Shown one piece after another: positions 1 through 64,000 of a stretch of DNA of 64,000 bases. Each line of letters opens with the position of its first letter. Within the stretch, counting starts at the first letter, position 1. Position numbers and translations under genes: made by a program. The stretch covers positions 576,786-640,785 of the forward strand of contig NZ_AOLI01000019.1 in NCBI RefSeq assembly GCF_000336955.1. Direction: 5' to 3'. The stretch comes from Haloferax larsenii JCM 13917 (GTDB lineage Archaea > Halobacteriota > Halobacteria > Halobacteriales > Haloferacaceae). The notes below the pieces were generated by a model, which did no database searches, was not told the origin of the DNA, and was given only the letters and a program-made list of their open reading frames with translations.

Positions 1-1490
1 TCCCGTGCCATCGCGTTGTTGACTTCTTGGGAGATTTTCCCGGACTGCTGTGGCCACACGACAGTGACCGGACGGGGGATGGCGTTGTTGCCAGCGACCT
101 TCAGCGCGTCGAGGTAGCGACCGATGACGGGCACCTGCTGTGCACGCTCGGAGTCGAGCAGCGACGGGCGTGGCGGAATCCAGCCGATGATTTCGAACAT
201 ATCGAGCTGGAACTGCTCGTCTTGCATGGCCTTGAAGACCTGCACGGCCGCCTGCTTTTTGGCGTCCGTCGCGTTCGGGTTCATCGTCAGGTGCCACCCA
301 CCGAGCGCGGCGACGGGACCACCAGTTCCCTCGTACTTCGCTTCGTCGGGCGTGACACCGTACGGAATCGGCATGACACCGAGGTCTTCGCCGAAGCCGG
401 TCTGGTCGTTGTCTTCGGTCGGCTCGGCACCGTTGATGACGATGGAGTACGGCCAGTTGCGGTGCATGATGGCGTCGCCGCCGGTGAACGGCTTCCGAGA
501 CGGTTCTTCGGTCCACTGGAGAACGGCCTCGGGCGCAACCTTGCCCGTGATACCCTCCAGCGAGTGTTCGTCGTCCTCACCGTGAATGAGGGTACGAACC
601 ATTCGGATGGAGTCGAGAACAGGCTCTTCGTCGACTGTGACCGGACGGTCACCGACTGGGCCGAAGAGGTTGTCTCGACCACCGAAGTACGCGCCACCGT
701 ACGAGGTCATGAACTCGTTGAAGTCACAGCACGACAGGCCTTCGTAGACGTTCGCTTGGAAGGTGTACCCGTACTGGACGTCGGAGTTGGCTTCCATGGC
801 CTCTTTCGTGACCTTCGAGAACTCCTCCCAGGACATGGACTCGGTCGCCCACGTGTCGAAGTCGTCGTCGGTATAGCCCGCGTTTCGAAGCAGGTCTTTT
901 CGGTACTGCATCGTCGGGAAGTCGGGGAAAAGCGGCTGTCCGTATAGGTCACCGTCTGTTCCCTTCGCCGTCGAGACGCTGGCATCGAAGTACTCGTCTT
1001 CGATGGCCGACGTCATCTCGCTCGGCAGCGACTTCGATAGGTTCTGCAGTTGGTTCCGCGCGATGAACGGAATCGTCCACCCGCTGTCCATCATCAGCAG
1101 TGTCGGTTCTTGCCGACCACCACTGAGCCACTGCTGGTACTGCGCTTGACGGTTGTCAGTCACCTGCGACCCGGCGACGATTTCCACCGTGATATTGTCT
1201 GGCAATCCAGCGTTCCGAAGTGCCTCGAAAATCGCGTCTTCGTTGTCGGCGACGCGGGTGTCCGCCGCCCACTTGACGGTAATCTCCTCGGTTGGTTCTT
1301 CGGTGTTAATCGGTGTGTCGTCGTCTCCGTTGCCACCACCGCCACCGTTGCCACCACCGTTGCCGCCTCCGCCCCCTGTGCTAATGCAGCCCGCGAGTCC
1401 GACTGCAGCGCCCGATGCGCCGGCAGCCTTCACGAAACTGCGTCGAGAGACGCCATTGCGCTTGCCCCTGTGTGAGTCAGTATCAACCAT
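1..1490 (-). CDS. ABC transporter substrate-binding lipoprotein, sugar type (3' end outside window)
   Basis: The gene enters on the minus strand with its start at 1490; about 496 codons are visible. The N-terminus has a Tat motif (SRRSFVK, residues 15-21), a short hydrophobic stretch and a lipobox ending at Cys35 (GLAGC). A Gly/Asn-rich linker follows, typical of haloarchaeal lipoproteins. The rest resembles family 1 extracellular sugar-binding proteins: aromatic-rich, with a late segment containing WPQQSGKISQEV. It would capture a sugar outside the cell for an ABC importer whose permease and ATPase genes should lie beyond base 1. A TATA-like box at 1517-1527 supports the start. The ligand cannot be read from sequence. 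Confidence 0.88.
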   Translation of the reverse strand, partial: MVDTDSHRGKRNGVSRRSFVKAAGASGAAVGLAGCISTGGGGGNGGGNGGGGGNGDDDTPINTEEPTEEITVKWAADTRVADNEDAIFEALRNAGLPDNITVEIVAGSQVTDNRQAQYQQWLSGGRQEPTLLMMDSGWTIPFIARNQLQNLSKSLPSEMTSAIEDEYFDASVSTAKGTDGDLYGQPLFPDFPTMQYRKDLLRNAGYTDDDFDTWATESMSWEEFSKVTKEAMEANSDVQYGYTFQANVYEGLSCCDFNEFMTSYGGAYFGGRDNLFGPVGDRPVTVDEEPVLDSIRMVRTLIHGEDDEHSLEGITGKVAPEAVLQWTEEPSRKPFTGGDAIMHRNWPYSIVINGAEPTEDNDQTGFGEDLGVMPIPYGVTPDEAKYEGTGGPVAALGGWHLTMNPNATDAKKQAAVQVFKAMQDEQFQLDMFEIIGWIPPRPSLLDSERAQQVPVIGRYLDALKVAGNNAIPRPVTVVWPQQSGKISQEVNNAMAR

Positions 1491-1516
1491 TACAGTTTGT
1501 ACTCTAAGTTTAGTGA

Positions 1517-1527
1517 TTATTTATACT
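1517..1527 (-). promoter_or_regulatory. TATA-like promoter of the substrate-binding protein
   Basis: On the minus strand this reads AGTATAAATAA, about 30 bases before the ATG at 1490, the spacing expected for a haloarchaeal promoter giving a leaderless or very short-leader transcript. Confidence 0.5.
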
Positions 1528-1644
1528 TTTGGTGGGAGTTACTACCGCTGTTGTAGTAAACTACTTGTCAATATTCACTGCAGTCCGAATTCCAATCTAT
1601 TCGATATTTGTGAGAATCGATACCTAGATACGGGTTGTCACACC

Positions 1645-2631
1645 TTAGTCTTTTCCCGGAGCAGGCCATCGAGGCGTCTTTGGGGCCTCAATGCGCTCGA
1701 TATCCGCACTCGATAGGTCGACGTCGAGAGCACCGATATTCTCGTCGAGGTGGTCGAGTCGGCGTGGCCCGATGATTGGCGCGTCGACGACTGGTTTGTG
1801 TAATAACCACGAAAGTGACACCTGTGCAGGCGACGCATCCTTTTCATCAGCGATGGCACGAATCTCGTCGAGGACGGCCCAGTTTTCGTCCGTAAATCGG
1901 TCGGACGTGTAGTCGTCCGTGTCCGCGCGCGTGTCCGCGGGAACCTCGCTATCTCGTTCGTACTTTCCGGTGAGAAAGCCGCCGGCGAGCGGCGACCACG
2001 GGATGACACCGACACCTTCTCCCTCACAGACGGGGAGGAGATTCGCTTCCTCGTGTCTATCGACCGCGTTGTACTCGGGTTGCATACACGCGAAGCGTTC
2101 GACGTTCTCGACGTCCGCGGTGTACAGCGCTTTGGTGAACTTGTACGCCGACATCGTACTCGCGCCGATGTACCGGACGAGACCCTCCTCGACGAGGTGG
2201 TCGAGCGCCGAAAGCGTCTCTTCGATTGGGACCTGCTCGTCCCACCGGTGAATCTGATAGAGGTCGATGTAATCGGTGCCGAGTCTGTCGAGACTCGCCT
2301 GCGCTTGGTCGAGAATGTGCTTGCGCGAGAGTCCGGATTTGTTTGGCCCGTCACCCATCGGGAAGAACACCTTCGTCGCGACGACCAGTTCGTCGCGGTC
2401 GCGCCCGGCGATTGCGTCGCCGACGATTCGCTCCGATTCACCGCGAGAGTAGGCGTTGGCCGTGTCGAGGAAGTTGATGCCGGCGTCGAGCGCGTGGTCG
2501 AGGAGTTCGAGACTCGCCTCTCTGTCGTTCATCATCCACTCCGCACCGGACCCGAAGTTCATACACCCGAGACAGAAGCGCGAGACTTCCAGACCGGTGT
2601 TCCCCAGATACGTGTACTCCATCTCTGTCAT
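1645..2631 (-). CDS. Aldo/keto reductase
   Basis: A 328-residue NAD(P)H-dependent oxidoreductase of the aldo/keto reductase superfamily, of the kind related to voltage-channel beta subunits and YajO/Tas proteins. The catalytic tetrad is visible: Asp and Tyr in DTANAYSRGESE, Lys in VVATKVFFP, and His in YQIHRWD. The C-terminal cofactor region contains PIIGPRRLDHLDENIGAL. The start at 2631 begins MTEMEYTYLG; the internal Met at 2622 is an alternative. It is monocistronic, divergent from priS, and probably reduces small aldehydes or ketones. The substrate is unknown. Confidence 0.9.
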   Translation of the reverse strand: MTEMEYTYLGNTGLEVSRFCLGCMNFGSGAEWMMNDREASLELLDHALDAGINFLDTANAYSRGESERIVGDAIAGRDRDELVVATKVFFPMGDGPNKSGLSRKHILDQAQASLDRLGTDYIDLYQIHRWDEQVPIEETLSALDHLVEEGLVRYIGASTMSAYKFTKALYTADVENVERFACMQPEYNAVDRHEEANLLPVCEGEGVGVIPWSPLAGGFLTGKYERDSEVPADTRADTDDYTSDRFTDENWAVLDEIRAIADEKDASPAQVSLSWLLHKPVVDAPIIGPRRLDHLDENIGALDVDLSSADIERIEAPKTPRWPAPGKD

Positions 2632-2739
2632 AGTGACACATACACATACCACGGAGAAAAATGTGCGTACGGTGAGGTGAATCACGAGCGACGCCCTGAG
2701 ACGTAATCGCTTTACCCACCCCTCGGGAATCCGGAGTGT

Positions 2740-3897
2740 ATGGACGGGCGCACACGCGAGTACCTCGAAGGGCGCTTCGGTGACTACTACCGAAGCGCCG
2801 CCGTCCCTCTCCCGCCCGCGCCGGGCGAGCGAGAGTGGGGCGTCATCCCCTGGTCTGCGGGCGGCACACGGATGCACCGTCACCAGTCGCTTTTGGACCT
2901 CGGTGACCTCGACGACTACCTCACGCGCAGCGCGCCCAGACACGTCTACTTCTCGTCGGCCCGCTTTTCGGACCCCGGTGCGTCCTCCATGGACGAGAAG
3001 GGCTGGCGCGGCGCGGACCTCGTCTTCGACATCGACGCCGACCACCTCCCGGGCGTCGACCCCGACGAGACGAACTACGCGGACATGCTCGAATTCGGAA
3101 AAGAGGCGCTGTTGGACCTCGTCGACCTCCTCGAACGCGACTTCGACTTCGACGAGATGCAGGTCGTCTTCTCCGGCGGCCGCGGCTACCACGTCCACGT
3201 CAGAGACGACTCCGTCCGGCAACTCGACAGCGACGCGCGACGCGAAATCGTCGATTACATCCGCGCTATCGACCTCGACGTGGAGGGACTCATCGAGACG
3301 CGCCAGTACGGAACGACGACACGGCGCGTCCTTCGAACCGAAGGCGGGTGGGGCCGCCGGACGCACCAGCGCCTCCTCGATTTCGCCGACGGCCTGATGG
3401 AGATGGAAGAAGACGCCGCGCTCGAACGACTGATGGAACTCGACGGTATCGGCGAGGGTCGCGCGGAGACCATCCTCGGGACGTTCCGCAACAACCCCGA
3501 GGCAATCCGTGACGGAAACGTCGAAGCGGGCGGCCCGGGCGTCCGAACGCTCGTCGAAGCACTCGCGAACGAGACGGTCGAGGACGAAACGTCGCCCATC
3601 GACGAACCGGTGACGACCGACACGAAGCGCCTGATTCGACTCCCGAAGAGTCTCCACGGCGGGTCGGGGCTCGTCGTCCAGCCGCTCGACCGCGACGAAA
3701 TCGACGACTTCGACCCGCTCGCCGACGCCGTTCCCGACCGCTTCCGCGACGAAGAGACGACAGTGAAAGTCACCGACGCCGGACCGGTGACGTTCGATGG
3801 CGATACATTTACACTCCAGTCTGGCGTCCAATCAGTACGCGAGAGTCTCGGGATTTTCCTCATGACCCGCGGGCGAGCCGAGAAGGTGCAACAATGA
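2740..3897 (+). CDS. priS: DNA primase catalytic subunit PriS
   Basis: A 385-residue archaeal/eukaryotic-type small primase subunit, which makes RNA primers for replication together with PriL. The catalytic acidic motif DIDAD lies at residues 97-101, and [10 protein letters not shown] (about 147-156) and the [11 protein letters not shown] segment are the other family signatures. The length is normal. The last codons overlap the start of the GINS gene by 4 bases (ATGA), so the two replication proteins are probably translated together. This primase-GINS pairing is common in archaea. Confidence 0.96.
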
Positions 3898-4865
3898 ACG
3901 TAGACGAACTCAGGAGTGTGCTGCGGACCGAACGGCAGAAAGACAGCCTGCAGCAGCTACGCGAGTCGTTCTACGAAGACGTCTCCGACTACATCGCCGA
4001 GCGAAAGGCGACGAGAGAACAGAAAGCGGAGGAGCTCGGCACCCACTACTCGCCCGATATTCGACAGATTACCGACGAAATCGAGACCGCAGAAGAGGTC
4101 GTCACGTCGATTTACGAACGCCGTGTCGGCAAGGTCGTCAAGGCTGCGAGTTTCTCGGCCGCCGGGATGTCCAGTACGACCGAGGGGCTGACGACCGAAG
4201 AAAAGCGTCTCTTCGAGGACCTCGTCTCCCGAATCGAAGAAAACAGGTCGACGGTCCTCTCGTCGCTCGAAGACGTCGCGGCCGCCGACGCACCGGCGGG
4301 CGGCCACGAGTCGGCAGGGAGCCACGGGCCAGCAGGCGACCACGGAACGGGCGCGTCCCACGACGTGGCCGCCGACCCCGACACAGCCGAGGCACCTGCG
4401 TCTGACCCCACGATTCCACCGGACGAACCGGACCCCGAGACCGCTGATTCTGCGCCCACGTTCGACACGCCATCTGAGAGTGCTGGCGACGTACTCGCCA
4501 ACGCGATGGGCGACGGCGACGATGCTGACGAGTCGATGGAGGGAGCTTCCGAGTCGCCCGCGGCAGACGACGACGCTCCCCGTCCCCCGAGCGAGGCCGA
4601 CGCGGTCCTCGGCGACGACGGGGCAAACGTGGCAGACGGGGACTCGGACGCTGACCCGACCACACCCCCGAAGGCGGAGGCTGACGACGACCCACTCGCG
4701 GGACTCGTCGACGACCGCGAGACGGTTCGAATCACCGCCGACGTGGGGACGATTCTCGGTATCGACGACCGGGAGTACGACCTCGCTCGCGAGGACGTGG
4801 TGACGCTTCCTGCGGCGAACGCCGACCCACTCGTCGAGCGCGGTGCGGCCGAGAAACTCGAGTGA
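3894..4865 (+). CDS. ginS: DNA replication factor GINS (Gins51-type) with long acidic linker
   Basis: A 323-residue protein overlapping the 3' end of priS. Residues 1-120 are helical and charged, like the GINS A domain. The last 50 residues (from [17 protein letters not shown]) form the small beta-rich B domain. GINS links the MCM helicase and Cdc45/RecJ in the replisome. Residues about 125-275 between the domains are low-complexity Asp/Ala/Pro/Gly, so the protein is about twice the usual archaeal GINS length. The assignment rests on the two end domains and on linkage to priS. Confidence 0.85.
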
Positions 4866-4901
4866 GAAAGACCCTTCTCCGGTCCGTGTGAAGACACAGC
4901 C

Positions 4902-5360
4902 ATGCTCTCAGTAGGTGACGCAGCACCCGATTTCGAACTTCCAGACCAGCACGGCGACACCGTTTCGCTGTCCGAGTACCGCGGCCAGCGCGTCGTGGTG
5001 TACTTCTATCCCCGAGCGGACACGCCGGGGTGTACCACAGAGGCGTGCGGTTTCCGCGATTCGTGGGACGAGTTCGGCGAGCGCGACGTGGCGGTCCTCG
5101 GCATCAGCGACGACCCAGTCTCGGACCTCGACTCCTTCGCCGACAAGTACGACCTGCCGTTCTCGCTTCTGTCCGACGAAGACGGCAGCGTCTCAAGCGC
5201 GTACGACTCCTACGGCGAAAAGAACATGTTCGGAAAGACCTTCGACGGCGTGTTCAGGAACACGTATCTCGTCGGACCGGACGGAACGATAGAGCAAGTC
5301 TACGAAGGCGTCTCACCCGACGGCCACGCCGAAGAAATTCTCGCCGACCTCGACGACTAA
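4902..5360 (+). CDS. bcp: Thioredoxin-dependent peroxiredoxin (Bcp/PrxQ family)
   Basis: A 152-residue cytoplasmic thiol peroxidase that reduces hydroperoxides using thioredoxin. The PrxQ signature TPGCTTEAC places the peroxidatic Cys at 44 and the resolving Cys at 49, the usual five-residue spacing. The N-terminus LSVGDAAPDFELPDQHGD and the segment VYFYPRAD are typical. It lies 36 bases after ginS and may be co-transcribed, though the function is unrelated to replication. Confidence 0.94.
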   Translation: MLSVGDAAPDFELPDQHGDTVSLSEYRGQRVVVYFYPRADTPGCTTEACGFRDSWDEFGERDVAVLGISDDPVSDLDSFADKYDLPFSLLSDEDGSVSSAYDSYGEKNMFGKTFDGVFRNTYLVGPDGTIEQVYEGVSPDGHAEEILADLDD

Positions 5361-5606
5361 CTACCCCTCTCAGTCTCCGACGGCGACCGACACTCCCGTT
5401 GCAACTCTGCTTCGAGTACCTTCTTTACAATCGCAGTGAGACACACCTCATTTCCGGTGAAACAAACGCGAAGCTCGTTGAAAATTTAGTATCCCTAGCA
5501 GTGGGTACCACTACATAGCAGACAGGAGTAATAAGAACATGTCGGTCCGCCGGAGTCCCCCCGATTCAGCCCGGGGCGACAGCCGACTCGCCGAACGGAA
5601 GTGGAC

Positions 5607-7865
5607 CTAGTAGAAGGTCCGGCCCGCTTCGTCTTCGTGTTGGACTTCGCTCTGGTGGAAGCGCTCTTCGATTTCGTCGTAGCGGCGGCGGACCTCGTCG
5701 GTGACGCTCGGTCCGACCTCGTCGAGCGCGTCGACGAAGTGGTCCATCGTGACGCGCACGTTGCCGATGCTCTCGTCGATTTCGTCTTTCTCTACGCTCG
5801 TGATGAACTCACGGCTGGCGTTCATCGACGCCTCGCGGCAGAGCGCTTCGATGTCGGCACCGACGTAGCCGTCGGTTCTCGACGCGATTTTGTCGAGGTC
5901 GACGTCGTCGGCCAGCGGCTTGTGCTCCGTGTGGACGTCGAGGATGGCGCGGCGAGCGTCCTCGTCCGGCACGGGAACGTGGACGTGGCGGTCGAGGCGA
6001 CCGGGGCGCAAGAGCGCCGCGTCGATGAGGTCCGGGCGGTTCGTGGTCGCGATGACGACCACGTCTTCGAGCGATTCGAGGCCGTCCAACTCGGTCAAGA
6101 GTTGCGAGACGACGCGCTCTGTGACGCCGGAACTCGTGGAGTCGCTCCCGCGTTCTGCGGCGATGGAGTCGATTTCGTCGAAGAACACCACAGTCGGGGC
6201 GTTTTCGCGGGCTTTCTTGAACACTTCGCGGACGCCCTTCTCGGACTCGCCGACGAACTTGTTGAGCAGTTCGGGGCCCTTGATAGAGATGAAGTTCGAC
6301 TCCGCCTCGTTGGCGACGGCCTTGGCGAGGAGGGTCTTCCCCGTCCCCGGTGGGCCGTACATCAGGACGCCTTTGGCGGCGGCCATGTCCATCTTCTCGA
6401 AGACCTCGGGGTATTCGAGGGGCCACTGGATGGTCTCACGGAGGCGTTCTTTGGTGTCTCCGAGGCCGCCGACGTCCTCCCAGGTAACGTCCGGCACTTC
6501 GACGAACACTTCGCGGAGCGCGGAGGGTTCGGTGCTCTTGAGCGCCTCCTTGAAGTCGTCTTCAGTGACGCGCAGACTTTCGAGGACTTCGGCGTCGATT
6601 TCCTCGGCTTCGAGGTCGAGTTCCGGGCGGATGCGACGCAGCGCGTGCATCGCCGACTCCTTCGCCAGCGATTCGAGGTCGGCACCGACGAACCCGTGGG
6701 TGTTGTCGGCGTAGGAGTCGAGGTCGACCTCGTCGGTCAGCGGCATGTTCCGCGTGTGGACCTGCAGAATCTCCTTGCGGCCCTCGCGGTCCGGGACGCC
6801 GATTTCGATTTCACGGTCGAAGCGACCGCCCCGCCGGAGTGCGGTGTCGATGGCGTCGACACGGTTGGTCGCGCCGATGACGACGACTTCGCCGCGCTCG
6901 TCGAGGCCGTCCATCAGCGACAGCAGTTGTGCGACGACGCGGCGTTCGACGTCACCGCCAGCCTCGCCGCGCTTGGGCGCGATGGAGTCGATTTCGTCGA
7001 TGAAGACGATAGCGGGCGAGTTCTCCGTGGCCTCCTCGAAGATTTCACGGAGTTGCTCTTCGGACTCGCCGTAGTACTTCGACATGATTTCCGGGCCGGA
7101 AATCGTGTGGAAGGAGGCGTCGATTTCGTTGGCGACGGCCTTGGCGATGAGCGTCTTTCCGGTCCCCGGCGGGCCGTGCAGGAGGACGCCTTTCGGCGGT
7201 TCGATGCCGAGGCGCTTGAACAGTTCCGGGTGACGCATCGGCAGTTCGATCATCTCGCGGACCTGTTCGAGTTCCTTGTCGAGACCGCCGATGTCCTCGT
7301 AGGTCACGGAGGGACCGTCACTCGTACCGGAGGAGGTGTCGGCGATTTGCTCGGCCGGCTTCTGGCTGACTTGGAACTCGGTGTTGTCGTTGACGACGAC
7401 CGTTCCGGACGGTTGCGTCGAGGCGATTTTGATTGGCACCGACTGGTTCGACGCGCTCATGAAGCCGAATCCGAGCGGAAGCTGGACGTTCTGGCCCTTC
7501 GTGACGGGCTGTCCGGAGAGTTTGTCGCGGATGTAGGTGCCGACGTTCCCGCCGATACGGAGGTTCTGCGGGAGCGCAATCGTCACCTTCTGTGCGGGCT
7601 TGACGTCGGCTTTCGCCACGTCGACGCGGTCGTCGATGCCGACGCCGGCCTCTTGCCGGAGCCGACCGTCGATACGGATGACGCCCGTGTTCTGGTCTTC
7701 GGGGTAGCCCGGCCAGACACGCGCGATGGCGGTACCGCCGTCGGGACCTTCGATGCGGATGAAATCTCCGCCTTCGAGGTCGAGCTTATTCGCGGCGGCC
7801 CGGTCGATAGCAGCGAGTCCACGACCGGCGTCTTTCTGCTTCAGGGGTTTGACGATGAGTTTCAT
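5607..7865 (-). CDS. cdc48: AAA+ ATPase Cdc48 (VAT/p97 family)
   Basis: A 752-residue archaeal Cdc48: a double-psi-barrel N domain (about 1-180), then two AAA domains. Walker A GPPGTGKT occurs at 231-238 and again near residue 505; Walker B DEIDSIA follows each. It unfolds or extracts substrate proteins and can feed the proteasome. The protein ends in an aromatic tail, RTFY, a position where related ATPases dock on the 20S proteasome. It directly abuts the upstream small Hsp20-like gene with no spacer, so the two form a protein-quality-control operon. Confidence 0.96.
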
Positions 7866-8114
7866 TTATTTCTGGATGGTGATGGTGAGCACGCCGTTTT
7901 GCACGCCGACCTCGGCGTCGCCGGCGGGGAGTTCGAACTCCGTCTCGGTCACGCGGGCTCCGGTGTCGGCGACGACGATGGCCGTCGAGCCGACGATATC
8001 GACGTCGACCTCGTCCTCCGAGAGACCGATGTCGGCGGCGATGACCCAACTGTCGTCGTATTCGTACCGGCGAAGGAACCGCTCGTTGCCGCCGGCGAAC
8101 TGTTGCATGCTCAT
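7866..8114 (-). CDS. Small Hsp20/alpha-crystallin-like protein
   Basis: An 82-residue protein. It starts MSMQQFAGGNERFLRRYEY and then has alternating beta-strand-like segments (WVIAADIGL, VDVDIVGSTAIVVAD, ETEFELPAGDAEVGVQNG, VLTITIQK) that look like a compact alpha-crystallin core ending in the VLTI strand. It would act as a small chaperone or Cdc48 adaptor; that role is inferred from the fold-like pattern and from the shared operon (its stop abuts the cdc48 start). It is shorter than classical Hsp20 proteins. Confidence 0.7.
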   Translation of the reverse strand: MSMQQFAGGNERFLRRYEYDDSWVIAADIGLSEDEVDVDIVGSTAIVVADTGARVTETEFELPAGDAEVGVQNGVLTITIQK

Positions 8115-8443
8115 AATATCTCTAACCCAAGGTTAGTGTTTATAGTATTAATATCTTTCGCCGATGAATCGGGTGACGGGGTGGGGAATCCCTAATTTCA
8201 GTTGTATTGCGGTTCACACCAGATTCACCTCAATTCGTAGTTCGTGATGGGGTCATGTCAAACTAGTGGCTCGACATAGACAGGTCCGTGGCGAGAGCGC
8301 ACAGCGCCGAGAAAGACGACCACAATCCCAGAAGCGCCCACTCCCAGTCGAACGAGGACGTAACTCACCGTATCGCTCGATTGGTGGGGAGAACTCACCA
8401 CGTCGTAGGGGTTTATTCACACAGCGGCCACACGTTCATACAT
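8115..8443. other. Divergent intergenic region
   Basis: About 330 bases between two divergent genes. It holds the promoter and operator of the cdc48 operon at its left end and a TATA-like TTTATT at 8411-8416, about 30 bases before the ATG at 8444, at its right end. I see no convincing gene between them. Confidence 0.5.
8122..8146 (-). promoter_or_regulatory. TATA box and inverted-repeat operator of the hsp20-like/cdc48 operon
   Basis: The minus strand carries a TATA element (ACTATAAAC, 8138-8146) about 27 bases before the ATG at 8114. Between them lies a perfect inverted repeat, CTAACC-CAA-GGTTAG (8122-8136), covering the expected transcription start. This placement suits a repressor that blocks polymerase. 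The regulator is unknown. Confidence 0.5.
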
Positions 8444-9223
8444 ATGGAGACAGCGACGGTAGACCACCACGGCCGGACGACGAACTATCGTCTCCGTGAT
8501 GCTGGCGGTGACGGCCCGACGATTCTGTGTATTCACGGCAGCGGCGGCGCATTGGGCGCGTGGCGCGGACAGTTCCGATTGGCGAGCGACTATCCTGTCG
8601 CCGCACTCGACCTCAGCGGCCACGGAGAGAGCGACGACGTGGACGCCGATGCGGGGTACGAAGCGCTTTCGGCCTACGTCGACGACGTGGTCGCCGTCGT
8701 CGAGGAGACGGGTGCGAGCGTCCTCGTCGGAAACTCACTCGGCGGTGCCGTCGCGATGACGTTCGCTCTGGAACGCGACATCGACCTCGACGCGCTCGTC
8801 CTCGCAGGAACCGGGGCGAAGCTTTCGGTCCTCCAAGACCTGCTCGAATGGCTCGACGACGACTTCGACAGGGCGGTCGAGTTCCTCCACGGCGACGACC
8901 ACCTGTTTCACACGACCGACGAGCGGTTCATCGAAGGCTCGAAGCAGGCGATGTACGACGCGGGACAAGCAGTCACCAGTCGCGACTTCCGGTCGTGCCA
9001 CACCTTCGATATCCGCGACGAAATCGACCGTATCGACGTGCCGACGCTCGCGCTCGTCGGAGAACACGATAAGTTGACGCCACTGAGCTATCACCAGTAC
9101 CTCGCCGACGAGATACCGGACTGCGAACTCGCGACGATAGAAGACGCTGCGCACCTCGCGATGCTCGAACAGCCCCGCGCGTTCAACGCGGCCGTACAGG
9201 ACTTCCTCGACCGGCGAGTCTGA
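8444..9223 (+). CDS. Alpha/beta hydrolase
   Basis: A 259-residue alpha/beta-hydrolase-fold protein. HGSGGALGAW forms the oxyanion region, LVGNSLGGAVAM carries the nucleophile Ser, VGEHDKLTP contains the acid Asp, and DAAHLAMLEQP supplies the catalytic His. The start at 8444 is preferred over an upstream in-frame ATG at 8288 because a TATA-like box (8411-8416) sits about 30 bases before it and family similarity starts there. The substrate is unknown; esters or epoxides are possible. Confidence 0.88.
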   Translation: METATVDHHGRTTNYRLRDAGGDGPTILCIHGSGGALGAWRGQFRLASDYPVAALDLSGHGESDDVDADAGYEALSAYVDDVVAVVEETGASVLVGNSLGGAVAMTFALERDIDLDALVLAGTGAKLSVLQDLLEWLDDDFDRAVEFLHGDDHLFHTTDERFIEGSKQAMYDAGQAVTSRDFRSCHTFDIRDEIDRIDVPTLALVGEHDKLTPLSYHQYLADEIPDCELATIEDAAHLAMLEQPRAFNAAVQDFLDRRV

Positions 9224-9256
9224 ACGCGCTCTCGACGCTCGATTTCGACGATACCC

Positions 9257-10075
9257 TCAGTACAACTCGTCGAGGTCGTCTTCGACGTGGCTGTGTTCTT
9301 CGGCTGGGAAGTCGCCGGACTCGACGGCGTCGCGGTAGGAATCGACTGCGGACTCCATCTCCGATTTCACGTCGCCGAACTGCGCCGCGAACGGCGGGAC
9401 ACTGTCGCCCATGCCGACGACGTCGTTGATGACGAGCACCTGCCCGTCGCAGTCGGGTCCGGCACCGATACCGATTGTCGGGATGTCGATTGCCTCCGTG
9501 ACCTGCCGTGCGAGGTTCGCGGGGACGTGTTCGAGGACGAGCGAGAACGCGCCGGCCTCGGCGTGTGCCTTCGCGAGGTCCATGATTTCGCGGGCGTCGT
9601 CGCGGTCGGTCCCTTGTCTGCTGAGTCCGAGTTCCTTCACGCGCTGCGGCGTGAGACCGAGATGCGCCATCACGGGGATACCGAGTTGGACGAGGCGCTC
9701 GGTCAGTTCGACGGTGTGGGGGCCGCTCTCTAATTTGACCGCGTCGGCGTCCGCCTCCTTGAGCATGCGGCCGCAGTTCTCGATGCTCGCAGCTTCGTCT
9801 ACGCCGAACGAGAGAAACGGCATATCGGCGACGACGAGCGCGTCGTCGGTCGCGCGGGCGACTGCCGCGGTCCGGCTGTGCATCTCTTCGACCGTGACTG
9901 GCAGCGTCGAGTCGTGTCCGAGCGACGCGTTGCCCATACTGTCGCCGACGAGGATGATGTCGATTCCGGCCTCGTCGACGATGCGTGCCGTCGGCGCGTC
10001 GTACGCCGTGAGCATCGTGATTGGCTCGTCTCCAGCCTTCGCCCGAAGGGAACGTACCGTGGCCATAGTTGCCAT
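9257..10075 (-). CDS. panB: 3-methyl-2-oxobutanoate hydroxymethyltransferase (ketopantoate hydroxymethyltransferase)
   Basis: A 272-residue PanB that transfers a hydroxymethyl group from methylene-tetrahydrofolate to alpha-ketoisovalerate, the first committed step to pantothenate and CoA. Hallmarks are ITMLTAYDAPTAR, the metal-binding ILVGDSMGN, VVADMPFLSF, and GIGAGPDCDGQVLV. A second ATG at 10066 (MATVRSL) lies about 27 bases from a TATA-like element near 10090-10096 and could be the true start. It is monocistronic. Confidence 0.95.
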   Translation of the reverse strand: MATMATVRSLRAKAGDEPITMLTAYDAPTARIVDEAGIDIILVGDSMGNASLGHDSTLPVTVEEMHSRTAAVARATDDALVVADMPFLSFGVDEAASIENCGRMLKEADADAVKLESGPHTVELTERLVQLGIPVMAHLGLTPQRVKELGLSRQGTDRDDAREIMDLAKAHAEAGAFSLVLEHVPANLARQVTEAIDIPTIGIGAGPDCDGQVLVINDVVGMGDSVPPFAAQFGDVKSEMESAVDSYRDAVESGDFPAEEHSHVEDDLDELY

Positions 10076-10235
10076 TTATCCGTCCGGGTTATGAGTATCT
10101 CCCTTTGTCGACGCGACGCCGGGCAGTAGTGGAATCGAAGCACGCAAACTGTGGTAAGAGGTCCGAAGCGTGCAAGCTTGGGGTAGACGAGTAAGATAGG
10201 ATTATACCGACTGCAGACACTCCATTGAGGCACGT

Positions 10236-10730
10236 ATGCCCTCCCTGACACCTGCGCGCCGTGGGGTCTCTCCAGTCATCGGCGTCGCACTCATGCTGGT
10301 CGTCGTCGTCCTCCTCGCGGCTATCGTCGGTCTCATGGTCACAGGATTCGGCGACACGCTTCGCGAACCACGACCGCACGTCGCGTTCGACGTGGCGTAC
10401 CATCCTGACGGGGAGGGAAACAGCGGAAATGGGGCGTACATCAATATCTCCCACGACCGCGGCAGTTTCGAAGACGGCGATAGCGTGTTCGTCGTCGACG
10501 ACAGCGGCAACCGACTCGCGTGGGAGGACGTCTGGACCGGCGGCCCACAGGTCGGGCCGGCTGGAGAGTACGCCCACATCGATGGCGAGGGGTCAGACAG
10601 CGTGCTGAATCCAATCTGCACCGCTGGACAGCACTACCGTGTCATCATCGAGTACGAAGACGGCTCGTCACAGATACTCGTCGACTACGAGATTCCGTCC
10701 GACCCGACATCGACCAGCAGCAACTGTTGA
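10236..10730 (+). CDS. Type IV pilin-like secreted protein
   Basis: A 164-residue protein with an archaeal type IV pilin N-terminus. A basic segment ending in ARRG is followed by VSPVIGVALMLVVVVLLAA, which matches the prepilin-peptidase site and hydrophobic H-domain of haloarchaeal pilins. The remainder is an acidic beta-rich extracellular domain with one internal Cys (about residue 129) and a C-terminal Cys. It should be processed by PibD and assembled at, or anchored to, the membrane. No pilus assembly ATPase is nearby, so it may be an orphan minor pilin. Confidence 0.8.
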   Translation: MPSLTPARRGVSPVIGVALMLVVVVLLAAIVGLMVTGFGDTLREPRPHVAFDVAYHPDGEGNSGNGAYINISHDRGSFEDGDSVFVVDDSGNRLAWEDVWTGGPQVGPAGEYAHIDGEGSDSVLNPICTAGQHYRVIIEYEDGSSQILVDYEIPSDPTSTSSNC

Positions 10731-10793
10731 CGACGGACCGCCGCGGGCGACGGGAATCGGCACGCATTAGCCCCCACCGTGATACCACTACCC

Positions 10794-11132
10794 GTGCAAC
10801 CTGTCGAGCGCTCGAATCCCGACGGTGTCGACTACGGCTGGGTCATGCAGACGACCTTCGTCACGACGATTCTCGTCGGCTCCCCAATCGTCGCCCTCCT
10901 CTCGTTGAACGCGACGCTCCCGACGTGGGGCGACAAAGCCGAGTTCGCCATCCGTGTCGGTGCTGTCATCTGGTTCCTTACCGCAATCGCCGTGTACGTC
11001 TACGCGAAGCGAACCGATGCAGGCGACGGCGGCACCAAGCCGGACGACGACATCAACCCAGAGAAGGCCAGTAATCCGGACAGTACCCCGACCACCAGCG
11101 AGTCCGAATCGGACGCGAAGGCGGACGCCTGA
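10794..11132 (+). CDS. Small two-helix membrane protein, uncharacterised
   Basis: A 112-residue protein from a GTG at 10794, chosen because a TATA-like CATTAG lies about 27 bases upstream; a GTG at 10779 is an alternative. Two hydrophobic segments are visible (TTFVTTILVGSPIVALLSL and IRVGAVIWFLTAIAVYVYA). The hydrophilic tail is acidic and Ser/Thr-rich. It resembles small conserved haloarchaeal membrane proteins of unknown function. No enzymatic motif is seen. Confidence 0.7.
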   Translation: MQPVERSNPDGVDYGWVMQTTFVTTILVGSPIVALLSLNATLPTWGDKAEFAIRVGAVIWFLTAIAVYVYAKRTDAGDGGTKPDDDINPEKASNPDSTPTTSESESDAKADA

Positions 11133-11226
11133 CGGTACGTCAAGGCGACCCGCTTCCCGAGGCTGTTCTCTCCCATCGGCTGGCGACTCCCGGAAACTCT
11201 TTCACACGATACGGCGACGTTCGCGT

Positions 11227-12075
11227 ATGATAGACGAGACCATCGAGGAGATTCGCGAGATGCAGACGCACAGCTCCTCGGTCGTCGCCGTCAAGGCAGC
11301 GCAGTCGCTCGCGGAGTTAACCGAGCGCGACTACGTCACCGTCGAGGAGTTCGAACGCGACCTCGAACGGAACGTCAGCGCACTCAAGCGTGCGAACCCA
11401 TCGCACGCCTCTCTCTACAACGCCTTACAGGAAGTCCTCAACGACGTGCAGGGCGAGGCCGACGACATCGACGAGGCGCGCGAACGAACGCTTTCGACTA
11501 TCGACCGCGTCGTCGAAAAAGTCGAGACGGGCAAACACCGCGCTGCGAAGAACGCCGCCGAGACGTTCGAAGACGGCACGACGTTCCTCACGCACGACTA
11601 CTCCTCGACGGTCATGGAGGCCGTCGAACTCGCCGTCGAAGACGGGGCTGACTTACACGCGTACGTCACCGAGGCGCGGCCGCGCTTCCTCGGTCGCAAG
11701 TTCGCCCGCGAACTCGCCGCCATCGACGGCGTCGAACCGCACCTGATGGTCGACGGTGCCTCGGGACTCTTCCTCCCAAAGTGTGACCGCGTCGTCATCG
11801 GCATGGACTGTATCGTCGACGAGACGCTCTACAACCGCGTCGGTACCTTCCCGCTCGTCGCCGCCGCGAACGAAGTTGGCGTGCCCGTGACTGTCGTCGG
11901 GTCGAGCGCAAAGCTCGTCGATGGCGGCTTCCGCTTCGAAAACGAGATTCGGTCGCCCAGCGAGGTCATGCTCGAACCCGTCGAGGGCATCGAATTAGAG
12001 AACCCCGCCTACGACGCTACGCCTGTCGACCTCATCGACGAGGTCATCACCGACGAAGGCGTCGTGGAGTACTAA
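11227..12075 (+). CDS. eIF2B alpha/beta/delta-like protein
   Basis: A 282-residue protein of the eIF2B regulatory-subunit / ribose-1,5-bisphosphate isomerase / methylthioribose-1-phosphate isomerase superfamily. The C-terminal Rossmann-like half has LTHDYSSTVMEAV, a VTEARPRFLG segment and the GMDCIVDETLYNRVGTFPLV region. Archaea lack true eIF2B exchange factors, so a sugar-phosphate isomerase role is possible. The short N-terminal helical domain and lack of clear isomerase specificity residues leave the function open. The in-frame sequence before 11227 looks non-coding. Confidence 0.82.
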   Translation: MIDETIEEIREMQTHSSSVVAVKAAQSLAELTERDYVTVEEFERDLERNVSALKRANPSHASLYNALQEVLNDVQGEADDIDEARERTLSTIDRVVEKVETGKHRAAKNAAETFEDGTTFLTHDYSSTVMEAVELAVEDGADLHAYVTEARPRFLGRKFARELAAIDGVEPHLMVDGASGLFLPKCDRVVIGMDCIVDETLYNRVGTFPLVAAANEVGVPVTVVGSSAKLVDGGFRFENEIRSPSEVMLEPVEGIELENPAYDATPVDLIDEVITDEGVVEY

Positions 12076-12205
12076 CCGAGGTCGCTATTCGGGGTCTGTT
12101 TTTCAGGAGTCTCTGGTAGCAACCAGTTACCCCTGAAGTTGACTTCACAGGTGGGTAGCTTCCGTTGAAACCTGGCGTGGTTCCCGTGAAGCAATTGGTG
12201 AACAA

Positions 12206-12237
12206 CTAAATGCCTCGGCGTATCTTATTCAGATACG
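12206..12237 (+). promoter_or_regulatory. TATA box plus inverted-repeat operator before the candidate antitoxin
   Basis: A TATA-like CTAAAT (12206-12211) is 27 bases before the ATG at 12238. A perfect inverted repeat, CGTATCT-TATTC-AGATACG (12219-12237), runs right up to the start codon and covers the expected transcription start. This is the arrangement of an autoregulated toxin-antitoxin promoter. Confidence 0.6.
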
Positions 12238-12381
12238 ATGGCACACAAACCCCGGAAAGAGAACCACGACGATGAGGGTCACGAAGAGTTCGTCCCTCAA
12301 GAGGTTCTCGACGGGATCGAAGACTTCGTAGAGGGACGCGTGTCCTCGAAAGAAGACATTGCCAGTGTCCTGAAATTCTGA
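12238..12381 (+). CDS. Candidate antitoxin, 47 residues
   Basis: A short gene read directly from the sequence: start MAHKPRKENHDDEGHEEFVP, end DIASVLKF, 47 residues. The N-terminus is charged and His-rich; the C-terminal half (VLDGIEDFVEGRVSSKEDI) is a predicted amphipathic helix of the kind antitoxins use to wrap a toxin. It starts directly after a 7-bp inverted repeat and is followed 43 bases later by a gene with RelE/ParE-like features. I do not recognise a named family; the antitoxin role is inferred from size, order and operator. Confidence 0.55.
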   Translation: MAHKPRKENHDDEGHEEFVPQEVLDGIEDFVEGRVSSKEDIASVLKF

Positions 12382-12424
12382 ATTCGGGAGTATTTTTTAA
12401 TTTGTTATCGTCGGCACGTGTTGA

Positions 12425-12889
12425 GTGAGTTCCGTTCCCCTCAATAGTGAAGAGACGGTCGCGATATTCGCAGACCAGTTCACGAAATCACTTGGTGGTC
12501 TCGATGCAACGGAACAGCGACGCGTACTCAAGAAAATCCGTCGTGTGTTGGAGAGCGATACTCCATCTCGGCACGTCTACGAGATTCCGACCGGGTGTGA
12601 CACGCTAGAGATTTTTCGCGAAGGGAACATCCTCCGAATCTACGGCAAACTCGTTCTCGGCGTACCCAAGGACAACAAGGAGTACAACATCTTACATCTG
12701 TTTTACGTAGACAAACACAAGTACCGCCAGCGAGACCTCGTTCGGTTCGACGAGTTGGCGGAGAGAGCTCTCAAGCAGGCGACCGTGATATCGTCGCTAC
12801 AGCGGATAGAGGAGTATCTAACATCGAACAAAGCGCTCGACGCCGGTGATGTCCAGCAACTTCTCGACGAGGGCAACAGCCTCTCTTGA
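12425..12889 (+). CDS. Candidate RelE/ParE-fold toxin-like protein
   Basis: A 154-residue protein from a GTG start; the codon before it is a stop, so no earlier start is possible. Residues about 15-90 follow a RelE/ParE-like order: two helices (FTKSLGGLDATEQRRVLKKI), then strands (RHVYEIPTGCDTLEIFREG, NILRIYGKLVLG, YNILHLFYVDKHKY). The C-terminal 45 residues are helical and extend beyond a minimal RelE. A toxin acting on mRNA or gyrase would fit its position after a small antitoxin-like gene. Catalytic residues cannot be assigned with confidence. Confidence 0.55.
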   Translation: MSSVPLNSEETVAIFADQFTKSLGGLDATEQRRVLKKIRRVLESDTPSRHVYEIPTGCDTLEIFREGNILRIYGKLVLGVPKDNKEYNILHLFYVDKHKYRQRDLVRFDELAERALKQATVISSLQRIEEYLTSNKALDAGDVQQLLDEGNSLS

Positions 12890-12967
12890 AAAATCGGTAG
12901 ACAGAGGAATCCCATCGCGCGTTGGCGGCGCGGGAACAGATACTGCTGGCGACGCGTTGTTTCTCAC

Positions 12968-14086
12968 CTAGTCCAGACTGACCCACTCGCCGCTGTCGTC
13001 GGAGCGCTCGATTGCGTCGAGAATCTCCTGTACTTCGTAGGCTTCCTCGAACGAGGGAGAGAACTCACTTCCCTCGGCGGCCGCCGACAGGAACTCGTAG
13101 TTCTCGTGGACGAAAGTGTGCTCCCAGCCGATGACGTGGCCCGGCGGCCACCAGTGGTCCACGTAGGGGTCGGTTTCGTCGGTGACGAGCACGGTTTCGT
13201 AGCCGCGCGAATCACCCGTCATGACCTCCAGTTCGTTGAGGCGTTCGAGCGAGAACTTCAGACTCCCGTCCGAGCCCTGAATCTCGATGGTGTGGTCGTT
13301 CTTGTGGCCGTTGGCGAAGCGCGAGGCCTCGAACGACCCGACCGCGCCGTTTTCGAACTCGGCCTGCGCGGTGTAGGCGTCGTCGACGGTGACGGGCTTG
13401 TACTCGTCCGTGCCCGGAACCGGGCGCTCGTCGACGAACGTCTGGAGGTGTCCAGAGACGCGTTCGATATCGCCCGCAACCTCGCCGACGAGGAAGCGCA
13501 CGAGGTCCACGGTGTGCGCGCCGAGGTCGCCGAGCGCCCCGGACCCGGCGTACTCCTTCTCCATGCGCCACGCCCACGGTGCCTCGGGGTCGACCAGCCA
13601 GTCTTGCAGGTAGCGGCCGCGGACGTGGTGAATCTCACCGAGTTCACCGTCTTCGATGAGGTCTTTCGCGTACTGGATGGCCGGGACGAAACGGTAGTTG
13701 AACGCGCACCCGGCCACGCCGTCGGTGTCGCGGGCGGCGTCGCGCATCGCTTCGGCTTCATCCAGCGTCGGCGCGAGGGGTTTCTCGCAGAAGACGTGCG
13801 CCCCTGCTTCGAGCGCCGCAATCGAGGGTTCGGCGTGGAGGTGGTTCGGCCCGAGGTTGTAGAACACGTCCACGTCGTCGACGACGTCGCGCCAGTCGGT
13901 CGCCGTCGATTCGAAGCCGAATCGGTCGGCGGCGTCGGCGAGCGCCTCCTCGTCGCGGCCGATGATGACCGAGCGCTCGACGTCCGGCGCGTCGGGGAAG
14001 AACATCGGGAGGCGAGCGAGCGCGTTGGAGTGCGCTTTGCCCATAAAGCGGTAGCCTAAGACGCCGACTGTGAGGGGTTCAGACAT
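12968..14086 (-). CDS. Gfo/Idh/MocA family oxidoreductase
   Basis: A 372-residue NAD(P)-dependent sugar or inositol dehydrogenase. The N-terminal Rossmann fold begins VGVLGYRFMGKAHSNAL (GxxxxGxxH-type loop), and the family motif EKPLAPTLDEAEAM carries the conserved catalytic Lys. The C-terminal half is the beta-sheet substrate domain. It lies 6 bases downstream of the TIM-barrel isomerase gene, so the pair probably acts in one sugar or inositol oxidation route. It may belong with the ABC sugar-binding protein at the window start, but 11 kb separates them. Confidence 0.92.
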   Translation of the reverse strand: MSEPLTVGVLGYRFMGKAHSNALARLPMFFPDAPDVERSVIIGRDEEALADAADRFGFESTATDWRDVVDDVDVFYNLGPNHLHAEPSIAALEAGAHVFCEKPLAPTLDEAEAMRDAARDTDGVAGCAFNYRFVPAIQYAKDLIEDGELGEIHHVRGRYLQDWLVDPEAPWAWRMEKEYAGSGALGDLGAHTVDLVRFLVGEVAGDIERVSGHLQTFVDERPVPGTDEYKPVTVDDAYTAQAEFENGAVGSFEASRFANGHKNDHTIEIQGSDGSLKFSLERLNELEVMTGDSRGYETVLVTDETDPYVDHWWPPGHVIGWEHTFVHENYEFLSAAAEGSEFSPSFEEAYEVQEILDAIERSDDSGEWVSLD

Positions 14087-14092
14087 GCAGAA

Positions 14093-15061
14093 TCACTCCG
14101 CCCAGTAGGCATCGCCGGGTTGCGTCTCGAAGACGGCGCGGTCGAGCACGTCGACGGCCTTTTCCAGCCCCTCGTTCGAGGACGTGAGCGCGTCTTCGTG
14201 TTCGATAGAGAGCGCACCCTCGTAGCCGACCATCCGGAGCGTCGAGACGACGTCTTTCCAGTGTTCTTCGCCGTGGCCGTAGCCGATAGACCGGAAGAGC
14301 CACGAGCGGTCGGCGGTGTCGGCGTAGGAAGTGGTATCGAGGACGCCCTTGACGCGCGATTCGGACTCGTACACCTTCGTGTCCTTCGCGTGGAAGTGGT
14401 GGATGGCGTCGTGTTCGCCGAGGAATCGAATCGCGTCGGTGATGGAGATATCCTGCCAGTAGAGGTGCGAGGGGTCGAAGTTCGCGCCGATGCGCTCGTT
14501 TGTCGCCTCGCGGAGTTTCAGCATCCCCGTCGGCTCGTAAACGAGCATGTTGGGGTGCATCTCGATTGCCATGTCGACGCCGTGGTCGTCGGCGTATTCG
14601 GCGAGGTCGGACCAGTAGTCGATGGCGACGTCCCACTGGTACTCGTGGGCGTCGGCGTGCTCGGTCGGCCACGGGGCCGTAATCCAGTTCGGGACTTCGT
14701 CGTTCGGGCCGCCCGCGGGCAGGCCGGAGAAACAGGTGACGGTGTTCACGTCGAGCGCGTCGGCGAGTTCGATAGCCTCGCGGAGTTCCGTGTCCGCCTC
14801 GGCCGCCGTCTCCTCGTCCGGGTGAAGCGGGTTGTTGTGGGTCGCCAGCGCGCTAATCTGCATGTCTCGGCCTTCGACGGCCGCGAGCAGGTCGGCCTGT
14901 GCGTCTTCGTCGCCGAGGACTGCTGTGCGGTCGACGTGGTCTTCGCCGGGCCAGCCACCGACACCGAGTTCGACACCTTCGACGCCGATACTCGACAGGT
15001 AGTCGAGCGCGTCGTCGAGGGATTCGTTCCCGAGCGGGACAGTGAGCACTCCGATGTACAT
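14093..15061 (-). CDS. Sugar phosphate isomerase/epimerase (xylose isomerase-like TIM barrel)
   Basis: A 322-residue AP-endonuclease-2-type TIM barrel. Metal-ligand motifs are visible: AIEMHPNMLVYEP (Glu, His), NFDPSHLYWQ (Asp, His), HFHAKDTKVYE (His, Asp) and LSIEHEDAL (Glu). Such proteins isomerise or epimerise keto-sugars and inositol derivatives. The start MYIGVLTVPLG at 15061 is preferred over an upstream Met whose leader (LIFIRFVVVCL) is not family-like. First gene of a two-gene operon with the Gfo/Idh dehydrogenase. Confidence 0.9.
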   Translation of the reverse strand: MYIGVLTVPLGNESLDDALDYLSSIGVEGVELGVGGWPGEDHVDRTAVLGDEDAQADLLAAVEGRDMQISALATHNNPLHPDEETAAEADTELREAIELADALDVNTVTCFSGLPAGGPNDEVPNWITAPWPTEHADAHEYQWDVAIDYWSDLAEYADDHGVDMAIEMHPNMLVYEPTGMLKLREATNERIGANFDPSHLYWQDISITDAIRFLGEHDAIHHFHAKDTKVYESESRVKGVLDTTSYADTADRSWLFRSIGYGHGEEHWKDVVSTLRMVGYEGALSIEHEDALTSSNEGLEKAVDVLDRAVFETQPGDAYWAE

Positions 15062-15160
15062 ACACAGACATACTACTACGAAGCGAATAAAAATTAAGGA
15101 TACGAGCAAAGTCGGTGCTGCACTCCGAGAGCGTGGCGCGTCGGGTACGGTCTCTCGTTT

Positions 15161-15637
15161 CTAGCGTCGGAGGAACTCCGAGAGGCGTTCCCGGAGCCCA
15201 GCCTCTTCACCGAGTCGGAGATAGTACGCCGCGCCGCCGTCTTCGTAGTAGCCGTCGATGCGTCGACGGACGGTAAAGCCGAGATTTTTGTAGAATTCGA
15301 GCGCGTTCGTGTTCGTCGTGCGGGCGTGACAGGTGACGACCGGATGATTGTTGGCGACTTTGGCGACGAGTCGTTTCCCGTGGCCTTCGCCTCGTGCCTC
15401 GGGAGAGACAGCGAGAAAGAGAATGTAGCCGTCGCGTCGTGTGGAGGCGAACGCGACGAGCGTGTCGTTTTCGAAGAGAAGATACGTGGTCGAGCGGCGA
15501 TAGGCGTCCATAAAGAACCCGCGGCGTTGTTTTAGGAGTCCCTCGTCGACCCGGATGACCTCCTTGAGGTCCCACGCCTCCTCGGCGTACGCTGTCTCGC
15601 CGGGTCCGTCGACCCGTATCTTCACGTTGACGCTCAC
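15161..15637 (-). CDS. GNAT family N-acetyltransferase
   Basis: A 158-residue acetyl-CoA-dependent transferase. The GNAT core has LFLAVSPEARGEGHGKRLV (acetyl-CoA loop, GxGxG/A-type) and the terminal NALEFYKNLGFTVRRR. I chose the GTG at 15637 because an AT-rich element (about 15659-15666) lies roughly 25 bases upstream; an ATG at 15694 would add 19 residues unlike the family. The substrate is unknown. Confidence 0.83.
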   Translation of the reverse strand: MSVNVKIRVDGPGETAYAEEAWDLKEVIRVDEGLLKQRRGFFMDAYRRSTTYLLFENDTLVAFASTRRDGYILFLAVSPEARGEGHGKRLVAKVANNHPVVTCHARTTNTNALEFYKNLGFTVRRRIDGYYEDGGAAYYLRLGEEAGLRERLSEFLRR

Positions 15638-15760
15638 AAATCGAGGTAGCCGGAGGGAGAATATAACTCCACCGTCCGTGTGAACGGCGCACACGATGTC
15701 TGTTTACGCTGCCTCCCGCCGACCGAAAAGACGAGGGGTGCCTGTCACCGACGAGTCGGT

Positions 15761-16171
15761 ATGAGCTTCACACTCCGGGAACACACTGCCGACGTGGCCG
15801 TCGAGGCGGCGGGGGACAGCCTCGGCGACGTCTTCGCCGCGGTCGCAAACGGTCTCACGGCCGCGATGTGCGACGAGGTTGCGGCCACCGGCGACCGATT
15901 CTCGCTTTCCGTCCGCGCCGAGAGCAGAGAAGCGGCGCTGTTCGACTACCTCGACGAACTCATCTACGAGCGCGACGTGCGCGGCGTCCTCCCCGCCGAC
16001 CACGACGCGACGGTCCGACAAGAGGGAGCCGAGTGGGTCGTCGACGCCTCGGCGCGCGGCGTCCCGTTCGCAGACGTGACCGCCCGCGACGTGAAGGCAG
16101 TCACGTACTCCGAGATGCGACTGGAAGAAGGCGACGACGGGTGGGACGCGTACGTCGTCTTCGACGTGTGA
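15761..16171 (+). CDS. Archease (RtcB activator)
   Basis: A 136-residue archease, the small acidic protein that speeds guanylylation of the tRNA ligase RtcB and broadens its nucleotide use. The typical start is MSFTLREHTADVAVEA, with metal-binding Asp12; the C-terminal segment DVKAVTYSEMRLEE also matches the family. The next gene on the same strand is rtcB, 93 bases downstream, so activator and ligase are encoded side by side. Confidence 0.94.
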   Translation: MSFTLREHTADVAVEAAGDSLGDVFAAVANGLTAAMCDEVAATGDRFSLSVRAESREAALFDYLDELIYERDVRGVLPADHDATVRQEGAEWVVDASARGVPFADVTARDVKAVTYSEMRLEEGDDGWDAYVVFDV

Positions 16172-16264
16172 GTACGGCCCGCCCGCAACCCGCTTGTTTT
16201 CTGGCCCTCGACCCACCCGACTCGTGACGGAATCCTATTGAATCGCCGTCTCGAACGTTCGGAT

Positions 16265-17725
16265 ATGACCACACGCGAGTTCGGAGACATCGAACTGCGA
16301 CGAGTTCGCGAGCACGTCTGGGAGATTCCGCAGGAGGGCGAGATGAACGCCCCGGCGCGGGTGCTTGCCTCCGAGGCGCTGCTCGAACAGATTGGCCAGG
16401 ACAAGACGCTCGAACAGTTGCGAAACGCGACGCACCTGCCGGGCATCACGAACCACGCCATCTGCATGCCCGACGGCCATCAGGGGTACGGCTTCCCCGT
16501 CGGCGGCGTCGGTGCGACGGACACGACAGACGGGTGTATCTCGCCGGGCGCGGTCGGCTACGACATCAACTGCGGCGTCCGCATGATGACGACGAACCTC
16601 ACCTACGAGGACCTCCAAGGGAAGGAAGCGGAACTCGTCGAGGCGCTGTTCGACGCCATCCCGAGCGGTCTCGGCGGCGGCGGTGTCGTGACCGGCGACG
16701 CGGAGACTATCGACGACATTCTCGCGCGCGGGATGGAGTGGGCGGTCGATGCGGGCTACGCCACCGAAGACGACCTCGCACACTGCGAAGACGAAGGCTT
16801 CCGCGACGACGCGCGCCCCGAGTTCGTCTCGCAGAAGGCCAAAGACCGCGGGCGCAATCAGATTGGCAGTCTCGGCTCCGGCAACCACTTCCTCGAAGTC
16901 CAGCGCGTCACCGACGTGTACCGCGAGGACGTTGCCGAGTCGTTCGGGCTCGAAGCCGACCAAATCGTCGTCCTCATCCACTGTGGCTCTCGCGGCCTCG
17001 GCCACCAGACCTGTACGGACTACCTCCGGCGCATCGAGAAGGAACACGCCGACCTGCTCGACGACCTGCCGGACAAGGAACTCGCCGCCGCGCCCGCCGG
17101 GTCGGAACTCGCCGAGGAGTACTACGGCGCGATGTGCGCCGCCATCAACTTCGCGTGGGTAAACCGACAGCTCATCATGCACCGCACGCGCGAGGTGTTC
17201 GCCGACGTGTTCGACCGCGACTGGCGCGAGATGGACATGCGCCTCCTCTACGACGTGGCGCACAACATCGCGAAGAAGGAAGTCCACGAGGTTGACGGCG
17301 AAGACAGAGAACTCTACGTCCACCGCAAAGGGGCGACCAGAGCGTTCCCCGCGGGGCGACCCGAACTCCCACCAGCGTACGCCGACGTCGGCCAGCCTGT
17401 CATCATCCCCGGCAGCATGGGTGCCGGAAGCTACGTCCTCCGCGGCGGCGACTCCTCGCTCGACCTCACGTTCGGTTCGACGGCCCACGGCGCGGGTCGG
17501 CTGATGAGCCGAACCAAGGCGAAACAGGAGTACTGGGGCGAGACGGTACAAGAGGAACTCCGCGAGCAACAGAAAATCTACGTCAAGGCGCAGTCGGGCG
17601 CGACGGTGGCCGAAGAGGCACCCGGCGTCTACAAGGACGTCGACGAAGTCGTCCGCGTCTCCGACGAGTTAGGCATCGGTGACAAGGTCGTTCGGACCTT
17701 CCCCGTCTGCAACATCAAAGGCTGA
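16265..17725 (+). CDS. rtcB: RNA-splicing ligase RtcB
   Basis: A 486-residue GTP-dependent RNA ligase that joins tRNA exons after intron excision. Signatures are YDINCGVRMM (metal-binding Cys), GSLGSGNHFLE, IHCGSRGLGHQ and the guanylylation-region GSMGAGSYV. The start MTTREFGDIELRRV at 16265 is supported by family alignment; an upstream ATG at 16238 adds nine unrelated residues. Works with the adjacent archease. Haloarchaea have intron-bearing tRNAs, so the enzyme is needed for tRNA-Trp and tRNA-Met maturation. Confidence 0.96.
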   Translation: MTTREFGDIELRRVREHVWEIPQEGEMNAPARVLASEALLEQIGQDKTLEQLRNATHLPGITNHAICMPDGHQGYGFPVGGVGATDTTDGCISPGAVGYDINCGVRMMTTNLTYEDLQGKEAELVEALFDAIPSGLGGGGVVTGDAETIDDILARGMEWAVDAGYATEDDLAHCEDEGFRDDARPEFVSQKAKDRGRNQIGSLGSGNHFLEVQRVTDVYREDVAESFGLEADQIVVLIHCGSRGLGHQTCTDYLRRIEKEHADLLDDLPDKELAAAPAGSELAEEYYGAMCAAINFAWVNRQLIMHRTREVFADVFDRDWREMDMRLLYDVAHNIAKKEVHEVDGEDRELYVHRKGATRAFPAGRPELPPAYADVGQPVIIPGSMGAGSYVLRGGDSSLDLTFGSTAHGAGRLMSRTKAKQEYWGETVQEELREQQKIYVKAQSGATVAEEAPGVYKDVDEVVRVSDELGIGDKVVRTFPVCNIKG

Positions 17726-17752
17726 GTTCGAACGCCCCCGGTTCGGCGGTTC

Positions 17753-18109
17753 TCAGACCGCCGCCGTCGCGGCCGCCGCCCGGCGCTTGTAAAAGTAGTA
17801 CGCGAGCGCCGCGAGGCCGACGAAGACGGCAGTGACGCCCTCGCCGACGGCACCGCTACCGCCGGAGAGGAACGACGAGACGACGCTCCCGAGACCGAGT
17901 GCGAGCAACAGCAGTCCGCCGCCGAGAATCCACGCCCGCGAGTCGCGGTCGGCGTCGGCGTACTGGCCGCTCTCGATGAGCGCCATCTCTTTTTTGTGGT
18001 CGAGGTAGACGGCCACAGCGCCGAATCCGAGGATTGCGATTCCGAGGAGGACGAACGGTGCGAAGAACAGCGTGTCACCGATACCGGAGGCGGTCTGAAG
18101 TGGGACCAT
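17753..18109 (-). CDS. Small membrane protein, uncharacterised
   Basis: A 118-residue protein with three hydrophobic segments: TLFFAPFVLLGIAILGFGAV, AWILGGGLLLLALGLGSVV and VTAVFVGLAALAYYFYKRR. A short basic/acidic loop (YLDHKKEMALIESGQY) lies between the first two. That loop resembles the family of small bacterial and archaeal membrane proteins carrying an ER-MAL-I-G-type motif. The function is unknown; it is probably an integral membrane protein of the cytoplasmic membrane. Confidence 0.7.
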   Translation of the reverse strand: MVPLQTASGIGDTLFFAPFVLLGIAILGFGAVAVYLDHKKEMALIESGQYADADRDSRAWILGGGLLLLALGLGSVVSSFLSGGSGAVGEGVTAVFVGLAALAYYFYKRRAAAATAAV

Positions 18110-18154
18110 ACCAGACTATCGCTACGTGACGTCTTGAATTACCAGTGACAGTCG

Positions 18155-18574
18155 CTATCTCGGGGAGAATCCGCCGGGGCCGCGCGGCCCAGTATCCGGC
18201 CCCCGTGGTCCTGTCGGACCCTGCCCGCCGATGACGACGTAGTCGCTCTCGGGAACTGACTCCACCTCCCGCCCGTTTTCGTACCGTACGAACGAGAGAT
18301 AGAAGTCGCGACCGCACGGCGACGCCAACCCGGGATTCTCCACGTCGTCGGCCTCGCTGACTACGTCTGTCCACGTCAGACCGGGCGCATCGCTCTCGCC
18401 GCAGACGAAGTGGACGCCGTCGGCGTCGTCCGCCTCGAAGTCGTCGTCCGGGTCGACGTACGCCCACCCGGACAGCGGATACGGCGTCACCGACTTGTCT
18501 GCGAGGTAGCCGTCGCGTTCGACTTCGACCACCGCGCCGCAGTGCGGGCAGTAGTACGAGACCGGATATCCCAT
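18155..18574 (-). CDS. Uncharacterised protein with zinc-ribbon start and collagen-like tail
   Basis: A 139-residue protein starting MGYPVSYYCPHCGAVVEVER; the CPHC knuckle suggests a zinc ribbon, with further Cys in VHFVCGESD and ASPCGRDF as possible ligands. The last 24 residues contain Gly-Pro-rich repeats (GPTGPRGP, TGPRGPGG), an unusual collagen-like tail. The start at 18574 is backed by a TATA-like TTAAGC about 27 bases upstream. I do not recognise a named family. Confidence 0.65.
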   Translation of the reverse strand: MGYPVSYYCPHCGAVVEVERDGYLADKSVTPYPLSGWAYVDPDDDFEADDADGVHFVCGESDAPGLTWTDVVSEADDVENPGLASPCGRDFYLSFVRYENGREVESVPESDYVVIGGQGPTGPRGPDTGPRGPGGFSPR

Positions 18575-18774
18575 ATTCGGGTGGTAGGAGGCAGCGGGCT
18601 TAACCCACACGGCGGGTCGAATCCCAATTCTCCTGAGGTTTATATTCGAGTCCGCGGCCAGCCACCTCGTGCGTTGACCATCGCCGCGGGGCGGACTGCG
18701 GGTGTGCGGCACACCGCTTCGCGGAGCAGTCGTGCCGCCTGTTCGCCCTCGATGCCACCTGCAGAGACGTCGAT

Positions 18775-19329
18775 TCAGACACCAGACGGGCCGTCGCCGA
18801 CGTACCTGAACGCGACACCGGCGCGTTCGGCAGTCACCTCGTCGCGAGCGGAATCACCGACGAACACCGCCGAGTCGGGGCTAACACCCATCTCCTCCAG
18901 CGTAGCGAGCAGCGGTTCAGGGTCCGGTTTCTCGGTTGCCACGGAGTCGCGGCCGACGACGGCATCGACGTGGGGTTCGAGTTCGTGCACGTCGAGCGCG
19001 ACACGGCAAGCATCCTCTGCGTTGAGCGAGCAGACGCCAGAGGGAACACCGTCTTCGGGGAGGTGGTCCGCAAGCGGCAGGCGGTCTGATGTCCACGCGC
19101 CCTGTCGTTCGTGTGCTGCGAGTTCGCGTTCGAGGTCGTCGCGAACGCCCTCCTCGTCGGCCACGTCGAGCATGCCCCAGAGGTCCATCGCGTCTGCCTC
19201 GACGCCAACCTCGCGGAGAACGAGCGCGGCGTCTCGGGCCGCCTCGTCCCAATCGACACGGAGATTGACGAGCGTACCGTCGAGGTCGTAGACGACGGCG
19301 TCGAAACCGGAGAGGTCCGGGAGCGTCAT
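18775..19329 (-). CDS. HAD-superfamily phosphatase (phosphoglycolate-phosphatase-like)
   Basis: A 184-residue hydrolase. Motif I is YDLDGTLV (nucleophile Asp), motif III Lys lies in VATEKPDPEPL, and motif IV is FVGDSARDEVTAE. The cap domain is the short helical type. It probably dephosphorylates a small metabolite. After the TGA stop the same frame stays open for about 45 codons, with plausible coding content, to a TAA near 18642. Confidence 0.88.
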   Translation of the reverse strand: MTLPDLSGFDAVVYDLDGTLVNLRVDWDEAARDAALVLREVGVEADAMDLWGMLDVADEEGVRDDLERELAAHERQGAWTSDRLPLADHLPEDGVPSGVCSLNAEDACRVALDVHELEPHVDAVVGRDSVATEKPDPEPLLATLEEMGVSPDSAVFVGDSARDEVTAERAGVAFRYVGDGPSGV

Positions 19330-19380
19330 TGCCCGGTCTAAGACAGCGGAGAAAAAAGGCGCTTCGGGCGAGTCGCCGAC

Positions 19381-20526
19381 TCAGTCCAGGAGCGACCGCG
19401 CGATAATCTCCTTTTGAATCTCGCTCGTGCCCTCGTAGATGGTCGTAATCTTGGCGTCGCGGTAGTAGCGTTCCACGTCGAAGTCGGTCGTGTAACCGTA
19501 GCCACCGTGGACCTGCACGGCCTCGTTGGTCACGTCGACAGCGGCCTCGCTCGCGTAGTACTTCGCCATCGCGGCGGGCGTGCGCGGGTCCTCGCCAGCG
19601 TCCGCGACGCGGGCGGCCTCACGGACCAGCGTCCGCGCGGTGTGGACCTGCGTTCCCATCTCCGCAATCTTGTGGCGGATGGCCTGAATCTTCGAAATCG
19701 GCTTGTCGAACTGCTCGCGTTCCTGTGCGTACTCGACCGCCTCGTCGAGCGCGGCCTGCGCGAGACCGGTCGCCTGCGAAGCGATGCCGATGCGGCCACC
19801 GGTGAGGATGTGGAACGCGGCAGAGAGACCGCGACCTTCCTCGGTGAGCTGATTTTCTGCCGGGATGCGCACGTCGTCGAAGAGAAGCGCCGTCGTGTCG
19901 GAGGCGCGAAGCCCCATCTTCTCTTCTTTCTTGCCGACTTCGTAGCCGGCGTCCTCGGGGACGAGGAACTGCGTGACAGAGCCGGGGTCTTCGGGGTCCG
20001 TCTTCGCGAAGAGGATACAGACGCCACCGCGCTGGCCGTTCGTAATCCACTGTTTCTTGCCGTTGATGACGAACTCGTCACCCTCGCGGCGCGCGACAGT
20101 GGACATCTCCGCCGGATTCGACCCTGCTTCGGGTTCCGAGAGTGCGAACATCCCGACTGGTCGGCCGTCGGCCATCTTCGGGAGCCACTCTTCTTTCTGC
20201 TCGTCAGTCGCGAACTCGGCGATACACTCGGTCGCGAGACAGTGGACCGAGAGAGCGGTCGCGACGGCGAGTTGGCCGTAGGCGACCTCCTCGTTGACGA
20301 CGGAGTACGTCATTCGGTCGGCACCGAATCCACCGTACTCCTCGGGGACGGTCAGTCCGGTCAGGTCGAGTTCGGCGAGACCGTCCCACACCTCTTCGGG
20401 GAACGTCTCCGTCTCGTCCGCCTCGCTGGCGGTCGGGCGAATCTCCTCGACCGCAAACTCGCGGACGAGGTCGCGGATGGCCCGCTGCTCGTCGGTCAGC
20501 GCGATGTCGGACCCTACTGTTACCAT
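19381..20526 (-). CDS. Acyl-CoA dehydrogenase
   Basis: A 381-residue FAD flavoprotein of fatty or branched acyl-CoA oxidation. Signatures: FALSEPEAGSNPAEM (FAD/substrate loop), KQWITNGQRGG, GRIGIASQATGLAQAA, and the C-terminal QVHGGYGYTTDFDVERYYRD and IYEGTSEIQKEIIARSLL. The catalytic Glu lies in the IYEGTSE region, as in short/medium-chain enzymes. The normal electron acceptor is electron-transfer flavoprotein, and an ETF pair is encoded at 38.9-41.4 kb. Monocistronic. Confidence 0.95.
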   Translation of the reverse strand: MVTVGSDIALTDEQRAIRDLVREFAVEEIRPTASEADETETFPEEVWDGLAELDLTGLTVPEEYGGFGADRMTYSVVNEEVAYGQLAVATALSVHCLATECIAEFATDEQKEEWLPKMADGRPVGMFALSEPEAGSNPAEMSTVARREGDEFVINGKKQWITNGQRGGVCILFAKTDPEDPGSVTQFLVPEDAGYEVGKKEEKMGLRASDTTALLFDDVRIPAENQLTEEGRGLSAAFHILTGGRIGIASQATGLAQAALDEAVEYAQEREQFDKPISKIQAIRHKIAEMGTQVHTARTLVREAARVADAGEDPRTPAAMAKYYASEAAVDVTNEAVQVHGGYGYTTDFDVERYYRDAKITTIYEGTSEIQKEIIARSLLD

Positions 20527-20607
20527 GGTCTCTTCTACGAACCATAATTGAAAAAGATGAGTGAATTGTCCCGCGACGGGTTCAAAATCCGACAGTGATG
20601 GGCGCTA

Positions 20608-21798
20608 TCAGTACTCGTGGAGGAACGCGAGTACCTCGTCGGCGGTCGCGCCGAGCCCACCGCCCTGTGCGAACGTCGGGCCGCCACCACCGCCGCCACC
20701 GAACTCGTCTGTCACGTCGTCGACGATATCGCCCGCCGAAACGTCACCCGCGCTGGCGACGACGACGAATGGGGCGTTCGAGCCACCGACGGCGACGAGG
20801 ACGTCTGCCTCGCCGCGGGCGTCCTTCGCGGCCTCGCCGACATCGTTCGCTTCGAATCCTGCGACCGACCCGACTTTCCACATTCCGTCGTCGCGTTCGA
20901 GCGTCTCGAAGTTCGCGAGGCGCGTCCCGAGTGTCTCTGCTTTCAAATCGGCAAGTTCGTCTTCGAGCGCGGCGCGCGACTCGACTGTCTCGGCAGCGAC
21001 GTCGCCAAGGGCTTCGAGGTTCGTACCGAGCGCCCGCGCCGCGTCGTAGGCGGCCGTCTGGAGTTCCGCGCGGTGGTCGATGGCCGACGGGCCAACGGCG
21101 AGTTCGACGCGCGTGAGTCCTTCGCCGGGGTTCGAGCGACCGAGGACCTCCACGGGACCGATTTCGATAGTGTTCGAGACGTGAGTTCCGCCGCAGGCAC
21201 CCCAGTCCCATCCCTCGACGGTGACGACTCGAACCTCGTCGGCGTCGGCGAAGACTCCTTCTTCGGTCTTCACGTTGAACGCGATTTCCTCGCGCTCTCG
21301 CGCTTCCGCGACCGGAATCTCCTCCCACGACACCTTGCGAGAGTCCCAGACTGCGCGGTTGACCAGTCGCTCCAGTTCGACCAGTGCTGCGTCGTCGACG
21401 TCCGTACTCGTCTCGAAGTCGACGCGGACTTTCTCCTCGGTGATGTCGAAGCCACCGTATCCGAGGTCGTCGAAGATGTGCCGCGCCGCGCCATAGAGGA
21501 CGTGACTCGCGGTGTGCGCCCGCATGCAGTAGGTTCGGTAGTCGTCGTCGACGACGCCAGTGACGTCGTCCCCAACATCGAAGGTGGGAGTCTCCGCGAG
21601 TTCGTGGACCACAACGCCGTCTTCCGCGTAGACGTGGGCGAGTTCGACACCGCCGAGGACACCCCGGTCGGCGGGTTGTCCGCCGCCTTCGGGATAGAAG
21701 TACGTCTCGTCGAGGACGACAGACCGCTCGTCGACGCTCGTGACCGTTGCCTCGAATGCCCGGACCTCCGGGTTCGACGGTGCGAGAGAGAGTGGCAT
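20608..21798 (-). CDS. alaX: Alanyl-tRNA editing protein AlaX, long form with DHHA1-like domain
   Basis: A 396-residue free-standing editing factor that hydrolyses Ser- or Gly-tRNA-Ala. The editing zinc site is visible as MRAHTASHVLYG (HxxxH) and WGACGGTHVSNT (CxxxH). The N-terminal segment VLDETYFYPEGGGQPADRG matches the AlaRS editing domain. The C-terminal 130 residues end in FGGGGGGGPTFAQGG, the glycine-rich DHHA1 signature seen in AlaRS. This corresponds to the long AlaX class. Confidence 0.93.
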   Translation of the reverse strand: MPLSLAPSNPEVRAFEATVTSVDERSVVLDETYFYPEGGGQPADRGVLGGVELAHVYAEDGVVVHELAETPTFDVGDDVTGVVDDDYRTYCMRAHTASHVLYGAARHIFDDLGYGGFDITEEKVRVDFETSTDVDDAALVELERLVNRAVWDSRKVSWEEIPVAEAREREEIAFNVKTEEGVFADADEVRVVTVEGWDWGACGGTHVSNTIEIGPVEVLGRSNPGEGLTRVELAVGPSAIDHRAELQTAAYDAARALGTNLEALGDVAAETVESRAALEDELADLKAETLGTRLANFETLERDDGMWKVGSVAGFEANDVGEAAKDARGEADVLVAVGGSNAPFVVVASAGDVSAGDIVDDVTDEFGGGGGGGPTFAQGGGLGATADEVLAFLHEY

Positions 21799-21833
21799 GG
21801 GAGCGTCGAGACGCCCGAGAAAGAAAAGTCGTG

Positions 21834-22355
21834 CTACTCGTCGACGAGTGACACGTCGAGGCGTTCTTCGAGCGCGCGAATCACTGACCCACCGATGTTG
21901 GCTCGCGTCGCCCGTCCCTGTTCGATTGCGAGCAGTTGCTTCTCGTCGAGTTCGAGTTCGTCGGCGAGTTCGGCGAGTTGGAGGCCGGCATCCTGCCGAG
22001 CCGACTCGACCACGCCGCCGTAGCCGGAGACGAGGTACGGAAGCCGGTCTTTCTCGTAGTTCGTCCCTTCTTCTTCCCAGTGTTTCGAGTCGCCCTTCGC
22101 GCTGTCGTACATCTTCGCCGTCCGTTGGGCGGCGCGCTTGCGGCGGTTCTGCTCGGAGTAGTCGCGGGATGACGACGACTCCTCGCGCTTCTTGTCGGCG
22201 TGGCGGTTGTCGCCGTGCGGTGCACAGTCAGAACAGACGAGTAGGTCGGCACCAGCGACGTTCGCGCGCCGGAGTTTCCCCGTCGTTCGGCCGCAGAGTT
22301 CGCAACTATCGCCGTCGGAGCCGCCTCCACCCCGATTCGTCGAGTACTTCGCCAT
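21834..22355 (-). CDS. Archaeal multiprotein bridging factor-like protein (MBF1; zinc ribbon + HTH)
   Basis: A 173-residue protein: an N-terminal zinc ribbon (CELCGRTTG...LLVCSDC, residues about 18-45), a basic Ser/Lys-rich linker, and a C-terminal cro/Xre helix-turn-helix (ARQDAGLQLAELADELELD...LLAIEQGRATR). This is the architecture of archaeal MBF1, which associates with ribosomes and transcription. The start MAKYSTNRG at 22355 is the family start. Confidence 0.9.
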   Translation of the reverse strand: MAKYSTNRGGGGSDGDSCELCGRTTGKLRRANVAGADLLVCSDCAPHGDNRHADKKREESSSSRDYSEQNRRKRAAQRTAKMYDSAKGDSKHWEEEGTNYEKDRLPYLVSGYGGVVESARQDAGLQLAELADELELDEKQLLAIEQGRATRANIGGSVIRALEERLDVSLVDE

Positions 22356-22438
22356 GGGGCGTGTTACTCGTTCGACCCTTTTAAACTCGCGGCCCCGGTC
22401 GGGGCAGACGGTCGGGCACTGTGAGCACTCGACATGGA

Positions 22439-22480
22439 GGCTGCTCATCAGTAGGCGGCTACAGGACAGCGTCATCACTG
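22439..22480 (-). pseudogene. Highly decayed tRNA-Leu-like fragment (oldest copy)
   Basis: The stretch around GGCGGCTACAGGACAGCGTCATC matches the variable-arm and anticodon-stem region of tRNA-Leu(GAG) at about 22925-22955, and its left flank CTGCTCATC matches CTGCTCACC before the second copy. It is the most diverged of three tandem copies and cannot fold as a tRNA. Confidence 0.45.
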
Positions 22481-22510
22481 TCTGTTGTCGTGGTACTGTG
22501 TCGGAGATGA

Positions 22511-22663
22511 CCCACCGAGAGGCGTCTCTCAGGAGAGTAGTGTTCGGAAGGATTGTGCGTGGGTGATGTCCGTGTAGGGACGTCACCTGCATCATTCGGC
22601 GGCTACGCCGCCTCATTGCGGACTTTCAGTCCGCACATGCGATGCGTGGGACCGGATTTGAAC
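22511..22663. repeat. Direct repeat, copy 1 (tRNA-Leu 3' flank)
   Basis: About 153 bases starting CCCACCGAGAGG, running through two perfect hairpins and ending in the T-arm of a tRNA-Leu-like sequence. Nearly identical to 22774-22925; the differences cluster in the left third. Confidence 0.9.
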
Positions 22664-22753
22664 TTCCGAGACTCGTTTCACTCGTCTCGACGTTCGCAGT
22701 CGGTATACCGACTGCTCACCGGCGGACCGCTACAGGACAGCGCCCTCAACGCT
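22643..22753 (-). pseudogene. Interrupted, truncated tRNA-Leu copy
   Basis: On the minus strand the acceptor 3' half and T-loop (22643-22663) and the variable/anticodon region (about 22720-22753) of tRNA-Leu(GAG) are present. They are separated by about 56 unrelated bases, and the 5' third, including the D arm, is missing. Not functional. Confidence 0.75.
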
Positions 22754-22773
22754 ACTGGTGAATTACAGAAAGG

Positions 22774-22925
22774 CCCACCGAGAGGTGTCTCTCAGGGGTG
22801 TAGTGTTCGGAAGGATTGTGCGTGGGTGATGTCCGTGTAGGAAATCACCTGCATCATTCGGCGGCTACGCCGCCTCATTGCGGACTTTCAGTCCGCACAT
22901 GCGATGCGTGGGACCGGATTTGAAC
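22774..22925. repeat. Direct repeat, copy 2 (adjoining the intact tRNA-Leu)
   Basis: Partner of 22511-22663. Contains perfect hairpins GGCGGC-TAC-GCCGCC (22860-22874) and TGCGGACT-TTC-AGTCCGCA (22879-22897) just downstream of the tRNA 3' end. Confidence 0.9.
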
Positions 22926-22989
22926 CGGCGGACCTCTACAGGACAGCGCCCTCAACGCTGCGCCGTTGGCCTGGCTTGGCTACCCACGC
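22905..22989 (-). tRNA. tRNA-Leu (anticodon GAG)
   Basis: An 85-nt class II tRNA. Acceptor stem GCGTGGG (5', 22983-22989) pairs with CCCACGC (22906-22912). D arm contains AGCCAAGCCAGGCCAACGGC. The anticodon stem CAGCG/CGCTG encloses the loop TTGAGGG, giving anticodon GAG. A long variable arm follows, and the T arm is CCGGTTCAAATCCGG. The discriminator is A; CCA is not encoded. It lies divergent from the DUF420 gene. Confidence 0.95.
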
Positions 22990-23132
22990 TCGCTGTGTCT
23001 TGCTGCACTCTTCGTTACCCCGCGGTAATTTAAATGACTTTCCTTTCGACGCGGCAATGTCGGGCGTTTGCAGACGCCGTGGGACTGCGTTCGGACAGAA
23101 CGATTTTGCGTACGCAGGCCTCCAGTACGGGT

Positions 23133-23693
23133 ATGGAGTTCCGTGCCCGCAACCACGTCGGCGGCCTGACTGCCGCGCTTTCGGTCGTCTCGCTCGCGCT
23201 CGTCTTCGGTGCAGTTCTCGGGGCGATTCCACGCGCAGCCATCCCGCACGCATCCGATGAGGTGCTGCGCGCGATTCCGCACGTGAACGCCGTCATCAGC
23301 ACCACCGCTATCGTGACGATTCTCGCCGGGATTCGGTTCGTCCGACGCGGCGAGATAGCGCGCCACCGCCAGATGATGCTCGCTTCGTTCGCCCTGTTTG
23401 CGACGTTTCTCGTCCTCTATCTCTACAAGGTCGTCGTCCAGGGGACGACGGAGTTCCCCGGTCCAGAGACTATCTACCAATTCGTCTACCTTCCGACGCT
23501 GGCGATTCACATGCTTCTCGCAATCGTCTGTGTCCCCGTCGTCTACTACGTCCTGCTCTTGGCGATGACGCGCCCCATCTCCGAGGTGTTTGGAACGAAC
23601 CACGCTCGGTTTGGACGTCTGGCGGCGTCACTGTGGCTCGTGTCGTTCGTCCTCGGCAACGTCGTCTACCTCCTCCTCTACGTCCTCTACTGA
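23133..23693 (+). CDS. DUF420 family membrane protein
   Basis: A 186-residue integral membrane protein with five or so hydrophobic segments (VGGLTAALSVVSLALVF, AVISTTAIVTILAGI, MMLASFALFATFLVLYLYK, LAIHMLLAIVCVPVVYYVLLL, LAASLWLVSFVLGNVVYLLL). Conserved polar spots RHRQMM and YLPTLAIH (His) between helices are typical of the DUF420/YozB family, often near respiratory oxidase genes. Start chosen at 23133 (MEFRARNHVGG) rather than an ATG at 23034 that would run over the promoter region. Confidence 0.85.
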   Translation: MEFRARNHVGGLTAALSVVSLALVFGAVLGAIPRAAIPHASDEVLRAIPHVNAVISTTAIVTILAGIRFVRRGEIARHRQMMLASFALFATFLVLYLYKVVVQGTTEFPGPETIYQFVYLPTLAIHMLLAIVCVPVVYYVLLLAMTRPISEVFGTNHARFGRLAASLWLVSFVLGNVVYLLLYVLY

Positions 23694-24021
23694 GCTGTGT
23701 GTAGGGAGAGTCCCGTCTGCACCGTGGCGCTGGCGGAGTGTCCGTCACCGCACGCGGTGAGCAGGCGGGAGTGGTACGTGGACGCGACCGGCAGGTCACT
23801 AAGACGAAGGCGCTCGAGCAAACGTAAGAGAGACGAGCGCCTCGTCGGTGTCGCACTCCGTACTCCATCCCAAAACCCGGTCTGGATGGGCTGAAGTACG
23901 ATTCCACAGACGGACGCATAGGTCAAGAAACGCCGCGTTGACTATGCTATCGTCGAATTCGTGACCGTCTCGATGGGTGATAGAATGTCGTAGCGGGAGC
24001 GACTCGGGGCCGTGAATCGCG
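23694..24021. other. Convergent intergenic region without a visible gene
   Basis: About 330 bases between the convergent DUF420 and purF genes. It contains a 9-bp inverted repeat, AGGCGCTCG (23808-23816) with CGAGCGCCT (23834-23842), and a shorter one, CACCGCACGCGGTG near 23746. Either may help end transcription. No ORF here has coding character, and no tRNA fold is seen. Confidence 0.5.
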
Positions 24022-25500
24022 TCAGTCGCTGACCGGTACGTCGACACCGACAGCAGGGCGGGTAACGTCGCGGTCGGTCGTTTCGCCGTCGATGTCGTAC
24101 GGGTACTCGCCGGTGACACAGCCGAGACACAGGTCTGCGCGGGACTTCCCGAGCACCTCCGAGATGGCGTCGATAGAGAGATAACTGAGGCTGTCGGCGG
24201 CGATGGTGTCGCGGACGTCCTCGACGGACTTGTCCGAGGCGATGAGCTCCTCGCGGGTGGCCATGTTGATTCCCATGTAACACGGCGCGACGATAGGCGG
24301 GGCACCGATACGCATGTGAACTTCCTCTGCACCCGCCTCGTAGAGAAGTTCGACGAGTTGGGTCGAAGTCGTCCCGCGGACGATGCTGTCGTCGATGAGC
24401 GTGACCGACTTTCCTTTGACGGTGCTCTTGATGGGGTTGAGCTTCAGGCGCACGGCACGCTCGCGTTCGTCCTGTGTCGGCATGATGAACGTCCGGCCGA
24501 CGTAGCGGTTTTTCATCAGGCCCTCGGCGAACTCGACGCCTGCACCGTCTTCCTGTGCAGCGTCGGCGTAACCGGAGGCGAACGCCCGCCCGGAGTCGGG
24601 GACGGGCATGACGACGTCTGAATCTACACCCGCTTCCTCCCAGAGTTTGCGACCGAGTCCGCGACGGACTTCGTAGACCAGCGTGTCGTTCATCACGGAG
24701 TCGGGGCGCGCGAAGTAGACGTGTTCGAAGAAGCAGTGGGCCGTGTTCTCGCGTTCGACGAGTTGATACGAGTCGAATCCGGAGCCGTCGGGAGACAGAA
24801 CGACGAGTTCGCCCGGTCGAACGTCGCGGACGAGTTCTCCATCGAGTGTGTCGATGGCCGCAGATTCGGAGGCGAGAATGTAGCCGTCGTCGACTTTGCC
24901 GATACAGAGCGGGCGATTACCCTCGGGGTCGCGCACGCCGAGGACTGTCTCGTCGTGCATGATGGTCAGCGCGTAGGAACCGTGGATACGCTCCATCGTT
25001 CGCTTGACAGCACGGACGAGGTCTTCTTCGAGGAGGTTGCGCGCGAGGTCGTGAGCGATGACTTCGGTGTCGCCCGTCGACGTGAACGCGTGCCCGTGAT
25101 TCTCCAACTCGTCGCGCAGTTCGTCCGCGTTGACGAGGTTCCCGTTGTGTGCGAGCCCGAGCGACCCGGACTTGAACGAGACGGCGAACGGCTGCGCACA
25201 GGACTTCGTCACGTCGCCGGCGGTTGGGTACCGAACGTGACCGATGCCAGTCGTCCCCTTCAGCCCATCGAGGTCGTCAGGGCCGAACGCGTCGCCGACG
25301 AGGCCCATCTGGACGTGGCTGTGCTGTTGAAACCCGTCGTGGGTGACGATGCCTGCCGACTCCTGTCCCCGATGTTGGAGGGCGTATAGGGAGTAGTACA
25401 GGGGTCGTGCGGCGTCTCGACTGTCGAGTGCGACGCCGACGACGCCACACTTCTCAGTCAGTCCGCCGATGTGGTGGGAGTCGTCCCGCCCAGTTGCCAT
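24022..25500 (-). CDS. purF: Amidophosphoribosyltransferase (glutamine PRPP amidotransferase)
   Basis: A 492-residue PurF, which makes phosphoribosylamine from PRPP and glutamine, the first step of purine synthesis. The N-terminal Ntn-hydrolase domain starts at the nucleophile Cys in EKCGVVGVAL, so about 17 residues are removed. GIGHVRYPTAGD and LAHNGNLVN are glutaminase motifs; the PRPP loop is LIDDSIVRGTTS; late Cys residues in LCLGCVTGEYPY fit the Fe-S-containing class. The ATG at 25500 is preferred because T-rich TATA-like sequence lies about 27 bases upstream; the ATG at 25521 is the alternative. Confidence 0.95.
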   Translation of the reverse strand: MATGRDDSHHIGGLTEKCGVVGVALDSRDAARPLYYSLYALQHRGQESAGIVTHDGFQQHSHVQMGLVGDAFGPDDLDGLKGTTGIGHVRYPTAGDVTKSCAQPFAVSFKSGSLGLAHNGNLVNADELRDELENHGHAFTSTGDTEVIAHDLARNLLEEDLVRAVKRTMERIHGSYALTIMHDETVLGVRDPEGNRPLCIGKVDDGYILASESAAIDTLDGELVRDVRPGELVVLSPDGSGFDSYQLVERENTAHCFFEHVYFARPDSVMNDTLVYEVRRGLGRKLWEEAGVDSDVVMPVPDSGRAFASGYADAAQEDGAGVEFAEGLMKNRYVGRTFIMPTQDERERAVRLKLNPIKSTVKGKSVTLIDDSIVRGTTSTQLVELLYEAGAEEVHMRIGAPPIVAPCYMGINMATREELIASDKSVEDVRDTIAADSLSYLSIDAISEVLGKSRADLCLGCVTGEYPYDIDGETTDRDVTRPAVGVDVPVSD

Positions 25501-25521
25501 ACCAGATGGTAGGGAATCCAT

Positions 25522-25856
25522 GGGGTAAAAAACCCGTCCTTATGCAGTAACCACGGGTTTTCTAACCCTGAATTATCCAAGTTCTTGTATATTATTGCTC
25601 GGGAGCGACAAATCTGTGCGGCGAACATTTCCCGGACGGAGCACTCCCTCGACGGCCTGCGTGCTATCCAAGTGACAAAAACACGTGGCAAAATTGCCGC
25701 GTCGAGAGGACGTTCCGTTGGAACAGGTGTGCGACGCTTCCCGAAGGAGAGGTAGTAGCCCGGCTAGTGGTAACTGGTAACACAGTTGCAGAACGAACCG
25801 GGTGTCAGGAAAGTTGCTGTCGGTGCCCGCCGAAAGCGGCGAGACAAAAGACAGAA
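25522..25856. other. Intergenic region, possible untranslated RNA
   Basis: Between purF and rpl37e. AT-rich at the left, with a TATA-like TGTATATTATTG at 25586-25597 on the plus strand. No protein-coding signal and no recognisable tRNA follow it. The left edge holds the purF promoter. Confidence 0.35.
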
Positions 25857-25873
25857 ACGGTCGAATCGACCGT
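25850..25873 (-). terminator. Terminator after lsm-rpl37e
   Basis: Perfect stem ACGGTCGA/TCGACCGT (25857-25864 with 25866-25873), starting 12 bases after the rpl37e stop. On the minus strand it is followed by TTCTGTCTTTTGTC, a T-rich tail. Confidence 0.65.
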
Positions 25874-25884
25874 CAGTGTGTTCG

Positions 25885-26061
25885 TTAGTTGTCGCCGGAC
25901 TTCGACTGCCAGGCGTAGCTGCGACGCTTCTTCGACTTGCCGAAGCCACAGGACGAGCAGACCTTCTTCTTCACGTGGTAGGACTTCTCGCCACAGCGAC
26001 GGCACTTGACGTGCGTCGTCTTGTTCTTCTTTCCTTGGCTAGGGGTTCCTGCACCCGTCAT
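25885..26061 (-). CDS. rpl37e: 50S ribosomal protein L37e
   Basis: A 58-residue zinc-ribbon ribosomal protein: start [20 protein letters not shown], ligand pairs CRRCG and CSSCG, then [15 protein letters not shown]. The length and C-terminal AWQ segment match archaeal L37e. Its ATG overlaps the lsm stop (ATGA), the same lsm-rpl37e operon seen in many archaea. A strong hairpin terminator follows. Confidence 0.96.
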
Positions 26062-26285
26062 GCTTTGATGGTCACGACGTTATCGCCGCGTATAATGGTT
26101 GTGTCTTCGACTTGCTCGAGTTCGATATCCCCGGGCATGGTGTCGTCGAGTGACTCTTCGAGAACGACGTTCATGTGCTGGTCGTAGCCAGCGAGGACGC
26201 CGTAGTATGCGCTGCCGTCCTTGAGAGTAACGGTCACCGGTTCGTCCAGTGACTCTTCGAGGACGTCGAGAGGTCGACCGCTCAT
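26058..26285 (-). CDS. lsm: Sm-like RNA-binding protein (Lsm)
   Basis: A 75-residue archaeal Sm protein that forms a heptameric ring and binds U-rich sRNA and tRNA. Sm1 motif lies in [26 protein letters not shown] and Sm2 in [12 protein letters not shown] (the conserved RG-D-N-V). First gene of the lsm-rpl37e operon, with a TATA-like CTTTAAG about 27 bases upstream, consistent with a leaderless transcript. Confidence 0.96.
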
Positions 26286-26631
26286 GTTTGAACTCCGTCT
26301 CGTGGTTATCTTAAAGGTGCCGGACCGAAGGTCACGTCACCCCACGTTCACGCCCATTTGGTAGGTGATAATCCCAGTTAGTGACGACCTCCGTCTCGCA
26401 GTTTGTCCGTATCGGCCTCTCGATGTGTTGCTTGAAAACTTAGTTCGAGACAACGTTGCTTGCGATTCACAATCATGTGTCCGGGTGGGACTACATTATC
26501 GTCCAGCAGCAGTTCACACCAATTCACGAACATATTCCGGCGTCGTCGGGCGAGCAGGCGGGCGCAGTGAACCCACGTAGTTTTTAGTACCCCCGTGAGT
26601 AGTTGGGAGTACCACAAACCCGCGGGTAAGT
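26286..26631. other. Intergenic region upstream of RNase J
   Basis: Contains the lsm promoter at its left end and then about 300 bases without coding character. A TATA-like TTTTTAG (26580-26586) on the plus strand could start the RNase J transcript or an untranslated RNA through the tRNA-like element. Confidence 0.4.
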
Positions 26632-26732
26632 GCGGGTGTGCCCGATTCGAACCAGATGCGGGCCGCCTCGCACGCGGGGTCATTCGACCGACGAGCTGCA
26701 AGACGCCGGGGCCGGTGGCCCCCAGACACCCG
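26632..26732 (-). pseudogene. tRNA-like element (probable pseudo-tRNA)
   Basis: On the minus strand a 7-bp acceptor-like stem pairs CGGGTGT (26726-26732) with ACACCCG (26633-26639). A D-arm-like GGGG/CCCC hairpin and a TTCGAAT T-loop are present. The T stem only pairs (GCCCG/CGGGC) if seven bases (CATCTGG) are bulged, and no proper anticodon stem forms. It looks like a decayed or recombined tRNA rather than a working one. Confidence 0.35.
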
Positions 26733-26795
26733 TCTTTCCGTGAGCACCTTCGCCACATCGTGGCTTTCGATGCTCGGAATATCGAGAGATAAACC

Positions 26796-28148
26796 ATGGA
26801 AATTGAAATTGCAACCATAGGCGGATACGAAGAAGTTGGCCGTCAGATGACGGCAGTCCGTGCGGGCGACGACGTCGTCGTCTTCGACATGGGCCTCAAC
26901 CTGTCGCAGGTTCTGATCCACGACAACGTTGAGACCGAAAAGATGCACAGCCTCGACCTCATCGACATGGGCGCCATCCCGGACGACCGTGTCATGAGCG
27001 ACCTCGAAGGTGACGTGCAGGCAATCGTGCCGACGCACGGCCACCTCGACCACATCGGTGCCATCTCCAAGCTGGCACACCGCTACGATGCGCCCATCGT
27101 CGCGACACCGTTCACCATCGAACTGGTGAAACAGCAAATCGAGGGCGAGAACAAGTTCAACGTCAACAACGACCTCGTCAAGATGGAAGCGGGCGAGATG
27201 ATGTCCATCGGCGACTCCGGACAGGTCGAACTCGAGTTCGTCCACGTCACCCACTCCATCATCGACGCCATCAACCCGGTCCTCCACACGCCGGAGGGTG
27301 CCGTCGTCTACGGTCTCGACAAGCGTATGGACCACTCGCCGGTCCTCGAAGACCCAATCGACATGAAGCGCTTCCGCGAAATCGGCCGCGAGGGCAACGG
27401 CGTCCTCGCCTACATCGAGGACTGTACGAACGCCGGTCGAAAGGGCCGCACGCCCTCTGAGTCCGTCGCTCGTCGCCACCTCAAGGACGTCATGACCTCC
27501 GTCGAGGACTACGACGGCGGTATCGTCGCGACGACGTTCTCGTCGCACATCTCGCGTGTCTCCTCGCTCGTCGAGTTCGCCAAGGACATCGGTCGTCAGC
27601 CGGTCCTCCTCGGCCGCTCGATGGAGAAGTACTCCGGCACGGCCGAGCGCCTCGGCTTCGTCGACCTGCCGGACGACCTCGGCATGTACGGTCACCGGAA
27701 GTCCGTCGACCGCACCTTCAAGCGAATCATGAAGGAAGGCAAGGAGAACTTCCTGCCAATCGTCACGGGCCACCAGGGTGAGCCGCGCGCGATGCTCACC
27801 CGTATGGGCCGCGGCGAGACGCCGTACGAGATTGAAGACGGCGACAAGGTCATCTTCTCGGCACGGGTCATCCCGGAGCCGACCAACGAGGGCCAGCGCT
27901 ACCAGTCCGAGCGCCTCCTGCGCATGCAGGGAGCTCGCATCTACGACGACATCCACGTCTCTGGCCACCTTCGTGAGGAAGGCCACTACGAGATGCTGCA
28001 GGCACTCCAGCCCAAACACCTCATCCCGGCTCACCAGAACCTGAAAGGCTTCGCTCCGTACGTGGACCTCGCGGAGAGTCAGGGCTACGCCCTCGGCCGC
28101 GACCTCCACGTGACGCGGAACGGCAACATGATTCAACTGGTGGACTGA
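26796..28148 (+). CDS. rnj: Ribonuclease J
   Basis: A 450-residue archaeal RNase J, a metallo-beta-lactamase/beta-CASP 5'-3' exonuclease used in mRNA decay. Zinc motif HGHLDHIG, then [10 protein letters not shown]; beta-CASP features include [21 protein letters not shown] and [11 protein letters not shown]. Its stop overlaps the GGPP synthase start (TGATG), so the RNase and the lipid gene are translationally coupled, a conserved euryarchaeal arrangement. Confidence 0.95.
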
Positions 28149-29194
28149 TGAGCCCTGACGCGACGGAACAGCGAGTGCTCGAAGCGATTCGCGAGCGACG
28201 CGAACTCGTGAACGAGGCACTCGACGAGGACGTGCCGATGGCGGAGCCGGAGCGGCTCTACGAAGCCTCTCGGTACCTCCTGAAGGCTGGCGGCAAGCGC
28301 CTTCGCCCGACAGTCTCGCTCTTGACGGCCGAGTCCCTCGCCGACGTCGAACCGATGTCGGAAGACTACCGCGCGTTCCCGACGCTCTCGGGCGACGCCA
28401 TCGACGTGATGGTCGCCGCCGTCGGCATCGAAGTCATCCAGTCGTTCACGCTCATTCACGACGACATCATGGACGACGACGCCCTTCGTCGCGGCGTTCC
28501 GGCGGTCCACAAGGAGTACGACACCGAGACCGCCATCCTCGCGGGTGACACGCTGTACGCGAAAGCCTTCGAACTGCTGACGAAGACTGGGTCGGACCCG
28601 GCAGACGGCCTCGAAGCCGTTCGTCGACTCGCGACCACGTGTACGCAAATCTGCGAAGGGCAAGCGCTCGACATCGAGTTCGAACGCCGGACCGAGGTGC
28701 TCCCCGACGAGTACCTCCAGATGGTCGAACTCAAGACGGCAGTGCTCTACGGCACTGCGGCCGCCATCCCGGCGGTCCTCATGGGTGCCGACGACGACGT
28801 GGTCGAGGCACTCTACCAGTACGGTCTCAAGTCGGGCAGCGCGTTCCAGATTCAGGACGACGTGCTCGACTTGACGGTCCCGTCGGAGAAACTCGGCAAG
28901 CAGCGCGGTTCTGACCTCGTCGAAAGCAAGGAGACCATCATCTCCCTCCACGCGCGCCAGCAGGGCGTCGACGTGGACGACCTCGTCGAGGCCGAGACGG
29001 CCGAAGAACTCACCGAAAGCGAGGTCGAATCCGCCGTCACCGACCTCGAAGCGGCCGGTAGCATCGACTTCGCGCGCGACATGGCCCAAGACCTGACCGA
29101 CCAGGCCAAGGCCCACCTCGACGTCCTCCCGGACAACGAGGCCCGTGACCTGCTCCGCGATATCGCGGACTACCTCATCACGCGCGGCTACTGA
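28148..29194 (+). CDS. idsA: Geranylgeranyl diphosphate synthase (trans-prenyltransferase)
   Basis: A 348-residue prenyl diphosphate synthase producing the C20 (or C15/C20) chains for archaeal ether lipids. First Asp-rich motif DDIMDDDALRRG; second QDDVLDLT; also GGKRLRP near the N-terminus. Follows RNase J with a one-base overlap, and ends before a strong hairpin terminator. Confidence 0.95.
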   Translation: MSPDATEQRVLEAIRERRELVNEALDEDVPMAEPERLYEASRYLLKAGGKRLRPTVSLLTAESLADVEPMSEDYRAFPTLSGDAIDVMVAAVGIEVIQSFTLIHDDIMDDDALRRGVPAVHKEYDTETAILAGDTLYAKAFELLTKTGSDPADGLEAVRRLATTCTQICEGQALDIEFERRTEVLPDEYLQMVELKTAVLYGTAAAIPAVLMGADDDVVEALYQYGLKSGSAFQIQDDVLDLTVPSEKLGKQRGSDLVESKETIISLHARQQGVDVDDLVEAETAEELTESEVESAVTDLEAAGSIDFARDMAQDLTDQAKAHLDVLPDNEARDLLRDIADYLITRGY

Positions 29195-29212
29195 GGACGC
29201 AGCCCGCGGCGA

Positions 29213-29233
29213 CCACCGAGTCCGGCTCGGTGG
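29213..29233 (+). terminator. Hairpin terminator after rnj-idsA
   Basis: Perfect 8-bp stem CCACCGAG/CTCGGTGG with a 5-base loop, 19 bases after the idsA stop; a pyrimidine-rich stretch (GTTTCTCTCTTG) lies about 16 bases further. Confidence 0.55.
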
Positions 29234-29420
29234 GAAGCGTCGCACTCGCCGTTTCTCTCTTGAACGTGCCAAGTGAGCCGTGCAGTTGCTACCACGCGAC
29301 TCGTGCAGTAACTGAAAACGAGTTGTAACGCTGTCGTCGCAACACATATCTATTCACAAATGCTAACATGTGCCGTACCCCTGCCCGCGCGAGAATTACC
29401 CTTCCCGCAATCCGGGCCTG

Positions 29421-29427
29421 TTTTTAC
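29421..29427 (+). promoter_or_regulatory. TATA-like box of gltX
   Basis: TTTTTAC, 24-30 bases before the ATG at 29451, the spacing for a leaderless transcript. Confidence 0.5.
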
Positions 29428-29450
29428 GCGCGCCGCGGAATCGGACGATA

Positions 29451-31163
29451 ATGGACGACGAGCTTCGAGAGCGCGTAGAGCGAGAAGCGGAGAAACACGC
29501 CCTCCTCAACGCGGTCAAACACGACAGCGACGCCGACGTGGGTGCCATCATGGGCCCACTGATGGGCGAGAACCCCGACTTCCGTCAGCACGGCGGTGAG
29601 ATTCCGGGCGTCATCGGCCCGGTCGTCTCGGAGGTCAACAGCCTCTCGAACACCGAAAAGCGCGACCGACTGGAAGATCTCGCGCCCGAGGAACTCGCCG
29701 AGATGGAAGCGGAAGACGAAGAAGACGACTCGCTGCTTCCGGATCTGCCGAACGCCGACGAGTACGACGAGGTTCGCATGCGCGCCGCGCCGAACCCCAA
29801 CGGCCCGTGGCACATCGGTCACGCCCGCATGCCGGCCGTCATCGGGACCTACAAGGAGATGTACGACGGCTCCTTCATCGTCCGGTTCGACGACACCGAC
29901 CCGGAGACGAAGCGCCCCGACCTCGACGCCTACGACGCCATCCTCGACGACATCGACTTCCTCGGCTTCGAACCCGACGACGTGATTCGCGCGTCGGACC
30001 GTGTCGAGACCTACTACGACCACGCCCGCGAACTCATCGAGATGGGCGGCGCGTACACGTGTTCGTGCTCGGGTGAGGACTTCTCGAACCTCAAAAACGA
30101 CGGGAAGCCGTGTCCACACCGCGACAAGGACGCCGAGACGACCCGCGACGAGTTCGAGGACATGGTCGCAGGCGAGTACGCGTCTGGCGAGATGGTTCTC
30201 CGCGTCAAGACCGACATCGAGCACAAGAACCCCGCGCTTCGCGACTGGGTCGCCTTCCGCATGATTGACACGCCGCACCCACGCGAGGAAGCCGCAGACT
30301 ACCGCGCGTGGCCGATGCTCGACTTCCAGTCCGGCGTCGACGACCACCTCACGGGCGTCACCCACATCATCCGCGGCATCGACCTGCAGGACTCCGCCAA
30401 GCGCCAGCAGTTCGTCTACGACTACTTCGACTGGGAGTACCCCGAGGTCATCCACTGGGGCCACGTGCAGGTGGACGCCTACGGCGTGAAGATGTCCACC
30501 TCGACGCTCAAGCAACTCATCGGCGACGGCGAACTCGACGGCTGGGACGACCCGCGCGCGCCGACGCTCAAGAGCCTCCGCCGCCGCGGCATCCGCGGAC
30601 AGGCCATCGTCGATGCGATGGTCGCGCTCGGCACGTCCACCTCGAACGTGGACCTCTCGATGAGTTCCATCTACTCGAACAACCGCGACCTCGTGGACGA
30701 CGAGACGGACCGCTACTTCCTCGTCCGGGACGGGGAAGAATTCGCCGTCGAGGGCGGCACGGACACCGCCCACCCGCCACTCCACCCGAGTTTCGAAGAC
30801 CGCGGCACCCGCGACATCCCCGTCGGCGACAGCGTCCTCCTCGAATCGGGCGACGTACCCGCCGAAGGCGACCGCGTCTGGCTCAAGGGCTTCGGTGCCG
30901 TCCGCCGCGAAGACGACACGCTCGTCGCTACTGGCGACGACCTCGACGTGGTCCGCGAGGGCGACGTCGACGTGATTCACTGGGCACCCGCCGACGGTGT
31001 CTCGGTTCGGATGCGCACGATGGATGGTGACGTGACGGGCGTCGCGGAACCCGACTTCGCCGACGTCCCTGTCGACGAACTCGTCCAGTTCGAGCGCGTC
31101 GGCTTCGTCCGCGTGGACGACCGCGGCGACGACGAGACTGTCGTCTACTTCGCGCACAAGTAA
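29451..31163 (+). CDS. gltX: Glutamyl-tRNA synthetase, archaeal (non-discriminating type)
   Basis: A 570-residue class I synthetase that charges tRNA-Glu and, in archaea lacking GlnRS, also tRNA-Gln for later amidation. HIGH motif in GPWHIGHARMPA; KMSKS equivalent in GVKMSTSTLKQ. The archaeal beta-barrel anticodon-binding domain makes up the C-terminal third. Start at 29451 (MDDELRERVEREAEK) fits the helical archaeal N-terminal extension; the upstream ATG at 29370 lies in the promoter. Confidence 0.95.
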   Translation: MDDELRERVEREAEKHALLNAVKHDSDADVGAIMGPLMGENPDFRQHGGEIPGVIGPVVSEVNSLSNTEKRDRLEDLAPEELAEMEAEDEEDDSLLPDLPNADEYDEVRMRAAPNPNGPWHIGHARMPAVIGTYKEMYDGSFIVRFDDTDPETKRPDLDAYDAILDDIDFLGFEPDDVIRASDRVETYYDHARELIEMGGAYTCSCSGEDFSNLKNDGKPCPHRDKDAETTRDEFEDMVAGEYASGEMVLRVKTDIEHKNPALRDWVAFRMIDTPHPREEAADYRAWPMLDFQSGVDDHLTGVTHIIRGIDLQDSAKRQQFVYDYFDWEYPEVIHWGHVQVDAYGVKMSTSTLKQLIGDGELDGWDDPRAPTLKSLRRRGIRGQAIVDAMVALGTSTSNVDLSMSSIYSNNRDLVDDETDRYFLVRDGEEFAVEGGTDTAHPPLHPSFEDRGTRDIPVGDSVLLESGDVPAEGDRVWLKGFGAVRREDDTLVATGDDLDVVREGDVDVIHWAPADGVSVRMRTMDGDVTGVAEPDFADVPVDELVQFERVGFVRVDDRGDDETVVYFAHK

Positions 31164-31305
31164 CGCGGTCTCACTCGGGTCAGGTGCAGAGCCTCGACCG
31201 GGTGTTTCTCACTGTCTTCCCGCAGCAGTTCTTTCGAGCGCCGCAAAACCCCAGAACCAGTTGCCCACTGAGATATATTTTAAGGTTTCATTCAAGCAAC
31301 AAACA

Positions 31306-31313
31306 ATATATAG
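31306..31313 (+). promoter_or_regulatory. TATA box of the DUF4157 cassette locus
   Basis: ATATATAG, about 27 bases before the ATG at 31338, in a strikingly AT-rich stretch (31270-31315) that marks the left edge of the island. Confidence 0.55.
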
Positions 31314-31337
31314 GATGGCTATCAAGTCAGTGGTAAG

Positions 31338-32834
31338 ATGGGATTTCGCTCTGCGAGTGAGAAGACGAGCGAGGGCCAACAGTCCTCGGTCGTCCCGTCG
31401 ATTCAGGAGTTGACAGGTGGGTCCGACCGTAGTCAGCGCGGCGGTGGGTCACCGACGGCACAGGACTCCACAGCTCAGTTCGGCTTGGAGATGTATCGTC
31501 CCGGAATGGAGGTCCAGGTTCAACGCCTCGTCCAGAGCCACGGCGCAAGCCAAGTGCGACAATGGGCCGACGAGGGAATGACTGTGGACACGATGGGCAA
31601 GCCGCGGGACATGCGCCAGTTCCGCGACCGCCAGCAGGAACGCCCTGCTGAGGTTCCGAAGGATATCGAGCGCCGGAACGCGAAGTCGGTTCAGCGCAGT
31701 CGGAATGCGCATCACGAAGCGTCGAAAGCCGGTGACGCGCAGGTTCCCGACTCGGTTCGAGACGTGATTTCCTCGCCCGGCCAGCAACTCGATACGAGCA
31801 TCCAGCGCGCGATGGAAGAGCGCATGGGTGACAATCTGGGTGACGTTCGGATTCACACCGGCCCGAGTGCTGCGAAAGCCTGTGAGGACATCAACGCTCG
31901 TGCCTTTACCGTCGGCAATCACATCGCGTTCAACCACGGCGAGTACGACCCGAGTTCGGCGGAGGGACAGCACGTCCTCGCGCACGAGTTAGCGCACGTT
32001 CGCCAGCAGACCGGTGGTGCGGTGTCGATGCTCCCGCAGAAGGGTGAGTTAGAGATTGACCCCGACGAGCGATTGGAGCGTGAAGCCGAAGAAACCGCCC
32101 AGCGTGTGATGCGTGGCGGTAAAATCGGCGTTCATCGGATGCAGCAGTCTGATGTCCACGTTCAGCGGGCTGCGAAAGGGTATCATGGGACTCGACGCGC
32201 CAGCAAAGACGACTGGCAGACACCAGGGTCAAGCGAGCCAACACACGAGACGCTGTCTGCCGACGAGCTCTCGAAGCGGGTCGCTGAACTTGAACAGCAA
32301 GTCCACGCAAACAAGCAGCGCACCAAACAGAACAACGAAGGGCTATCTAACGTCCAACAGGACCTCAATTCAAAAATCGAGGAGAATACCGCCACGTTGG
32401 ACGCCCACGAAACACAGCTTGACGATGCCACCGACCGCCTGAGCAGTCTCCATGACGAAGTACATTCAGGGCTCGGCGAGAAGGCACAGACGATGGCAGC
32501 AGGGTTGGTTGGCACTGGCGTTGGGTCCACAGGACGGGCCGCAACTCAAGAGACGATGAAACAGGGCATCCAAGAGGGGCACACAGCTGTCGATATGCTG
32601 GGTCCGCTTGGAGATGTGATGATGTCTAGCCCAGAACTAACAGCCGCTGGGCTCAGTGCGCTGGTATTCACTGGTGTCGTGGGGACGGCCACTGAAACGG
32701 GTGTCAAAAGCCTTCTTAGTGGCGGGAAGTCTCTCTTCGACAAGGGAATTAATTCTCTCCTTGGTCGTGATGATGAGACTGATGAACAGCGTGAGGAAGA
32801 AGCAGAAGATGGTGATGGTGGACTCATCTTCTAG
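31338..32834 (+). CDS. DUF4157 (eCIS core domain) protein with variable C-terminus; candidate polymorphic toxin
   Basis: A 498-residue protein. Residues 1-135 are polar and Gln/Arg-rich. Residues about 137-224 form a DUF4157 domain: LDTSIQRAMEERMG, VRIHTGPSAAKACEDI, then AFTVGNHIAFNHGEY and the zincin-like HELAH (216-220). Residues 179-277 are encoded by a repeat found again downstream. From 278 the sequence changes: a heptad-like coiled coil (about 305-380), then Gly/Ala-rich hydrophobic stretches (384-398, 436-452) suggestive of membrane insertion, and an acidic tail. DUF4157 is known from proteins linked to extracellular contractile injection systems. No signal peptide is seen. The toxin role is inferred. 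Confidence 0.8.
   Translation: MGFRSASEKTSEGQQSSVVPSIQELTGGSDRSQRGGGSPTAQDSTAQFGLEMYRPGMEVQVQRLVQSHGASQVRQWADEGMTVDTMGKPRDMRQFRDRQQERPAEVPKDIERRNAKSVQRSRNAHHEASKAGDAQVPDSVRDVISSPGQQLDTSIQRAMEERMGDNLGDVRIHTGPSAAKACEDINARAFTVGNHIAFNHGEYDPSSAEGQHVLAHELAHVRQQTGGAVSMLPQKGELEIDPDERLEREAEETAQRVMRGGKIGVHRMQQSDVHVQRAAKGYHGTRRASKDDWQTPGSSEPTHETLSADELSKRVAELEQQVHANKQRTKQNNEGLSNVQQDLNSKIEENTATLDAHETQLDDATDRLSSLHDEVHSGLGEKAQTMAAGLVGTGVGSTGRAATQETMKQGIQEGHTAVDMLGPLGDVMMSSPELTAAGLSALVFTGVVGTATETGVKSLLSGGKSLFDKGINSLLGRDDETDEQREEEAEDGDGGLIF
31872..32168 (+). repeat. 297-bp cassette-joining repeat, copy 1
   Basis: Encodes residues 179-277 of the intact DUF4157 protein, from AKACED to VHVQR and including HELAH. 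The copy at 33820-34116 has the same length and differs at only about ten positions by eye, nearly all synonymous. Similarity stops sharply at the VQR codons, where the variable C-terminal region begins. Confidence 0.95.
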
Positions 32835-32845
32835 GAGGAAAATTC

Positions 32846-33796
32846 ATGGATGCTAACATAGTCGGAGAAAAGCAAGATCGTATTGGAATTGTGGTGACAG
32901 ATACCCTAGAGAATACTCATAATATCGAGGTTAACACAGAAACTGGAGAGATAGAGTACCACACGGCAGATGCTTACCCAGAACCGAGTAAGAGGACAAA
33001 CAAGGAGGATGATGTCTTTTCCCAGACCCGCCGGTTCGCCCGCTGGCACGTCTACCGCGAGAAGGGTTACGACACGGTACCAGCCTCAGAAAACCCAGAC
33101 CGCATTGCGGGAGTTCTGTTAGCTATCCTCGACCTCGACCAAGCGGAGTTTGAGGAGTATTTCGGGACGCTGTGCCGGCAGGTCGGCAGCCGTGACCTCC
33201 CCGACGTTGAACCGCCGTTAGACCTTCCACAGGAAGTCTACAACGAGCAGTTCATCGTCTACCATCAGCACGTCTATCTGAACCAAGACCTTGAAACGAT
33301 TCAACAAGAGATCCGGCAGGCTGGATCAGAGGTCCTCACTGAGCAGACGATCCAAGAACTGGTCGCAACTGACAGCCAGAATTTCTTCTCGAAGGCGTCT
33401 TCACTGCTTGGTGATCGGTCGCTGACCGACCTCACTATCGAGGGCGTCTCGGGTGTTCACACTCGATACTTCGAAGACACGAACGAAGACCGAATCATCG
33501 AAAGTAGCGACCCGTTCGACCGCGAACCCGACGCCTGCATTGAACTGTTCCCAACCGAGTTGACGCCCGAGTTCTATGGTCTCTACATCGTAAACAACCT
33601 CATCTGCCAGATTCGAGATTGCTACATCGGGATGGGCGTCGAGCCACCGGCACAGTATCGCATTCTCGGACCAGGGAAAGACAAGTACACCGGCAAGTAC
33701 TATCACTTCGACTTCTATCCGGAGTACTTCGACCACGAAGCAGATATCCCCGGCTACACGCCACCGATACCGATGCAACTCGATCAGTATCTGTGA
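32846..33796 (+). CDS. Cassette partner protein 1 (candidate immunity protein)
   Basis: A 316-residue soluble protein, paralogous to those at 34510-35454 and 35913-36950. The N-terminus (MDANIVGEKQDRIGIVV...) starts with a short beta-like domain. The family core later contains EGVSGVHTRYF and LICQIRDCYIGMGVEPP. The 5' end is AT-rich, unlike the neighbouring housekeeping genes. A strong Shine-Dalgarno (GGAGG, 32834-32838) overlaps the stop of the upstream DUF4157 gene. No known domain is recognised; immunity or chaperone roles are inferred from pairing. Confidence 0.75.
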   Translation: MDANIVGEKQDRIGIVVTDTLENTHNIEVNTETGEIEYHTADAYPEPSKRTNKEDDVFSQTRRFARWHVYREKGYDTVPASENPDRIAGVLLAILDLDQAEFEEYFGTLCRQVGSRDLPDVEPPLDLPQEVYNEQFIVYHQHVYLNQDLETIQQEIRQAGSEVLTEQTIQELVATDSQNFFSKASSLLGDRSLTDLTIEGVSGVHTRYFEDTNEDRIIESSDPFDREPDACIELFPTELTPEFYGLYIVNNLICQIRDCYIGMGVEPPAQYRILGPGKDKYTGKYYHFDFYPEYFDHEADIPGYTPPIPMQLDQYL

Positions 33797-34506
33797 GTAT
33801 CCACCCGAGTCCTCAGGCCGCGAAAGCCTGTGAGGACATCAACGCTCGTGCCTTTACCGTCGGCAATCACATCGCGTTCAACCACGGCGAGTACGACCCG
33901 AGTTCGGCAGAGGGACAGCACGTCCTCGCACACGAGCTTGCACACGTTCGCCAGCAGACCGGTGGTGCGGTGTCGATGCTCCCGCAGAAGGGAGAGTTAG
34001 AGATTGACCCCGACGAGCGATTGGAGCGCGAAGCCGAAGAAACCGCCCAGCGTGTGATGCGTGGCGGTAAAATCGGCGTTCATCGGATGCAGCAGTCTGA
34101 TGTGCACGTTCAGCGGTCGAAGAAGTATACTAGACGCGAGTTCTTCACCGGAGAGGCGAGTGCATCAGAAACTGCAGAGGCAGTGGACGATGCAACCGAT
34201 CCGCAGCGGCTGCTTGAAGGGATAGTGTCCCAAGCAAAAGATATCGACTGGGTGAGCGTGTTCAAGAAGGCTGGACTCGCGGCAGCGAAGACGAACCCAG
34301 CGGCGAAGGCTACACTCACTGCGGCCGACGAGCTTGATTCACAACTTCGCGATGACTCTGTTACCGAAGACAGCCTCATCGCGCAGTTAGAACAACGTGA
34401 CCCGCCTCAAAATTGGGTGAAAACTATTGCCCAACAGGCAGCCGATATCGTGCAAAATCGGGCTACGGGTGCAGAACCAATTGCCGGTGAAGGAGGTCAC
34501 GTTTAA
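33793..34506 (+). CDS. Headless DUF4157 cassette with alternative C-terminus (orphan toxin cassette B)
   Basis: A 237-residue frame from a GTG that overlaps the preceding partner gene's stop (GTGA). It lacks the first 169 residues of the full protein and starts in the middle of the DUF4157 domain (VSIHPSPQAAKACED). It then carries the full 99-residue repeat with HELAH, and switches after VHVQR to a different 129-residue end, rich in Ala and charged residues, finishing DPPQNWVKTIAQQ...GEGGHV. It may be translated from the GTG or be silent until recombined onto the full-length head. Confidence 0.65.
   Translation: MSIHPSPQAAKACEDINARAFTVGNHIAFNHGEYDPSSAEGQHVLAHELAHVRQQTGGAVSMLPQKGELEIDPDERLEREAEETAQRVMRGGKIGVHRMQQSDVHVQRSKKYTRREFFTGEASASETAEAVDDATDPQRLLEGIVSQAKDIDWVSVFKKAGLAAAKTNPAAKATLTAADELDSQLRDDSVTEDSLIAQLEQRDPPQNWVKTIAQQAADIVQNRATGAEPIAGEGGHV
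33820..34116 (+). repeat. 297-bp cassette-joining repeat, copy 2
   Basis: Near-identical to 31872-32168, same length and frame. Recombination between the copies would join the full-length head to the cassette B end and delete the intervening A end with partner 1. Confidence 0.95.
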
Positions 34507-34509
34507 AAA

Positions 34510-35454
34510 ATGAAAGCTGTTGTAACCGGAGAAACTGAAGAATTAGTCGGTGTTAATCTGCGCGACAATAATGGTTCAGAGCACGTCGTGGACGTTCGAA
34601 AGGTAGATGGAAAAATCACTGCACACCAACAAGACGGCTACCCAGACGACCCGTCGAAGCGGTCGATGATCGACGAGGTAGAACCGATCAATCAAGCCGT
34701 CCGCTACGCACAGTATCACGTCAACCGTGAGCGGGGCTACGAGACCATTGATTGGCGACAAGACCCAGATCGAACACTTGCCGTAGCACTCGCCATTGCC
34801 GAGTTGGACGTAGATGAGGTTCGCAAGTACTTCGGTACCCTCTACGACCAACTCCGAAGCCACGTTACAGACACTGACCAGCCAGTCTCGCTTCCGAACG
34901 GTGCTGAACTGGGTCACATCGTCTACCAACAGGACGTTTATCTCGGCCTCGGCGACCAAGCGCTCGTCTCGCTAGTCGAACGCGGCTCAGAACTCGGTCC
35001 CGAGGGGCTTCCGGACAATGACGGACCTCTCGAAGATGTCGTTGCGGAGCTTCTTGAGACCGCACAATCGGAGATGGACTCTTCCGACTTGGTAGTCGAA
35101 GCCGTCTCAGGCGTCCACGTGCGGTGGGATGACGCCAGCGGCACCTACCACCACGAGTGTAACGAGAGCCCGAACCTCGACCGAACGCCAGATGCACGCA
35201 TCGACATCCTCCCATTCGGACCAGAGAGCATCCAGGACTTCCAGTTCCAACTCGTTCGCAATCTCGTCTGTCAGGTTCGGGATTGTTACGTCGAGATGGG
35301 CGTGACACCACCGGAAACAGTTCGCATTCAGGGACTCGGGAAACACAAAACAGCGACGTGGTACGAACACTATGACTTCTACCAGCGCTACCACGACCCA
35401 CGAGTCGACATTGACTGGGGTGCACTCGAACCGTCCGAACACCGCGACGAGTGA
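34510..35454 (+). CDS. Cassette partner protein 2 (candidate immunity protein)
   Basis: A 314-residue paralogue of the proteins at 32846 and 35913. It starts MKAVVTGETEELVGVNLRDN, has ITAHQQDGYPDDPSKRS and YHVNRERGYETI near residue 70-80, and the core VSGVHVRWDD and LVCQVRDCYVEMGVTPPE. It lies 3 bases after cassette B, with GGAGG (34492-34496) inside the last codons of B, so translation is coupled. No membrane segment or signal peptide. Confidence 0.75.
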   Translation: MKAVVTGETEELVGVNLRDNNGSEHVVDVRKVDGKITAHQQDGYPDDPSKRSMIDEVEPINQAVRYAQYHVNRERGYETIDWRQDPDRTLAVALAIAELDVDEVRKYFGTLYDQLRSHVTDTDQPVSLPNGAELGHIVYQQDVYLGLGDQALVSLVERGSELGPEGLPDNDGPLEDVVAELLETAQSEMDSSDLVVEAVSGVHVRWDDASGTYHHECNESPNLDRTPDARIDILPFGPESIQDFQFQLVRNLVCQVRDCYVEMGVTPPETVRIQGLGKHKTATWYEHYDFYQRYHDPRVDIDWGALEPSEHRDE

Positions 35455-35496
35455 GGGATAGTACGGAATGGCGACGAATTAGCGCCCGTTCAACGG

Positions 35497-35910
35497 ATGA
35501 CTGGCGCAGAAACCGTTCTTGGCGGTGCAACTGCACTGGTGGCCAGTCAGATGATGATTCCGAAGATGCTGGAGGAAGGCGAGCAGTTGCAGGAGATCAA
35601 GGAAAACTGGGATGATATCGACGGCCACGAAGTTGCCTATGAAGGATTCAAAGCTCAAATGGCGGCTTACGCAAACATCATCCCGGGCGTCAAAGGCGTG
35701 CGCGCCGCGAAAAACAACGCGCAACAGCAGTTAAAAGATATCAGCTTCCAAGACCGGCTCGCCGAGGCCAGCTTCCCGGAATCGTGGATGAAGCAACTCG
35801 GTGAGATGGACCCACCAGAAACATGGCTCGACGAAGCCAGACGAGTTGCCCAAGAGGTGTCTGATGGGACTGGGTCGGAAACTGTGCTCGGTGAAGGAGG
35901 AAATGTCTAG
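35497..35910 (+). CDS. Cassette C: C-terminal toxin-like fragment without the DUF4157 head
   Basis: A 137-residue frame. The bases before its ATG read in-frame as Pro-Val-Gln-Arg, the exact residues at which the shared repeat ends in the other units, so the head has been lost up to the junction. The protein starts with a hydrophobic helix (VLGGATALVASQMMIP). Its end (LGEMDPPETWLDEARRVAQ...GEGGNV) is clearly related to cassette B's end. It may be translated on its own or be a remnant. Confidence 0.6.
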   Translation: MTGAETVLGGATALVASQMMIPKMLEEGEQLQEIKENWDDIDGHEVAYEGFKAQMAAYANIIPGVKGVRAAKNNAQQQLKDISFQDRLAEASFPESWMKQLGEMDPPETWLDEARRVAQEVSDGTGSETVLGEGGNV

Positions 35911-35912
35911 AA

Positions 35913-36950
35913 ATGAAAGCCGTAATTACTGGAGAGAATGACAAATTGGTTGGCGTCAACCTGCGAGATAATGCTGGTGCTGAACACATCCTTGACGTAA
36001 GAAAGAGGGATGGGCAAATAACAGGACATCAGCAAGACGGCTACCCGGACGACCCGAGTGAGCGGACAAGAGCCGAAAACATCCACGTCAATCAGGCTCG
36101 CCGCTTTGCGAAGTACTGGGTGTATCGCAAGCGGGGATACGACACGGTTCCCCCCACGGAGAACCCAGATCGGATCATAGCAGCCGCAATTGCTCTGACA
36201 CCACTGGAACCCGAAACAGCAGAAACCCATTTAGGCGACTTTTATCAGCACTTCCAGAGTATCAATGGAACTGCTGACTCGCCCGTCGAGATGCCCGAGG
36301 GCGTCCCCGAACAGGGTGGTGGAACAGTCTACCAGAAAGACATCTACGTTGGGCTCGAAGATGAGACTCTGGGGACAATCGCGGCCGATATCCTTGCTGA
36401 CCCCAAACTGATGGAACTGGTCAGCAAGTCCGTCGGTGTTGGCGGAGAAACTCCGGTCGGAGCAGAGTTCGTTCCGACCTTCAAAGAGCTAATCGCAGAG
36501 GCATCCGACCGAGACCCTGACTCACTCCCAAGCCTCAGCGAGGGTCTCCTACTGGAAGCTACCTCGGGCATTCACGTACACTGGGATGACCCGCCGGGAG
36601 AGTACCATACCCAATGGGGAGACCAACCCGACCTTAATCGTGACCCGGCCGCCCGCATCGAAATCTTCCCCTTCGAGCCGGAGTCGATTACCGAACTGCA
36701 GGCCCAAGTCGCCAGACACCTGCTGTGCCAGATTCGGGATTGCTATCTCACGATGGGAATCGCGCCACCTGAGCAGTTCCGTATTCTCGGCCACGGTCGC
36801 CACGAGGCTACGGGGCTATACGCCAGCTACGACATCTACGATGAATACTTCGACCCCAACGCCGAGATTGACACGTGGTACGTAGAGAACACACCCGAAG
36901 GTGCCTACGAACACGAGCCCGCTAACAAAACCGTACAAACCAAGGCCTGA
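35913..36950 (+). CDS. Cassette partner protein 3 (candidate immunity protein)
   Basis: A 345-residue paralogue, closest at its N-terminus to partner 2 (MKAVITGENDKLVGVNLRDN; GHQQDGYPDDPSERT). Core motifs TSGIHVHWDD and LLCQIRDCYLTMGIAPPE. An extra middle segment of about 30 residues accounts for the greater length. GGAGG (35896-35900) in the end of cassette C serves it. Last complete gene of the island. Confidence 0.75.
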   Translation: MKAVITGENDKLVGVNLRDNAGAEHILDVRKRDGQITGHQQDGYPDDPSERTRAENIHVNQARRFAKYWVYRKRGYDTVPPTENPDRIIAAAIALTPLEPETAETHLGDFYQHFQSINGTADSPVEMPEGVPEQGGGTVYQKDIYVGLEDETLGTIAADILADPKLMELVSKSVGVGGETPVGAEFVPTFKELIAEASDRDPDSLPSLSEGLLLEATSGIHVHWDDPPGEYHTQWGDQPDLNRDPAARIEIFPFEPESITELQAQVARHLLCQIRDCYLTMGIAPPEQFRILGHGRHEATGLYASYDIYDEYFDPNAEIDTWYVENTPEGAYEHEPANKTVQTKA

Positions 36951-37000
36951 CCCTCGGCGAATTTATCCTCCGGTATCTCGGGGACCGATTGGCTAGTTCG

Positions 37001-37063
37001 ACTGCTGAAAGCTTGTGAAGACATCAACGCCCGAGCATTCACCGTGGGCAATCAAATCGCGTC
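37001..37063 (+). pseudogene. Stub of a fourth DUF4157 repeat
   Basis: Reads in frame as LLKACEDINARAFTVGNQIA, the first 20 or so residues of the cassette repeat, then stops matching. Silent sites differ from the other two copies, so it is an older or foreign copy. It marks the right edge of the island. Confidence 0.8.
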
Positions 37064-37125
37064 CACCTATGCAAACACAGATAGCGAACACTCGTTTTAC
37101 CGACGACGCCATCGTACCACCACTC

Positions 37126-37752
37126 GTGACACTCGTCGACCTCACTCGCCTCGTCGAATCGGGGATGCCGACCTATCCCGGCGACCCGCCAGTCGCCGTC
37201 GAATCGCACGCCGACTTCGACACCGACGGCTATCGTGTATCGCATCTCGAACTCGGAACACACGCCGGGACGCACGTCGATGCACCATCTCACACCGAAC
37301 CGGACGGGCGAACACTCGACACCTACGCGGTCGAAGACCTGCGCTTTACCGCGCGAGTAGTCGACTGCCGTGGCGTCGGCGTGGGAGAACTCGTCGGACG
37401 CGACGCGGTTCCCGATGGGGCGGTCGACGACGTGGACTTCCTCGTCTTCCGAACTGGCTGGGAACGCGAGTGGGGAACCGAGCGAATGACCGACCATCCG
37501 GCACTGGCACCCGAGACCGGGCAGTGGTGCGCGGACCACGGAGTTTCGGTCGGTATCGACGCGCTCAGTCCCGACCCGACCGGTGGCGACGGCGTTCCAG
37601 TTCATCACGCGGTCTTGGGGGCAGAACTGCTCATCGTCGAGAATCTATGTGGGTTGGAGGCGCTTCCAGTGGACCGCGAGTTCGACCTCTTCGTGATGCC
37701 GCTTCGGGTCGACGCCGACGGAGCGCCTGCGCGAGTCGTCGCGGAAGTGTGA
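37126..37752 (+). CDS. Cyclase / kynurenine-formamidase family hydrolase
   Basis: A metal-dependent hydrolase, 208 residues from the GTG at 37126. The metal motif HAGTHVDAPSH is diagnostic, with FLVFRTGWER and IDALSPDP downstream. The family start VDLTR...ESGMPTYPGDPP comes right after the GTG, and a TATA-like TTTTAC lies about 27 bases before it. A longer reading from the ATG at 37069 would put part of the island edge in the protein. The substrate is not known; N-formylkynurenine is one possibility. Confidence 0.85.
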   Translation: MTLVDLTRLVESGMPTYPGDPPVAVESHADFDTDGYRVSHLELGTHAGTHVDAPSHTEPDGRTLDTYAVEDLRFTARVVDCRGVGVGELVGRDAVPDGAVDDVDFLVFRTGWEREWGTERMTDHPALAPETGQWCADHGVSVGIDALSPDPTGGDGVPVHHAVLGAELLIVENLCGLEALPVDREFDLFVMPLRVDADGAPARVVAEV

Positions 37753-37776
37753 GTCGGGGGCAGGGTGAAGTGCGAG

Positions 37777-38256
37777 TCAGAACACGACAGCGAGGACGAA
37801 CCCGACCAGCATCGAGAAGGTCAGGAACACCTGCACTGCCGACGAGGCGAGGACGCCCACGGTCGCGTAGAGTGCCCGAAGACCGCTCTGTTCGGCGTCT
37901 TCGTGTTCGAGATACTCGACGACGAAGACGGTCCCGGCGACGCCGACAAAGATGCCGAGCGGGCCGAGGACGAACATGAGGACGAACCCGACGACCGCCG
38001 CGAGCAGCGAGGTTCGGTTCGACGCACCGCCGACGCGGGCCGCGACGAAGCCAGCCCCGTAATCGGCCGCGAGAGCCACGACACCGACCAACAAGAGGCC
38101 GACGACGCCGAGCAGACTGGGGTCGCTGAAGCCGGTCGACCACCAGTAGAGGAGGACGGCGACGACCGAGAAGAGCGCACCCGGGAGCAACGGGAGCACA
38201 CTCCCGACGATTCCGAGGACGAGGAGGGCGATAGCAATCCAGAAGAACAGGTCCAT
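37777..38256 (-). CDS. DUF456 family membrane protein
   Basis: A 159-residue integral membrane protein with about four or five hydrophobic segments. It begins MDLFFWIAIALLVLGIVGSV and carries PLLPGALFS, then LAADYGAGFVAARVGGASNR and GLGPLG-like turns (LGPLGIFVGVAGT) characteristic of DUF456. The function is unknown. Monocistronic, convergent with the cyclase gene. Confidence 0.88.
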   Translation of the reverse strand: MDLFFWIAIALLVLGIVGSVLPLLPGALFSVVAVLLYWWSTGFSDPSLLGVVGLLLVGVVALAADYGAGFVAARVGGASNRTSLLAAVVGFVLMFVLGPLGIFVGVAGTVFVVEYLEHEDAEQSGLRALYATVGVLASSAVQVFLTFSMLVGFVLAVVF

Positions 38257-38367
38257 GCCGAGTCGGTTCGAGCGGGAGGGTAATCACGTATTCGACCGGT
38301 GGTGAACGAACACACTTCCTGGGGTACCGACGGTTATTCGGGGTATGATTTATTGTCTCGTCGATGA

Positions 38368-38712
<345 letters not shown>

Positions 38713-38805
38713 GCGCGCTGTCCTGACACGGTACGCCCACTATTTCGATGTTTCGCGGCCGTTGAGCCGCTGCCTTCGCTGAATTTCCGCACGGGTTGCA
38801 CAAAA

Positions 38806-38838
38806 GATTATTATGAATCTGAGGTCACACTAATGTGA
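38806..38838 (+). promoter_or_regulatory. Promoter and inverted repeat before etfB
   Basis: TATA-like GATTATTATG (38806-38815) followed by the inverted repeat TCACA-CTAA-TGTGA (38825-38838), which falls where transcription should begin. Candidate operator for the whole etf-fix operon. Confidence 0.45.
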
Positions 38839-38850
38839 GGGAAGTTCTCA

Positions 38851-39723
38851 ATGCACACAGTCGTACTCACGAAAGGCGTTCCTGACTTCCGGGAAGGCCA
38901 GGTATCGTTCGACGAGGATGGGCACCTCGAACGGGGGAAGACGCCCACAGTGATGAACCCGAACGACCAGTTCGCTCTGGAGGCCGCGCTGCAAACACGG
39001 GTTCGACACGGGGGTCGGGTCAGCGTGATGAGCATGGGACCGCCGGGATACAAGGAGGTGCTACAGGAGGCGATGGCATCGGTGTACGCCGACGACCTCT
39101 TTCTCGTCTCCGACCGTGAGATGGCCGCTGCCGACACGTGGGCGACGGCGATTACACTCAGCGCGGGCATCGAGAAACTCGGCGAACCCGACATCGTATT
39201 TGCTGGATTCAAGACGGCTGACGGGGAGACAGGCCACACCGGACCACAGGCAAATTGGTGTCTCGACATGCCGCTTGTCACCCACGTCATCTCGCTGGAT
39301 GTCGACGAAGAGGAGGGTATCCTGCGAGCGAAACGTCTCGTCGAGGGCGATATCGAAGAGATAGAGACGGTCGAGACGTCGCTTCCGGCGTTCGTCGTCA
39401 CCGACCCGGAGTTCGTCCCGTCGTATCGCTCGGCGGGCCACCGACTCACACTGAAGGACCTCCGCAAAGAGACGAAAGAACGCGCCGAACACTACGAAGA
39501 CCACCTGACGGTCTGGGACCACACCGACGTCAACCTTGACCCGGACTACATCGGTCTCGATGGGTCGCCGACTATCGTCTCCTCCGTGGACCCGATACCG
39601 AAGGCACCTGCCGAGCGCGAGGCGACGATGGTCGACCCCGACGACTCGGAGGCGATGGACGACGTGCTGGAAGCGATGCAGTCTGCACTTGCCGGTGACG
39701 CGGCCGCCGCAGGAGGTGACTGA
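38851..39723 (+). CDS. etfB: Electron transfer flavoprotein beta subunit (FixA)
   Basis: A 290-residue ETF beta subunit. Starts MHTVVLTKGVPD and has PNDQFALEAALQTR, VSVMSMGPPGYKEVLQEA and the family region DVDEEEGILRAKRLVEGDIEEIETVETSLPA split over residues 150-180. It binds AMP/FAD at the interface with the alpha subunit and passes electrons between dehydrogenases and the FixC quinone oxidoreductase. First gene of a tight four- or five-gene operon. Confidence 0.94.
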   Translation: MHTVVLTKGVPDFREGQVSFDEDGHLERGKTPTVMNPNDQFALEAALQTRVRHGGRVSVMSMGPPGYKEVLQEAMASVYADDLFLVSDREMAAADTWATAITLSAGIEKLGEPDIVFAGFKTADGETGHTGPQANWCLDMPLVTHVISLDVDEEEGILRAKRLVEGDIEEIETVETSLPAFVVTDPEFVPSYRSAGHRLTLKDLRKETKERAEHYEDHLTVWDHTDVNLDPDYIGLDGSPTIVSSVDPIPKAPAEREATMVDPDDSEAMDDVLEAMQSALAGDAAAAGGD

Positions 39724-39725
39724 CC

Positions 39726-41423
39726 GTGACCGACTTCGACCCGGGAGACTACGAGATTGCGGAACTCGGGCCAGCTATCAAGGACATCGATAACGTCGCC
39801 GAGTTAGAGGAGATTCTCCAGAAGGAACACCGCGGCGAGAACCGCGCCGGAGCCATCGCACTCATCGAGAGTCGTATCGAGAAGTTCTCCGAGGACGACG
39901 AGGAACCGGCCGACGCCGACGGTCTCGACCTCTCGGAGATGAGCGCGGCCGACGTCGGAAACGCGCTCCAAGGCATCGACGACATCTCGGACCTCGAATC
40001 ACTCCTCGAACGCGAGGAGTCGGGTGAGGACCGTGGGTCGGTCAAGCGTCTCATTCAGAACCGTATCGACTCGGTACAGGGAAGCGACGAGGAGGCTGCG
40101 GAGGCCGAAATCGACGAGCGCCCGCCCGAGGAGCGACACCCGGACCTCGACCACCCGACGCGGGACAAACGCCACGTTCGGGCGCTTCGCGGCGGTGTCT
40201 ACCGCGACATGTGGGTCTACTGCGAGACGCAGGCGGGCGAACTCATCGACGTGTCCAAGGAGATGCTCGGCAAGGCCCGCCAACTGATGGACCAGTACAA
40301 CGACGACTACGACGAACAGGAACGAGTCGTCGCGGTCCTCATCGGCGACGACGTGTCGAAACACGTCGAAGACGTCGTCGCGTACGGCGCAGACGTGGTC
40401 GTCGTCCGCGAGGACGACCGACTCGGCCGGTTCCAACACAAGGCCTACACGGAGATATTCTGCGACATGGCGCGGGCCGGCGCGAGCCACGACGGCGGCG
40501 AGGTGACCGGTGGCCGCGACGAAGACTGGCGCGACTACGACAAGCCACGATACGTCCTCTTCCCGGCGACGAACAACGGCCGCGACCTCTCGGCGCTCGT
40601 GCAGGGCGAACTCGACTCGGGTCTCGCGAGCGACTGCTCCGGGCTCTACATCACAGAAGAAGTCATCTCGAACCCCGTCAAGACCGGCGTCGCCGGGGAG
40701 AAAAAGGAGTTCGAGCGCATCCTCCACATGAAGCGCCCGGACTTCTCCGGGTTCGAGTACTCGACGATTCTCTGTATCGACAACCCGACCAGAGAATTCC
40801 ACCCGCAGGGTGCGTCGGTCATCCCCGGAAGTTTCGACGTTCCGGACCCCGACCCCGCGCGTGAGGGACTCGTCGTCGAACACGACGCGCCGCTCGACGA
40901 CGACTGGTTCCCCGTCACAGTTACCGACTTCGACCAGTTAGACGAGGGAATCGACCTGACCGGCCACGACGTTATCGTCGCGGTCGGCCGTGGTATCGGC
41001 GACGACCCGACGCGCGGCATCGAACTCGCCCAAGAACTCGCGGGGCAGTTCGACGACGCCGAAATCGGCGTCACACGCGGTATCGTCACTGGCTCGTACC
41101 AATTCGACGGCCACGTCGAGCAGTACACCCACGAAGACAGACAAATCGGTGAGACGGGCCAGATAGTCGCGCCCAAACTGTACATCGCGGCGGGCATCTC
41201 GGGTGCCGTCCAGCACAAGGTCGGCATGGACGAGTCGGACACCATCGTCTCTATCAACACCGACCCGGACGCCCGAATCAGGGACTTCTCTGATTACTTC
41301 ATCGAGGGCGACCTCTTCGAGGTGCTCCCGCGTCTGACCGAGGCGCTGAAAGAAGGGCAGTTAGGGGAGGCAATCGCCAGCGACGGGGGAGACACGGCGG
41401 CTGAGGGAGGTGACACGCGATGA
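39726..41423 (+). CDS. etfA: Electron transfer flavoprotein alpha subunit (FixB) with N-terminal repeat extension
   Basis: A 565-residue ETF alpha from a GTG, 2 bases after etfB. The C-terminal FAD domain is normal: TGHDVIVAVGRGIGDDPTRGIELAQ, TRGIVTGSYQFDGHVEQYT, QIGETGQIVAPKLYIAAGISGAVQHKVG split in segments. The first 140 residues are extra. They hold two copies of a helical repeat (LGPAIKDIDNVAELEEILQ... and VGNALQGIDDISDLESLLE..., each ending in a GENR/GEDR...IESRIE/IQNRID segment). Such repeats occur elsewhere in haloarchaeal proteins; a docking role is plausible. Confidence 0.93.
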   Translation: MTDFDPGDYEIAELGPAIKDIDNVAELEEILQKEHRGENRAGAIALIESRIEKFSEDDEEPADADGLDLSEMSAADVGNALQGIDDISDLESLLEREESGEDRGSVKRLIQNRIDSVQGSDEEAAEAEIDERPPEERHPDLDHPTRDKRHVRALRGGVYRDMWVYCETQAGELIDVSKEMLGKARQLMDQYNDDYDEQERVVAVLIGDDVSKHVEDVVAYGADVVVVREDDRLGRFQHKAYTEIFCDMARAGASHDGGEVTGGRDEDWRDYDKPRYVLFPATNNGRDLSALVQGELDSGLASDCSGLYITEEVISNPVKTGVAGEKKEFERILHMKRPDFSGFEYSTILCIDNPTREFHPQGASVIPGSFDVPDPDPAREGLVVEHDAPLDDDWFPVTVTDFDQLDEGIDLTGHDVIVAVGRGIGDDPTRGIELAQELAGQFDDAEIGVTRGIVTGSYQFDGHVEQYTHEDRQIGETGQIVAPKLYIAAGISGAVQHKVGMDESDTIVSINTDPDARIRDFSDYFIEGDLFEVLPRLTEALKEGQLGEAIASDGGDTAAEGGDTR

Positions 41424-43084
41424 CTGAATACGAACACTACGAAGCACTCGTCGTCGGGGCAGGCCCCGGCGGTGCCGCGGCAGCAGCGACGTTCGCCAAC
41501 TACGGAATCGAGACGCTCGTCCTCGAACGCGGGGTCGAAGCGGGGTCGAAGAACGTCTCCGGCGGACTCATCTACGCCGAGGAGTCGGCCCCGTACACCA
41601 TCGACGACCTCTTTCCCGGCTTTCGGGAGGAGGCGGCAGAGCGACCAATCACCACCTACCGAATCCACAACATCGCGGGTTCGAAGGTGGAGTCGTTCGA
41701 CCTGACGCGACTACACGAACACGACACCGAGTGGTCCGACGCCGTCCTCCGCCGGAAGATGGACTCGTGGCTGGCCGAGCGCGTCCACGAGCGAACGCGC
41801 GAGACCGGCGGCGGCCTCTTGACCGACGTTCACGTGAACGGCCTCCTCCGCGAAGACGGGAAGATAGTCGGCGTCACGACGGACGAACTCGACCCGATTA
41901 CGGCGGATGTCATCGTCGCCGCCGACGGGGTGAACTCGGAACTCGCCCGCGACGCGGGGCTGATGGACTGGGACGAACCCGAAGAGTGGTTCCAGGGCGT
42001 CAAAGCCGTCGTCGATATGCCCGCCGACGTCATCGCCGACCGGTTCGACGTGGGCGAAGACGAGGGCGCGGCCCACCTCTTCTCTGGCGACCTGTTTTCG
42101 GGCGTCCGCGGCGGCGGGTTCCTCTACACGAACCGCGAGTCGCTGTCGCTGGGCACCGTCTTCCACCTCGACAGCCTCGTCGCGGAGCGGGCCGAACCGC
42201 ACGAACTGCTCGACGCCATGCTGACCCACCCGCTTCTCGGGCAGTGGTTAGACGAAGACTACGTCGAAGTCGAGTACAGCGCCAAACTCGTCCCCGACTC
42301 GAAGAAGGTCGCACTCCGCGAACCGCACTTCGGTCGGCTCATGGTCGTCGGCGACGCGGCCGGGCAGATGCAGGCGCAAGGCCCCATCATCAAGGGGATG
42401 AACCACGCTGTCAGCGCGGGGGCGCTCGCAGCAGAGGCGTACGCGCAGGCGAAGTCCCGAAACAGCCCGGAAGACGCCGGGACACTCTACGCGAAAAAGC
42501 TCAAGCGCGAAGGCGTGATGCAGAAACTCCGCCCGCAGGGATACGAGCTGATGCGCGGCATCACCGAGCGCGACTCGGTCACTGACCTCGTCGACGGCGT
42601 CCTCACCTCGTCGGTCGGCCGGTTCGGGATTCGGGCGCTCTCGGGGCAACTCGAACGCCTCTACAACACGCCTGCGCTCTCGTCGATGATTCCCGACACG
42701 CGGACGCCGTACGTCACGCTCCCGACGGTCATCGCCGAGGAACTCGGCACGAAAATTCGGGAGACGAACGACGTGTCACCGCCGGACCTCGAAGCCCGCA
42801 TCGAGAACCTCACCTACGACACCGACATCGGAAATCCTCACATCACGCTCCTCGACAACTCCTTCGAGGCGAGTGGGGCTGCTGTGTCGGCCTGCCCCGT
42901 GAGTGCGGTCGACTTCGGCGGCGGCTGCTACCGCGAGGAGTTCGTCCGAACCAACGGCTCCGAAGAACGCGTCGTCAGCCTCGACACGCAGCCCTGCGTC
43001 GAGTGCGGCACCTGCGCCGTCGTCGCCGACACGGAGTGGACCCACCCGCGCGGCGGGAAAGGCGTCGAGTTCAATCAGGGGTGA
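41420..43084 (+). CDS. fixC: FixC flavoprotein fused to a FixX ferredoxin domain
   Basis: A 554-residue ETF:quinone oxidoreductase-type protein. The N-terminal FAD site is VVGAGPGGAAAAATFA, with EAGSKNVSGGLIY and VAADGVNSELARDAG typical of FixC. MVVGDAAGQMQAQGPIIKGMNHA is the second FAD motif. From about residue 465 it continues into FixX: SACPVSAVDF, then CVECGTCAVVAD and PRGGKGVEF, one [4Fe-4S] site. It passes ETF electrons to quinone. Overlaps etfA by 4 bases. In many bacteria fixC and fixX are separate genes. Confidence 0.93.
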   Translation: MTEYEHYEALVVGAGPGGAAAAATFANYGIETLVLERGVEAGSKNVSGGLIYAEESAPYTIDDLFPGFREEAAERPITTYRIHNIAGSKVESFDLTRLHEHDTEWSDAVLRRKMDSWLAERVHERTRETGGGLLTDVHVNGLLREDGKIVGVTTDELDPITADVIVAADGVNSELARDAGLMDWDEPEEWFQGVKAVVDMPADVIADRFDVGEDEGAAHLFSGDLFSGVRGGGFLYTNRESLSLGTVFHLDSLVAERAEPHELLDAMLTHPLLGQWLDEDYVEVEYSAKLVPDSKKVALREPHFGRLMVVGDAAGQMQAQGPIIKGMNHAVSAGALAAEAYAQAKSRNSPEDAGTLYAKKLKREGVMQKLRPQGYELMRGITERDSVTDLVDGVLTSSVGRFGIRALSGQLERLYNTPALSSMIPDTRTPYVTLPTVIAEELGTKIRETNDVSPPDLEARIENLTYDTDIGNPHITLLDNSFEASGAAVSACPVSAVDFGGGCYREEFVRTNGSEERVVSLDTQPCVECGTCAVVADTEWTHPRGGKGVEFNQG

Positions 43085-43088
43085 GTCG

Positions 43089-43514
43089 ATGCCGGGAGAC
43101 ACCACGCCGCGCCCACCGACCGATGCCGACACTGACCGGGACCCGGAACACGTCCGGTTCGGCCAGCGCGCCCGCGACCTCGCTGCCGAGGCGCGTGAAG
43201 CTCGCGAGTCGTTCGAGCCGCCGGACGACGAACGCGCAGACGAGCGGGCGATATCGTACGCCCGCGAGGGCGTCGGCCCGGTCGTCTCCCTCTACATCGA
43301 GGCGCGGACTGGCGGCAGGATGGTCGCGTTCACAGAAGACGAGTTTCGGCTCCTCCACCGCGCCCTCAACGATTGGCTCTCGCTGTATGCCCGGTGTTAC
43401 GGCGTCGAACTCGACGCCGACTTCACCATCCGCGAGGCCGCGGAGATACTGCTGAAGACGCACAACGTCCGCGACACGGCGCAACTGTTGACGTGCGTTC
43501 CAGCGCGACGGTGA
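43089..43514 (+). CDS. Uncharacterised protein at the end of the fix operon
   Basis: A 141-residue acidic soluble protein, 4 bases after fixC and therefore co-transcribed. The first 55 residues are Pro/Asp/Glu-rich and probably disordered. The rest (SLYIEARTGGRMVAFTEDEFRLLHRALNDWL) is helical with a conserved-looking C-terminal segment, DTAQLLTCVPARR. No known domain is recognised. Its position suggests a role with the ETF/Fix complex. Confidence 0.7.
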   Translation: MPGDTTPRPPTDADTDRDPEHVRFGQRARDLAAEAREARESFEPPDDERADERAISYAREGVGPVVSLYIEARTGGRMVAFTEDEFRLLHRALNDWLSLYARCYGVELDADFTIREAAEILLKTHNVRDTAQLLTCVPARR

Positions 43515-43616
43515 GCGCGGCGGCGGAAAAACTCTCCTGAATCCGGCACCGAAACCGATTCCCACGCGGCAACTATCACGAACAACAATTATTAACCATG
43601 GGTGTTATTGTGTACC

Positions 43617-44351
43617 ATGGAAGTCACAGACAGTCTCAACTTCGACCACAAGGACCGCAAGGACATCTACGAGTACATCGAGCGCCACGGGACCGTCCGC
43701 GAGGACGAGGTACGCCGTGCGCTCAACTTCGACCCGGCGGCGCTGGGGACACATCTGACGATTCTGCGACGAGACGGCTACATCCGAAAGGTCGGCAACC
43801 ACGTCCAGGTCGCCTACGCGCCCGGCGAAGAGGAAGTACACACGCTCGGCGACCTCGGCGTGACCATTCGGATGGCCCAAGACGTGGACCTCGAAAGTCT
43901 CGTCGACGCCATCCACGAAGTCGCCGACGAGGGGACCTACATCGAAGCCGAGACGGTCGCGGACATCATCGACCACGAGGAGGTCGTCCTGCGACACAAC
44001 GAACTCAGTTCTCGCATGGTGTTCGTCGCGACGACCGACGACCACCTCGCCGGGTGGGTCCACCTCGACCTGCCGGAAGCCGAGAAACTGAGTCACACGG
44101 CCGTTCTGACGGTCGGAACGCGCTCCAAGTTCCGCGGCCACGGTATCGGGAGCAAGCTCCTCGACCGCGGCGTCCGCTGGGCGCGCGAACACGGCTTCGA
44201 AAAACTGTACAACAGCGTTCCCGCCACCAACGAGGGCGCAATCACGTTCCTCGAAGAACACGGGTGGGAGACCGAGGCGGTCCGCGAGAACCACTACAAG
44301 ATAAACGGTGAGTACGTCGACGAAGTGATGATGGCCTTCAGTCTCCGGTGA
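43617..44351 (+). CDS. Winged-helix-GNAT acetyltransferase fusion
   Basis: A 244-residue protein joining an N-terminal winged helix (KDIYEYIERHGTVREDEVRR...LTILRRDGYIRKVGN, residues about 15-60) with a C-terminal GNAT domain (SKFRGHGIGSKLLDRGVRWA and NEGAITFLEEHGWETEAV). It could be a DNA-binding regulator that senses or uses acetyl-CoA, or an acetyltransferase with an RNA/DNA docking domain. Start at 43617, about 27 bases after the TATA-like ATTATTA (43588-43594). Monocistronic. Confidence 0.85.
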   Translation: MEVTDSLNFDHKDRKDIYEYIERHGTVREDEVRRALNFDPAALGTHLTILRRDGYIRKVGNHVQVAYAPGEEEVHTLGDLGVTIRMAQDVDLESLVDAIHEVADEGTYIEAETVADIIDHEEVVLRHNELSSRMVFVATTDDHLAGWVHLDLPEAEKLSHTAVLTVGTRSKFRGHGIGSKLLDRGVRWAREHGFEKLYNSVPATNEGAITFLEEHGWETEAVRENHYKINGEYVDEVMMAFSLR

Positions 44352-44363
44352 AGCCAGCCATCC

Positions 44364-44528
44364 CTACGACCAGTTTTCTTCTGCATCGTCGAGCGGAATC
44401 GCGACGACGCCATCCTGCTGCGCGAGCGCCCGAGCATGTCCCGGACAGACGTCTCTATCGGCAGCCCACGGAATGTGGAGTCTGACCGCCGCGACGTTGT
44501 CGCAGTCGGGTTCGGTGCATTCGGACAT
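44364..44528 (-). CDS. Small zinc-finger-like protein, 54 residues
   Basis: Read directly: MSECTEPDCDNVAAVRLHIP, ending DDAEENWS. Cys4, Cys9 and the C-P-G-H pair (Cys28, His31) could bind one zinc. It starts 2 bases after the tmcA stop on the same strand, so it belongs to the tmcA transcript. Haloarchaea carry many such mini zinc-finger proteins. The function is unknown. Confidence 0.7.
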   Translation of the reverse strand: MSECTEPDCDNVAAVRLHIPWAADRDVCPGHARALAQQDGVVAIPLDDAEENWS

Positions 44529-44530
44529 GA

Positions 44531-46816
44531 TTACTCGTATCGCCCCCGTTCGGCGACTGCAACGTCGCTACCGTAGTAGTCCACGAGCGGTTCGAACGCG
44601 TCGCCGAGGGCGCGCATGCACTGCGCGGTCGAATGGAAGCCGAGTTCATCGGCGACAGGTGTCCACGGCCGCGCCTGCAACACCTTCCTGACGAGGAGTC
44701 GTTCTTCCAGCTTCGTGAGCGAGACGTTTTTTGGTGCCGTGAGGTGGGCGAGCGCGAGTTCTCGAAACGCCCCCGGTGCAGACGTGTACTGCCCCGGGCC
44801 GTACGAGGCTCCGACGACGACTCGCCATTCGTAGGGAGACAGCGACGGTGCGAACTCGGGGTCGACCGCAGCGAGCGCCGCCCGCGCGACGTCGGGGTCG
44901 AGGTCTGAGAGCGCGTCAGTCAGCACGTCGCCGATGCGGCCGAGGAACCAGCGTGCGTGCCGGTCGTGGAGCGTCTCACCGGCTTCTGACAGCGGGTGCA
45001 TCATCAGCGCGGAGTACTCGCCACTGGTGTCGTTGCGGGTCGTCGAGAGGTGGACGGTTCGATACCCGTTGTCGCGCCAAAACGAGAGGAGTTCGGGTGT
45101 CGCACCGAAGCCAACCCCGAGATAGTCCGCGTCGTCTTCGAACTCATTTCGGATGGACGAAAGCAGGTGCGAGCCAAGCCCGCGCGAGCGAACCGCGTGG
45201 TGGGTGGCGATGCGCATTACGCGATAACCCACGGGGACACCTGCCTGCTCGTCTCGGAGTTGACTCGTGAACACGTCGGGAAGCATGTTCCCGCGGATGC
45301 GACCGCCTTCGTACATGTGCTGGCGCGTCTCGGCGTCCAAGCCGCCTTCTCGCGCGAGGAGCGCAACCGAGACAACTCGGTCGTCGAAGGTGAGCGCCCG
45401 GAGCGTCAGATTCGGCGCGTCGAGGAGGCGCGCGAGGTCGTCGGGCTCGGTTCGGTAATGCGCGAGCACGAGCAGGCCGAACGCTTCCCGAAGCAGGTGC
45501 TCGTCGGCGAGCAGGTCGTCTGGCGTGAGTCGGCGGTACGCGACGGTGCTGTGGGCCGCGTCCTCGATTAACTCCTCGACCGGCGGCCGCGCATCTAAGA
45601 GGAGCGCGCGGAAGGTCCACGATTCGACGGGGTCGCCGACAGCGTATCGAATCGGGTGGTCGAGACGCACGTCAGTCACCTCGTGTGACGACTCGTCGAG
45701 TCGGTCGCGGAACCGGACGGAAAAGCCGCGCCCTGCGCCTTCGTAGCCCCTGACGGTCGTACAGAACGCGACCGCGGGCGCGTCGAGATACGACGAGAGG
45801 AGTCTGACGGGGAGTGCAGCGGCTTCGTCGACGATGAGGACGGTCTCGTGGCCCGCTTCGGCCCCAGCCTCTGTCGGCGGGACGTACCGAACCCGACCGC
45901 TGCCGCGCGCCGAGAGGTCGAACGCGTCGGCGCTTCCGCTGGACAGTGCGCCGAGGTCGTCCAGCAGTCGCTCGGCCCGGACGAACACTTCGGCTGCGTT
46001 CCGTTTTCCGGGGGCGGTTACGACGACGTCCCGTCCCTCGGCCGCGAGAGAGCCGGCGGCGAGCCCGGCAGCACTGGACTTGCCACGGCCGCGGTCCGCT
46101 TCGACGACGACTGCGGCGTCGTCTCCGTGGAGGGCTTCGAGGGCCGCGAGCGCGTCGGACTGGTCGGCAGTGAGGCAATCTTCGTAGGCGCGTCGCGGGA
46201 AGAGCCTGTCGCGCGGAACCGGCGGCAGCGGGGTGTCGAACGTGATTCCCTGTTCGTACGCGCCGTCTCGCTCGACAGTACCGGTGTCGAGGTTCACGAG
46301 CGCGACACCCGGGTGGTCGCGGAGTGTCGAGACGAGTCGCGTGCGGAAGCGCCCCGACACGTCTTCGACGGTCGCTGGCGGGACAGCGAGTCGCTCGTCG
46401 AACGAGTTTCGGTCACTCGCCCACTCGTCGAGCGAGGGCGTGAGAAGTACGAGCAGACCGCCGCCGTCGATAGCGCCCGCGACACGACCGAGCGCGTTCG
46501 GAGCGAAGTCGTCGTGGGCGTCGAGGACGACGACGGTTCGGGTGGTCCCGAGGAGGTTTGCTGCGTGTCGCGGCTCGATGCGTTCGAACCGGAACCCCTC
46601 GCGGGTCGTGACGAACGTCACCTCGTCGTCCGGCACGTCGGCACCGCGAACCACGTCGAAGGCAGCGTCGATGCCGCTGTCGCGGTCGCCCGAGAGGACG
46701 ACCAACCGGCGCTGGTTGGTCGCCAGCGCCTCGTCGCGCCGGGCGGCGGCGAGCCTCTCAATGTCGGGTGTACCGGCGGGCGAGTCGGAGACGGACGGGT
46801 CGCCGGAACGAGTCAT
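44531..46816 (-). CDS. tmcA: tRNA(Met) cytidine acetyltransferase TmcA
   Basis: A 761-residue RNA acetyltransferase making N4-acetylcytidine (wobble C34 of elongator tRNA-Met, and broadly in archaeal RNAs). Order: N-terminal DUF1726-like domain, helicase core with Walker A EADRGRGKSSA and Walker B VLIVDEAAALPV, GNAT domain with HAVRSRGLGSHLLSSIR, and a C-terminal tRNA-binding tail. Start MTRSGDPSVSDSP at 46816; an upstream ATG at 46921 would translate tandem repeats. Confidence 0.94.
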   Translation of the reverse strand: MTRSGDPSVSDSPAGTPDIERLAAARRDEALATNQRRLVVLSGDRDSGIDAAFDVVRGADVPDDEVTFVTTREGFRFERIEPRHAANLLGTTRTVVVLDAHDDFAPNALGRVAGAIDGGGLLVLLTPSLDEWASDRNSFDERLAVPPATVEDVSGRFRTRLVSTLRDHPGVALVNLDTGTVERDGAYEQGITFDTPLPPVPRDRLFPRRAYEDCLTADQSDALAALEALHGDDAAVVVEADRGRGKSSAAGLAAGSLAAEGRDVVVTAPGKRNAAEVFVRAERLLDDLGALSSGSADAFDLSARGSGRVRYVPPTEAGAEAGHETVLIVDEAAALPVRLLSSYLDAPAVAFCTTVRGYEGAGRGFSVRFRDRLDESSHEVTDVRLDHPIRYAVGDPVESWTFRALLLDARPPVEELIEDAAHSTVAYRRLTPDDLLADEHLLREAFGLLVLAHYRTEPDDLARLLDAPNLTLRALTFDDRVVSVALLAREGGLDAETRQHMYEGGRIRGNMLPDVFTSQLRDEQAGVPVGYRVMRIATHHAVRSRGLGSHLLSSIRNEFEDDADYLGVGFGATPELLSFWRDNGYRTVHLSTTRNDTSGEYSALMMHPLSEAGETLHDRHARWFLGRIGDVLTDALSDLDPDVARAALAAVDPEFAPSLSPYEWRVVVGASYGPGQYTSAPGAFRELALAHLTAPKNVSLTKLEERLLVRKVLQARPWTPVADELGFHSTAQCMRALGDAFEPLVDYYGSDVAVAERGRYE

Positions 46817-46900
46817 ACGAATGGATAGTCCACGAACGTATTCACTTCCTTCGGTCGAACCATGGTGTCTCTCCTTTCGTCGGTCACGACGCGTCCACCG

Positions 46901-46966
46901 TCGGTCACGGGGGTGACGCAAGTCGGTTACGGGGGTGACGCAAGTCGGTCACGGGGTGATGCGTTG
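46901..46966. repeat. Three tandem 22-bp repeats
   Basis: Unit TCGGTCACGGGGGTGACGCA-AG: copies at 46901-46922, 46923-46944 and 46945-46966, the last diverging at its end. A partial TCGGTCACGACGCG lies at 46880. They sit between the divergent tmcA and rpl7ae genes. Confidence 0.8.
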
Positions 46967-47044
46967 TCAGATTATGTGGGTGCGACACGAGTCGGAGTTC
47001 TCAGCGCGTGCGGACTCGTCACACGCCGTCGAGATTTTGAAAGC

Positions 47045-47195
47045 GCTTTTATGGGGGCCAAAGCAAGGGATGTGTACAGCCTGTCCGGGGTTGATGAACC
47101 TCCTCGCCGTAGGGATTGTGCCTGCCGGTCAGTTTCGACCGACCGGTGCGCCGGCGAGGGAGTCGAGCCCGCGAGCAGGATATAGGTGAACAACA
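47045..47195 (+). promoter_or_regulatory. Promoter and structured 5' leader of the rpl7ae operon
   Basis: CTTTTATG (47045-47052) is a TATA-like box; transcription should start near 47077, leaving a leader of about 120 bases, long for a haloarchaeon. It contains GGTTGATGAACC (47089-47100, with a UGAUGA box) and a long stem CCTCGCCG...CGGCGAGG enclosing CCGGTC...GACCGG. L7Ae binds kink-turns, including in its own mRNA in some archaea, so autoregulation is possible. Confidence 0.5.
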
Positions 47196-47558
47196 ATGGC
47201 TGTCTACGTAGAATTCGACGTACCGGCCGACCTCGCTGACAGCGCCGTCGAGGCGCTCGAGGTCGCCCGAGATACTGGTATCGTGAAGAAAGGAACCAAC
47301 GAAACGACCAAGGCAATCGAGCGTGGCAACGCTCAGCTCGTCCTCATCGCCGAAGACGTCTCCCCCGAGGAAATCGTCATGCACCTGCCCGAACTCGCAG
47401 ACGAGAAGGGCATCCCGTTCCTCTTCGTCGAGACGCAAGACGACATCGGCCACGCCGCCGGCCTCGAAGTCGGCAGTGCGGCCGCGGCAATCGTCGACGC
47501 CGGTGAGGCGTCGGACGATGTCGAGGACATCGCGACCAAGGTCGAGGACCTTCGATAA
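47196..47558 (+). CDS. rpl7ae: Ribosomal protein L7Ae (kink-turn binding)
   Basis: A 120-residue L7Ae, a ribosomal protein that also builds C/D and H/ACA sRNPs and RNase P. RNA-binding motif [17 protein letters not shown] and [18 protein letters not shown] are diagnostic. First gene of an operon with rps28e, rpl24e and ndk, a conserved archaeal cluster. Confidence 0.97.
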
Positions 47559-47564
47559 CTGACC

Positions 47565-47789
47565 ATGAGCGCGGACGAACAAGCCAGCGACTCGACCTCT
47601 GCTGAAGTCATCGAAGTCGTTGGAAAGACAGGGATGCACGGCGAGGCCATGCAGGTCAAGTGCCGCATCCAAGAGGGCTCCAACAAAGGGCGCATCATCA
47701 CGCGAAACGTGCTGGGTCCCGTCCGTGAGGGCGACATTCTCCAGCTGCGCGAGACCCAGCGTGACGCCGACTCCATCGGAGGTCAGTGA
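47565..47789 (+). CDS. rps28e: 30S ribosomal protein S28e
   Basis: A 74-residue S28e: acidic N-terminal extension, then [33 protein letters not shown] and the terminal LRETQRDA signature. It lies 6 bases after rpl7ae. Its last codons contain a Shine-Dalgarno (GGAGGTCAGTGA) for rpl24e. Confidence 0.96.
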
Positions 47790-47791
47790 AC

Positions 47792-47986
47792 ATGGTTGAG
47801 AAGCGAACCTGCGACTACAGTGGTGAAGACATCGAGCCCGGCACGGGCACGATGTACGTCAAGAACGACGGTACCATCCTCCACTTCAAGGACTCGAAGG
47901 CCGAGAAGAACTACTTCCTCGGTCGCGAGGCCCGTGACCTGGAGTGGACGGAAGCCGGTCAGCGCGCACGAGGGGAGGACAACTAA
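47792..47986 (+). CDS. rpl24e: 50S ribosomal protein L24e
   Basis: A 64-residue L24e. Starts MVEKRTCDYSGEDIEPGTG and has the typical MYVKNDGTILHFKDSKAEKN. One Cys near the N-terminus remains, so the zinc site of some archaeal L24e proteins is incomplete. Its TAA is directly followed by the ndk ATG. Confidence 0.95.
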   Translation: MVEKRTCDYSGEDIEPGTGTMYVKNDGTILHFKDSKAEKNYFLGREARDLEWTEAGQRARGEDN

Positions 47987-48451
47987 ATGTCCGACGCAGA
48001 GCGCACCTTCGTGATGGTCAAGCCTGACGGCGTCCAGCGCGGTCTCATCGGCGACATCGTCTCTCGCTTCGAAGACCGCGGTCTGAAGATGGTCGCCGGC
48101 AAGTTCATGCAAATCGACGAGGAACTCGCCCACGAACACTACGGCGAGCACGAGGGCAAGCCGTTCTTCGAGGGTCTCGTCGACTTCATCACCTCCGGTC
48201 CCGTCTTCGCGATGGTCTGGGAAGGTCAGGACGCGACGCGACAGGTCCGCCGCATGATGGGCGAGACCGACCCCGCCGAGTCCGCTCCCGGTACCATCCG
48301 CGGTGACTACGGTCTCGACCTCGGTCGGAACGTCATCCACGGCTCCGACCACGAGGACGAGGGCGCGAACGAGCGCGAAATCGACCTGTTCTTCGACGAC
48401 GACGAACTGGTCGACTACGAGCGCATCGACGAAACCTGGCTCTACGAGTAA
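47987..48451 (+). CDS. ndk: Nucleoside diphosphate kinase
   Basis: A 154-residue NDK that balances nucleoside triphosphates. Starts [20 protein letters not shown]; active-site His in [17 protein letters not shown]; also [13 protein letters not shown] and RRMMGETDP. Last gene of the rpl7ae operon; a Shine-Dalgarno GGGGAGGA overlaps the end of rpl24e. Confidence 0.97.
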
Positions 48452-48605
48452 GTCGGGTCGCGGTTTTTCGATTTTCTTTCCCCGAGAGGAGCGGCCGCCA
48501 CGTCTGTTCGGCATCCTCTCGTCCGCGCTCTCGATCACCTATTGGCGACACTCCGTCGAAGTGTGTGAATCGGCCACAGTAGACGCAGCCGAATCGATAC
48601 CCCCG

Positions 48606-50225
48606 TCAGGAACTGGACTCGTCGGTCCTGGAGTGGGGCGGGCGCGAATCGAGCGAGAAGGGCTCGTCGACGTACGTCACGTCTGAATTCACGGGCGTCT
48701 CAGGGGAGTGACCGGTTGCGAACGGCGGAGAGTCCCGCTCGTGAACCGTCTCGTCGGTGAGTTGAGTCAGAGCGTCAACCGCCGCTCGAATCGAGCGAAC
48801 CTGTTCGTTCTGGTCGTCGCACTCCGATGCGACGTCACTGATACGGTCTGCGACTTCCGCGGCTTGGTCGGCGAGTTCCGAGACCATACTGGTGACTTCC
48901 TCACTCGACGTGGCCTGCGAATCGGTCGCGTCGTTTACCTCTGCCAAGGAGGCGTCGATGTCACGAACGGCGGTCGAAATCTTGTCGAGTGTCGTCATCG
49001 CGGACTCGACCTCGGCCGACGTGTGGGACATCTGCGTCGTCGTGTGGTCGAAGCTCTCGGCCATCGCGTCGCTGTTGTCGGTGATATCCTCGACGAGTGC
49101 GTCGATTTCTTCGGCCTGCTCTTTCGCCGAACCAGCCAAGTGCTTGACTTCGTCTGCGACGACAGCGAATCCCCGACCTGCGTCACCGGCGCGGGCGGCT
49201 TCGATAGAGGCGTTCAGAGAAAGGAGGTTGGTTCGGTCGGCGATAGAGTCGATAATCTCGACGAGCGAGGTGATGCGTTCGGTTTGGTCGCGAAGGGACT
49301 CCATATCAGACGCCAGTTCCTCGGCTGCGACGCTCATATCCGACATGGCGTCGAGTGCAGTCTCCGCCGACGCCTGTCCGTCGTCTGCCAGTGTCGCCGC
49401 TTCGCGCGAGGTCGAACACACCTCGTCGGTCGTCGCCGCAATCTCTTCGATAGTCGCCGAAAGGTTCGACATCTCCGTCGTAATCGTGTCCATGTCCTTG
49501 GTTTGCTGGGTCGCGATGGACTCGATGTTACTCGCATCGTTGGCGACCGACCGAGACGACTGTTCGAGTGTATCGAGAGACTGTCCGACGTCGACTTCCA
49601 TGCGCGTCGTGAGTTCGAGTTGTCTGTCGAGTGCCTGCTCGGTCTGCTCGGCGTACGAGTGGATGTACGTATCCATCGCAATTTGCTGGTCGAGGCTGAG
49701 TAGTCGAAACACCGACAAGAGGTTCTCACAGAGCGTTTCGACGGCCGCCGAGGCGTCGTTGGGGTTCGATTCGAGCGAGTCGTCGGCGAGTGCGCGAATT
49801 AACCCCTCGTAGTAGATGGTGAACGCTCCGAGGTACACCTTCGGACCGAGGTCGAGCATGTCGTGAATCTTCCCGATACGGGCGCGCTCTTGGAAGTACG
49901 ACGGCCCGTAGTGTCCGTTTGAAAGCGACAAGAGATACTCGGTCTGTGTCGTTTTCAGTTGGTCGACGGTTCGCGTCGACCGTCCAAGGATGGCGCGCGT
50001 CTCGGGATACTGGTGTAAGTGGTCGTAGAACTCTTCGACGAGGTCGGGACTGACCGCCTTCAATGTCGGGTCAAGTGACGAAAGTCGCCGTTGGTCAGTT
50101 GCACTGAACCCCGTAAACGACTTCCGCCACTCTATTTCGTCTCTGTCGACGTCGAGCGCCGCGAGCAACGCTTTGCCATCGACGAGGTGTCGAAGAGCGG
50201 TCGGTGAAGAGCCATCTCTAGTCAT
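48606..50225 (-). CDS. hemAT: HemAT heme-based aerotactic transducer
   Basis: A 539-residue soluble chemoreceptor. Residues about 30-200 are a globin-coupled sensor (protoglobin type) with the proximal His121 in [14 protein letters not shown] coiled signalling domain follows, with the conserved hairpin tip [26 protein letters not shown] split across residues 345-370 and flanking methylation helices. It has no transmembrane segments. Oxygen binding to heme would signal through CheA/CheW to the archaellum. Monocistronic. Confidence 0.93.
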
Positions 50226-50324
50226 GTCAGCTTAATAATTCCATCAATGAGAATGAATGTTTCTCTGATATTCACAAATATGATACCCAGAAAAATACGG
50301 GTAACTGAGTCGATTGAGCCTCAC

Positions 50325-50822
50325 CTACGTTGTGCCGAGTCGCGAGCGAATTCGATGGGCAACTATCTTCGCGATGACGCGTGGGCCCGGTGGCATCATC
50401 CCGAGGTCGCGAGCAACACCCATCAGATTCACCATGTTCCACTGCTCGACGATGCGGCCGTCCTCGACGCGGAAGAGGAAGAACGCCGGTTGCTCGAACG
50501 ACTTCCCCGTCGGCACGAGGTTCCCCCACGCCTTCTGCGGCGTTCCGCGAGCGGTTATCCGAAACATGACGCGGTCGTCCTGTGCGATGGTGTCGTCTAT
50601 CGTCAGGTGCCAGTTCGGTACCGCATCGCGGAAGGCGAGTAACTGGTCGACGAGCGGGTCGCGTCCCTCTCGGACCACGTCGACGCCTAACTGGTGTGAA
50701 ACCACGTCTGTGTGAAGCGTGTCCGCGGCGACTGCGCGGTCTCCGGTGTTGATGAAGTCCTCTACGTACCGACGACAGAGTTCGACGTTTTCGGTGGTCG
50801 GCGCGACTGATTCGGATGCCAT
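50325..50822 (-). CDS. SnoaL-like ester cyclase-family protein
   Basis: A 165-residue protein of the NTF2-like/SnoaL polyketide-cyclase family. Motifs: CRRYVEDFINTGDR, HTDVVSHQLG, FRDAVPNWHLTIDDTIAQDDRV and GRIVEQWNMVN, the usual aligned His/Asp/Trp positions. Such proteins bind small hydrophobic ligands; the function here is unknown. Start at 50822 (MASES) preferred over 50831. Confidence 0.85.
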   Translation of the reverse strand: MASESVAPTTENVELCRRYVEDFINTGDRAVAADTLHTDVVSHQLGVDVVREGRDPLVDQLLAFRDAVPNWHLTIDDTIAQDDRVMFRITARGTPQKAWGNLVPTGKSFEQPAFFLFRVEDGRIVEQWNMVNLMGVARDLGMMPPGPRVIAKIVAHRIRSRLGTT

Positions 50823-50943
50823 AGCACCCAATACGCAGTGTTTCGTGTTAACAACTCACAAATATTCTGTAAAACGAGAGTACCGCGCTGCGCGAGTTGG
50901 CACCGTTCAAAAAATCAGTCAACCGGCCGGCTGGTTCCGACAG

Positions 50944-52017
50944 TTAGTCAGCCTGCGGGACGGGCGCAGCGAGGTCGATTTCGCCGGCGTCGAGTTCGGC
51001 TTCGACTTCGCGGGCGGCCGTGACCATGTTCTCCATCTTCTGGTACGCCACTTCACGGGGAAGCAGTTTCACACCGCAGTCGGGCGAGATGGTGAGTTTT
51101 TCCGGTGGGACGACCTTCAGCCCTTGCTTGATGTTCTCCTTGATTTCCTCGACGGTCTCGACGTCGGCGGTGTGGACGTCGACGACGCCGAGCGCGAGGT
51201 CCGGTTCGAACTCGGGTTCGGTGAACACGTCGATTTGCTCGTAGCCGCCGTTGCACAGTTCGACGTCGAACTCGTCGATGGGGTAGTCGTTGAGTTCGGG
51301 GTAGATGCGCGAGTAGTCGCCGTAACAGACGTGGAGACCGACGCGCACCTCGTCCGGGACGCCCGAGACGATGCGTTCGAGACACTCACCGACGATAGCG
51401 TGGTCGTCGGGCGTCGTCGCCAGCGCGGGTTCGTCGATTTGGATGTAGCGTGCGCCCGCCTCGACGAGTTGCTCGATTTCCTCGTTGACGAGGTCAGCAA
51501 GCGCGTACGCGAGTTCTTCCTCGCTGTCGTAGTGTTCGTTGAACGACCAGCTCGCGAGGGTGTACGGTCCCGTGATGGGCACCTTGACGGGCTTAGATGC
51601 CACGTCGCTGGTGAATTCGAACTCGTCGACGAGCCACGGTTCGTCGTACTCGACTTTGTCGATTACCGAGGGCTTGTCGAAGTAGTTGTGGCCCCACACC
51701 TTCACCGGACCGTTGAACTCGTAGCCCGGAATCCGATGGGCGAAGAACTCGACCATCTCGTTGCGGCGCATCTCGCCGTCGACGACGGTGTCGAGGCCGG
51801 CGCGTTCGTGTTCGTGCGTGATGACGCGACAGGCGTCGTCGTGCGCCTCGTGGAGGTGTTCTTCGGTGAACTTCGAGTCGGGGTCCTCCGCGAGGTCGGT
51901 CGCGCGGTTGAGCCACTTGGGCTTCGGGTACGACCCGACGACGGTCGTGAGCAGGAAGTGCTCGTTGTCGTGGTTCTCGGGGCGGAACTGCTCGCGGTTT
52001 TCGACGTCGCGGCTCAT
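50944..52017 (-). CDS. metE: Methionine synthase, catalytic MetE-type protein
   Basis: A 357-residue protein equivalent to the C-terminal half of cobalamin-independent MetE. Zinc/homocysteine ligands are present: His and Cys in GLHVCYGDYSR and the late Cys in SPDCGVKLLP; IQIDEPALA is the usual substrate loop. It would methylate homocysteine. The methyl donor in archaea is uncertain. It overlaps the upstream paralogue by 4 bases (ATGA), so both are made together. Confidence 0.9.
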   Translation of the reverse strand: MSRDVENREQFRPENHDNEHFLLTTVVGSYPKPKWLNRATDLAEDPDSKFTEEHLHEAHDDACRVITHEHERAGLDTVVDGEMRRNEMVEFFAHRIPGYEFNGPVKVWGHNYFDKPSVIDKVEYDEPWLVDEFEFTSDVASKPVKVPITGPYTLASWSFNEHYDSEEELAYALADLVNEEIEQLVEAGARYIQIDEPALATTPDDHAIVGECLERIVSGVPDEVRVGLHVCYGDYSRIYPELNDYPIDEFDVELCNGGYEQIDVFTEPEFEPDLALGVVDVHTADVETVEEIKENIKQGLKVVPPEKLTISPDCGVKLLPREVAYQKMENMVTAAREVEAELDAGEIDLAAPVPQAD

Positions 52018-53024
52018 GCTTCCACCTCCACTTCCGCGTCGGCGACAGCGGCGAGCGCACTGAGTTTCTCGGTCGCGCGGTTCTCCGGCAGGTAGAACAG
52101 TTCGGTGTTGGAAGTCACGTAGGCGGTGTCGAACGTCTGGCTCTGCACCTGGTCGAGGGTCCAATCGACGCGCTCGCGAACCGTCTCGGGGCTCTCGACG
52201 AGCGTGTTCTGTCCATCGACGAGGCCGAGCGCGATGTCGTCTTTCGTACCGTACTCGTTGATGTTGTAGAGCGTCTGGTTGCGGTCGCCGGCGACGAAGT
52301 CGAAGCCGAGTGCGTCCACGTCGGCGTCCATCAGGTGGGCGTACACTTTCTCTTCGAGTGCGCCCCAGTACGTGTGGACGACCACGTCCGCGTCGGTCGC
52401 GTCGGAGATGGCGGAGATGGCCTCCGGGACCTGCGCGTCGACGTCCTCACCCGGTGGCGAGAACACCAAGGACGGTTCGAGGAGGAACAGCGTCTCGTGG
52501 GTGGGGAACGCGTCCACCTCGTCGGCGAGGAAGTCGCCGACGGCGTCGAGGAACTCGGCTTCGTCGCCGTAGTACTCGTCGGTCGCGAGTTCGGCCAGCG
52601 TGTACGGGCCGGGGAGGACGGCCTGCAGCGAGTCGTCGTCGCCGAGGAGGTCGGCGGTGGCGTCCAGTTCGGCCGCGACGTCGCCCGAGAAAGTGAGTTC
52701 GCCGCGGACCTGCGGGTCGCGGTAGAAGTTGTTGTTGTCGTAGTAGCGAACGATACCGCCGGTATCGACGTTCTCGTGGACCGTCAGCGGGTGCGCGAGC
52801 ATGTCGTCCCAGCGAAGTTGCCCCTCGACGACGCGGTCGAGACCCGCGTCGACTTGCTCGGAGACGACTTCCTCGCGAGCGCGGTCGTACGCCGCGACGA
52901 TATCGGACCCTTCGTTGCCGGAGATAAGGTCGTGTTTCTGGTGGCCTTTCAGGTCGGAGAGCTCCTGTTTCGCCCAATCCGGGAGCGGATACAGTCCCGG
53001 TGTGGTCGAGACGAGTTCGGTCAT
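52014..53024 (-). CDS. MetE-family paralogue lacking the zinc ligands
   Basis: A 336-residue MetE-like TIM barrel (SLQAVLPGPYTLAELA, LFLLEPSLVFSPPGED). At the zinc positions the sequence is VVHTYWGALE (no Cys after His-X) and TSNTELFYLP (Asn in place of the late Cys). It resembles the non-catalytic N-terminal half of full MetE. Upstream and overlapping the catalytic gene, it probably forms the partner subunit. ATG at 53024 or 53027. Confidence 0.85.
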   Translation of the reverse strand: MTELVSTTPGLYPLPDWAKQELSDLKGHQKHDLISGNEGSDIVAAYDRAREEVVSEQVDAGLDRVVEGQLRWDDMLAHPLTVHENVDTGGIVRYYDNNNFYRDPQVRGELTFSGDVAAELDATADLLGDDDSLQAVLPGPYTLAELATDEYYGDEAEFLDAVGDFLADEVDAFPTHETLFLLEPSLVFSPPGEDVDAQVPEAISAISDATDADVVVHTYWGALEEKVYAHLMDADVDALGFDFVAGDRNQTLYNINEYGTKDDIALGLVDGQNTLVESPETVRERVDWTLDQVQSQTFDTAYVTSNTELFYLPENRATEKLSALAAVADAEVEVEA

Positions 53025-53083
53025 CACTCCTCGTTTCGAAATGACGGGCTATAATATTTCCTGTATCAACAAATGCGCCAGAG

Positions 53084-53680
53084 TTATTTTAGTGCGAGGA
53101 CGGTCAGCGTCTCGAACGGGTACGACTCCTGGACGACGACTTCGTGCGAAAAGCCGTTTGCCTCGGCGCGGTCCAGCACGTCGTCGTAGCCCGAAAGACT
53201 ACTGACGAGAAGCAGCGCCTCCCCGTCCGGCTTAAGAACGCGTCCGACCGCGTCGAGGAAGGGGTCGATGACGGCGCGTCCGTCTTCGCCGCCGGTGAGC
53301 GCCGTCTCCATCCAGTCGTCGCGCTCGGCGTCCGGGTCGGCCGGGAGATACGGCGGATTGAACGCGACAGCGTCGAACGAGCCGTCTCGGAATGGACTGA
53401 CGAGGTTTCCGCGAACGACCTGAAAGCCGCGTTCGCCCTCCGCACGGAGCGCGGCGGCCCGTTCTGCTGCCTGTCGGCACGCGTGAGGGTTCAGGTCGCT
53501 CGCGACGACGTCGGCGTCGGTCTTTCGGACGAGTTGTTCCGAGACCCATCCCGACCCTGTTCCGACTTCGAGGACGCGTCCCGACACGCGACCGACCGCA
53601 GCCTTCGCGAGCAGTCCAGAATCCTCCGCGGGCTGGTAGACGGTGGTGTTCACACCGCGGCGGTCTGCGAGGTCAGTCAT
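53084..53680 (-). CDS. HemK2/Mtq2-type protein methyltransferase
   Basis: A 198-residue SAM-dependent methyltransferase. SAM motif LEVGTGSGWVSEQL, acidic loop VASDLNPHA and catalytic NPPYLP for glutamine methylation. The likely target is the GGQ motif of release factor aRF1, as for archaeal and eukaryotic Mtq2. Its start overlaps the end of the mscS-like gene (ATGA). Confidence 0.9.
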   Translation of the reverse strand: MTDLADRRGVNTTVYQPAEDSGLLAKAAVGRVSGRVLEVGTGSGWVSEQLVRKTDADVVASDLNPHACRQAAERAAALRAEGERGFQVVRGNLVSPFRDGSFDAVAFNPPYLPADPDAERDDWMETALTGGEDGRAVIDPFLDAVGRVLKPDGEALLLVSSLSGYDDVLDRAEANGFSHEVVVQESYPFETLTVLALK

Positions 53681-54933
53681 CGGCTGTCCTCCGGGTTCGC
53701 ATCGGCCTGCTCCGCACTGGTGTCGGGTTTCTGGTCATCTGCTTTCCTCTCATCTGCTTTCTGACCGTCTGACTGCTGGCCGTTTCTCTCTGCGGGCGAC
53801 TCCGCCGGTTCCGTGAGCCGAACTGGGCCGGTCCGCTCACGCGACGAGAGTTCGCGCTGCGGGAACGGTATCGTGATACCCTCCGATTGGAACTCCTCGT
53901 GAATCGTGCTGATGACCGCCGTCTGTGCGCGCCACTTCCGGCGTGCGCTCGGCCGGTCTATCCACGGGCGCACCCCGAGAACGACTGCGGAGTCGGCGAA
54001 TCGCTTCGCGACGACCTGTGGCTTCGGCACCGAGAGTACTTCGTCGAGGTCTTCGACTGCCTCCTGTGCCACCGTCGCGGCCCGTTCCAAGTCGGTGCCG
54101 TAGTCGACGCCGACCTCGACGTCGAGGCGGAGACGCCCCTTTCGACTCCGGTTGACGAGGCTCTCGGAACTCACCACGTCGTTGGGAATCATGACGTACT
54201 CGCCGTCGAACGTCTGGATGCGAGTGTTCACGACCGTGATTTCGGTGACGATACCCTCGTGGTTTCCGACTTCGACCCAGTCGCCGATTTCGAACGGGCG
54301 CGAGAACATGAGGACGAAGCCTGCGAGCAGGGCACCGAGCGTCTGTCGGGCAGCCATCCCGACCACGATGCCGAGGAATCCGGCACCGACGAGGATGCCA
54401 CCGAGGTTCGCATTCCAGACGCCGAGGATACCGACGAGTGCGACGAGATACGTCGTGACCTGCGTCAGTCGATAGATAATCTCCCGCTGGTGGTCAGATA
54501 TCTCCGGGCGAGTACTCGCAATCTCCCTGATGAACCGGCCGATGACCGTCGTCAACACGTACGCGCCGACGGCGAGTATCATCGAGAGCGCCAACCGAGC
54601 GAGCGTCTCCGTGCCGAGGCCGTACTGCTCGGATATCGCACTGAACTCGGCGCTCGTTGGCCAGATGACGACAAGAAGGCTGCCGCCACCGATAGCCACG
54701 ACGAGTCGTAAGAGCGTGACTCCGAGGTGCCACACCGGCGACGAAATCGCGTCGATGTCGCGGTCGTGGAGGCGCGCGAGGAGTCGCCAGATAACCGCCA
54801 CAGTGATGGTGAGAACGACGCTAGCAGCGGCTCTGGCTTCGAACGACGAGAGAATGGTGGAGAGAGGTGCCTCGCCCTGGAGGAGCGACGATACGAACAC
54901 GGTGGACCAGGCGGCGAACAAGGAAGTGAACAT
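53677..54933 (-). CDS. MscS-family mechanosensitive channel
   Basis: A 418-residue channel protein. About four hydrophobic segments occupy residues 1-190. The pore-lining helix and beta domain follow: GIVVGMAARQTLGALLAGF, SRPFEIGDWVEVGNHEG and MIPNDVVSSESLVNRSR. The C-terminal 60 residues are Lys/Glu/Asp/Gln-rich and probably disordered. It would release solutes on hypo-osmotic shock. Lies 3 bases downstream of rsmA. Confidence 0.93.
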   Translation of the reverse strand: MFTSLFAAWSTVFVSSLLQGEAPLSTILSSFEARAAASVVLTITVAVIWRLLARLHDRDIDAISSPVWHLGVTLLRLVVAIGGGSLLVVIWPTSAEFSAISEQYGLGTETLARLALSMILAVGAYVLTTVIGRFIREIASTRPEISDHQREIIYRLTQVTTYLVALVGILGVWNANLGGILVGAGFLGIVVGMAARQTLGALLAGFVLMFSRPFEIGDWVEVGNHEGIVTEITVVNTRIQTFDGEYVMIPNDVVSSESLVNRSRKGRLRLDVEVGVDYGTDLERAATVAQEAVEDLDEVLSVPKPQVVAKRFADSAVVLGVRPWIDRPSARRKWRAQTAVISTIHEEFQSEGITIPFPQRELSSRERTGPVRLTEPAESPAERNGQQSDGQKADERKADDQKPDTSAEQADANPEDSR

Positions 54934-54936
54934 AAC

Positions 54937-55800
54937 CTACAGGCCGACGTCGGCGGCGAGTTGCGCGAGTTCGGCGAACTCCGCGGGCGCCATGTTTCCG
55001 GCGCGCTTTCGAAGGACGTCCTCGTCCGCGGCCTCGACGACCGCGTCCGGGTCCGAGAGTCCGGAGATGTGTGGCGTGTTTCGAATCCCGTTTCGGATGG
55101 TCTTCCGACGCTGGGTAAACAGCGCCTTCACGAAGTCGAGGAAGAACTCCTCGTCGTCGACCTCGTAGTCGGGCGCGCGCGGTTCGATACGTACGATAGC
55201 GCTCTGCACAGCGGGTTGCGGGTCGAACGCCTCGCGCGGCACGATTTCGCAGACGTCGACGTCGCCGTAGTGCTGTGCGCTCACCGAGAGGCGGCCGTAC
55301 TCCGAGGTGCCGGACTCGGCGGCCATCCGTTCGCCGAACTCCTTCTGGAACATGAGTACGAGCGGCTTACCCTCCGGAAGGAGGCGGAACGAAATCTCCG
55401 AGGAGATACCGTACGGGAGGTTCGAGACGCACGCCGAAAAGTCGGGGAGGTCGATTTCGAGGGCGTCGCCTTCGAGCACTGTGAGACGTCCGGCCTCGAC
55501 TTCCTCGGCGAACTCACGGCGCAGGTGGTCGGCGAACGTTCGGTCCTGTTCGACGACGGTGACGCGGTCTGCCACGTCGAGCAGACGGTCCGTGAGGACG
55601 CCCGGCCCGCCTCCGATTTCGAGGACGTGAGACAGGTCTGTGTCCTCGGGGAGGTACGTCGGGATTCGGTCGACGACGCGGTCGTCGACGAGAAAGTGCT
55701 GGTCGCGGTCGGGGTCACCGCTGGCCCCTGCACGTCGGATGAGCGCGTCCGGGTCGCGCGCGGCGTCTCCGTGGGTCTGGCCACGTCCGTCGCTCGTCAT
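54937..55800 (-). CDS. rsmA: 16S rRNA adenine dimethyltransferase RsmA/KsgA
   Basis: A 287-residue KsgA that dimethylates the two adjacent adenines near the 16S rRNA 3' end during 30S assembly. SAM motif LEIGGGPGVLTDRL, catalytic NLPYGISSE, and C-terminal TQRRKTIRNGIRN. QHFLVDDRVVDRI gives the family N-terminus. Part of an operon-like run with DUF655, rpoF and rpl21e upstream. Confidence 0.95.
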   Translation of the reverse strand: MTSDGRGQTHGDAARDPDALIRRAGASGDPDRDQHFLVDDRVVDRIPTYLPEDTDLSHVLEIGGGPGVLTDRLLDVADRVTVVEQDRTFADHLRREFAEEVEAGRLTVLEGDALEIDLPDFSACVSNLPYGISSEISFRLLPEGKPLVLMFQKEFGERMAAESGTSEYGRLSVSAQHYGDVDVCEIVPREAFDPQPAVQSAIVRIEPRAPDYEVDDEEFFLDFVKALFTQRRKTIRNGIRNTPHISGLSDPDAVVEAADEDVLRKRAGNMAPAEFAELAQLAADVGL

Positions 55801-55843
55801 TGCCAGCAGTAACAGGCGGGCGCGGGTAAAAGTCCCGTTCCGG

Positions 55844-56431
55844 TTATTGGTCGTTTCGCACGAACGTCTTGTACTTCACGTCGTCGTCGTGGAGTTCGTC
55901 GATAATCCGTTCGACGATGACTTCTTTCGGGTGGTGGAGTCCAGAGACACGCTCTTCGAGGTCTTCGAACGACTCGAACGGGCCGTAGCGCTTGCGCTCT
56001 TCGAGAATCTTGTCTCGGAGCTTCTTCCCGATTCCGGGGAGGAGATTCAACTGGTGGAGTCGGAGCGTGATAGGTTGGGCGTCGTTGTAGAAGTCGACGA
56101 ACCGCTTCTCGTCGGCGTCGACGATGTCCTCGACGACGTACTCCACCTCGGAGGAGGCCGTATTAGAAAGGTCGCCGAACGACGACTCCTCGACGCGCTG
56201 CACCAACTCGCGGTCTGCGGTCGGTGCGATGGCGACGCGGTCACCGATGCTCACGTCGGCGTCCTCTTCGAGTGTCAACTCCAAGAGCCGAAAGTTCGTC
56301 TCACCGAGTGCGTACGCTATCGGAGCCGAATCGAATCGCCGGTCGTCATTCCGACGCCCATGTCTGAGTACGTCCAGCAAGACAGCGTACTCAACCGTCG
56401 CATCGGCGTCACCGCTCTCCGAAGCTGTCAT
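55844..56431 (-). CDS. DUF655 family protein (HhH nucleic-acid binding)
   Basis: A 195-residue archaeal DUF655 protein. N-terminal OB/S1-like region (EYAVLLDVLRHG, VSIGDRVAIAPT), C-terminal helix-hairpin-helix in LLPGIGKKLRDKILEERK and ESFEDLEERVSGLHHP. The function is unknown, but the family is linked with translation and RNA genes. Sits between rpoF and rsmA on the same strand. Confidence 0.92.
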   Translation of the reverse strand: MTASESGDADATVEYAVLLDVLRHGRRNDDRRFDSAPIAYALGETNFRLLELTLEEDADVSIGDRVAIAPTADRELVQRVEESSFGDLSNTASSEVEYVVEDIVDADEKRFVDFYNDAQPITLRLHQLNLLPGIGKKLRDKILEERKRYGPFESFEDLEERVSGLHHPKEVIVERIIDELHDDDVKYKTFVRNDQ

Positions 56432-56484
56432 GCAAGTAACTACGGTGAGCCGATATTTAAATAGTTGGCCGCGCCGTCGCGCGG

Positions 56485-56841
56485 TCAGACGTACTTCGCG
56501 ACGACGTTGAGAATCTCGTCGAGTTCGTCGCCCGACAGCGCGTAGCGCTGCTGAGCGTAGACCGCACGGAGTTCGTCGCGGTTCTCCGGGAGGAGGTCCG
56601 CGATTTTGATCGCCGTCGGTGCGTCGACCTTCTCTAACTCGGCGAGCTCCTCGACGAGTTCACGAGATTCCTCGGGGTCGAGGTGGGCAAACCGGTTGAC
56701 GTGCTCGATTGCACGCGCCAGCTCGTAGCGCATTTCGCGCTCTTCGTCGGCAGCGCGGTCGGCCTCGACCTCGGCGAGGAGTTCTTTGACCTCTGAGATG
56801 GTCAGATACTCCTCGTCGAGCTTCTCTTTGAAGATGGTCAT
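56485..56841 (-). CDS. rpoF: DNA-directed RNA polymerase subunit F (Rpb4)
   Basis: A 118-residue RpoF, which pairs with RpoE (Rpb7) as the polymerase stalk. Typical order: LTISEVKELLAEVEADRA, the AIEHVNRFAHL helix, DAPTAIKIADLLPENRDELRAV and ALSGDELDEILNVVAKYV. Three bases downstream of rpl21e, the usual euryarchaeal linkage. Confidence 0.95.
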   Translation of the reverse strand: MTIFKEKLDEEYLTISEVKELLAEVEADRAADEEREMRYELARAIEHVNRFAHLDPEESRELVEELAELEKVDAPTAIKIADLLPENRDELRAVYAQQRYALSGDELDEILNVVAKYV

Positions 56842-56844
56842 CGC

Positions 56845-57135
56845 TTACTGTTGGGCGCGCAGGTGGGCAGGCCGGACGATGACGGTCTTTTCTTTGCCGC
56901 CATCGTTGATCTGGACCTTGAATGCGCGACCCTGCTTACCGACGACCTCACCGGTGAGACCGTTGAAGCGCGGGTGGAAGCGGCCTTCGCGCACGCTCGG
57001 GTCGAGGTTGAGGTGGACCTTCTGACCCTCGTCGAATTCGGCGATAGAGCGCTGCGGCGGGGAGGTACCGCGTTCGCGTGGTTTGTTCGAAAGCTTTCCT
57101 CGCGTCCCCTTCATCGGACCGTTGGAGCTCGGCAT
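56845..57135 (-). CDS. rpl21e: 50S ribosomal protein L21e
   Basis: A 96-residue L21e: [56 protein letters not shown]. First gene of the rpl21e-rpoF-DUF655-rsmA run. Start at 57135 is the family start. Confidence 0.96.
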
Positions 57136-57318
57136 AGTCGTGAGAACGAGTACTTGCGTCGCCGTTATAAATTGCACGTTACGAACCGCGCGTGTGGGCG
57201 AGGCGCGTGGTCGTGTCACACCGTGGTCGGCGGTCGGCAGGCCGTAGTCGGCGGGTCGGCGGGTCGACGGCGCAGTGAGAGGGACGGACTTAACCCGAGT
57301 CGGTGCGGCCGTTCGCGT

Positions 57319-58479
57319 ATGGCTGAAGACGAGCGACGCATCGAGACGCGCGCTATCCACGCCGGACAGGAACCGGACGAGGAGACAGGGGCGCTCATGA
57401 CGCCCATCTACGCGAACTCGACGTACGCACAGGACGGCCCCGGCGACCACCGCGGCTACGAGTACTCGCGCACTGGCAACCCGACGCGGACCGACCTCGA
57501 ATCGAATCTCGCAGCCCTCGAAGGCGGCGAGTACGGCCGCGCCTTCTCCTCGGGGATGGGCGCAATCAACACCGTACTCAACCTGCTCGAAGCGGGCGAC
57601 CACGTCGTCGCTGGCAACGACGTCTACGGCGGGACCCACCGCATCTTCACGCAGGTCTACGAGAAGTACGACCTCGAATTCGACTTCGTCGAGACGACCG
57701 ACCACGACGCCGTCCGCGACGCAGTGCGGGAGGAGACCGAGCTCGTGTGGGTCGAGACGCCGACGAACCCCCTCATGCGCGTCAACGACATCAAAGCGCT
57801 GGCCGACATCGCCCACGAGGTCGACGCGCTCTGCGCCGTCGACAACACCTTCGCGACGCCGTACCTCCAGCGCCCACTCGAACACGGTGCCGACATCGTC
57901 TCGCACTCGCTGACGAAGTACCTCGGCGGCCACTCCGACATCGTCGGCGGCGCGCTCGTCACCGACGACGAGGAACTCGACGAGGAAATCGCGTTCTACC
58001 AGAACTCGGTCGGCGCGACGCCCTCGCCGTTCGACTGCTTCCTCGTTCTCCGCGGGACGAAGACGCTCCCCGTTCGAATGGACCGTCACTGCGACAACGC
58101 CCGCGAACTCGCTGCGTGGCTCGACGACCACGAGGCCGTCTCTGAAGTTTTCTATCCCGGTCTCGACTCGCACCCGCAGCACGACCTCGCGGCCGAACAG
58201 ATGGACGACTTCGGCGGCATGCTCTCGTTCGAACTCGACGGCACGCTCGACCAAGCGTCCACCGTCGTCGAGGAGACGGAGGTGTTCACCCTCGCCGAGA
58301 GTCTCGGTGGCGTCGAGAGCCTCATCGAACAGCCCGCTGCGATGACGCACGCGGCTATTCCCCGTGAGGAGCGCCTCGAAGCTGGCCTGACCGACGGCCT
58401 CATCCGAGTCTCTGTCGGTATCGAACACGTCGATGACATGAAAGCCGACCTCGAACAGGCGTTCGACGCCGCATTCTGA
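57319..58479 (+). CDS. Cystathionine gamma-synthase/gamma-lyase family PLP enzyme
   Basis: A 386-residue trans-sulfuration enzyme. PLP Lys in [56 protein letters not shown] and VETPTNPLM are family landmarks. It makes or splits cystathionine in the Cys/Met routes; which reaction cannot be decided by eye. Divergent from rpl21e. Confidence 0.93.
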
Positions 58480-58605
58480 GGGACACGACCCTCTTTTTGA
58501 ATTGTTTAGACGCGGTCTAGAAGTCCTGTAAGTCTCGTATTCGGTTATTTTCGCGTCGTGGGAACCCGAGTAAGGGTTATTGAGTGTGACGGACAATCAC
58601 TAGCT

Positions 58606-58863
58606 ATGTCTCAAGAGTCCGTGTCCGTGAGTGGAGAGGTACTACAGAGTCAACAGTCTACGGAGCCGACCGAGCACGTCGACGTGGACTCCGACGAACA
58701 CGCGGAGTCGAGTCACAAGGCCGAACAGTTCGGCGTCGGCCTCTCGATTGGGTTCCTTCTCGGCGGCATCAGTGGCGTCGCCGTCGGGTCGTTCCCGGTG
58801 GCGATACTGCTCGGGCTCTCGCTTGGCGTCGTGCTCGGTCTCTACATGATGGAGCGCCGCTGA
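58606..58863 (+). CDS. Small membrane protein, uncharacterised
   Basis: An 85-residue protein: acidic, His/Glu-rich N-terminal half, then a double hydrophobic hairpin (FGVGLSIGFLLGGISGVAVG and VAILLGLSLGVVLGLYMMERR). Start at 58606, with TATA-like TTATTG (58577-58582) about 27 bases upstream. No known domain. Confidence 0.7.
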   Translation: MSQESVSVSGEVLQSQQSTEPTEHVDVDSDEHAESSHKAEQFGVGLSIGFLLGGISGVAVGSFPVAILLGLSLGVVLGLYMMERR

Positions 58864-58961
58864 CCGACCGTCGCGACCCACGGCGGGCATCGAGTCGAAC
58901 GAAAAGCTGCCCGGCGCAGCCGCTCTGCGGCATGGAGTTTTTGAAAAGGTCGGACGTCAGT

Positions 58962-59228
58962 TCAGATACGGCCGACGTTTTCGACAGAGACGCTTTCGAC
59001 ACCGTCGACTTCGGTGAACGCCTCTTCGACAGCTTCGGTGCCACCGGCATCGTCGGGGACGATGACCGTCGGCAGGAGGGCGACGAGACCGAACGCGACG
59101 TCGTCGCGCTCGAAGCCCTTGATCTTGGCTCCCTCGGGGAGGGAATCTTCGAGCTTGTCCTCGAGGTCGTCGAGGTCCAGCTCGGGGCTGTTCGGCATGA
59201 CCTTGATTTTAGCAGCTACTTTTCCCAT
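58962..59228 (-). CDS. ef1B: Translation elongation factor aEF-1 beta
   Basis: An 88-residue nucleotide exchange factor for aEF1A. Starts [40 protein letters not shown] and [14 protein letters not shown] are the archaeal signature. Lies 2 bases after the zinc-finger gene, so the two form one operon. Confidence 0.95.
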
Positions 59229-59230
59229 CG

Positions 59231-59410
59231 TTATGGACCCAGGAAACTGCAGTCGGGGCACTCGTAGAGGTTACTCTGCTTGCGGCACTTGGAACAACGC
59301 GAAATCTCCTTGCCACAATCCGGACACTTGAACGTCGCGGCGCTCATGCCGGCAATGTTGATGCCACAGGACACGCACTGGTGAGCGTGTCGCTGTTCTG
59401 CCTCGCTCAT
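59231..59410 (-). CDS. Two-zinc mini protein of the HVO_2753 type
   Basis: A 59-residue protein with four Cys pairs: CVSCG, CPDCG, CSKC and CPDC. The length, Cys layout and linkage to aEF1B match the Haloferax volcanii zinc-finger protein HVO_2753, which binds two zinc ions and affects swarming and biofilm formation (established for that protein). Start at 59410 ([12 protein letters not shown]). Function here is inferred by similarity. Confidence 0.93.
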
Positions 59411-59501
59411 ACGATGACTAACCGAGGCGCGACTTTTAACCGTTGTCTTTCCGGGTTCCAGATGGTGTGTCGCGGTCACACGCTTCCCGGCAGGGATGTC
59501 C

Positions 59502-60728
59502 TCATCCGAGTGCGAGCGGTGTCACGAGCACGCACATCAGGTGGACGCGCCGACATCCGAGCCGCGGCGGAAGGTGTCCGACGGCGGCGGCGACGACGAG
59601 CACCACGACGCCAACGGCGCCCGCGAACGCCCACGACAAGGCGACGAGGAAGACACAGACCACCGCGACGAGTCGCCGTTGGTCGAGTCGCCCGACGAGT
59701 GCCAACACGCGGTCGCCGAGCGTTGGGACGAGGAGCGCCCCGCAGACGCCCGCGACGAGGGTGACGGGGAGTGCAATCGAGAGTCGCGACGGGAGGTCGG
59801 CCGCCACGAGGGCCACGAGCGCACCAGTTCGCGGCGTCCCCAACCCGGCCAACGCGAAGAGCGCGAACACTGACGTCGCTGTTGTCGCGGCGCTCGTGGC
59901 CACGACGTACGACCGCGCGGCTGTATCTTGGTCGGCACTCGGCAGTGCAGCCAACGCGAGCGTCCCCGCCACGCCGGCGGAGACACCCGGCAGGTACCCG
60001 ACGAACGCACCGCCGCCGCTTCCGGCGAAGATGCTCCGCGCGAGCGTGGCCGGGGATATCGCAAGCGCGGCATTCCCCTGTGGTGGCACTCCCGCCCCGT
60101 CTTTCGCGTCGAGGAGGACGGGAACGCCGAACAATCCGGCGAACAGCGGGCTCAACAGTCCGCCGACTGGAAGCGGCCCATTCGTGGGCCAATCGAGGAC
60201 AGCAAGCCCCAGTGCCGATGCGGCGACGACGGTGACGACCGCGGCCACGCGCGCTCGCGTCGACGCTTCGGTCCACACGAGCGCGACCACGACTGCGAGT
60301 AAGACTGCCCAGAGGTACTCACGAATTACCGGGTAGACCTGCGTCGCCGCCGCCGTGAACGGGACTGCAATCGGAACGGCGAGACACAGCGCGACGCCGC
60401 TTCCGACAGCCGAGAGACGGAGCGCCTCGCGTCCGCGCCCGCCGAGGACGAGCCGGTGTCCCGGCAGCGACCCGGCTGCGAGTCCTGCGTCGGGGACGCC
60501 GAGCGCGAGCGACGGAACGATATCGAGGAAGGTGTGGACGGTCGCGGCCGCGAGGACTGCTGCTGCGACGGCCGTCGGTGGGCCCGGAACGCGAGCCGCG
60601 ACACTCGCCACGAGGAGTGCGAAGGCGTTCGCGTGAAGCCCCGGCACGAGCCCGGAACACGTGCCGAGGAGGATACCCACGGCGACGCCCGCGAAGACGG
60701 ATACGTCCGAACCGAGCATCTCCCACAT
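59502..60728 (-). CDS. TctA/DUF112-like multi-spanning permease
   Basis: A 408-residue integral membrane protein with about ten hydrophobic segments. The N-terminal [18 protein letters not shown] and the later [23 protein letters not shown] form two GxxPGxxxN-like repeats seen in the tripartite tricarboxylate TctA/DUF112 family. No TctB or TctC gene is adjacent, so the substrate and transport mode are unknown. Confidence 0.83.
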
Positions 60729-60877
60729 CGGACCGCGATGGCCCCGGCTTGGGATATGAAGCTACGCCGTCGGTCGACACAAACTGGAGCGAGCGCTGTC
60801 GCTCTGCGCGCAGTGTCGAAAGAAATCAGAGTTGTTCGACGAGTTACGCCGCGTGTGCGGCGGAAGACTCGTGGCGT

Positions 60878-61213
60878 TTAACCGAAGAGCGCGCCGAGGC
60901 CTTCGCCGTCTGCCTCTTCGTCTTCGTCGTCGCCTTCGTCTTCGTCGGCAGCCTCTTCTTCGGCTGCGTCGGCTTCGTCGTCGTCGTCAGCCGTCTCGAC
61001 TTCGCCACCAGCGCCGCCCGCAGCGGGAGCGGGGGCAGCGGCGGCCGTCTCGATGGCCTCTTCGATGTCGACGTCCTCGAGCGCGGCGACGAGCGCCTTG
61101 ACACGGGACTCTTCGACATCGACACCGGCAGCGTCGAGCACTGCGGTGATGTTCTCTTCGTTGATCTCTTCGTCCGTCTCGTTCAGGATGAGAGCAGCGT
61201 AGACGTATTCCAT
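60878..61213 (-). CDS. rpl12: 50S ribosomal protein L12 (P1)
   Basis: A 111-residue archaeal P1/L12 stalk protein: [20 protein letters not shown], an Ala/Gly hinge, a very acidic tail and the terminal GLGALFG that contacts elongation factors. Last gene of rpl1-rpl10-rpl12. Confidence 0.96.
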
Positions 61214-61237
61214 TGTTGTGTTCCTCGTAGTGTGTTG

Positions 61238-62278
61238 TTAGAACAGAGAGCCGAGCGCGTCGCCTGCGTCTTCGTCGCCGTCGTCATCGTCGGCGTCCTC
61301 GTCAGCATCGGCGTCCGCTTCGGTCTCTGCGGGTTCTTCGTCAGTCGATTCTTCTTCCTCTGCGGCGGGCGCGCTAGGCGCGGAGACGCCGCGGAGTTCC
61401 TCGGGAAGCGCCTCTTCGTCGTCGATCTGTGCGGCGAGCGCCCGAAGCTGGGCGTCTGCCTTCGAGACGAGTTCCGGCATGAAGTCCGGACTCTCGATGT
61501 TCGCGAACAGACCGACGGATTTGGCTTCGCCAGTCGCCTTCGCGATGAGCGTCGGCGCGGTCTGGGCGGTCGGGTAGACCGCGTTGACCGAGAGGTTCGT
61601 CGCGGCGGCGACGGCCGACTGGATGTCGGCGCGGTACTCGTCCACGTCGATTTCGAGTTCGTCGGGTTCGAACAGGACGCCTTCGGAGAAGACGCCACGA
61701 AGGTCGAGACCGACCTCCTTGGGTTCGATACCGAGTTCGGCGAGAACGTTGGAGAGTTCCTCGGAGACTTCCTCGCCCTCGTCGAGGACCTGGGAGTCTT
61801 CGGTCACCTTGATGGAGCCGTCCATAATGCGCGCGGACGCACCGACCTGCTGGAGTTCGCCAACGAACGGACCCGGGTCCACACCCGTGTCACCCTCGGG
61901 GATGACGATGTCGTTCGGAGCGACCTCACCAGCGTTGATGGGCGCGGGCGTCTTCGACGCTTCGAGCTCCTTGAACAGCGCGAACGGATTGTCGTTCGTG
62001 CCGATGAGCGCCACCTGTCCGGCGACGTACTCTTTGAGTTCCTCGAATCCGTCGTCGACTTCGTCGAGCGCGCGGTTCACGAGCGTGTTACGGCTCATGC
62101 GCACCTGGGCCGAGCCGTGCAGCTCGCGGCGCATGGCCTGGAGCTGTCGGCTCGGGATGCCCGCGACGCCCACGACGCCGACGGATTCGTAGCCTTCGAT
62201 GAAGTCGACGAGTTCGTCGACTTCTTCACGCTTCCACTGAGGGATCTCTTCCGTCTGTCGGACACCGGACTCGCTCAT
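61238..62278 (-). CDS. rpl10: 50S ribosomal protein L10 (P0)
   Basis: A 346-residue P0 stalk base. [19 protein letters not shown] and [14 protein letters not shown] lie near the N-terminus; three or so P1-binding helices follow; an acidic tail ends DALGSLF, as in P1. Its start overlaps rpl1 by 4 bases with GGAGGTG upstream. Confidence 0.96.
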
Positions 62279-62913
62279 GCGGGCACCTCCACGGATGGGC
62301 CCATCGTGGTCTTCACGAAGACCGAGTCGATGTTCAGGGGACCCTTTTCGAGGGTCGCCTCGAGACGACGGATGATGACGTCGATGTTCTCCGCAATCGA
62401 GTCAGGATCCATGTCGTCCGCGCCGACACGCGTGTGGAACGTGCGTCGGTCGCGGGAGCGGAGTTGCACCGTGTTCTTCATCCGATTCACCGTCTCGGCG
62501 ACGTCGTCATCAGGCTGAAGCGGGGTCGGCATCTTACCGCGGGGACCGAGGACGGTACCAAGGTAGCGACCGATGTCCTGCATCAGTGCTGCCTCGGCAA
62601 CGAAGAAGTCGGTCTCGTCGGCAAGGTCCTTCGCCGCATCGGTGTCGTCACCGAGGTCTTCGAGCTCGTCGGGCCCGAGAACCTCGTCGGCGACACTCTC
62701 AGCTTGGAGCGCGGTCTCACCGGTCGCGAACACCACAATCTGGGTGTCTTGGCCGGTGCCAGACGGGAGCACGATGCTCTCGTCAACACGCTTTGACGGG
62801 TCGTTAAGATCCAAATCGCGCAGGTTCACGGCGAGGTCAACCGTTTCGCGGAAGTTCCGCCCGGGTGCCTCGTCGAGTGCGCGAGAGACTGCGTCAACTA
62901 TTGTATCTGCCAT
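62275..62913 (-). CDS. rpl1: 50S ribosomal protein L1
   Basis: A 212-residue L1: [36 protein letters not shown] and VRTHTRV-like [13 protein letters not shown]1 binds 23S rRNA and, in several archaea, its own mRNA. First gene of the operon; GGAGGTG (62917-62923) is an unusually strong Shine-Dalgarno. Confidence 0.96.
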
Positions 62914-63007
62914 TATTCACCTCCGTAGTACGCAGGATTGCTCCTACGGGTCAGTGAAACAGGCTGCTGCCTGCCTCGTCCGGCAGGACGAGTAGGCTCG
63001 ACTTAAG
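62914..63007 (-). promoter_or_regulatory. Promoter and leader of rpl1-rpl10-rpl12 (possible L1 site)
   Basis: TATA-like CTTAAG near 63002-63007 predicts a start near 62978 and a leader of about 65 bases. It holds the hairpin CTCGTCC-GGCA-GGACGAG (62975-62992) and a downstream TTTCACTGACCCGTAGGAG. In Halobacterium the same operon has a leader of similar size that mimics the L1 site in 23S rRNA. Confidence 0.5.
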
Positions 63008-63027
63008 TCCGTCGAAGAAAGGGCGTC

Positions 63028-63051
63028 GAAACGCCCGAATTCGGGCGTTTC
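63028..63051 (-). terminator. Perfect palindrome after rpl11
   Basis: GAAACGCCCGAA/TTCGGGCGTTTC is a 24-base perfect palindrome about 120 bases after the rpl11 stop and before the rpl1 promoter. On the minus strand a pyrimidine-rich CCCTTTCTTC lies upstream of it rather than the usual T tail, so its role as terminator is likely but not certain. Confidence 0.5.
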
Positions 63052-63168
63052 GCGTGGCAAGAGACCACACGCGGACTGCGCAGCCGCTGGCCGCGACGTG
63101 GTGGAGAGGAGAAAACGGGTCGAGAGAACCGACCCGACGGAAAGGGCGATTCGACGCGGTCGAGACGA

Positions 63169-63648
63169 TTATTCGTCGTCGAACTGGTCGTCGAACTCGC
63201 CGCCGTCGATACGCTCCTTGAATTCACGAGCGTCCTCGCCCTCGATGGTGACGCCGAGAGACGCACACGTCCCGGCGACTTCCTTCGAGGCGTTCTTGAG
63301 GTCGTACGCGAGCAGGTCAGAGGACTTCTGCTCGGCGACCTTCTTCAGCTGTTCGATGGACATGTCGGCGACGAAGTCCTTCTGGGGTTCGCCGCTGCCG
63401 GTGTCGAATCCGACTTCGTCCTTGACGAGTGCAGCCGTCGGTGGGACACCGACTTCGATAGAGAACGAGCCGTCGTCCTCGTACTCGACGGTAACGGGCA
63501 CTTCCATGCCGTCGAACGCTGCCGTCTGGTCGTTAATCTGGTTGACGACGTCCTGCACGTCGACGGGGGTCGGGCCGAGTTCCGGGCCGAGCGGCGGGCC
63601 GGGGTTCGCCTTCCCGCCGGGAACGAGTACTTCGATAGTTCCAGCCAT
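63169..63648 (-). CDS. rpl11: 50S ribosomal protein L11
   Basis: A 159-residue L11 of the GTPase-associated centre. MAGTIEVLVPGGKANPGPPL, GPTPVDVQDVVNQINDQT, and IEQLKKVAEQKSSDLLAYDL with ASLGVTIEGEDARE. The transcript is separate from rpl1-10-12. Confidence 0.97.
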   Translation of the reverse strand: MAGTIEVLVPGGKANPGPPLGPELGPTPVDVQDVVNQINDQTAAFDGMEVPVTVEYEDDGSFSIEVGVPPTAALVKDEVGFDTGSGEPQKDFVADMSIEQLKKVAEQKSSDLLAYDLKNASKEVAGTCASLGVTIEGEDAREFKERIDGGEFDDQFDDE

Positions 63649-63670
63649 ACGTGGAAACACCGTGTGGCGA

Positions 63671-63678
63671 CTTTTAAC
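63671..63678 (-). promoter_or_regulatory. TATA box of rpl11
   Basis: GTTAAAAG on the minus strand, about 27 bases before the ATG at 63648. Confidence 0.55.
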
Positions 63679-63814
63679 GGTTTTCTTTCGCCCGGAGATG
63701 TATGAGAAGACTACGCACGGCGGCGGCAGCAACCCCGTCGCGCGCGATTTGGTCGGCTATGCACCAGCTGGCTCGGGTCGGGGGCCGCTCGCGGTACAGG
63801 ATGACGCCGGGGGG

Positions 63815-64000
63815 TTACAGGTCGACGCCGAAGGAGTCCACGTCGCCAGCGAGTTCCGCCATCGCGCCGAGGAGTGCCGCCACGTCGTCGAGGTCGTCGG
63901 TCGAGACGACTTCGACGGGCGTGTGCATGTAGCGGTTCGGAATGCCGATGTTGAGCGACGGAATGCCGGAGCGACTCGTGTAGAAGGCGTCGGCGTCGGT
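63815..64000 (-). CDS. M42-family glutamyl aminopeptidase, C-terminal part
   Basis: Only the last 61 codons are in the window; the gene starts beyond 64000. The segment GIPSLNIGIPNRYMHTPVEV is the diagnostic end of M42/M20-type metallo-aminopeptidases, with the metal-ligand His in YMHTP. Ends EVVSTDDLDDVAALL...FGVDL. It would trim peptides, often alongside the proteasome. Confidence 0.85.
   Translation of the reverse strand, partial: TDADAFYTSRSGIPSLNIGIPNRYMHTPVEVVSTDDLDDVAALLGAMAELAGDVDSFGVDL

What the first reader, a model, noticed from the sequence alone, without database searches (positions are those of the whole stretch)
12206..12889. Candidate toxin-antitoxin module with an operator at the start codon
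A 47-residue protein is followed by a RelE/ParE-like 154-residue protein. The promoter has a TATA box at -27 and a perfect 7-bp inverted repeat ending at the base before the ATG. Small size, order and operator all fit autoregulation; the antitoxin does not match a family I know.
Basis: partly seen in the sequence, partly recalled or inferred. Interest (0 to 1): 0.62.

Follow-up and report, generated by a model that had tools for sequence, protein, structure and literature searches.

The report
New haloarchaeal RelE-like toxin-antitoxin pair
A salt-loving archaeon carries a two-gene cassette that very probably makes a RelE-type RNA-cutting toxin and a tiny protein that blocks it; the family matches no model in the databases searched here, recurs sporadically across haloarchaea, and its antitoxin seems too small to bind DNA, so the proposed 'operator' is probably not one.

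Summary
The 154-aa protein matches no Pfam, NCBIfam, PADLOC or PHROG family above chance, but its AlphaFold model (pLDDT 88.6) matches RelE, HigB, YoeB and ParE structures (best VIA Z 9.7), and R71, H98 and Y100 are invariant. Relatives occur in 28 of 391 Halobacteria genomes. All 25 intact copies have an antitoxin-like partner upstream: 20 a homologue of the 47-aa protein, one such homologue split off by a TnpB element, four a large protein whose relatives elsewhere precede PemK/MazF toxins. The reverse fails: about 20 antitoxin copies have a broken or missing toxin. The small ORF is under purifying selection. A natural read-through fusion models the antitoxin helices at pLDDT 94-96. The cassette is low-GC and absent from this site in 13 of 14 congeners; the other keeps a toxin relic. 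TA module: supported. Operator: not supported; the repeat is unique to this locus, not conserved, and arises by chance in about 2-7% of such stretches. A TATA box about 30 bp before the ATG is conserved. Best reading: a new family of type II-like TA in the RelE/ParE superfamily, its antitoxin lacking a DNA-binding domain. Toxicity, RNA cleavage and neutralisation are inferred.

The parts
12206..12212 (+). TATA-like element (weak, CTAAATG-type) about 26-32 bp before the antitoxin ATG
   Evidence: 18 of 21 relatives have a clear TATA motif at -36..-22 relative to the small-ORF ATG, versus 0.8% of random positions; the window's own copy is non-canonical and fails that motif
12219..12237 (.). 7-bp perfect inverted repeat with 5-bp spacer, the proposed operator; probably chance or lineage-specific
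   Evidence: present; unique in the genome; not conserved in relatives; chance 2-7%
12238..12381 (+). antitoxin candidate, 47 aa
   Evidence: homologues upstream of 20 of 25 intact toxins; dN/dS mostly 0.04-0.08 in close relatives; profile found in 36 of 391 genomes at E<1e-6
12292..12378 (+). conserved C-terminal segment VPxxVLxGIEDxxEGxxSxEDIxxVLKF, predicted toxin-binding helices
   Evidence: alignment A2; equivalent residues about 20-43 have pLDDT 94-96 in the fusion model
12393..12401 (+). T-rich/TATA-like stretch 24-32 bp before the toxin GTG; possible second leaderless promoter (inference)
   Evidence: sequence only
12425..12889 (+). RelE-fold toxin candidate, 154 aa, GTG start
   Evidence: AlphaFold2 pLDDT 88.6; Foldseek and VIA top matches are RelE, HigB, YoeB, ParE; GTG start conserved in most relatives
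12635..12637 (+). codon of invariant R71 (beta strand 70-80)
12716..12724 (+). codons 98-100, holding invariant H98 and Y100, just after strand 87-97
12076..12967 (.). segment occupied by the cassette between two chromosomal genes; about 11-65 bp in 12 of 14 congeners
   Evidence: the ORF pair 12238-12889 has GC 0.52 versus 0.62 for the window, lowest 0.8% of equal stretches

Best explanation
A type II-like toxin-antitoxin cassette of a new sequence family within the RelE/ParE superfamily. A conserved TATA box about 30 bp before the antitoxin ATG drives a (near-)leaderless transcript; the 47-aa antitoxin is made first, then the GTG-started toxin. The toxin folds like RelE/HigB/YoeB and probably acts as a ribosome-dependent mRNA endonuclease using R71, H98 and Y100 (this target step about 60% likely). 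The antitoxin is an acidic, disordered N-terminus followed by two short helices that dock on the toxin and block it. It has no DNA-binding domain, so classical autoregulation through the palindrome is unlikely, as in PaaA2-ParE2. Shown: ORFs, homology, coding selection, order, co-occurrence, asymmetric loss. Predicted: fold. Inferred: toxicity, RNA cleavage, direct neutralisation, leaderless transcription.
For: Fold: pLDDT 88.6; best matches RelE 2khe (Foldseek E 5.6e-4; VIA Z 9.7, 86 residues, 2.0 A), HigB2, Mtb RelE1/RelE2, YoeB, PaaA2-ParE2, archaeal RelE 1wmi and 3bpq. Invariant R71, H98, Y100. All 25 intact toxins have an upstream partner; co-occurrence 27 both, 9 antitoxin only, 1 toxin only, 354 neither (the one toxin-only genome has the large partner). 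Toxin loss with antitoxin kept: about 20 loci, e.g. the Halobacterium noricense plasmid against syntenic H. salinarum pHSAL2. Purifying selection on the small ORF. Distance matrices of the two proteins correlate, r = 0.86. Fusion model places the antitoxin helices at pLDDT 94-96, pTM 0.80. A divergent branch is paired with a large protein family that elsewhere precedes PemK/MazF toxins. Sporadic, partly plasmid-borne, low GC, empty site in congeners.
Against: No sequence-level match to any RelE/ParE family. No toxicity or binding data. A ParE-like (gyrase) target is not excluded.
Confidence: 0.8

Rival explanations
1. Classical autoregulated type II TA: the antitoxin-toxin complex binds the palindrome 12219-12237 and represses the operon.
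For: A perfect 7-bp repeat sits over the presumed start site and is the only copy in the genome.
Against: Not conserved in 21 relatives while the TATA box is; chance 2-7%; antitoxin has no recognisable DNA-binding domain and net charge -7.
Confidence: 0.12
2. TA module whose toxin is ParE-like and poisons DNA gyrase instead of cutting mRNA.
For: ParE structures are among the fold matches and PaaA2-ParE2 is the closest precedent for an antitoxin without a DNA-binding domain (PMC8630535).
Against: Top matches are RelE, HigB and YoeB; invariant R..H.Y at RelE/YoeB-type positions (residue roles from general knowledge).
Confidence: 0.15
3. A RelE-fold ribonuclease with a housekeeping regulatory role and a small partner protein; not a toxin.
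For: RelE-fold proteins with other roles exist (e.g. Cami1).
Against: Sporadic distribution, empty sites in congeners, asymmetric loss, plasmid copies.
Confidence: 0.06
4. The window copy itself is decayed or silent although the family is a real TA.
For: The window's TATA box is weak; a congener holds only a relic at the same site.
Against: Both ORFs are full length and keep all invariant residues.
Confidence: 0.15

Closest known systems
RelBE / YoeB-YefM / HigBA (RelE superfamily type II TA)
   Same: Toxin fold, R..H.Y-type invariant residues, adjacent small antitoxin, sporadic distribution
   Different: No detectable sequence similarity; toxin has extra C-terminal helices (residues 102-148); antitoxin has no recognisable RHH, HTH or Phd DNA-binding domain
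PaaR2-PaaA2-ParE2 of E. coli O157:H7
   Same: Short antitoxin without DNA-binding domain, RelE/ParE-fold toxin (PMC8630535)
   Different: PaaA2-ParE2 has a third gene (PaaR2) for regulation; none is visible here; sequences unrelated
Panacea (DUF4065) antitoxins, PanAT (PMC8832971)
   Same: One branch of this toxin family has a ~325-aa partner whose family also precedes PemK/MazF toxins, a Panacea-like promiscuity
   Different: No Pfam DUF4065 match; resemblance of KLxYxAIxxxxxPITYGWYKYGP to Panacea is by eye; the window's module uses the 47-aa antitoxin instead
RelE/RHH pair predicted on Haloferax volcanii pHV4 (PMC5566976)
   Same: RelE-like toxin in Haloferax
   Different: Predicted there with a ribbon-helix-helix antitoxin and a COG2026 toxin; unlike this family

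Membership tests
Type II toxin-antitoxin module | Two adjacent co-oriented small genes, conserved as a unit | tested here: met
   20 of 25 intact toxins directly follow the small-antitoxin family, 4 a large partner, 1 separated by TnpB
Type II toxin-antitoxin module | Toxin inhibits growth; antitoxin relieves it | not testable with these tools
   needs expression
Type II toxin-antitoxin module | Direct protein-protein neutralisation | tested here: inconclusive
   fusion model of relative L003 confident for antitoxin helices (pLDDT 94-96, pTM 0.80) but no control and no interface coordinates
Type II toxin-antitoxin module | Toxin not kept without antitoxin, antitoxin may survive alone | tested here: met
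   no intact toxin without a partner; about 20 antitoxin loci with broken or absent toxin
RelE/ParE superfamily toxin | RelE fold (beta, two helices, three-stranded sheet) | tested here: met
   E10-15 H17-24 H28-43 E62-66 E70-80 E87-97; leading structural matches are RelE-superfamily toxins
RelE/ParE superfamily toxin | Match to a curated family model (ParE_toxin, RelE, HigB, Gp49, YoeB) | tested here: not met
   no Pfam toxin match for any of 22 members and no NCBIfam match for the window protein
RelE/ParE superfamily toxin | Basic/His/Tyr active-site residues of RNase members | tested here: inconclusive
   R71, H98, Y100 invariant in 22 sequences; equivalence to RelE/YoeB residues not shown residue by residue
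Autoregulated RelB/ParD/YefM-type antitoxin | N-terminal DNA-binding domain (RHH, HTH, AbrB, Phd) | tested here: not met
   no family match; about 20 acidic variable residues precede the toxin-binding segment; N-terminal blocks pLDDT 56-63
Autoregulated RelB/ParD/YefM-type antitoxin | Operator palindrome conserved at the promoter | tested here: not met
PaaA2-ParE2-type module | Third gene encoding a separate repressor | tested here: not met
   the flanking genes are in the same chromosomal order in congeners that lack the module
Panacea antitoxin (large partner only) | DUF4065 domain match | tested here: not met

The most novel reading that the evidence does not exclude
A haloarchaeal TA family in which a RelE-fold toxin is neutralised by little more than a toxin-binding peptide, with no DNA-binding domain, operator or third regulator, and in which the toxin lineage has swapped between this minimal antitoxin and a large promiscuous Panacea-like antitoxin that also serves PemK/MazF toxins.
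Probability: 0.4. Interest if true: 0.6.

Novelty: new variant of a known kind. Interest (0 to 1): 0.48.

Why it matters
Archaeal toxin-antitoxin systems are known mostly through families first defined in bacteria. This family is invisible to the profile libraries searched, recurs in at least 22 genera, and offers a natural case of a type II-like module that seems to dispense with autoregulation, which makes testable whether operator binding by the complex is needed for a working TA module. A haloarchaeal genetics system (Haloferax volcanii) exists to test it.

Tried and rejected
Sequence searches against Pfam, NCBIfam, PADLOC, PHROGs and PDB sequences with single proteins and profiles gave only chance-level matches (the Mtb RelB1 hit of the antitoxin profile at E 2.4 was discarded). 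GTDB contig scan, phage records and IMG/VR scans found no relatives. Operator hypothesis rejected as the default for lack of conservation. The look-alike C-terminal tails of the large partner and the 47-aa antitoxin (ETVSPQEVLEELD against GxTASKEDLExxLKF) were tested with the antitoxin profile: two of four ranked top, two did not, so shared ancestry is not claimed. An apparent restriction-enzyme neighbour of the divergent branch proved to be a separate gene end; the true neighbour is the large partner. An improvised dinucleotide shuffle for the repeat (15%) is not relied on because the shuffling was incomplete. Literature search for locus tags and accessions gave nothing.

Full report
Observation. 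The window is a chromosomal contig of a haloarchaeon. Both ORFs and the repeat are at the stated coordinates. The flanking genes are an upstream gene on the + strand ending at 12075 and an oxidoreductase-like gene on the - strand (12968-14086).

Sequence-level identity. Neither protein matches Pfam, NCBIfam, PADLOC or PHROGs above chance. The toxin profile from 22 relatives finds nothing credible in PDB sequences, and no member hits a toxin family in Pfam. The host genome has no ParE_toxin Pfam hit at all.

Relatives. The window's own toxin sequence finds relatives in 29 of 391 Halobacteria genomes spread over 21 of 86 genera; a profile finds 28 genomes in 22 genera. A draw of 393 genomes from the whole phylum gave only matches from the same order. 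Three plasmids in PLSDB carry it: Halolamina pCBA1230-01, Haloarcula taiwanensis pNYT2 and Halobacterium salinarum pHSAL2, all annotated as hypothetical proteins.

Two-gene unit. Of 25 intact toxins, 20 have a homologue of the small ORF directly upstream on the same strand. One has it separated by a TnpB-type element (G281). Four, in a divergent branch, have an overlapping or adjacent ~325-aa gene instead. The small ORF is protein-coding under purifying selection (dN/dS 0.04-0.08 in most pairs, up to 0.19). Antitoxin and toxin profiles co-occur by genome (27 both, 9 antitoxin only, 1 toxin only, 354 neither; p = 7e-33), and their distance matrices correlate (r = 0.86, Mantel p = 2e-4, uncorrected for shared ancestry). 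Loss is one-sided: nine antitoxin loci have frameshifted or truncated toxins and about a dozen have none detectable; some of the latter antitoxins are distant or partial matches and may have other partners. The H. noricense plasmid keeps the antitoxin between the same neighbours as H. salinarum pHSAL2 but has no toxin. This is what is expected if the large protein is harmful without the small one.

Structure. The toxin model (22-row alignment, pLDDT 88.6, pTM 0.85) has the order beta, helix, helix, three strands, then C-terminal helices. Foldseek's leading matches, down to rank 31, are RelE-superfamily toxins or the RelE-type domain of Cami1. VIA gives Z 9.7 to T. thermophilus RelE (86 residues, 2.0 A), 9.4 to HigB2 and 9.0 to Mtb RelE1 and RelE2, and 7.2-7.5 to the archaeal RelEs 1wmi and 3bpq. 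P47, R71, H98 and Y100 are invariant in 22 sequences. From general knowledge of RelE, YoeB and HigB, an Arg in the sheet and His/Tyr near the end of the last strand are nuclease residues; this equivalence was not tested residue by residue.

Pair. In several relatives antitoxin and toxin are in frame, separated by one TAA. Reading that stop through in L003 gives a natural antitoxin-linker-toxin chain. With 29 aligned rows, the antitoxin helices (residues 20-43) come out at pLDDT 94-96, the linker below 50 and the N-terminus about 56-63, pTM 0.80. A pTM that high with about 40 disordered residues suggests that the antitoxin has a defined place on the toxin (inference). There was no antitoxin-alone control, the chain is from a relative, and the interface could not be inspected.

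Operator. The repeat is the only copy in the genome. None of 21 other small-ORF promoters has this repeat or a comparable one at that place; one has an unrelated palindrome. A TATA-type motif lies at -36 to -22 in 18 of 22 promoters, against 0.8% at random, which points to leaderless or nearly leaderless transcripts starting at the antitoxin ATG. The window's own TATA element is a poor match. The antitoxin family is acidic and about 42-54 aa, with a variable N-terminus and no recognisable DNA-binding domain. PaaA2 of E. coli O157:H7 is a documented antitoxin without one, served by a separate regulator (PMC8630535); no such third gene is visible here. Autoregulation through 12219-12237 is therefore unlikely though not excluded.

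Locus history. The segment between the two flanking genes is 892 bp here and about 11-65 bp in 12 of 14 congeners; one has 481 bp of unrelated sequence. G266 holds a degenerate toxin at the same position with a matching right junction. The ORF pair has GC 0.52 against 0.62 for the window, lower than 99% of equal stretches. This fits acquisition by horizontal transfer and repeated loss.

Partner swap. The ~325-aa partner of the divergent branch belongs to a haloarchaea-wide family (45 of 292 genomes) with no Pfam match. Members elsewhere directly precede PemK/MazF toxins (Pfam PF02452, E 1e-14 to 1e-16) or long PIN-like ORFs (weak). That is the behaviour of a promiscuous antitoxin such as Panacea (PMC8832971), and it independently marks the RelE-like protein as a toxin.

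Verdict. The TA reading is well supported by comparative evidence and fold; activity, target and neutralisation are inferred. The operator is not supported. It is a new sequence family of a known kind, with a minimal antitoxin as its main unusual feature.

Noticed in passing
L106:1131-2105, L107:6842-7885, L108:7379-8341, L109:1018-1998; also L115, L118-L142: A haloarchaea-wide ~325-350 aa family without Pfam match that directly precedes PemK/MazF toxins, long PIN-like ORFs or the divergent RelE-like branch; looks like a promiscuous Panacea-like antitoxin whose C-terminal tail varies with the toxin.
   Followed up: partly
L071 / G281:C11:110323-112429; L031:2305-3519: TnpB-type elements sit between antitoxin and toxin in one genome and just upstream of the module on a Halolamina plasmid.
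   Followed up: no
L103:3721-5283 (G266): A congener carries a decayed toxin at the same chromosomal site with about 1.3 kb of further unaligned DNA before it; the antitoxin was not detected.
   Followed up: partly
L045:1018-1498 (G076): Another congener has 481 bp of unrelated sequence in the same intergenic site, so the site may be a repeated insertion point.
   Followed up: no
L033:2046-2779 and L111:268-1001: On two Halobacterium plasmids an AbrB/PIN toxin-antitoxin pair lies about 1-2 kb upstream of the module, i.e. stacked TA modules.
   Followed up: no

What the first reader, a model, noticed from the sequence alone, without database searches (positions are those of the whole stretch)
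31338..37063. DUF4157 polymorphic toxin-like locus with swappable C-terminal cassettes and paired partner genes
The island is built of repeated units: shared repeat, variable C-terminal end, partner gene. Unit A has the full head; unit B starts in mid-domain; unit C keeps only the last residues (PVQR) of the repeat; a stub of a further repeat follows. This is the layout of CdiA/Rhs orphan cassettes, but on a DUF4157 (eCIS-associated) head, in an archaeon, with no sheath, tube, baseplate or AAA genes of an injection system in 64 kb.
Basis: partly seen in the sequence, partly recalled or inferred. Interest (0 to 1): 0.92.

Follow-up and report, generated by a model that had tools for sequence, protein, structure and literature searches.

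The report
Archaeal toxin cassettes with swappable docking tails
A salt-loving archaeon carries a row of spare toxin-and-protector gene pairs for its cell-stabbing weapon, and the end of each toxin appears to be matched to the front of its protector by a short, exchangeable amino-acid tag.

Summary
Between gltX and a cyclase gene lies a 5.9-kb island of three toxin-partner units: A with a full eCIS_core (DUF4157) head, B with a truncated head (300-nt repeat, 97% identical to A's), C without a head, then a head stub. The site is empty in 14 of 14 other genomes of the genus.

The window lacks an injection system, but the genome has one on contig C17, with more such units in and beside it. A Haloferax larsenii plasmid carries the same cluster with different cassettes. 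Most likely these are effector-immunity cassettes of the archaeal T6SS-like injector; such DUF4157 pairs are published (PMC11566945). Toxicity and protection were not tested.

Unexpected: the partners are one family, and units are mosaics. The toxin's last ~10 residues co-vary with partner residues 1-41, a predicted beta domain, but not measurably with the rest of the partner, which instead follows the toxin body. The N-domain predicts tail type in 50 of 54 typed units (chance 6.4), the partner body in 6. I read this as a docking code; a fused model did not show docking.

The parts
31164..37083 (.). Whole island, an insertion between gltX and the cyclase gene
   Evidence: Site empty in 14 of 14 other genomes of the genus; gltX and cyclase adjacent there. 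Right edge approximate.
31338..32834 (+). Unit A: full DUF4157 head plus end A (498 aa)
   Evidence: PF13699 109.8 bits at residues 150-227; HELAH (HExxH) read in the translation
31869..32168 (+). Head repeat copy 1, ending at DVHVQR
   Evidence: junction at head-model position 226-229
32169..32834 (+). End A: coiled coil plus hydrophobic segment
   Evidence: no Pfam family over cut-off; maximum 19-residue hydropathy 1.54
32846..33796 (+). Partner A (316 aa), presumed immunity
   Evidence: A1 family
33793..34506 (+). Unit B: truncated head plus end B; its GTG start overlaps the stop of partner A
33817..34116 (+). Head repeat copy 2
   Evidence: 97% of 300 nt; closest of the ten Haloferax heads compared is unit A's
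34465..34503 (+). Tail of end B, TGAEPIAGEGGHV (GxGGxV type)
34510..35454 (+). Partner B (314 aa)
   Evidence: AF2 model mean pLDDT 90.3
34510..34632 (+). N-domain of partner B (residues 1-41, four beta strands), proposed tail reader
35497..35910 (+). Unit C: end only, ATG directly after PVQR; tail TGSETVLGEGGNV
   Evidence: related to end B and to ends in L033, L071 and L024
35913..36950 (+). Partner C (345 aa)
   Evidence: A1 family; its N-domain gives its own tail type
37007..37065 (+). Head stub at the right end of the island
   Evidence: 85% of 59 nt
29451..31163 (+). gltX, left neighbour
37126..37752 (+). Cyclase-like gene, right neighbour; a GTG at 37126 lines up with the start in relatives
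   Evidence: the gene caller's start at 37069 lies upstream of it

Best explanation
The island is an orphan cassette array of effector-immunity pairs for the genome's own contractile injection system (archaeal T6SS/eCIS type). Unit A is the live effector: its DUF4157 head marks it for the injector, its end is a membrane-active toxin, and partner A is its immunity protein. Units B and C are displaced or captured end-partner modules: a head remnant would let recombination bring an end back onto a full head, and meanwhile their partners may protect against kin. Each partner has two parts: an N-terminal beta domain (residues 1-41) that docks on the toxin's C-terminal tail, and a body that recognises the toxin's end. 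Shown: array anatomy, empty sites, the CIS in the genome, cassette differences between close strains, the tail/N-domain and end/body co-variation, and peptide-level conservation of tails. Inferred: delivery by the CIS, toxicity, immunity, membrane action, physical docking, and re-activation of B and C.
For: Own genome: 7 eCIS_core hits, one sheath hit, on C17, and around it genes that I read, helped by the annotation of the matching H. larsenii plasmid, as AAA ATPase, tubes, baseplate and spike (baseplate J), with one unit inside and four units beside the cluster. Strong partner genes (E<1e-60) occur in 8 of 119 family genomes; 7 of 8 have a sheath and 8 of 8 DUF4157 (Fisher 4.2e-6, 4.1e-7). 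Cassette change between close strains. Junction constant in 39 of 39 truncated heads; 30 of 39 truncated heads follow another partner gene (7 do not, 2 at edges) against 20 of 92 full heads (66 do not, 6 at edges). Ends hydrophobic: 96 of 126 reach mean hydropathy 1.2, partners 9 of 114, heads 1 of 126. Ends at least 40% alike have partners 65% identical, against 36.5% for unmatched ends; 0 of 1000 permutations reach this. Tail code. In print: five DUF4157 proteins of H. borinquense were more abundant in the secretome of wild type than of a sheath mutant, and four toxin-immunity pairs were verified in H. volcanii (PMC11566945, passages).
Against: These genes have not been tested here. One genome (G035, 97% complete) has 16 DUF4157 and 19 partner matches but no sheath or baseplate match. 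Partner-like genes in G049 and G032 follow a strongly hydrophobic, multi-span-looking gene, with no DUF4157 or sheath hit in those genomes. The fused tail-partner model left the tail unplaced (pLDDT below 50). I could not compare the published H. borinquense immunity proteins with this family. Heads are no more alike within a genome than between genomes (0.831-0.851 against 0.827-0.858), so there is no general head homogenisation, and the H. larsenii head agrees with our truncated head 2 only over about its last 40 nt. 65 of 121 near-full-length units have tails that I could not type.
Confidence: 0.72

Rival explanations
1. The partner is a loading chaperone or adaptor that takes its effector to the spike, not (or not only) an immunity protein; the tail/N-domain pair is the loading handle.
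For: One conserved family serves many ends, as adaptors tend to; a solo partner copy sits inside the CIS cluster on the opposite strand in our genome, H. larsenii and H. elongans.
Against: Partner residues 47-300 co-vary with the end, as expected of cognate immunity; downstream partners prevented toxicity in H. borinquense pairs (homology to this family not established).
Confidence: 0.25
2. Tail and N-domain co-vary only because they are neighbouring DNA that moves together (linkage); the tail peptide has no partner to bind.
For: Tail and N-domain lie within about 170 nt; the fused model did not dock the tail.
Against: Tails are conserved as peptides: pN/pS 0.27-0.28 in 79 pairs with like N-domains but unmatched ends, against 0.79-0.91 in 3285 control pairs, with synonymous differences equally high in both (pS 0.63-0.77). 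The block stops near the boundary of a predicted domain.
Confidence: 0.3
3. A decaying gene graveyard: B and C are dead remnants of duplication without function.
For: B has lost much of its head and C its whole head; a stub follows.
Against: The partner frames of B and C are open at 314 and 345 aa; 39 truncated-head units with end and partner recur in the loci; an end like B occurs on a head that is not truncated by my measure in Natrinema hispanicum (66% over 111 aa).
Confidence: 0.12
4. The end-partner modules are general toxin modules used by several delivery systems, of which the CIS is only one.
For: G049 and G032 have a partner behind a strongly hydrophobic gene with a glycine-rich C-terminal end; G035 lacks sheath and baseplate hits.
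Against: In the family sample 7 of 8 strong partner genomes have a sheath.
Confidence: 0.3

Closest known systems
DUF4157 toxin-immunity pairs of the archaeal T6SS, Halogeometricum borinquense (Zachs 2024, PMC11566945; outline, passages and one section read)
   Same: DUF4157 head, downstream partner, CIS cluster in the genome, pairs also found away from the cluster
   Different: Arrays with truncated and head-less units, one partner family and the tail code are not in the parts I read; homology of the partners not tested
Rhs orphan toxin/immunity modules (Koskiniemi 2014, PMC3967940, passages); CdiA orphans by recall
   Same: Full gene followed by fragments that keep part of the conserved region plus toxin and immunity gene; fixed junction; in Rhs, fusion by recombination in the shared region
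   Different: DUF4157 head in archaea; the partners are homologous to each other; a second exchange block across the gene boundary
PVC-metallopeptidase polymorphic toxins (Zhang 2012, PMC3482391, passages)
   Same: Same head family; haloarchaeal variable C-terminal modules already noted in H. borinquense
   Different: That paper says most immunity superfamilies are absent from archaea; here an archaeal partner family is described
SLiM/beta-hairpin docking domains of NRPS and PKS (review PMC9113145, passages)
   Same: C-terminal tail under 15 residues of one protein paired with an N-terminal beta-containing domain of the next protein; exchangeable pairs
   Different: Different predicted fold (four strands here; alpha-beta-beta-alpha-alpha there), different biology, and binding not shown here

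Membership tests
Haloarchaeal CIS (T6SS-type) DUF4157 effector-immunity pairs | N-terminal eCIS_core/DUF4157 domain | tested here: met
   109.8 bits unit A, 79.4 bits (partial) unit B, cut-off 22; no match in unit C
Haloarchaeal CIS (T6SS-type) DUF4157 effector-immunity pairs | CIS gene cluster in the same genome | tested here: met
Haloarchaeal CIS (T6SS-type) DUF4157 effector-immunity pairs | Downstream partner gene | tested here: met
   three of three units
Haloarchaeal CIS (T6SS-type) DUF4157 effector-immunity pairs | Partner homologous to a verified H. borinquense immunity protein | not tested
   H. borinquense records were not reached
Haloarchaeal CIS (T6SS-type) DUF4157 effector-immunity pairs | Sheath-dependent secretion, toxicity, neutralisation | not testable with these tools
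   needs experiments
CDI/Rhs-type orphan cassette loci | Constant junction between conserved head and variable end, also in truncated units | tested here: met
   39 of 39 truncated and 88 of 92 full heads end at model position 226-229; the cut between truncated and full (start at position 100) was my choice
CDI/Rhs-type orphan cassette loci | Cassette sets differ between close strains at the same site | tested here: met
   at the C17 locus; the window island itself has no strain counterpart to compare
CDI/Rhs-type orphan cassette loci | Rhs or filamentous haemagglutinin trunk | tested here: not met
   no such Pfam or NCBIfam match among the six window proteins
CDI/Rhs-type orphan cassette loci | Unrelated immunity proteins for different toxins (from recall) | tested here: not met
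   the window's partners are one family; the 62 aligned partners too
SLiM/beta-hairpin docking domains | Short C-terminal motif co-varying with N-terminal domain of the next protein | tested here: met
[quoted passage not shown]
   the AF2 model shows strands 2-8, 12-18, 24-30, 36-41 and no helix of 4 or more residues before residue 53
SLiM/beta-hairpin docking domains | Physical docking | tested here: inconclusive
   tail pLDDT below 50 in the fused model; two-chain modelling was not available

The most novel reading that the evidence does not exclude
Haloarchaeal injector toxins and their partners are three-part mosaics with two independent recognition codes: toxin body with partner body, and a short C-terminal toxin tail (nine types recognised so far, covering 56 of 121 units) with the partner's N-terminal beta domain. 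Residue 26 of the partner is nearly diagnostic of tail type. The tail/N-domain pair is exchanged between unrelated toxins as a plug-and-socket, giving specific pairing among many paralogous toxin-partner pairs in one cell.
Probability: 0.5. Interest if true: 0.85.

Novelty: new variant of a known kind. Interest (0 to 1): 0.7.

Why it matters
It shows Rhs-style orphan cassette arrays on the effector heads of an archaeal injector, and describes an archaeal partner family without a Pfam or NCBIfam match (three window partners). If the docking code is real, it explains how a cell with nine homologous partners, as here, or with up to 19 partner matches (G035, some of them split pieces), keeps the right protein on the right toxin, and offers a set of peptide-domain pairs that work in high salt. 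Haloferax volcanii and H. elongans have been used in such killing assays in the laboratory (PMC11566945), so this can be tested directly.

Tried and rejected
A purely local reading without an injector: rejected after the genome search. Tail variation as the ribosome-binding site read in different frames: considered after seeing SD-like letters near partner starts (83 of 131); rejected because tails differ as peptides and show low pN/pS against controls. The first pN/pS (0.18) was discarded as biased, because types were picked by amino-acid pattern; a stop-anchored version gave 0.67 against 0.94; the offset-aligned version with controls is the one I use (intermediate pairs 0.57-0.61). General concerted evolution of heads: not supported. 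Exact crossover from truncated head 2: not supported beyond about the last 40 nt of the head. Known fold for the partner: Foldseek gave no match at E<=0.001, best 0.31; VIA best Z 5.5 over residues 1-79, in the range of common arrangements. Known toxin family for ends A, B, C: none over cut-off; end A has a sub-threshold match to the pore-forming subunit MakB (20.7 bits, cut-off 240) in its coiled coil, to which I give no weight. The single-linkage end clusters chain through coiled coils; I used pairwise matches instead.

Row accounting: 173 partner matches; 126 used for ends and tails after dropping 38 without a head on the upstream frame, 4 without an upstream frame, 3 identical ends and 2 with short head match; 121 near full length, of which 56 with a typed tail and 65 'other'; 55 and then 54. 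Tail patterns were written after looking at the data; searches do not use them. applies them to the units without a head: of 35 with a found partner start, 6 have a typed tail and 29 do not; those 6 were outside the earlier sets, but I had seen some of them, unit C among them, before writing the patterns. Loci came from one degenerate peptide pattern (92 relatives, best 80 kept, 72 loci), so members without that motif are missed.
Full report
WHAT IS THERE. The window is G000:C19:576786-640785 of a haloarchaeal genome of 3.70 Mb in 36 contigs. Between gltX (to 31163) and a cyclase-like gene lie three toxin-partner units. Unit A is a 498-aa protein with eCIS_core/DUF4157 at residues 150-227 and HELAH in it. 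Unit B keeps about the last 100 residues of the head (300 nt, 97% identical to A) and can start at a GTG overlapping the stop of partner A. Unit C starts at an ATG right after PVQR and has no head. A 59-nt head stub (85%) closes the island. Partners A and C are 35% and 45% identical to partner B; none of the three has a Pfam or NCBIfam match at E<=1.

THE SITE. In 14 of 14 other genomes of the genus, gltX is followed directly by the cyclase gene; breakpoints are near 31164 and 37083, and I saw no target duplication by eye. So the island was inserted in this lineage. G112 is Haloferax elongans, inferred from matching contig coordinates. The window's genome is probably close to H. larsenii, inferred from the plasmid below.

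THE INJECTOR. The genome has seven eCIS_core hits: two in the window, four on C17, one on C7. Its one sheath hit is on C17, in a cluster whose genes I read as AAA ATPase, tubes, baseplate and spike, helped by the annotation of the matching plasmid (baseplate J). One head-partner unit lies inside that cluster and a four-unit array beside it. In 119 genomes of the family, sheath occurs in 18, DUF4157 in 22, and the partner family in 10: 8 strong, 2 weak. Of the 8, 7 have a sheath and 8 have DUF4157. The exception G035 has 16 DUF4157 and 19 partner matches but no sheath or baseplate match. Zachs et al. 2024 (PMC11566945; outline, passages and one section read) report that five DUF4157 proteins of H. 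borinquense are more abundant in the secretome of wild type than of a sheath mutant, that four toxin-immunity pairs were verified in H. volcanii, that two of six pairs lie outside the cluster, and that H. elongans has a membrane-attached T6SS and lyses H. volcanii on contact. Zhang et al. 2012 (PMC3482391, passages) had already noted such toxins with variable ends in H. borinquense.

CASSETTES MOVE. H. larsenii NCIM 5678 plasmid pHl5678-1 has the same CIS cluster. Beside the AAA gene, our truncated head 2 + end 2 + partner 2 matches the plasmid's full-head unit at 96% over 1.9 kb, so the module that is second in our strain is first there; our end 1 + partner 1 and end 3 + partner 3 have no match in the stretch compared. 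At the second site, head (97.5%) and 3' flank (98%) match while the units between differ, one against two. Direction (gain or loss) is not determined. The plasmid's head agrees with our truncated head 2 only over about its last 40 nt; before that it follows our full head more often. Across 173 partner matches in the loci, 131 have a head on the upstream frame. 39 of these heads start at model position 100 or later (my cut), and 39 of 39 end at 226-229, as do 88 of 92 others. 30 of the 39 follow another partner gene (7 do not, 2 at edges), against 20 of 92 (66 do not, 6 at edges). This is the anatomy of Rhs orphan modules; Koskiniemi 2014 (PMC3967940, passages) gives evidence for Rhs that recombination in the shared region puts an orphan toxin on the main gene. 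An end like B is on a head that is not truncated by my measure in Natrinema hispanicum (66% over 111 aa).

ENDS. 96 of 126 ends contain a 19-residue window of mean hydropathy 1.2 or more, against 9 of 114 partners and 1 of 126 heads; small-residue repeats of the GxxxGxxxG kind are 5.0 per 100 aa against 0.8 and 1.5. This suggests membrane-active toxins, in keeping with the lysis of H. volcanii seen in print; it is inference. Elsewhere in the genome one end resembles EndoU nuclease below the cut-off.

THE MOSAIC. Toxin ends and partners co-vary: ends at least 40% identical have partners 65% identical against 36.5% for unmatched ends (0 of 1000 permutations). But partner residues 1-36 take almost no part in this (0.47-0.50 against 0.45-0.48), while windows from residue 47 on do (difference 0.18-0.43). 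Instead, residues 1 to about 40 follow the toxin's last ~10 residues: 0.73 identity for same-tail against 0.46 for different-tail pairs at residues 1-20, falling to a difference of at most 0.03 from residue 47 on, in units with unmatched ends. For the first third of the partner the signal holds between genera with labels shuffled within genera (0 of 1000); the middle and last thirds show none (436 and 570 of 1000). Without any tail types, in pairs with unmatched ends, best-offset tail identity rises from 1.9 of 9 at N-domain identity 0.3-0.4 to 7.0 at 0.8-0.9 (30 pairs; three pairs above 0.9 give 6.7), while partner-body identity stays at 0.34-0.35. Columns tied to tail type at z>6: 21 of 44 at residues up to 45, 0 of 251 beyond. 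Residue 26 reads W, T, V, E, G, K, L, Q or D/N by tail type, with four exceptions. The five strongest positions inside predicted strands (26, 28, 16, 12, 6) are even-numbered, as one face of a sheet would be, but odd positions 15 and 37 follow. The N-domain of the nearest unit from another genus with an unmatched end gives the right tail type in 50 of 54 (chance 6.4); the body gives 6 of 54 (chance 6.4). Six head-less units with typed tails, outside the earlier sets, are predicted correctly 6 of 6 (chance 0.8), unit C of the window among them; I had seen some of them before. The 30 residues before the tail hardly differ between same-tail and other pairs (0.204, 0.179). Tails are conserved as peptides: pN/pS 0.27-0.28 (79 pairs) against 0.79-0.91 (3285 control pairs aligned in the same way).

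STRUCTURE. The partner B model (62 sequences, mean pLDDT 90.3, pTM 0.89) has strands 2-8, 12-18, 24-30 and 36-41, then a mixed, largely helical body from 53. The exchanged block thus matches one predicted beta unit. No clear fold match was found. A fold of the last 40 residues of unit B fused in frame to partner B left the tail at pLDDT below 50: docking is neither shown nor excluded.

READING. The pairs work like Rhs/CdiA toxin-immunity cassettes, delivered by the CIS in trans. The tail/N-domain pair works like the SLiM/beta-hairpin docking of NRPS/PKS subunits (PMC9113145, passages), but is not a member of that family by predicted fold. In the listings of paper searches (20 of 22, 20 of 265, 10 of 77, 8 of 13 and 8 of 201 papers shown) no title or abstract start reports such a tail code or DUF4157 cassette arrays in haloarchaea. 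The library is open-access only, and Makarova 2019 was not held.

LIMITS. No experiment; one degenerate pattern chose the loci; tail patterns are post hoc and cover 56 of 121 units; linkage of adjacent DNA may explain part of the co-variation, though not the peptide-level conservation; the function of units B and C is inferred.

Noticed in passing
L119:7248-9913 (G049) and L094:1141-3287 (G032): Partner-family genes directly behind a large, strongly hydrophobic (multi-span-looking) protein with a glycine-rich C-terminal end, in genomes without DUF4157 or sheath hits: the end-partner module may ride on a second, perhaps conjugation-type, delivery head (my reading, no family search run).
   Followed up: partly
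G035 (genome search handle): 16 DUF4157 and 19 partner matches in a 97% complete genome with no sheath or baseplate match: effectors without an injector, or an injector missing from the assembly.
   Followed up: partly
L010:8667-9791: A solo partner gene with a 40-residue N-terminal extension on the opposite strand inside the CIS cluster; a copy sits in the same place in H. larsenii and H. elongans.
   Followed up: no
L096:37214-37993 and G112:C2:107065-107853: A shorter partner class that lacks the middle (model positions about 150-205).
   Followed up: no
L012:9439-10596 and L013:9446-10993: Two DUF4157 heads in the same genome with ends of other kinds, one like an EndoU nuclease below the cut-off, and no partner-family match in the 20 kb fetched around each.
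   Followed up: partly
L009:10115-12421: A pentapeptide-repeat protein with, by eye, a potassium-channel-like C-terminal end stands next to the CIS array; the H. larsenii plasmid has one in the same place.
   Followed up: no
window 33793-33796: The GTG start of unit B overlaps the stop of partner A, which would allow coupled translation of a truncated effector.
   Followed up: no
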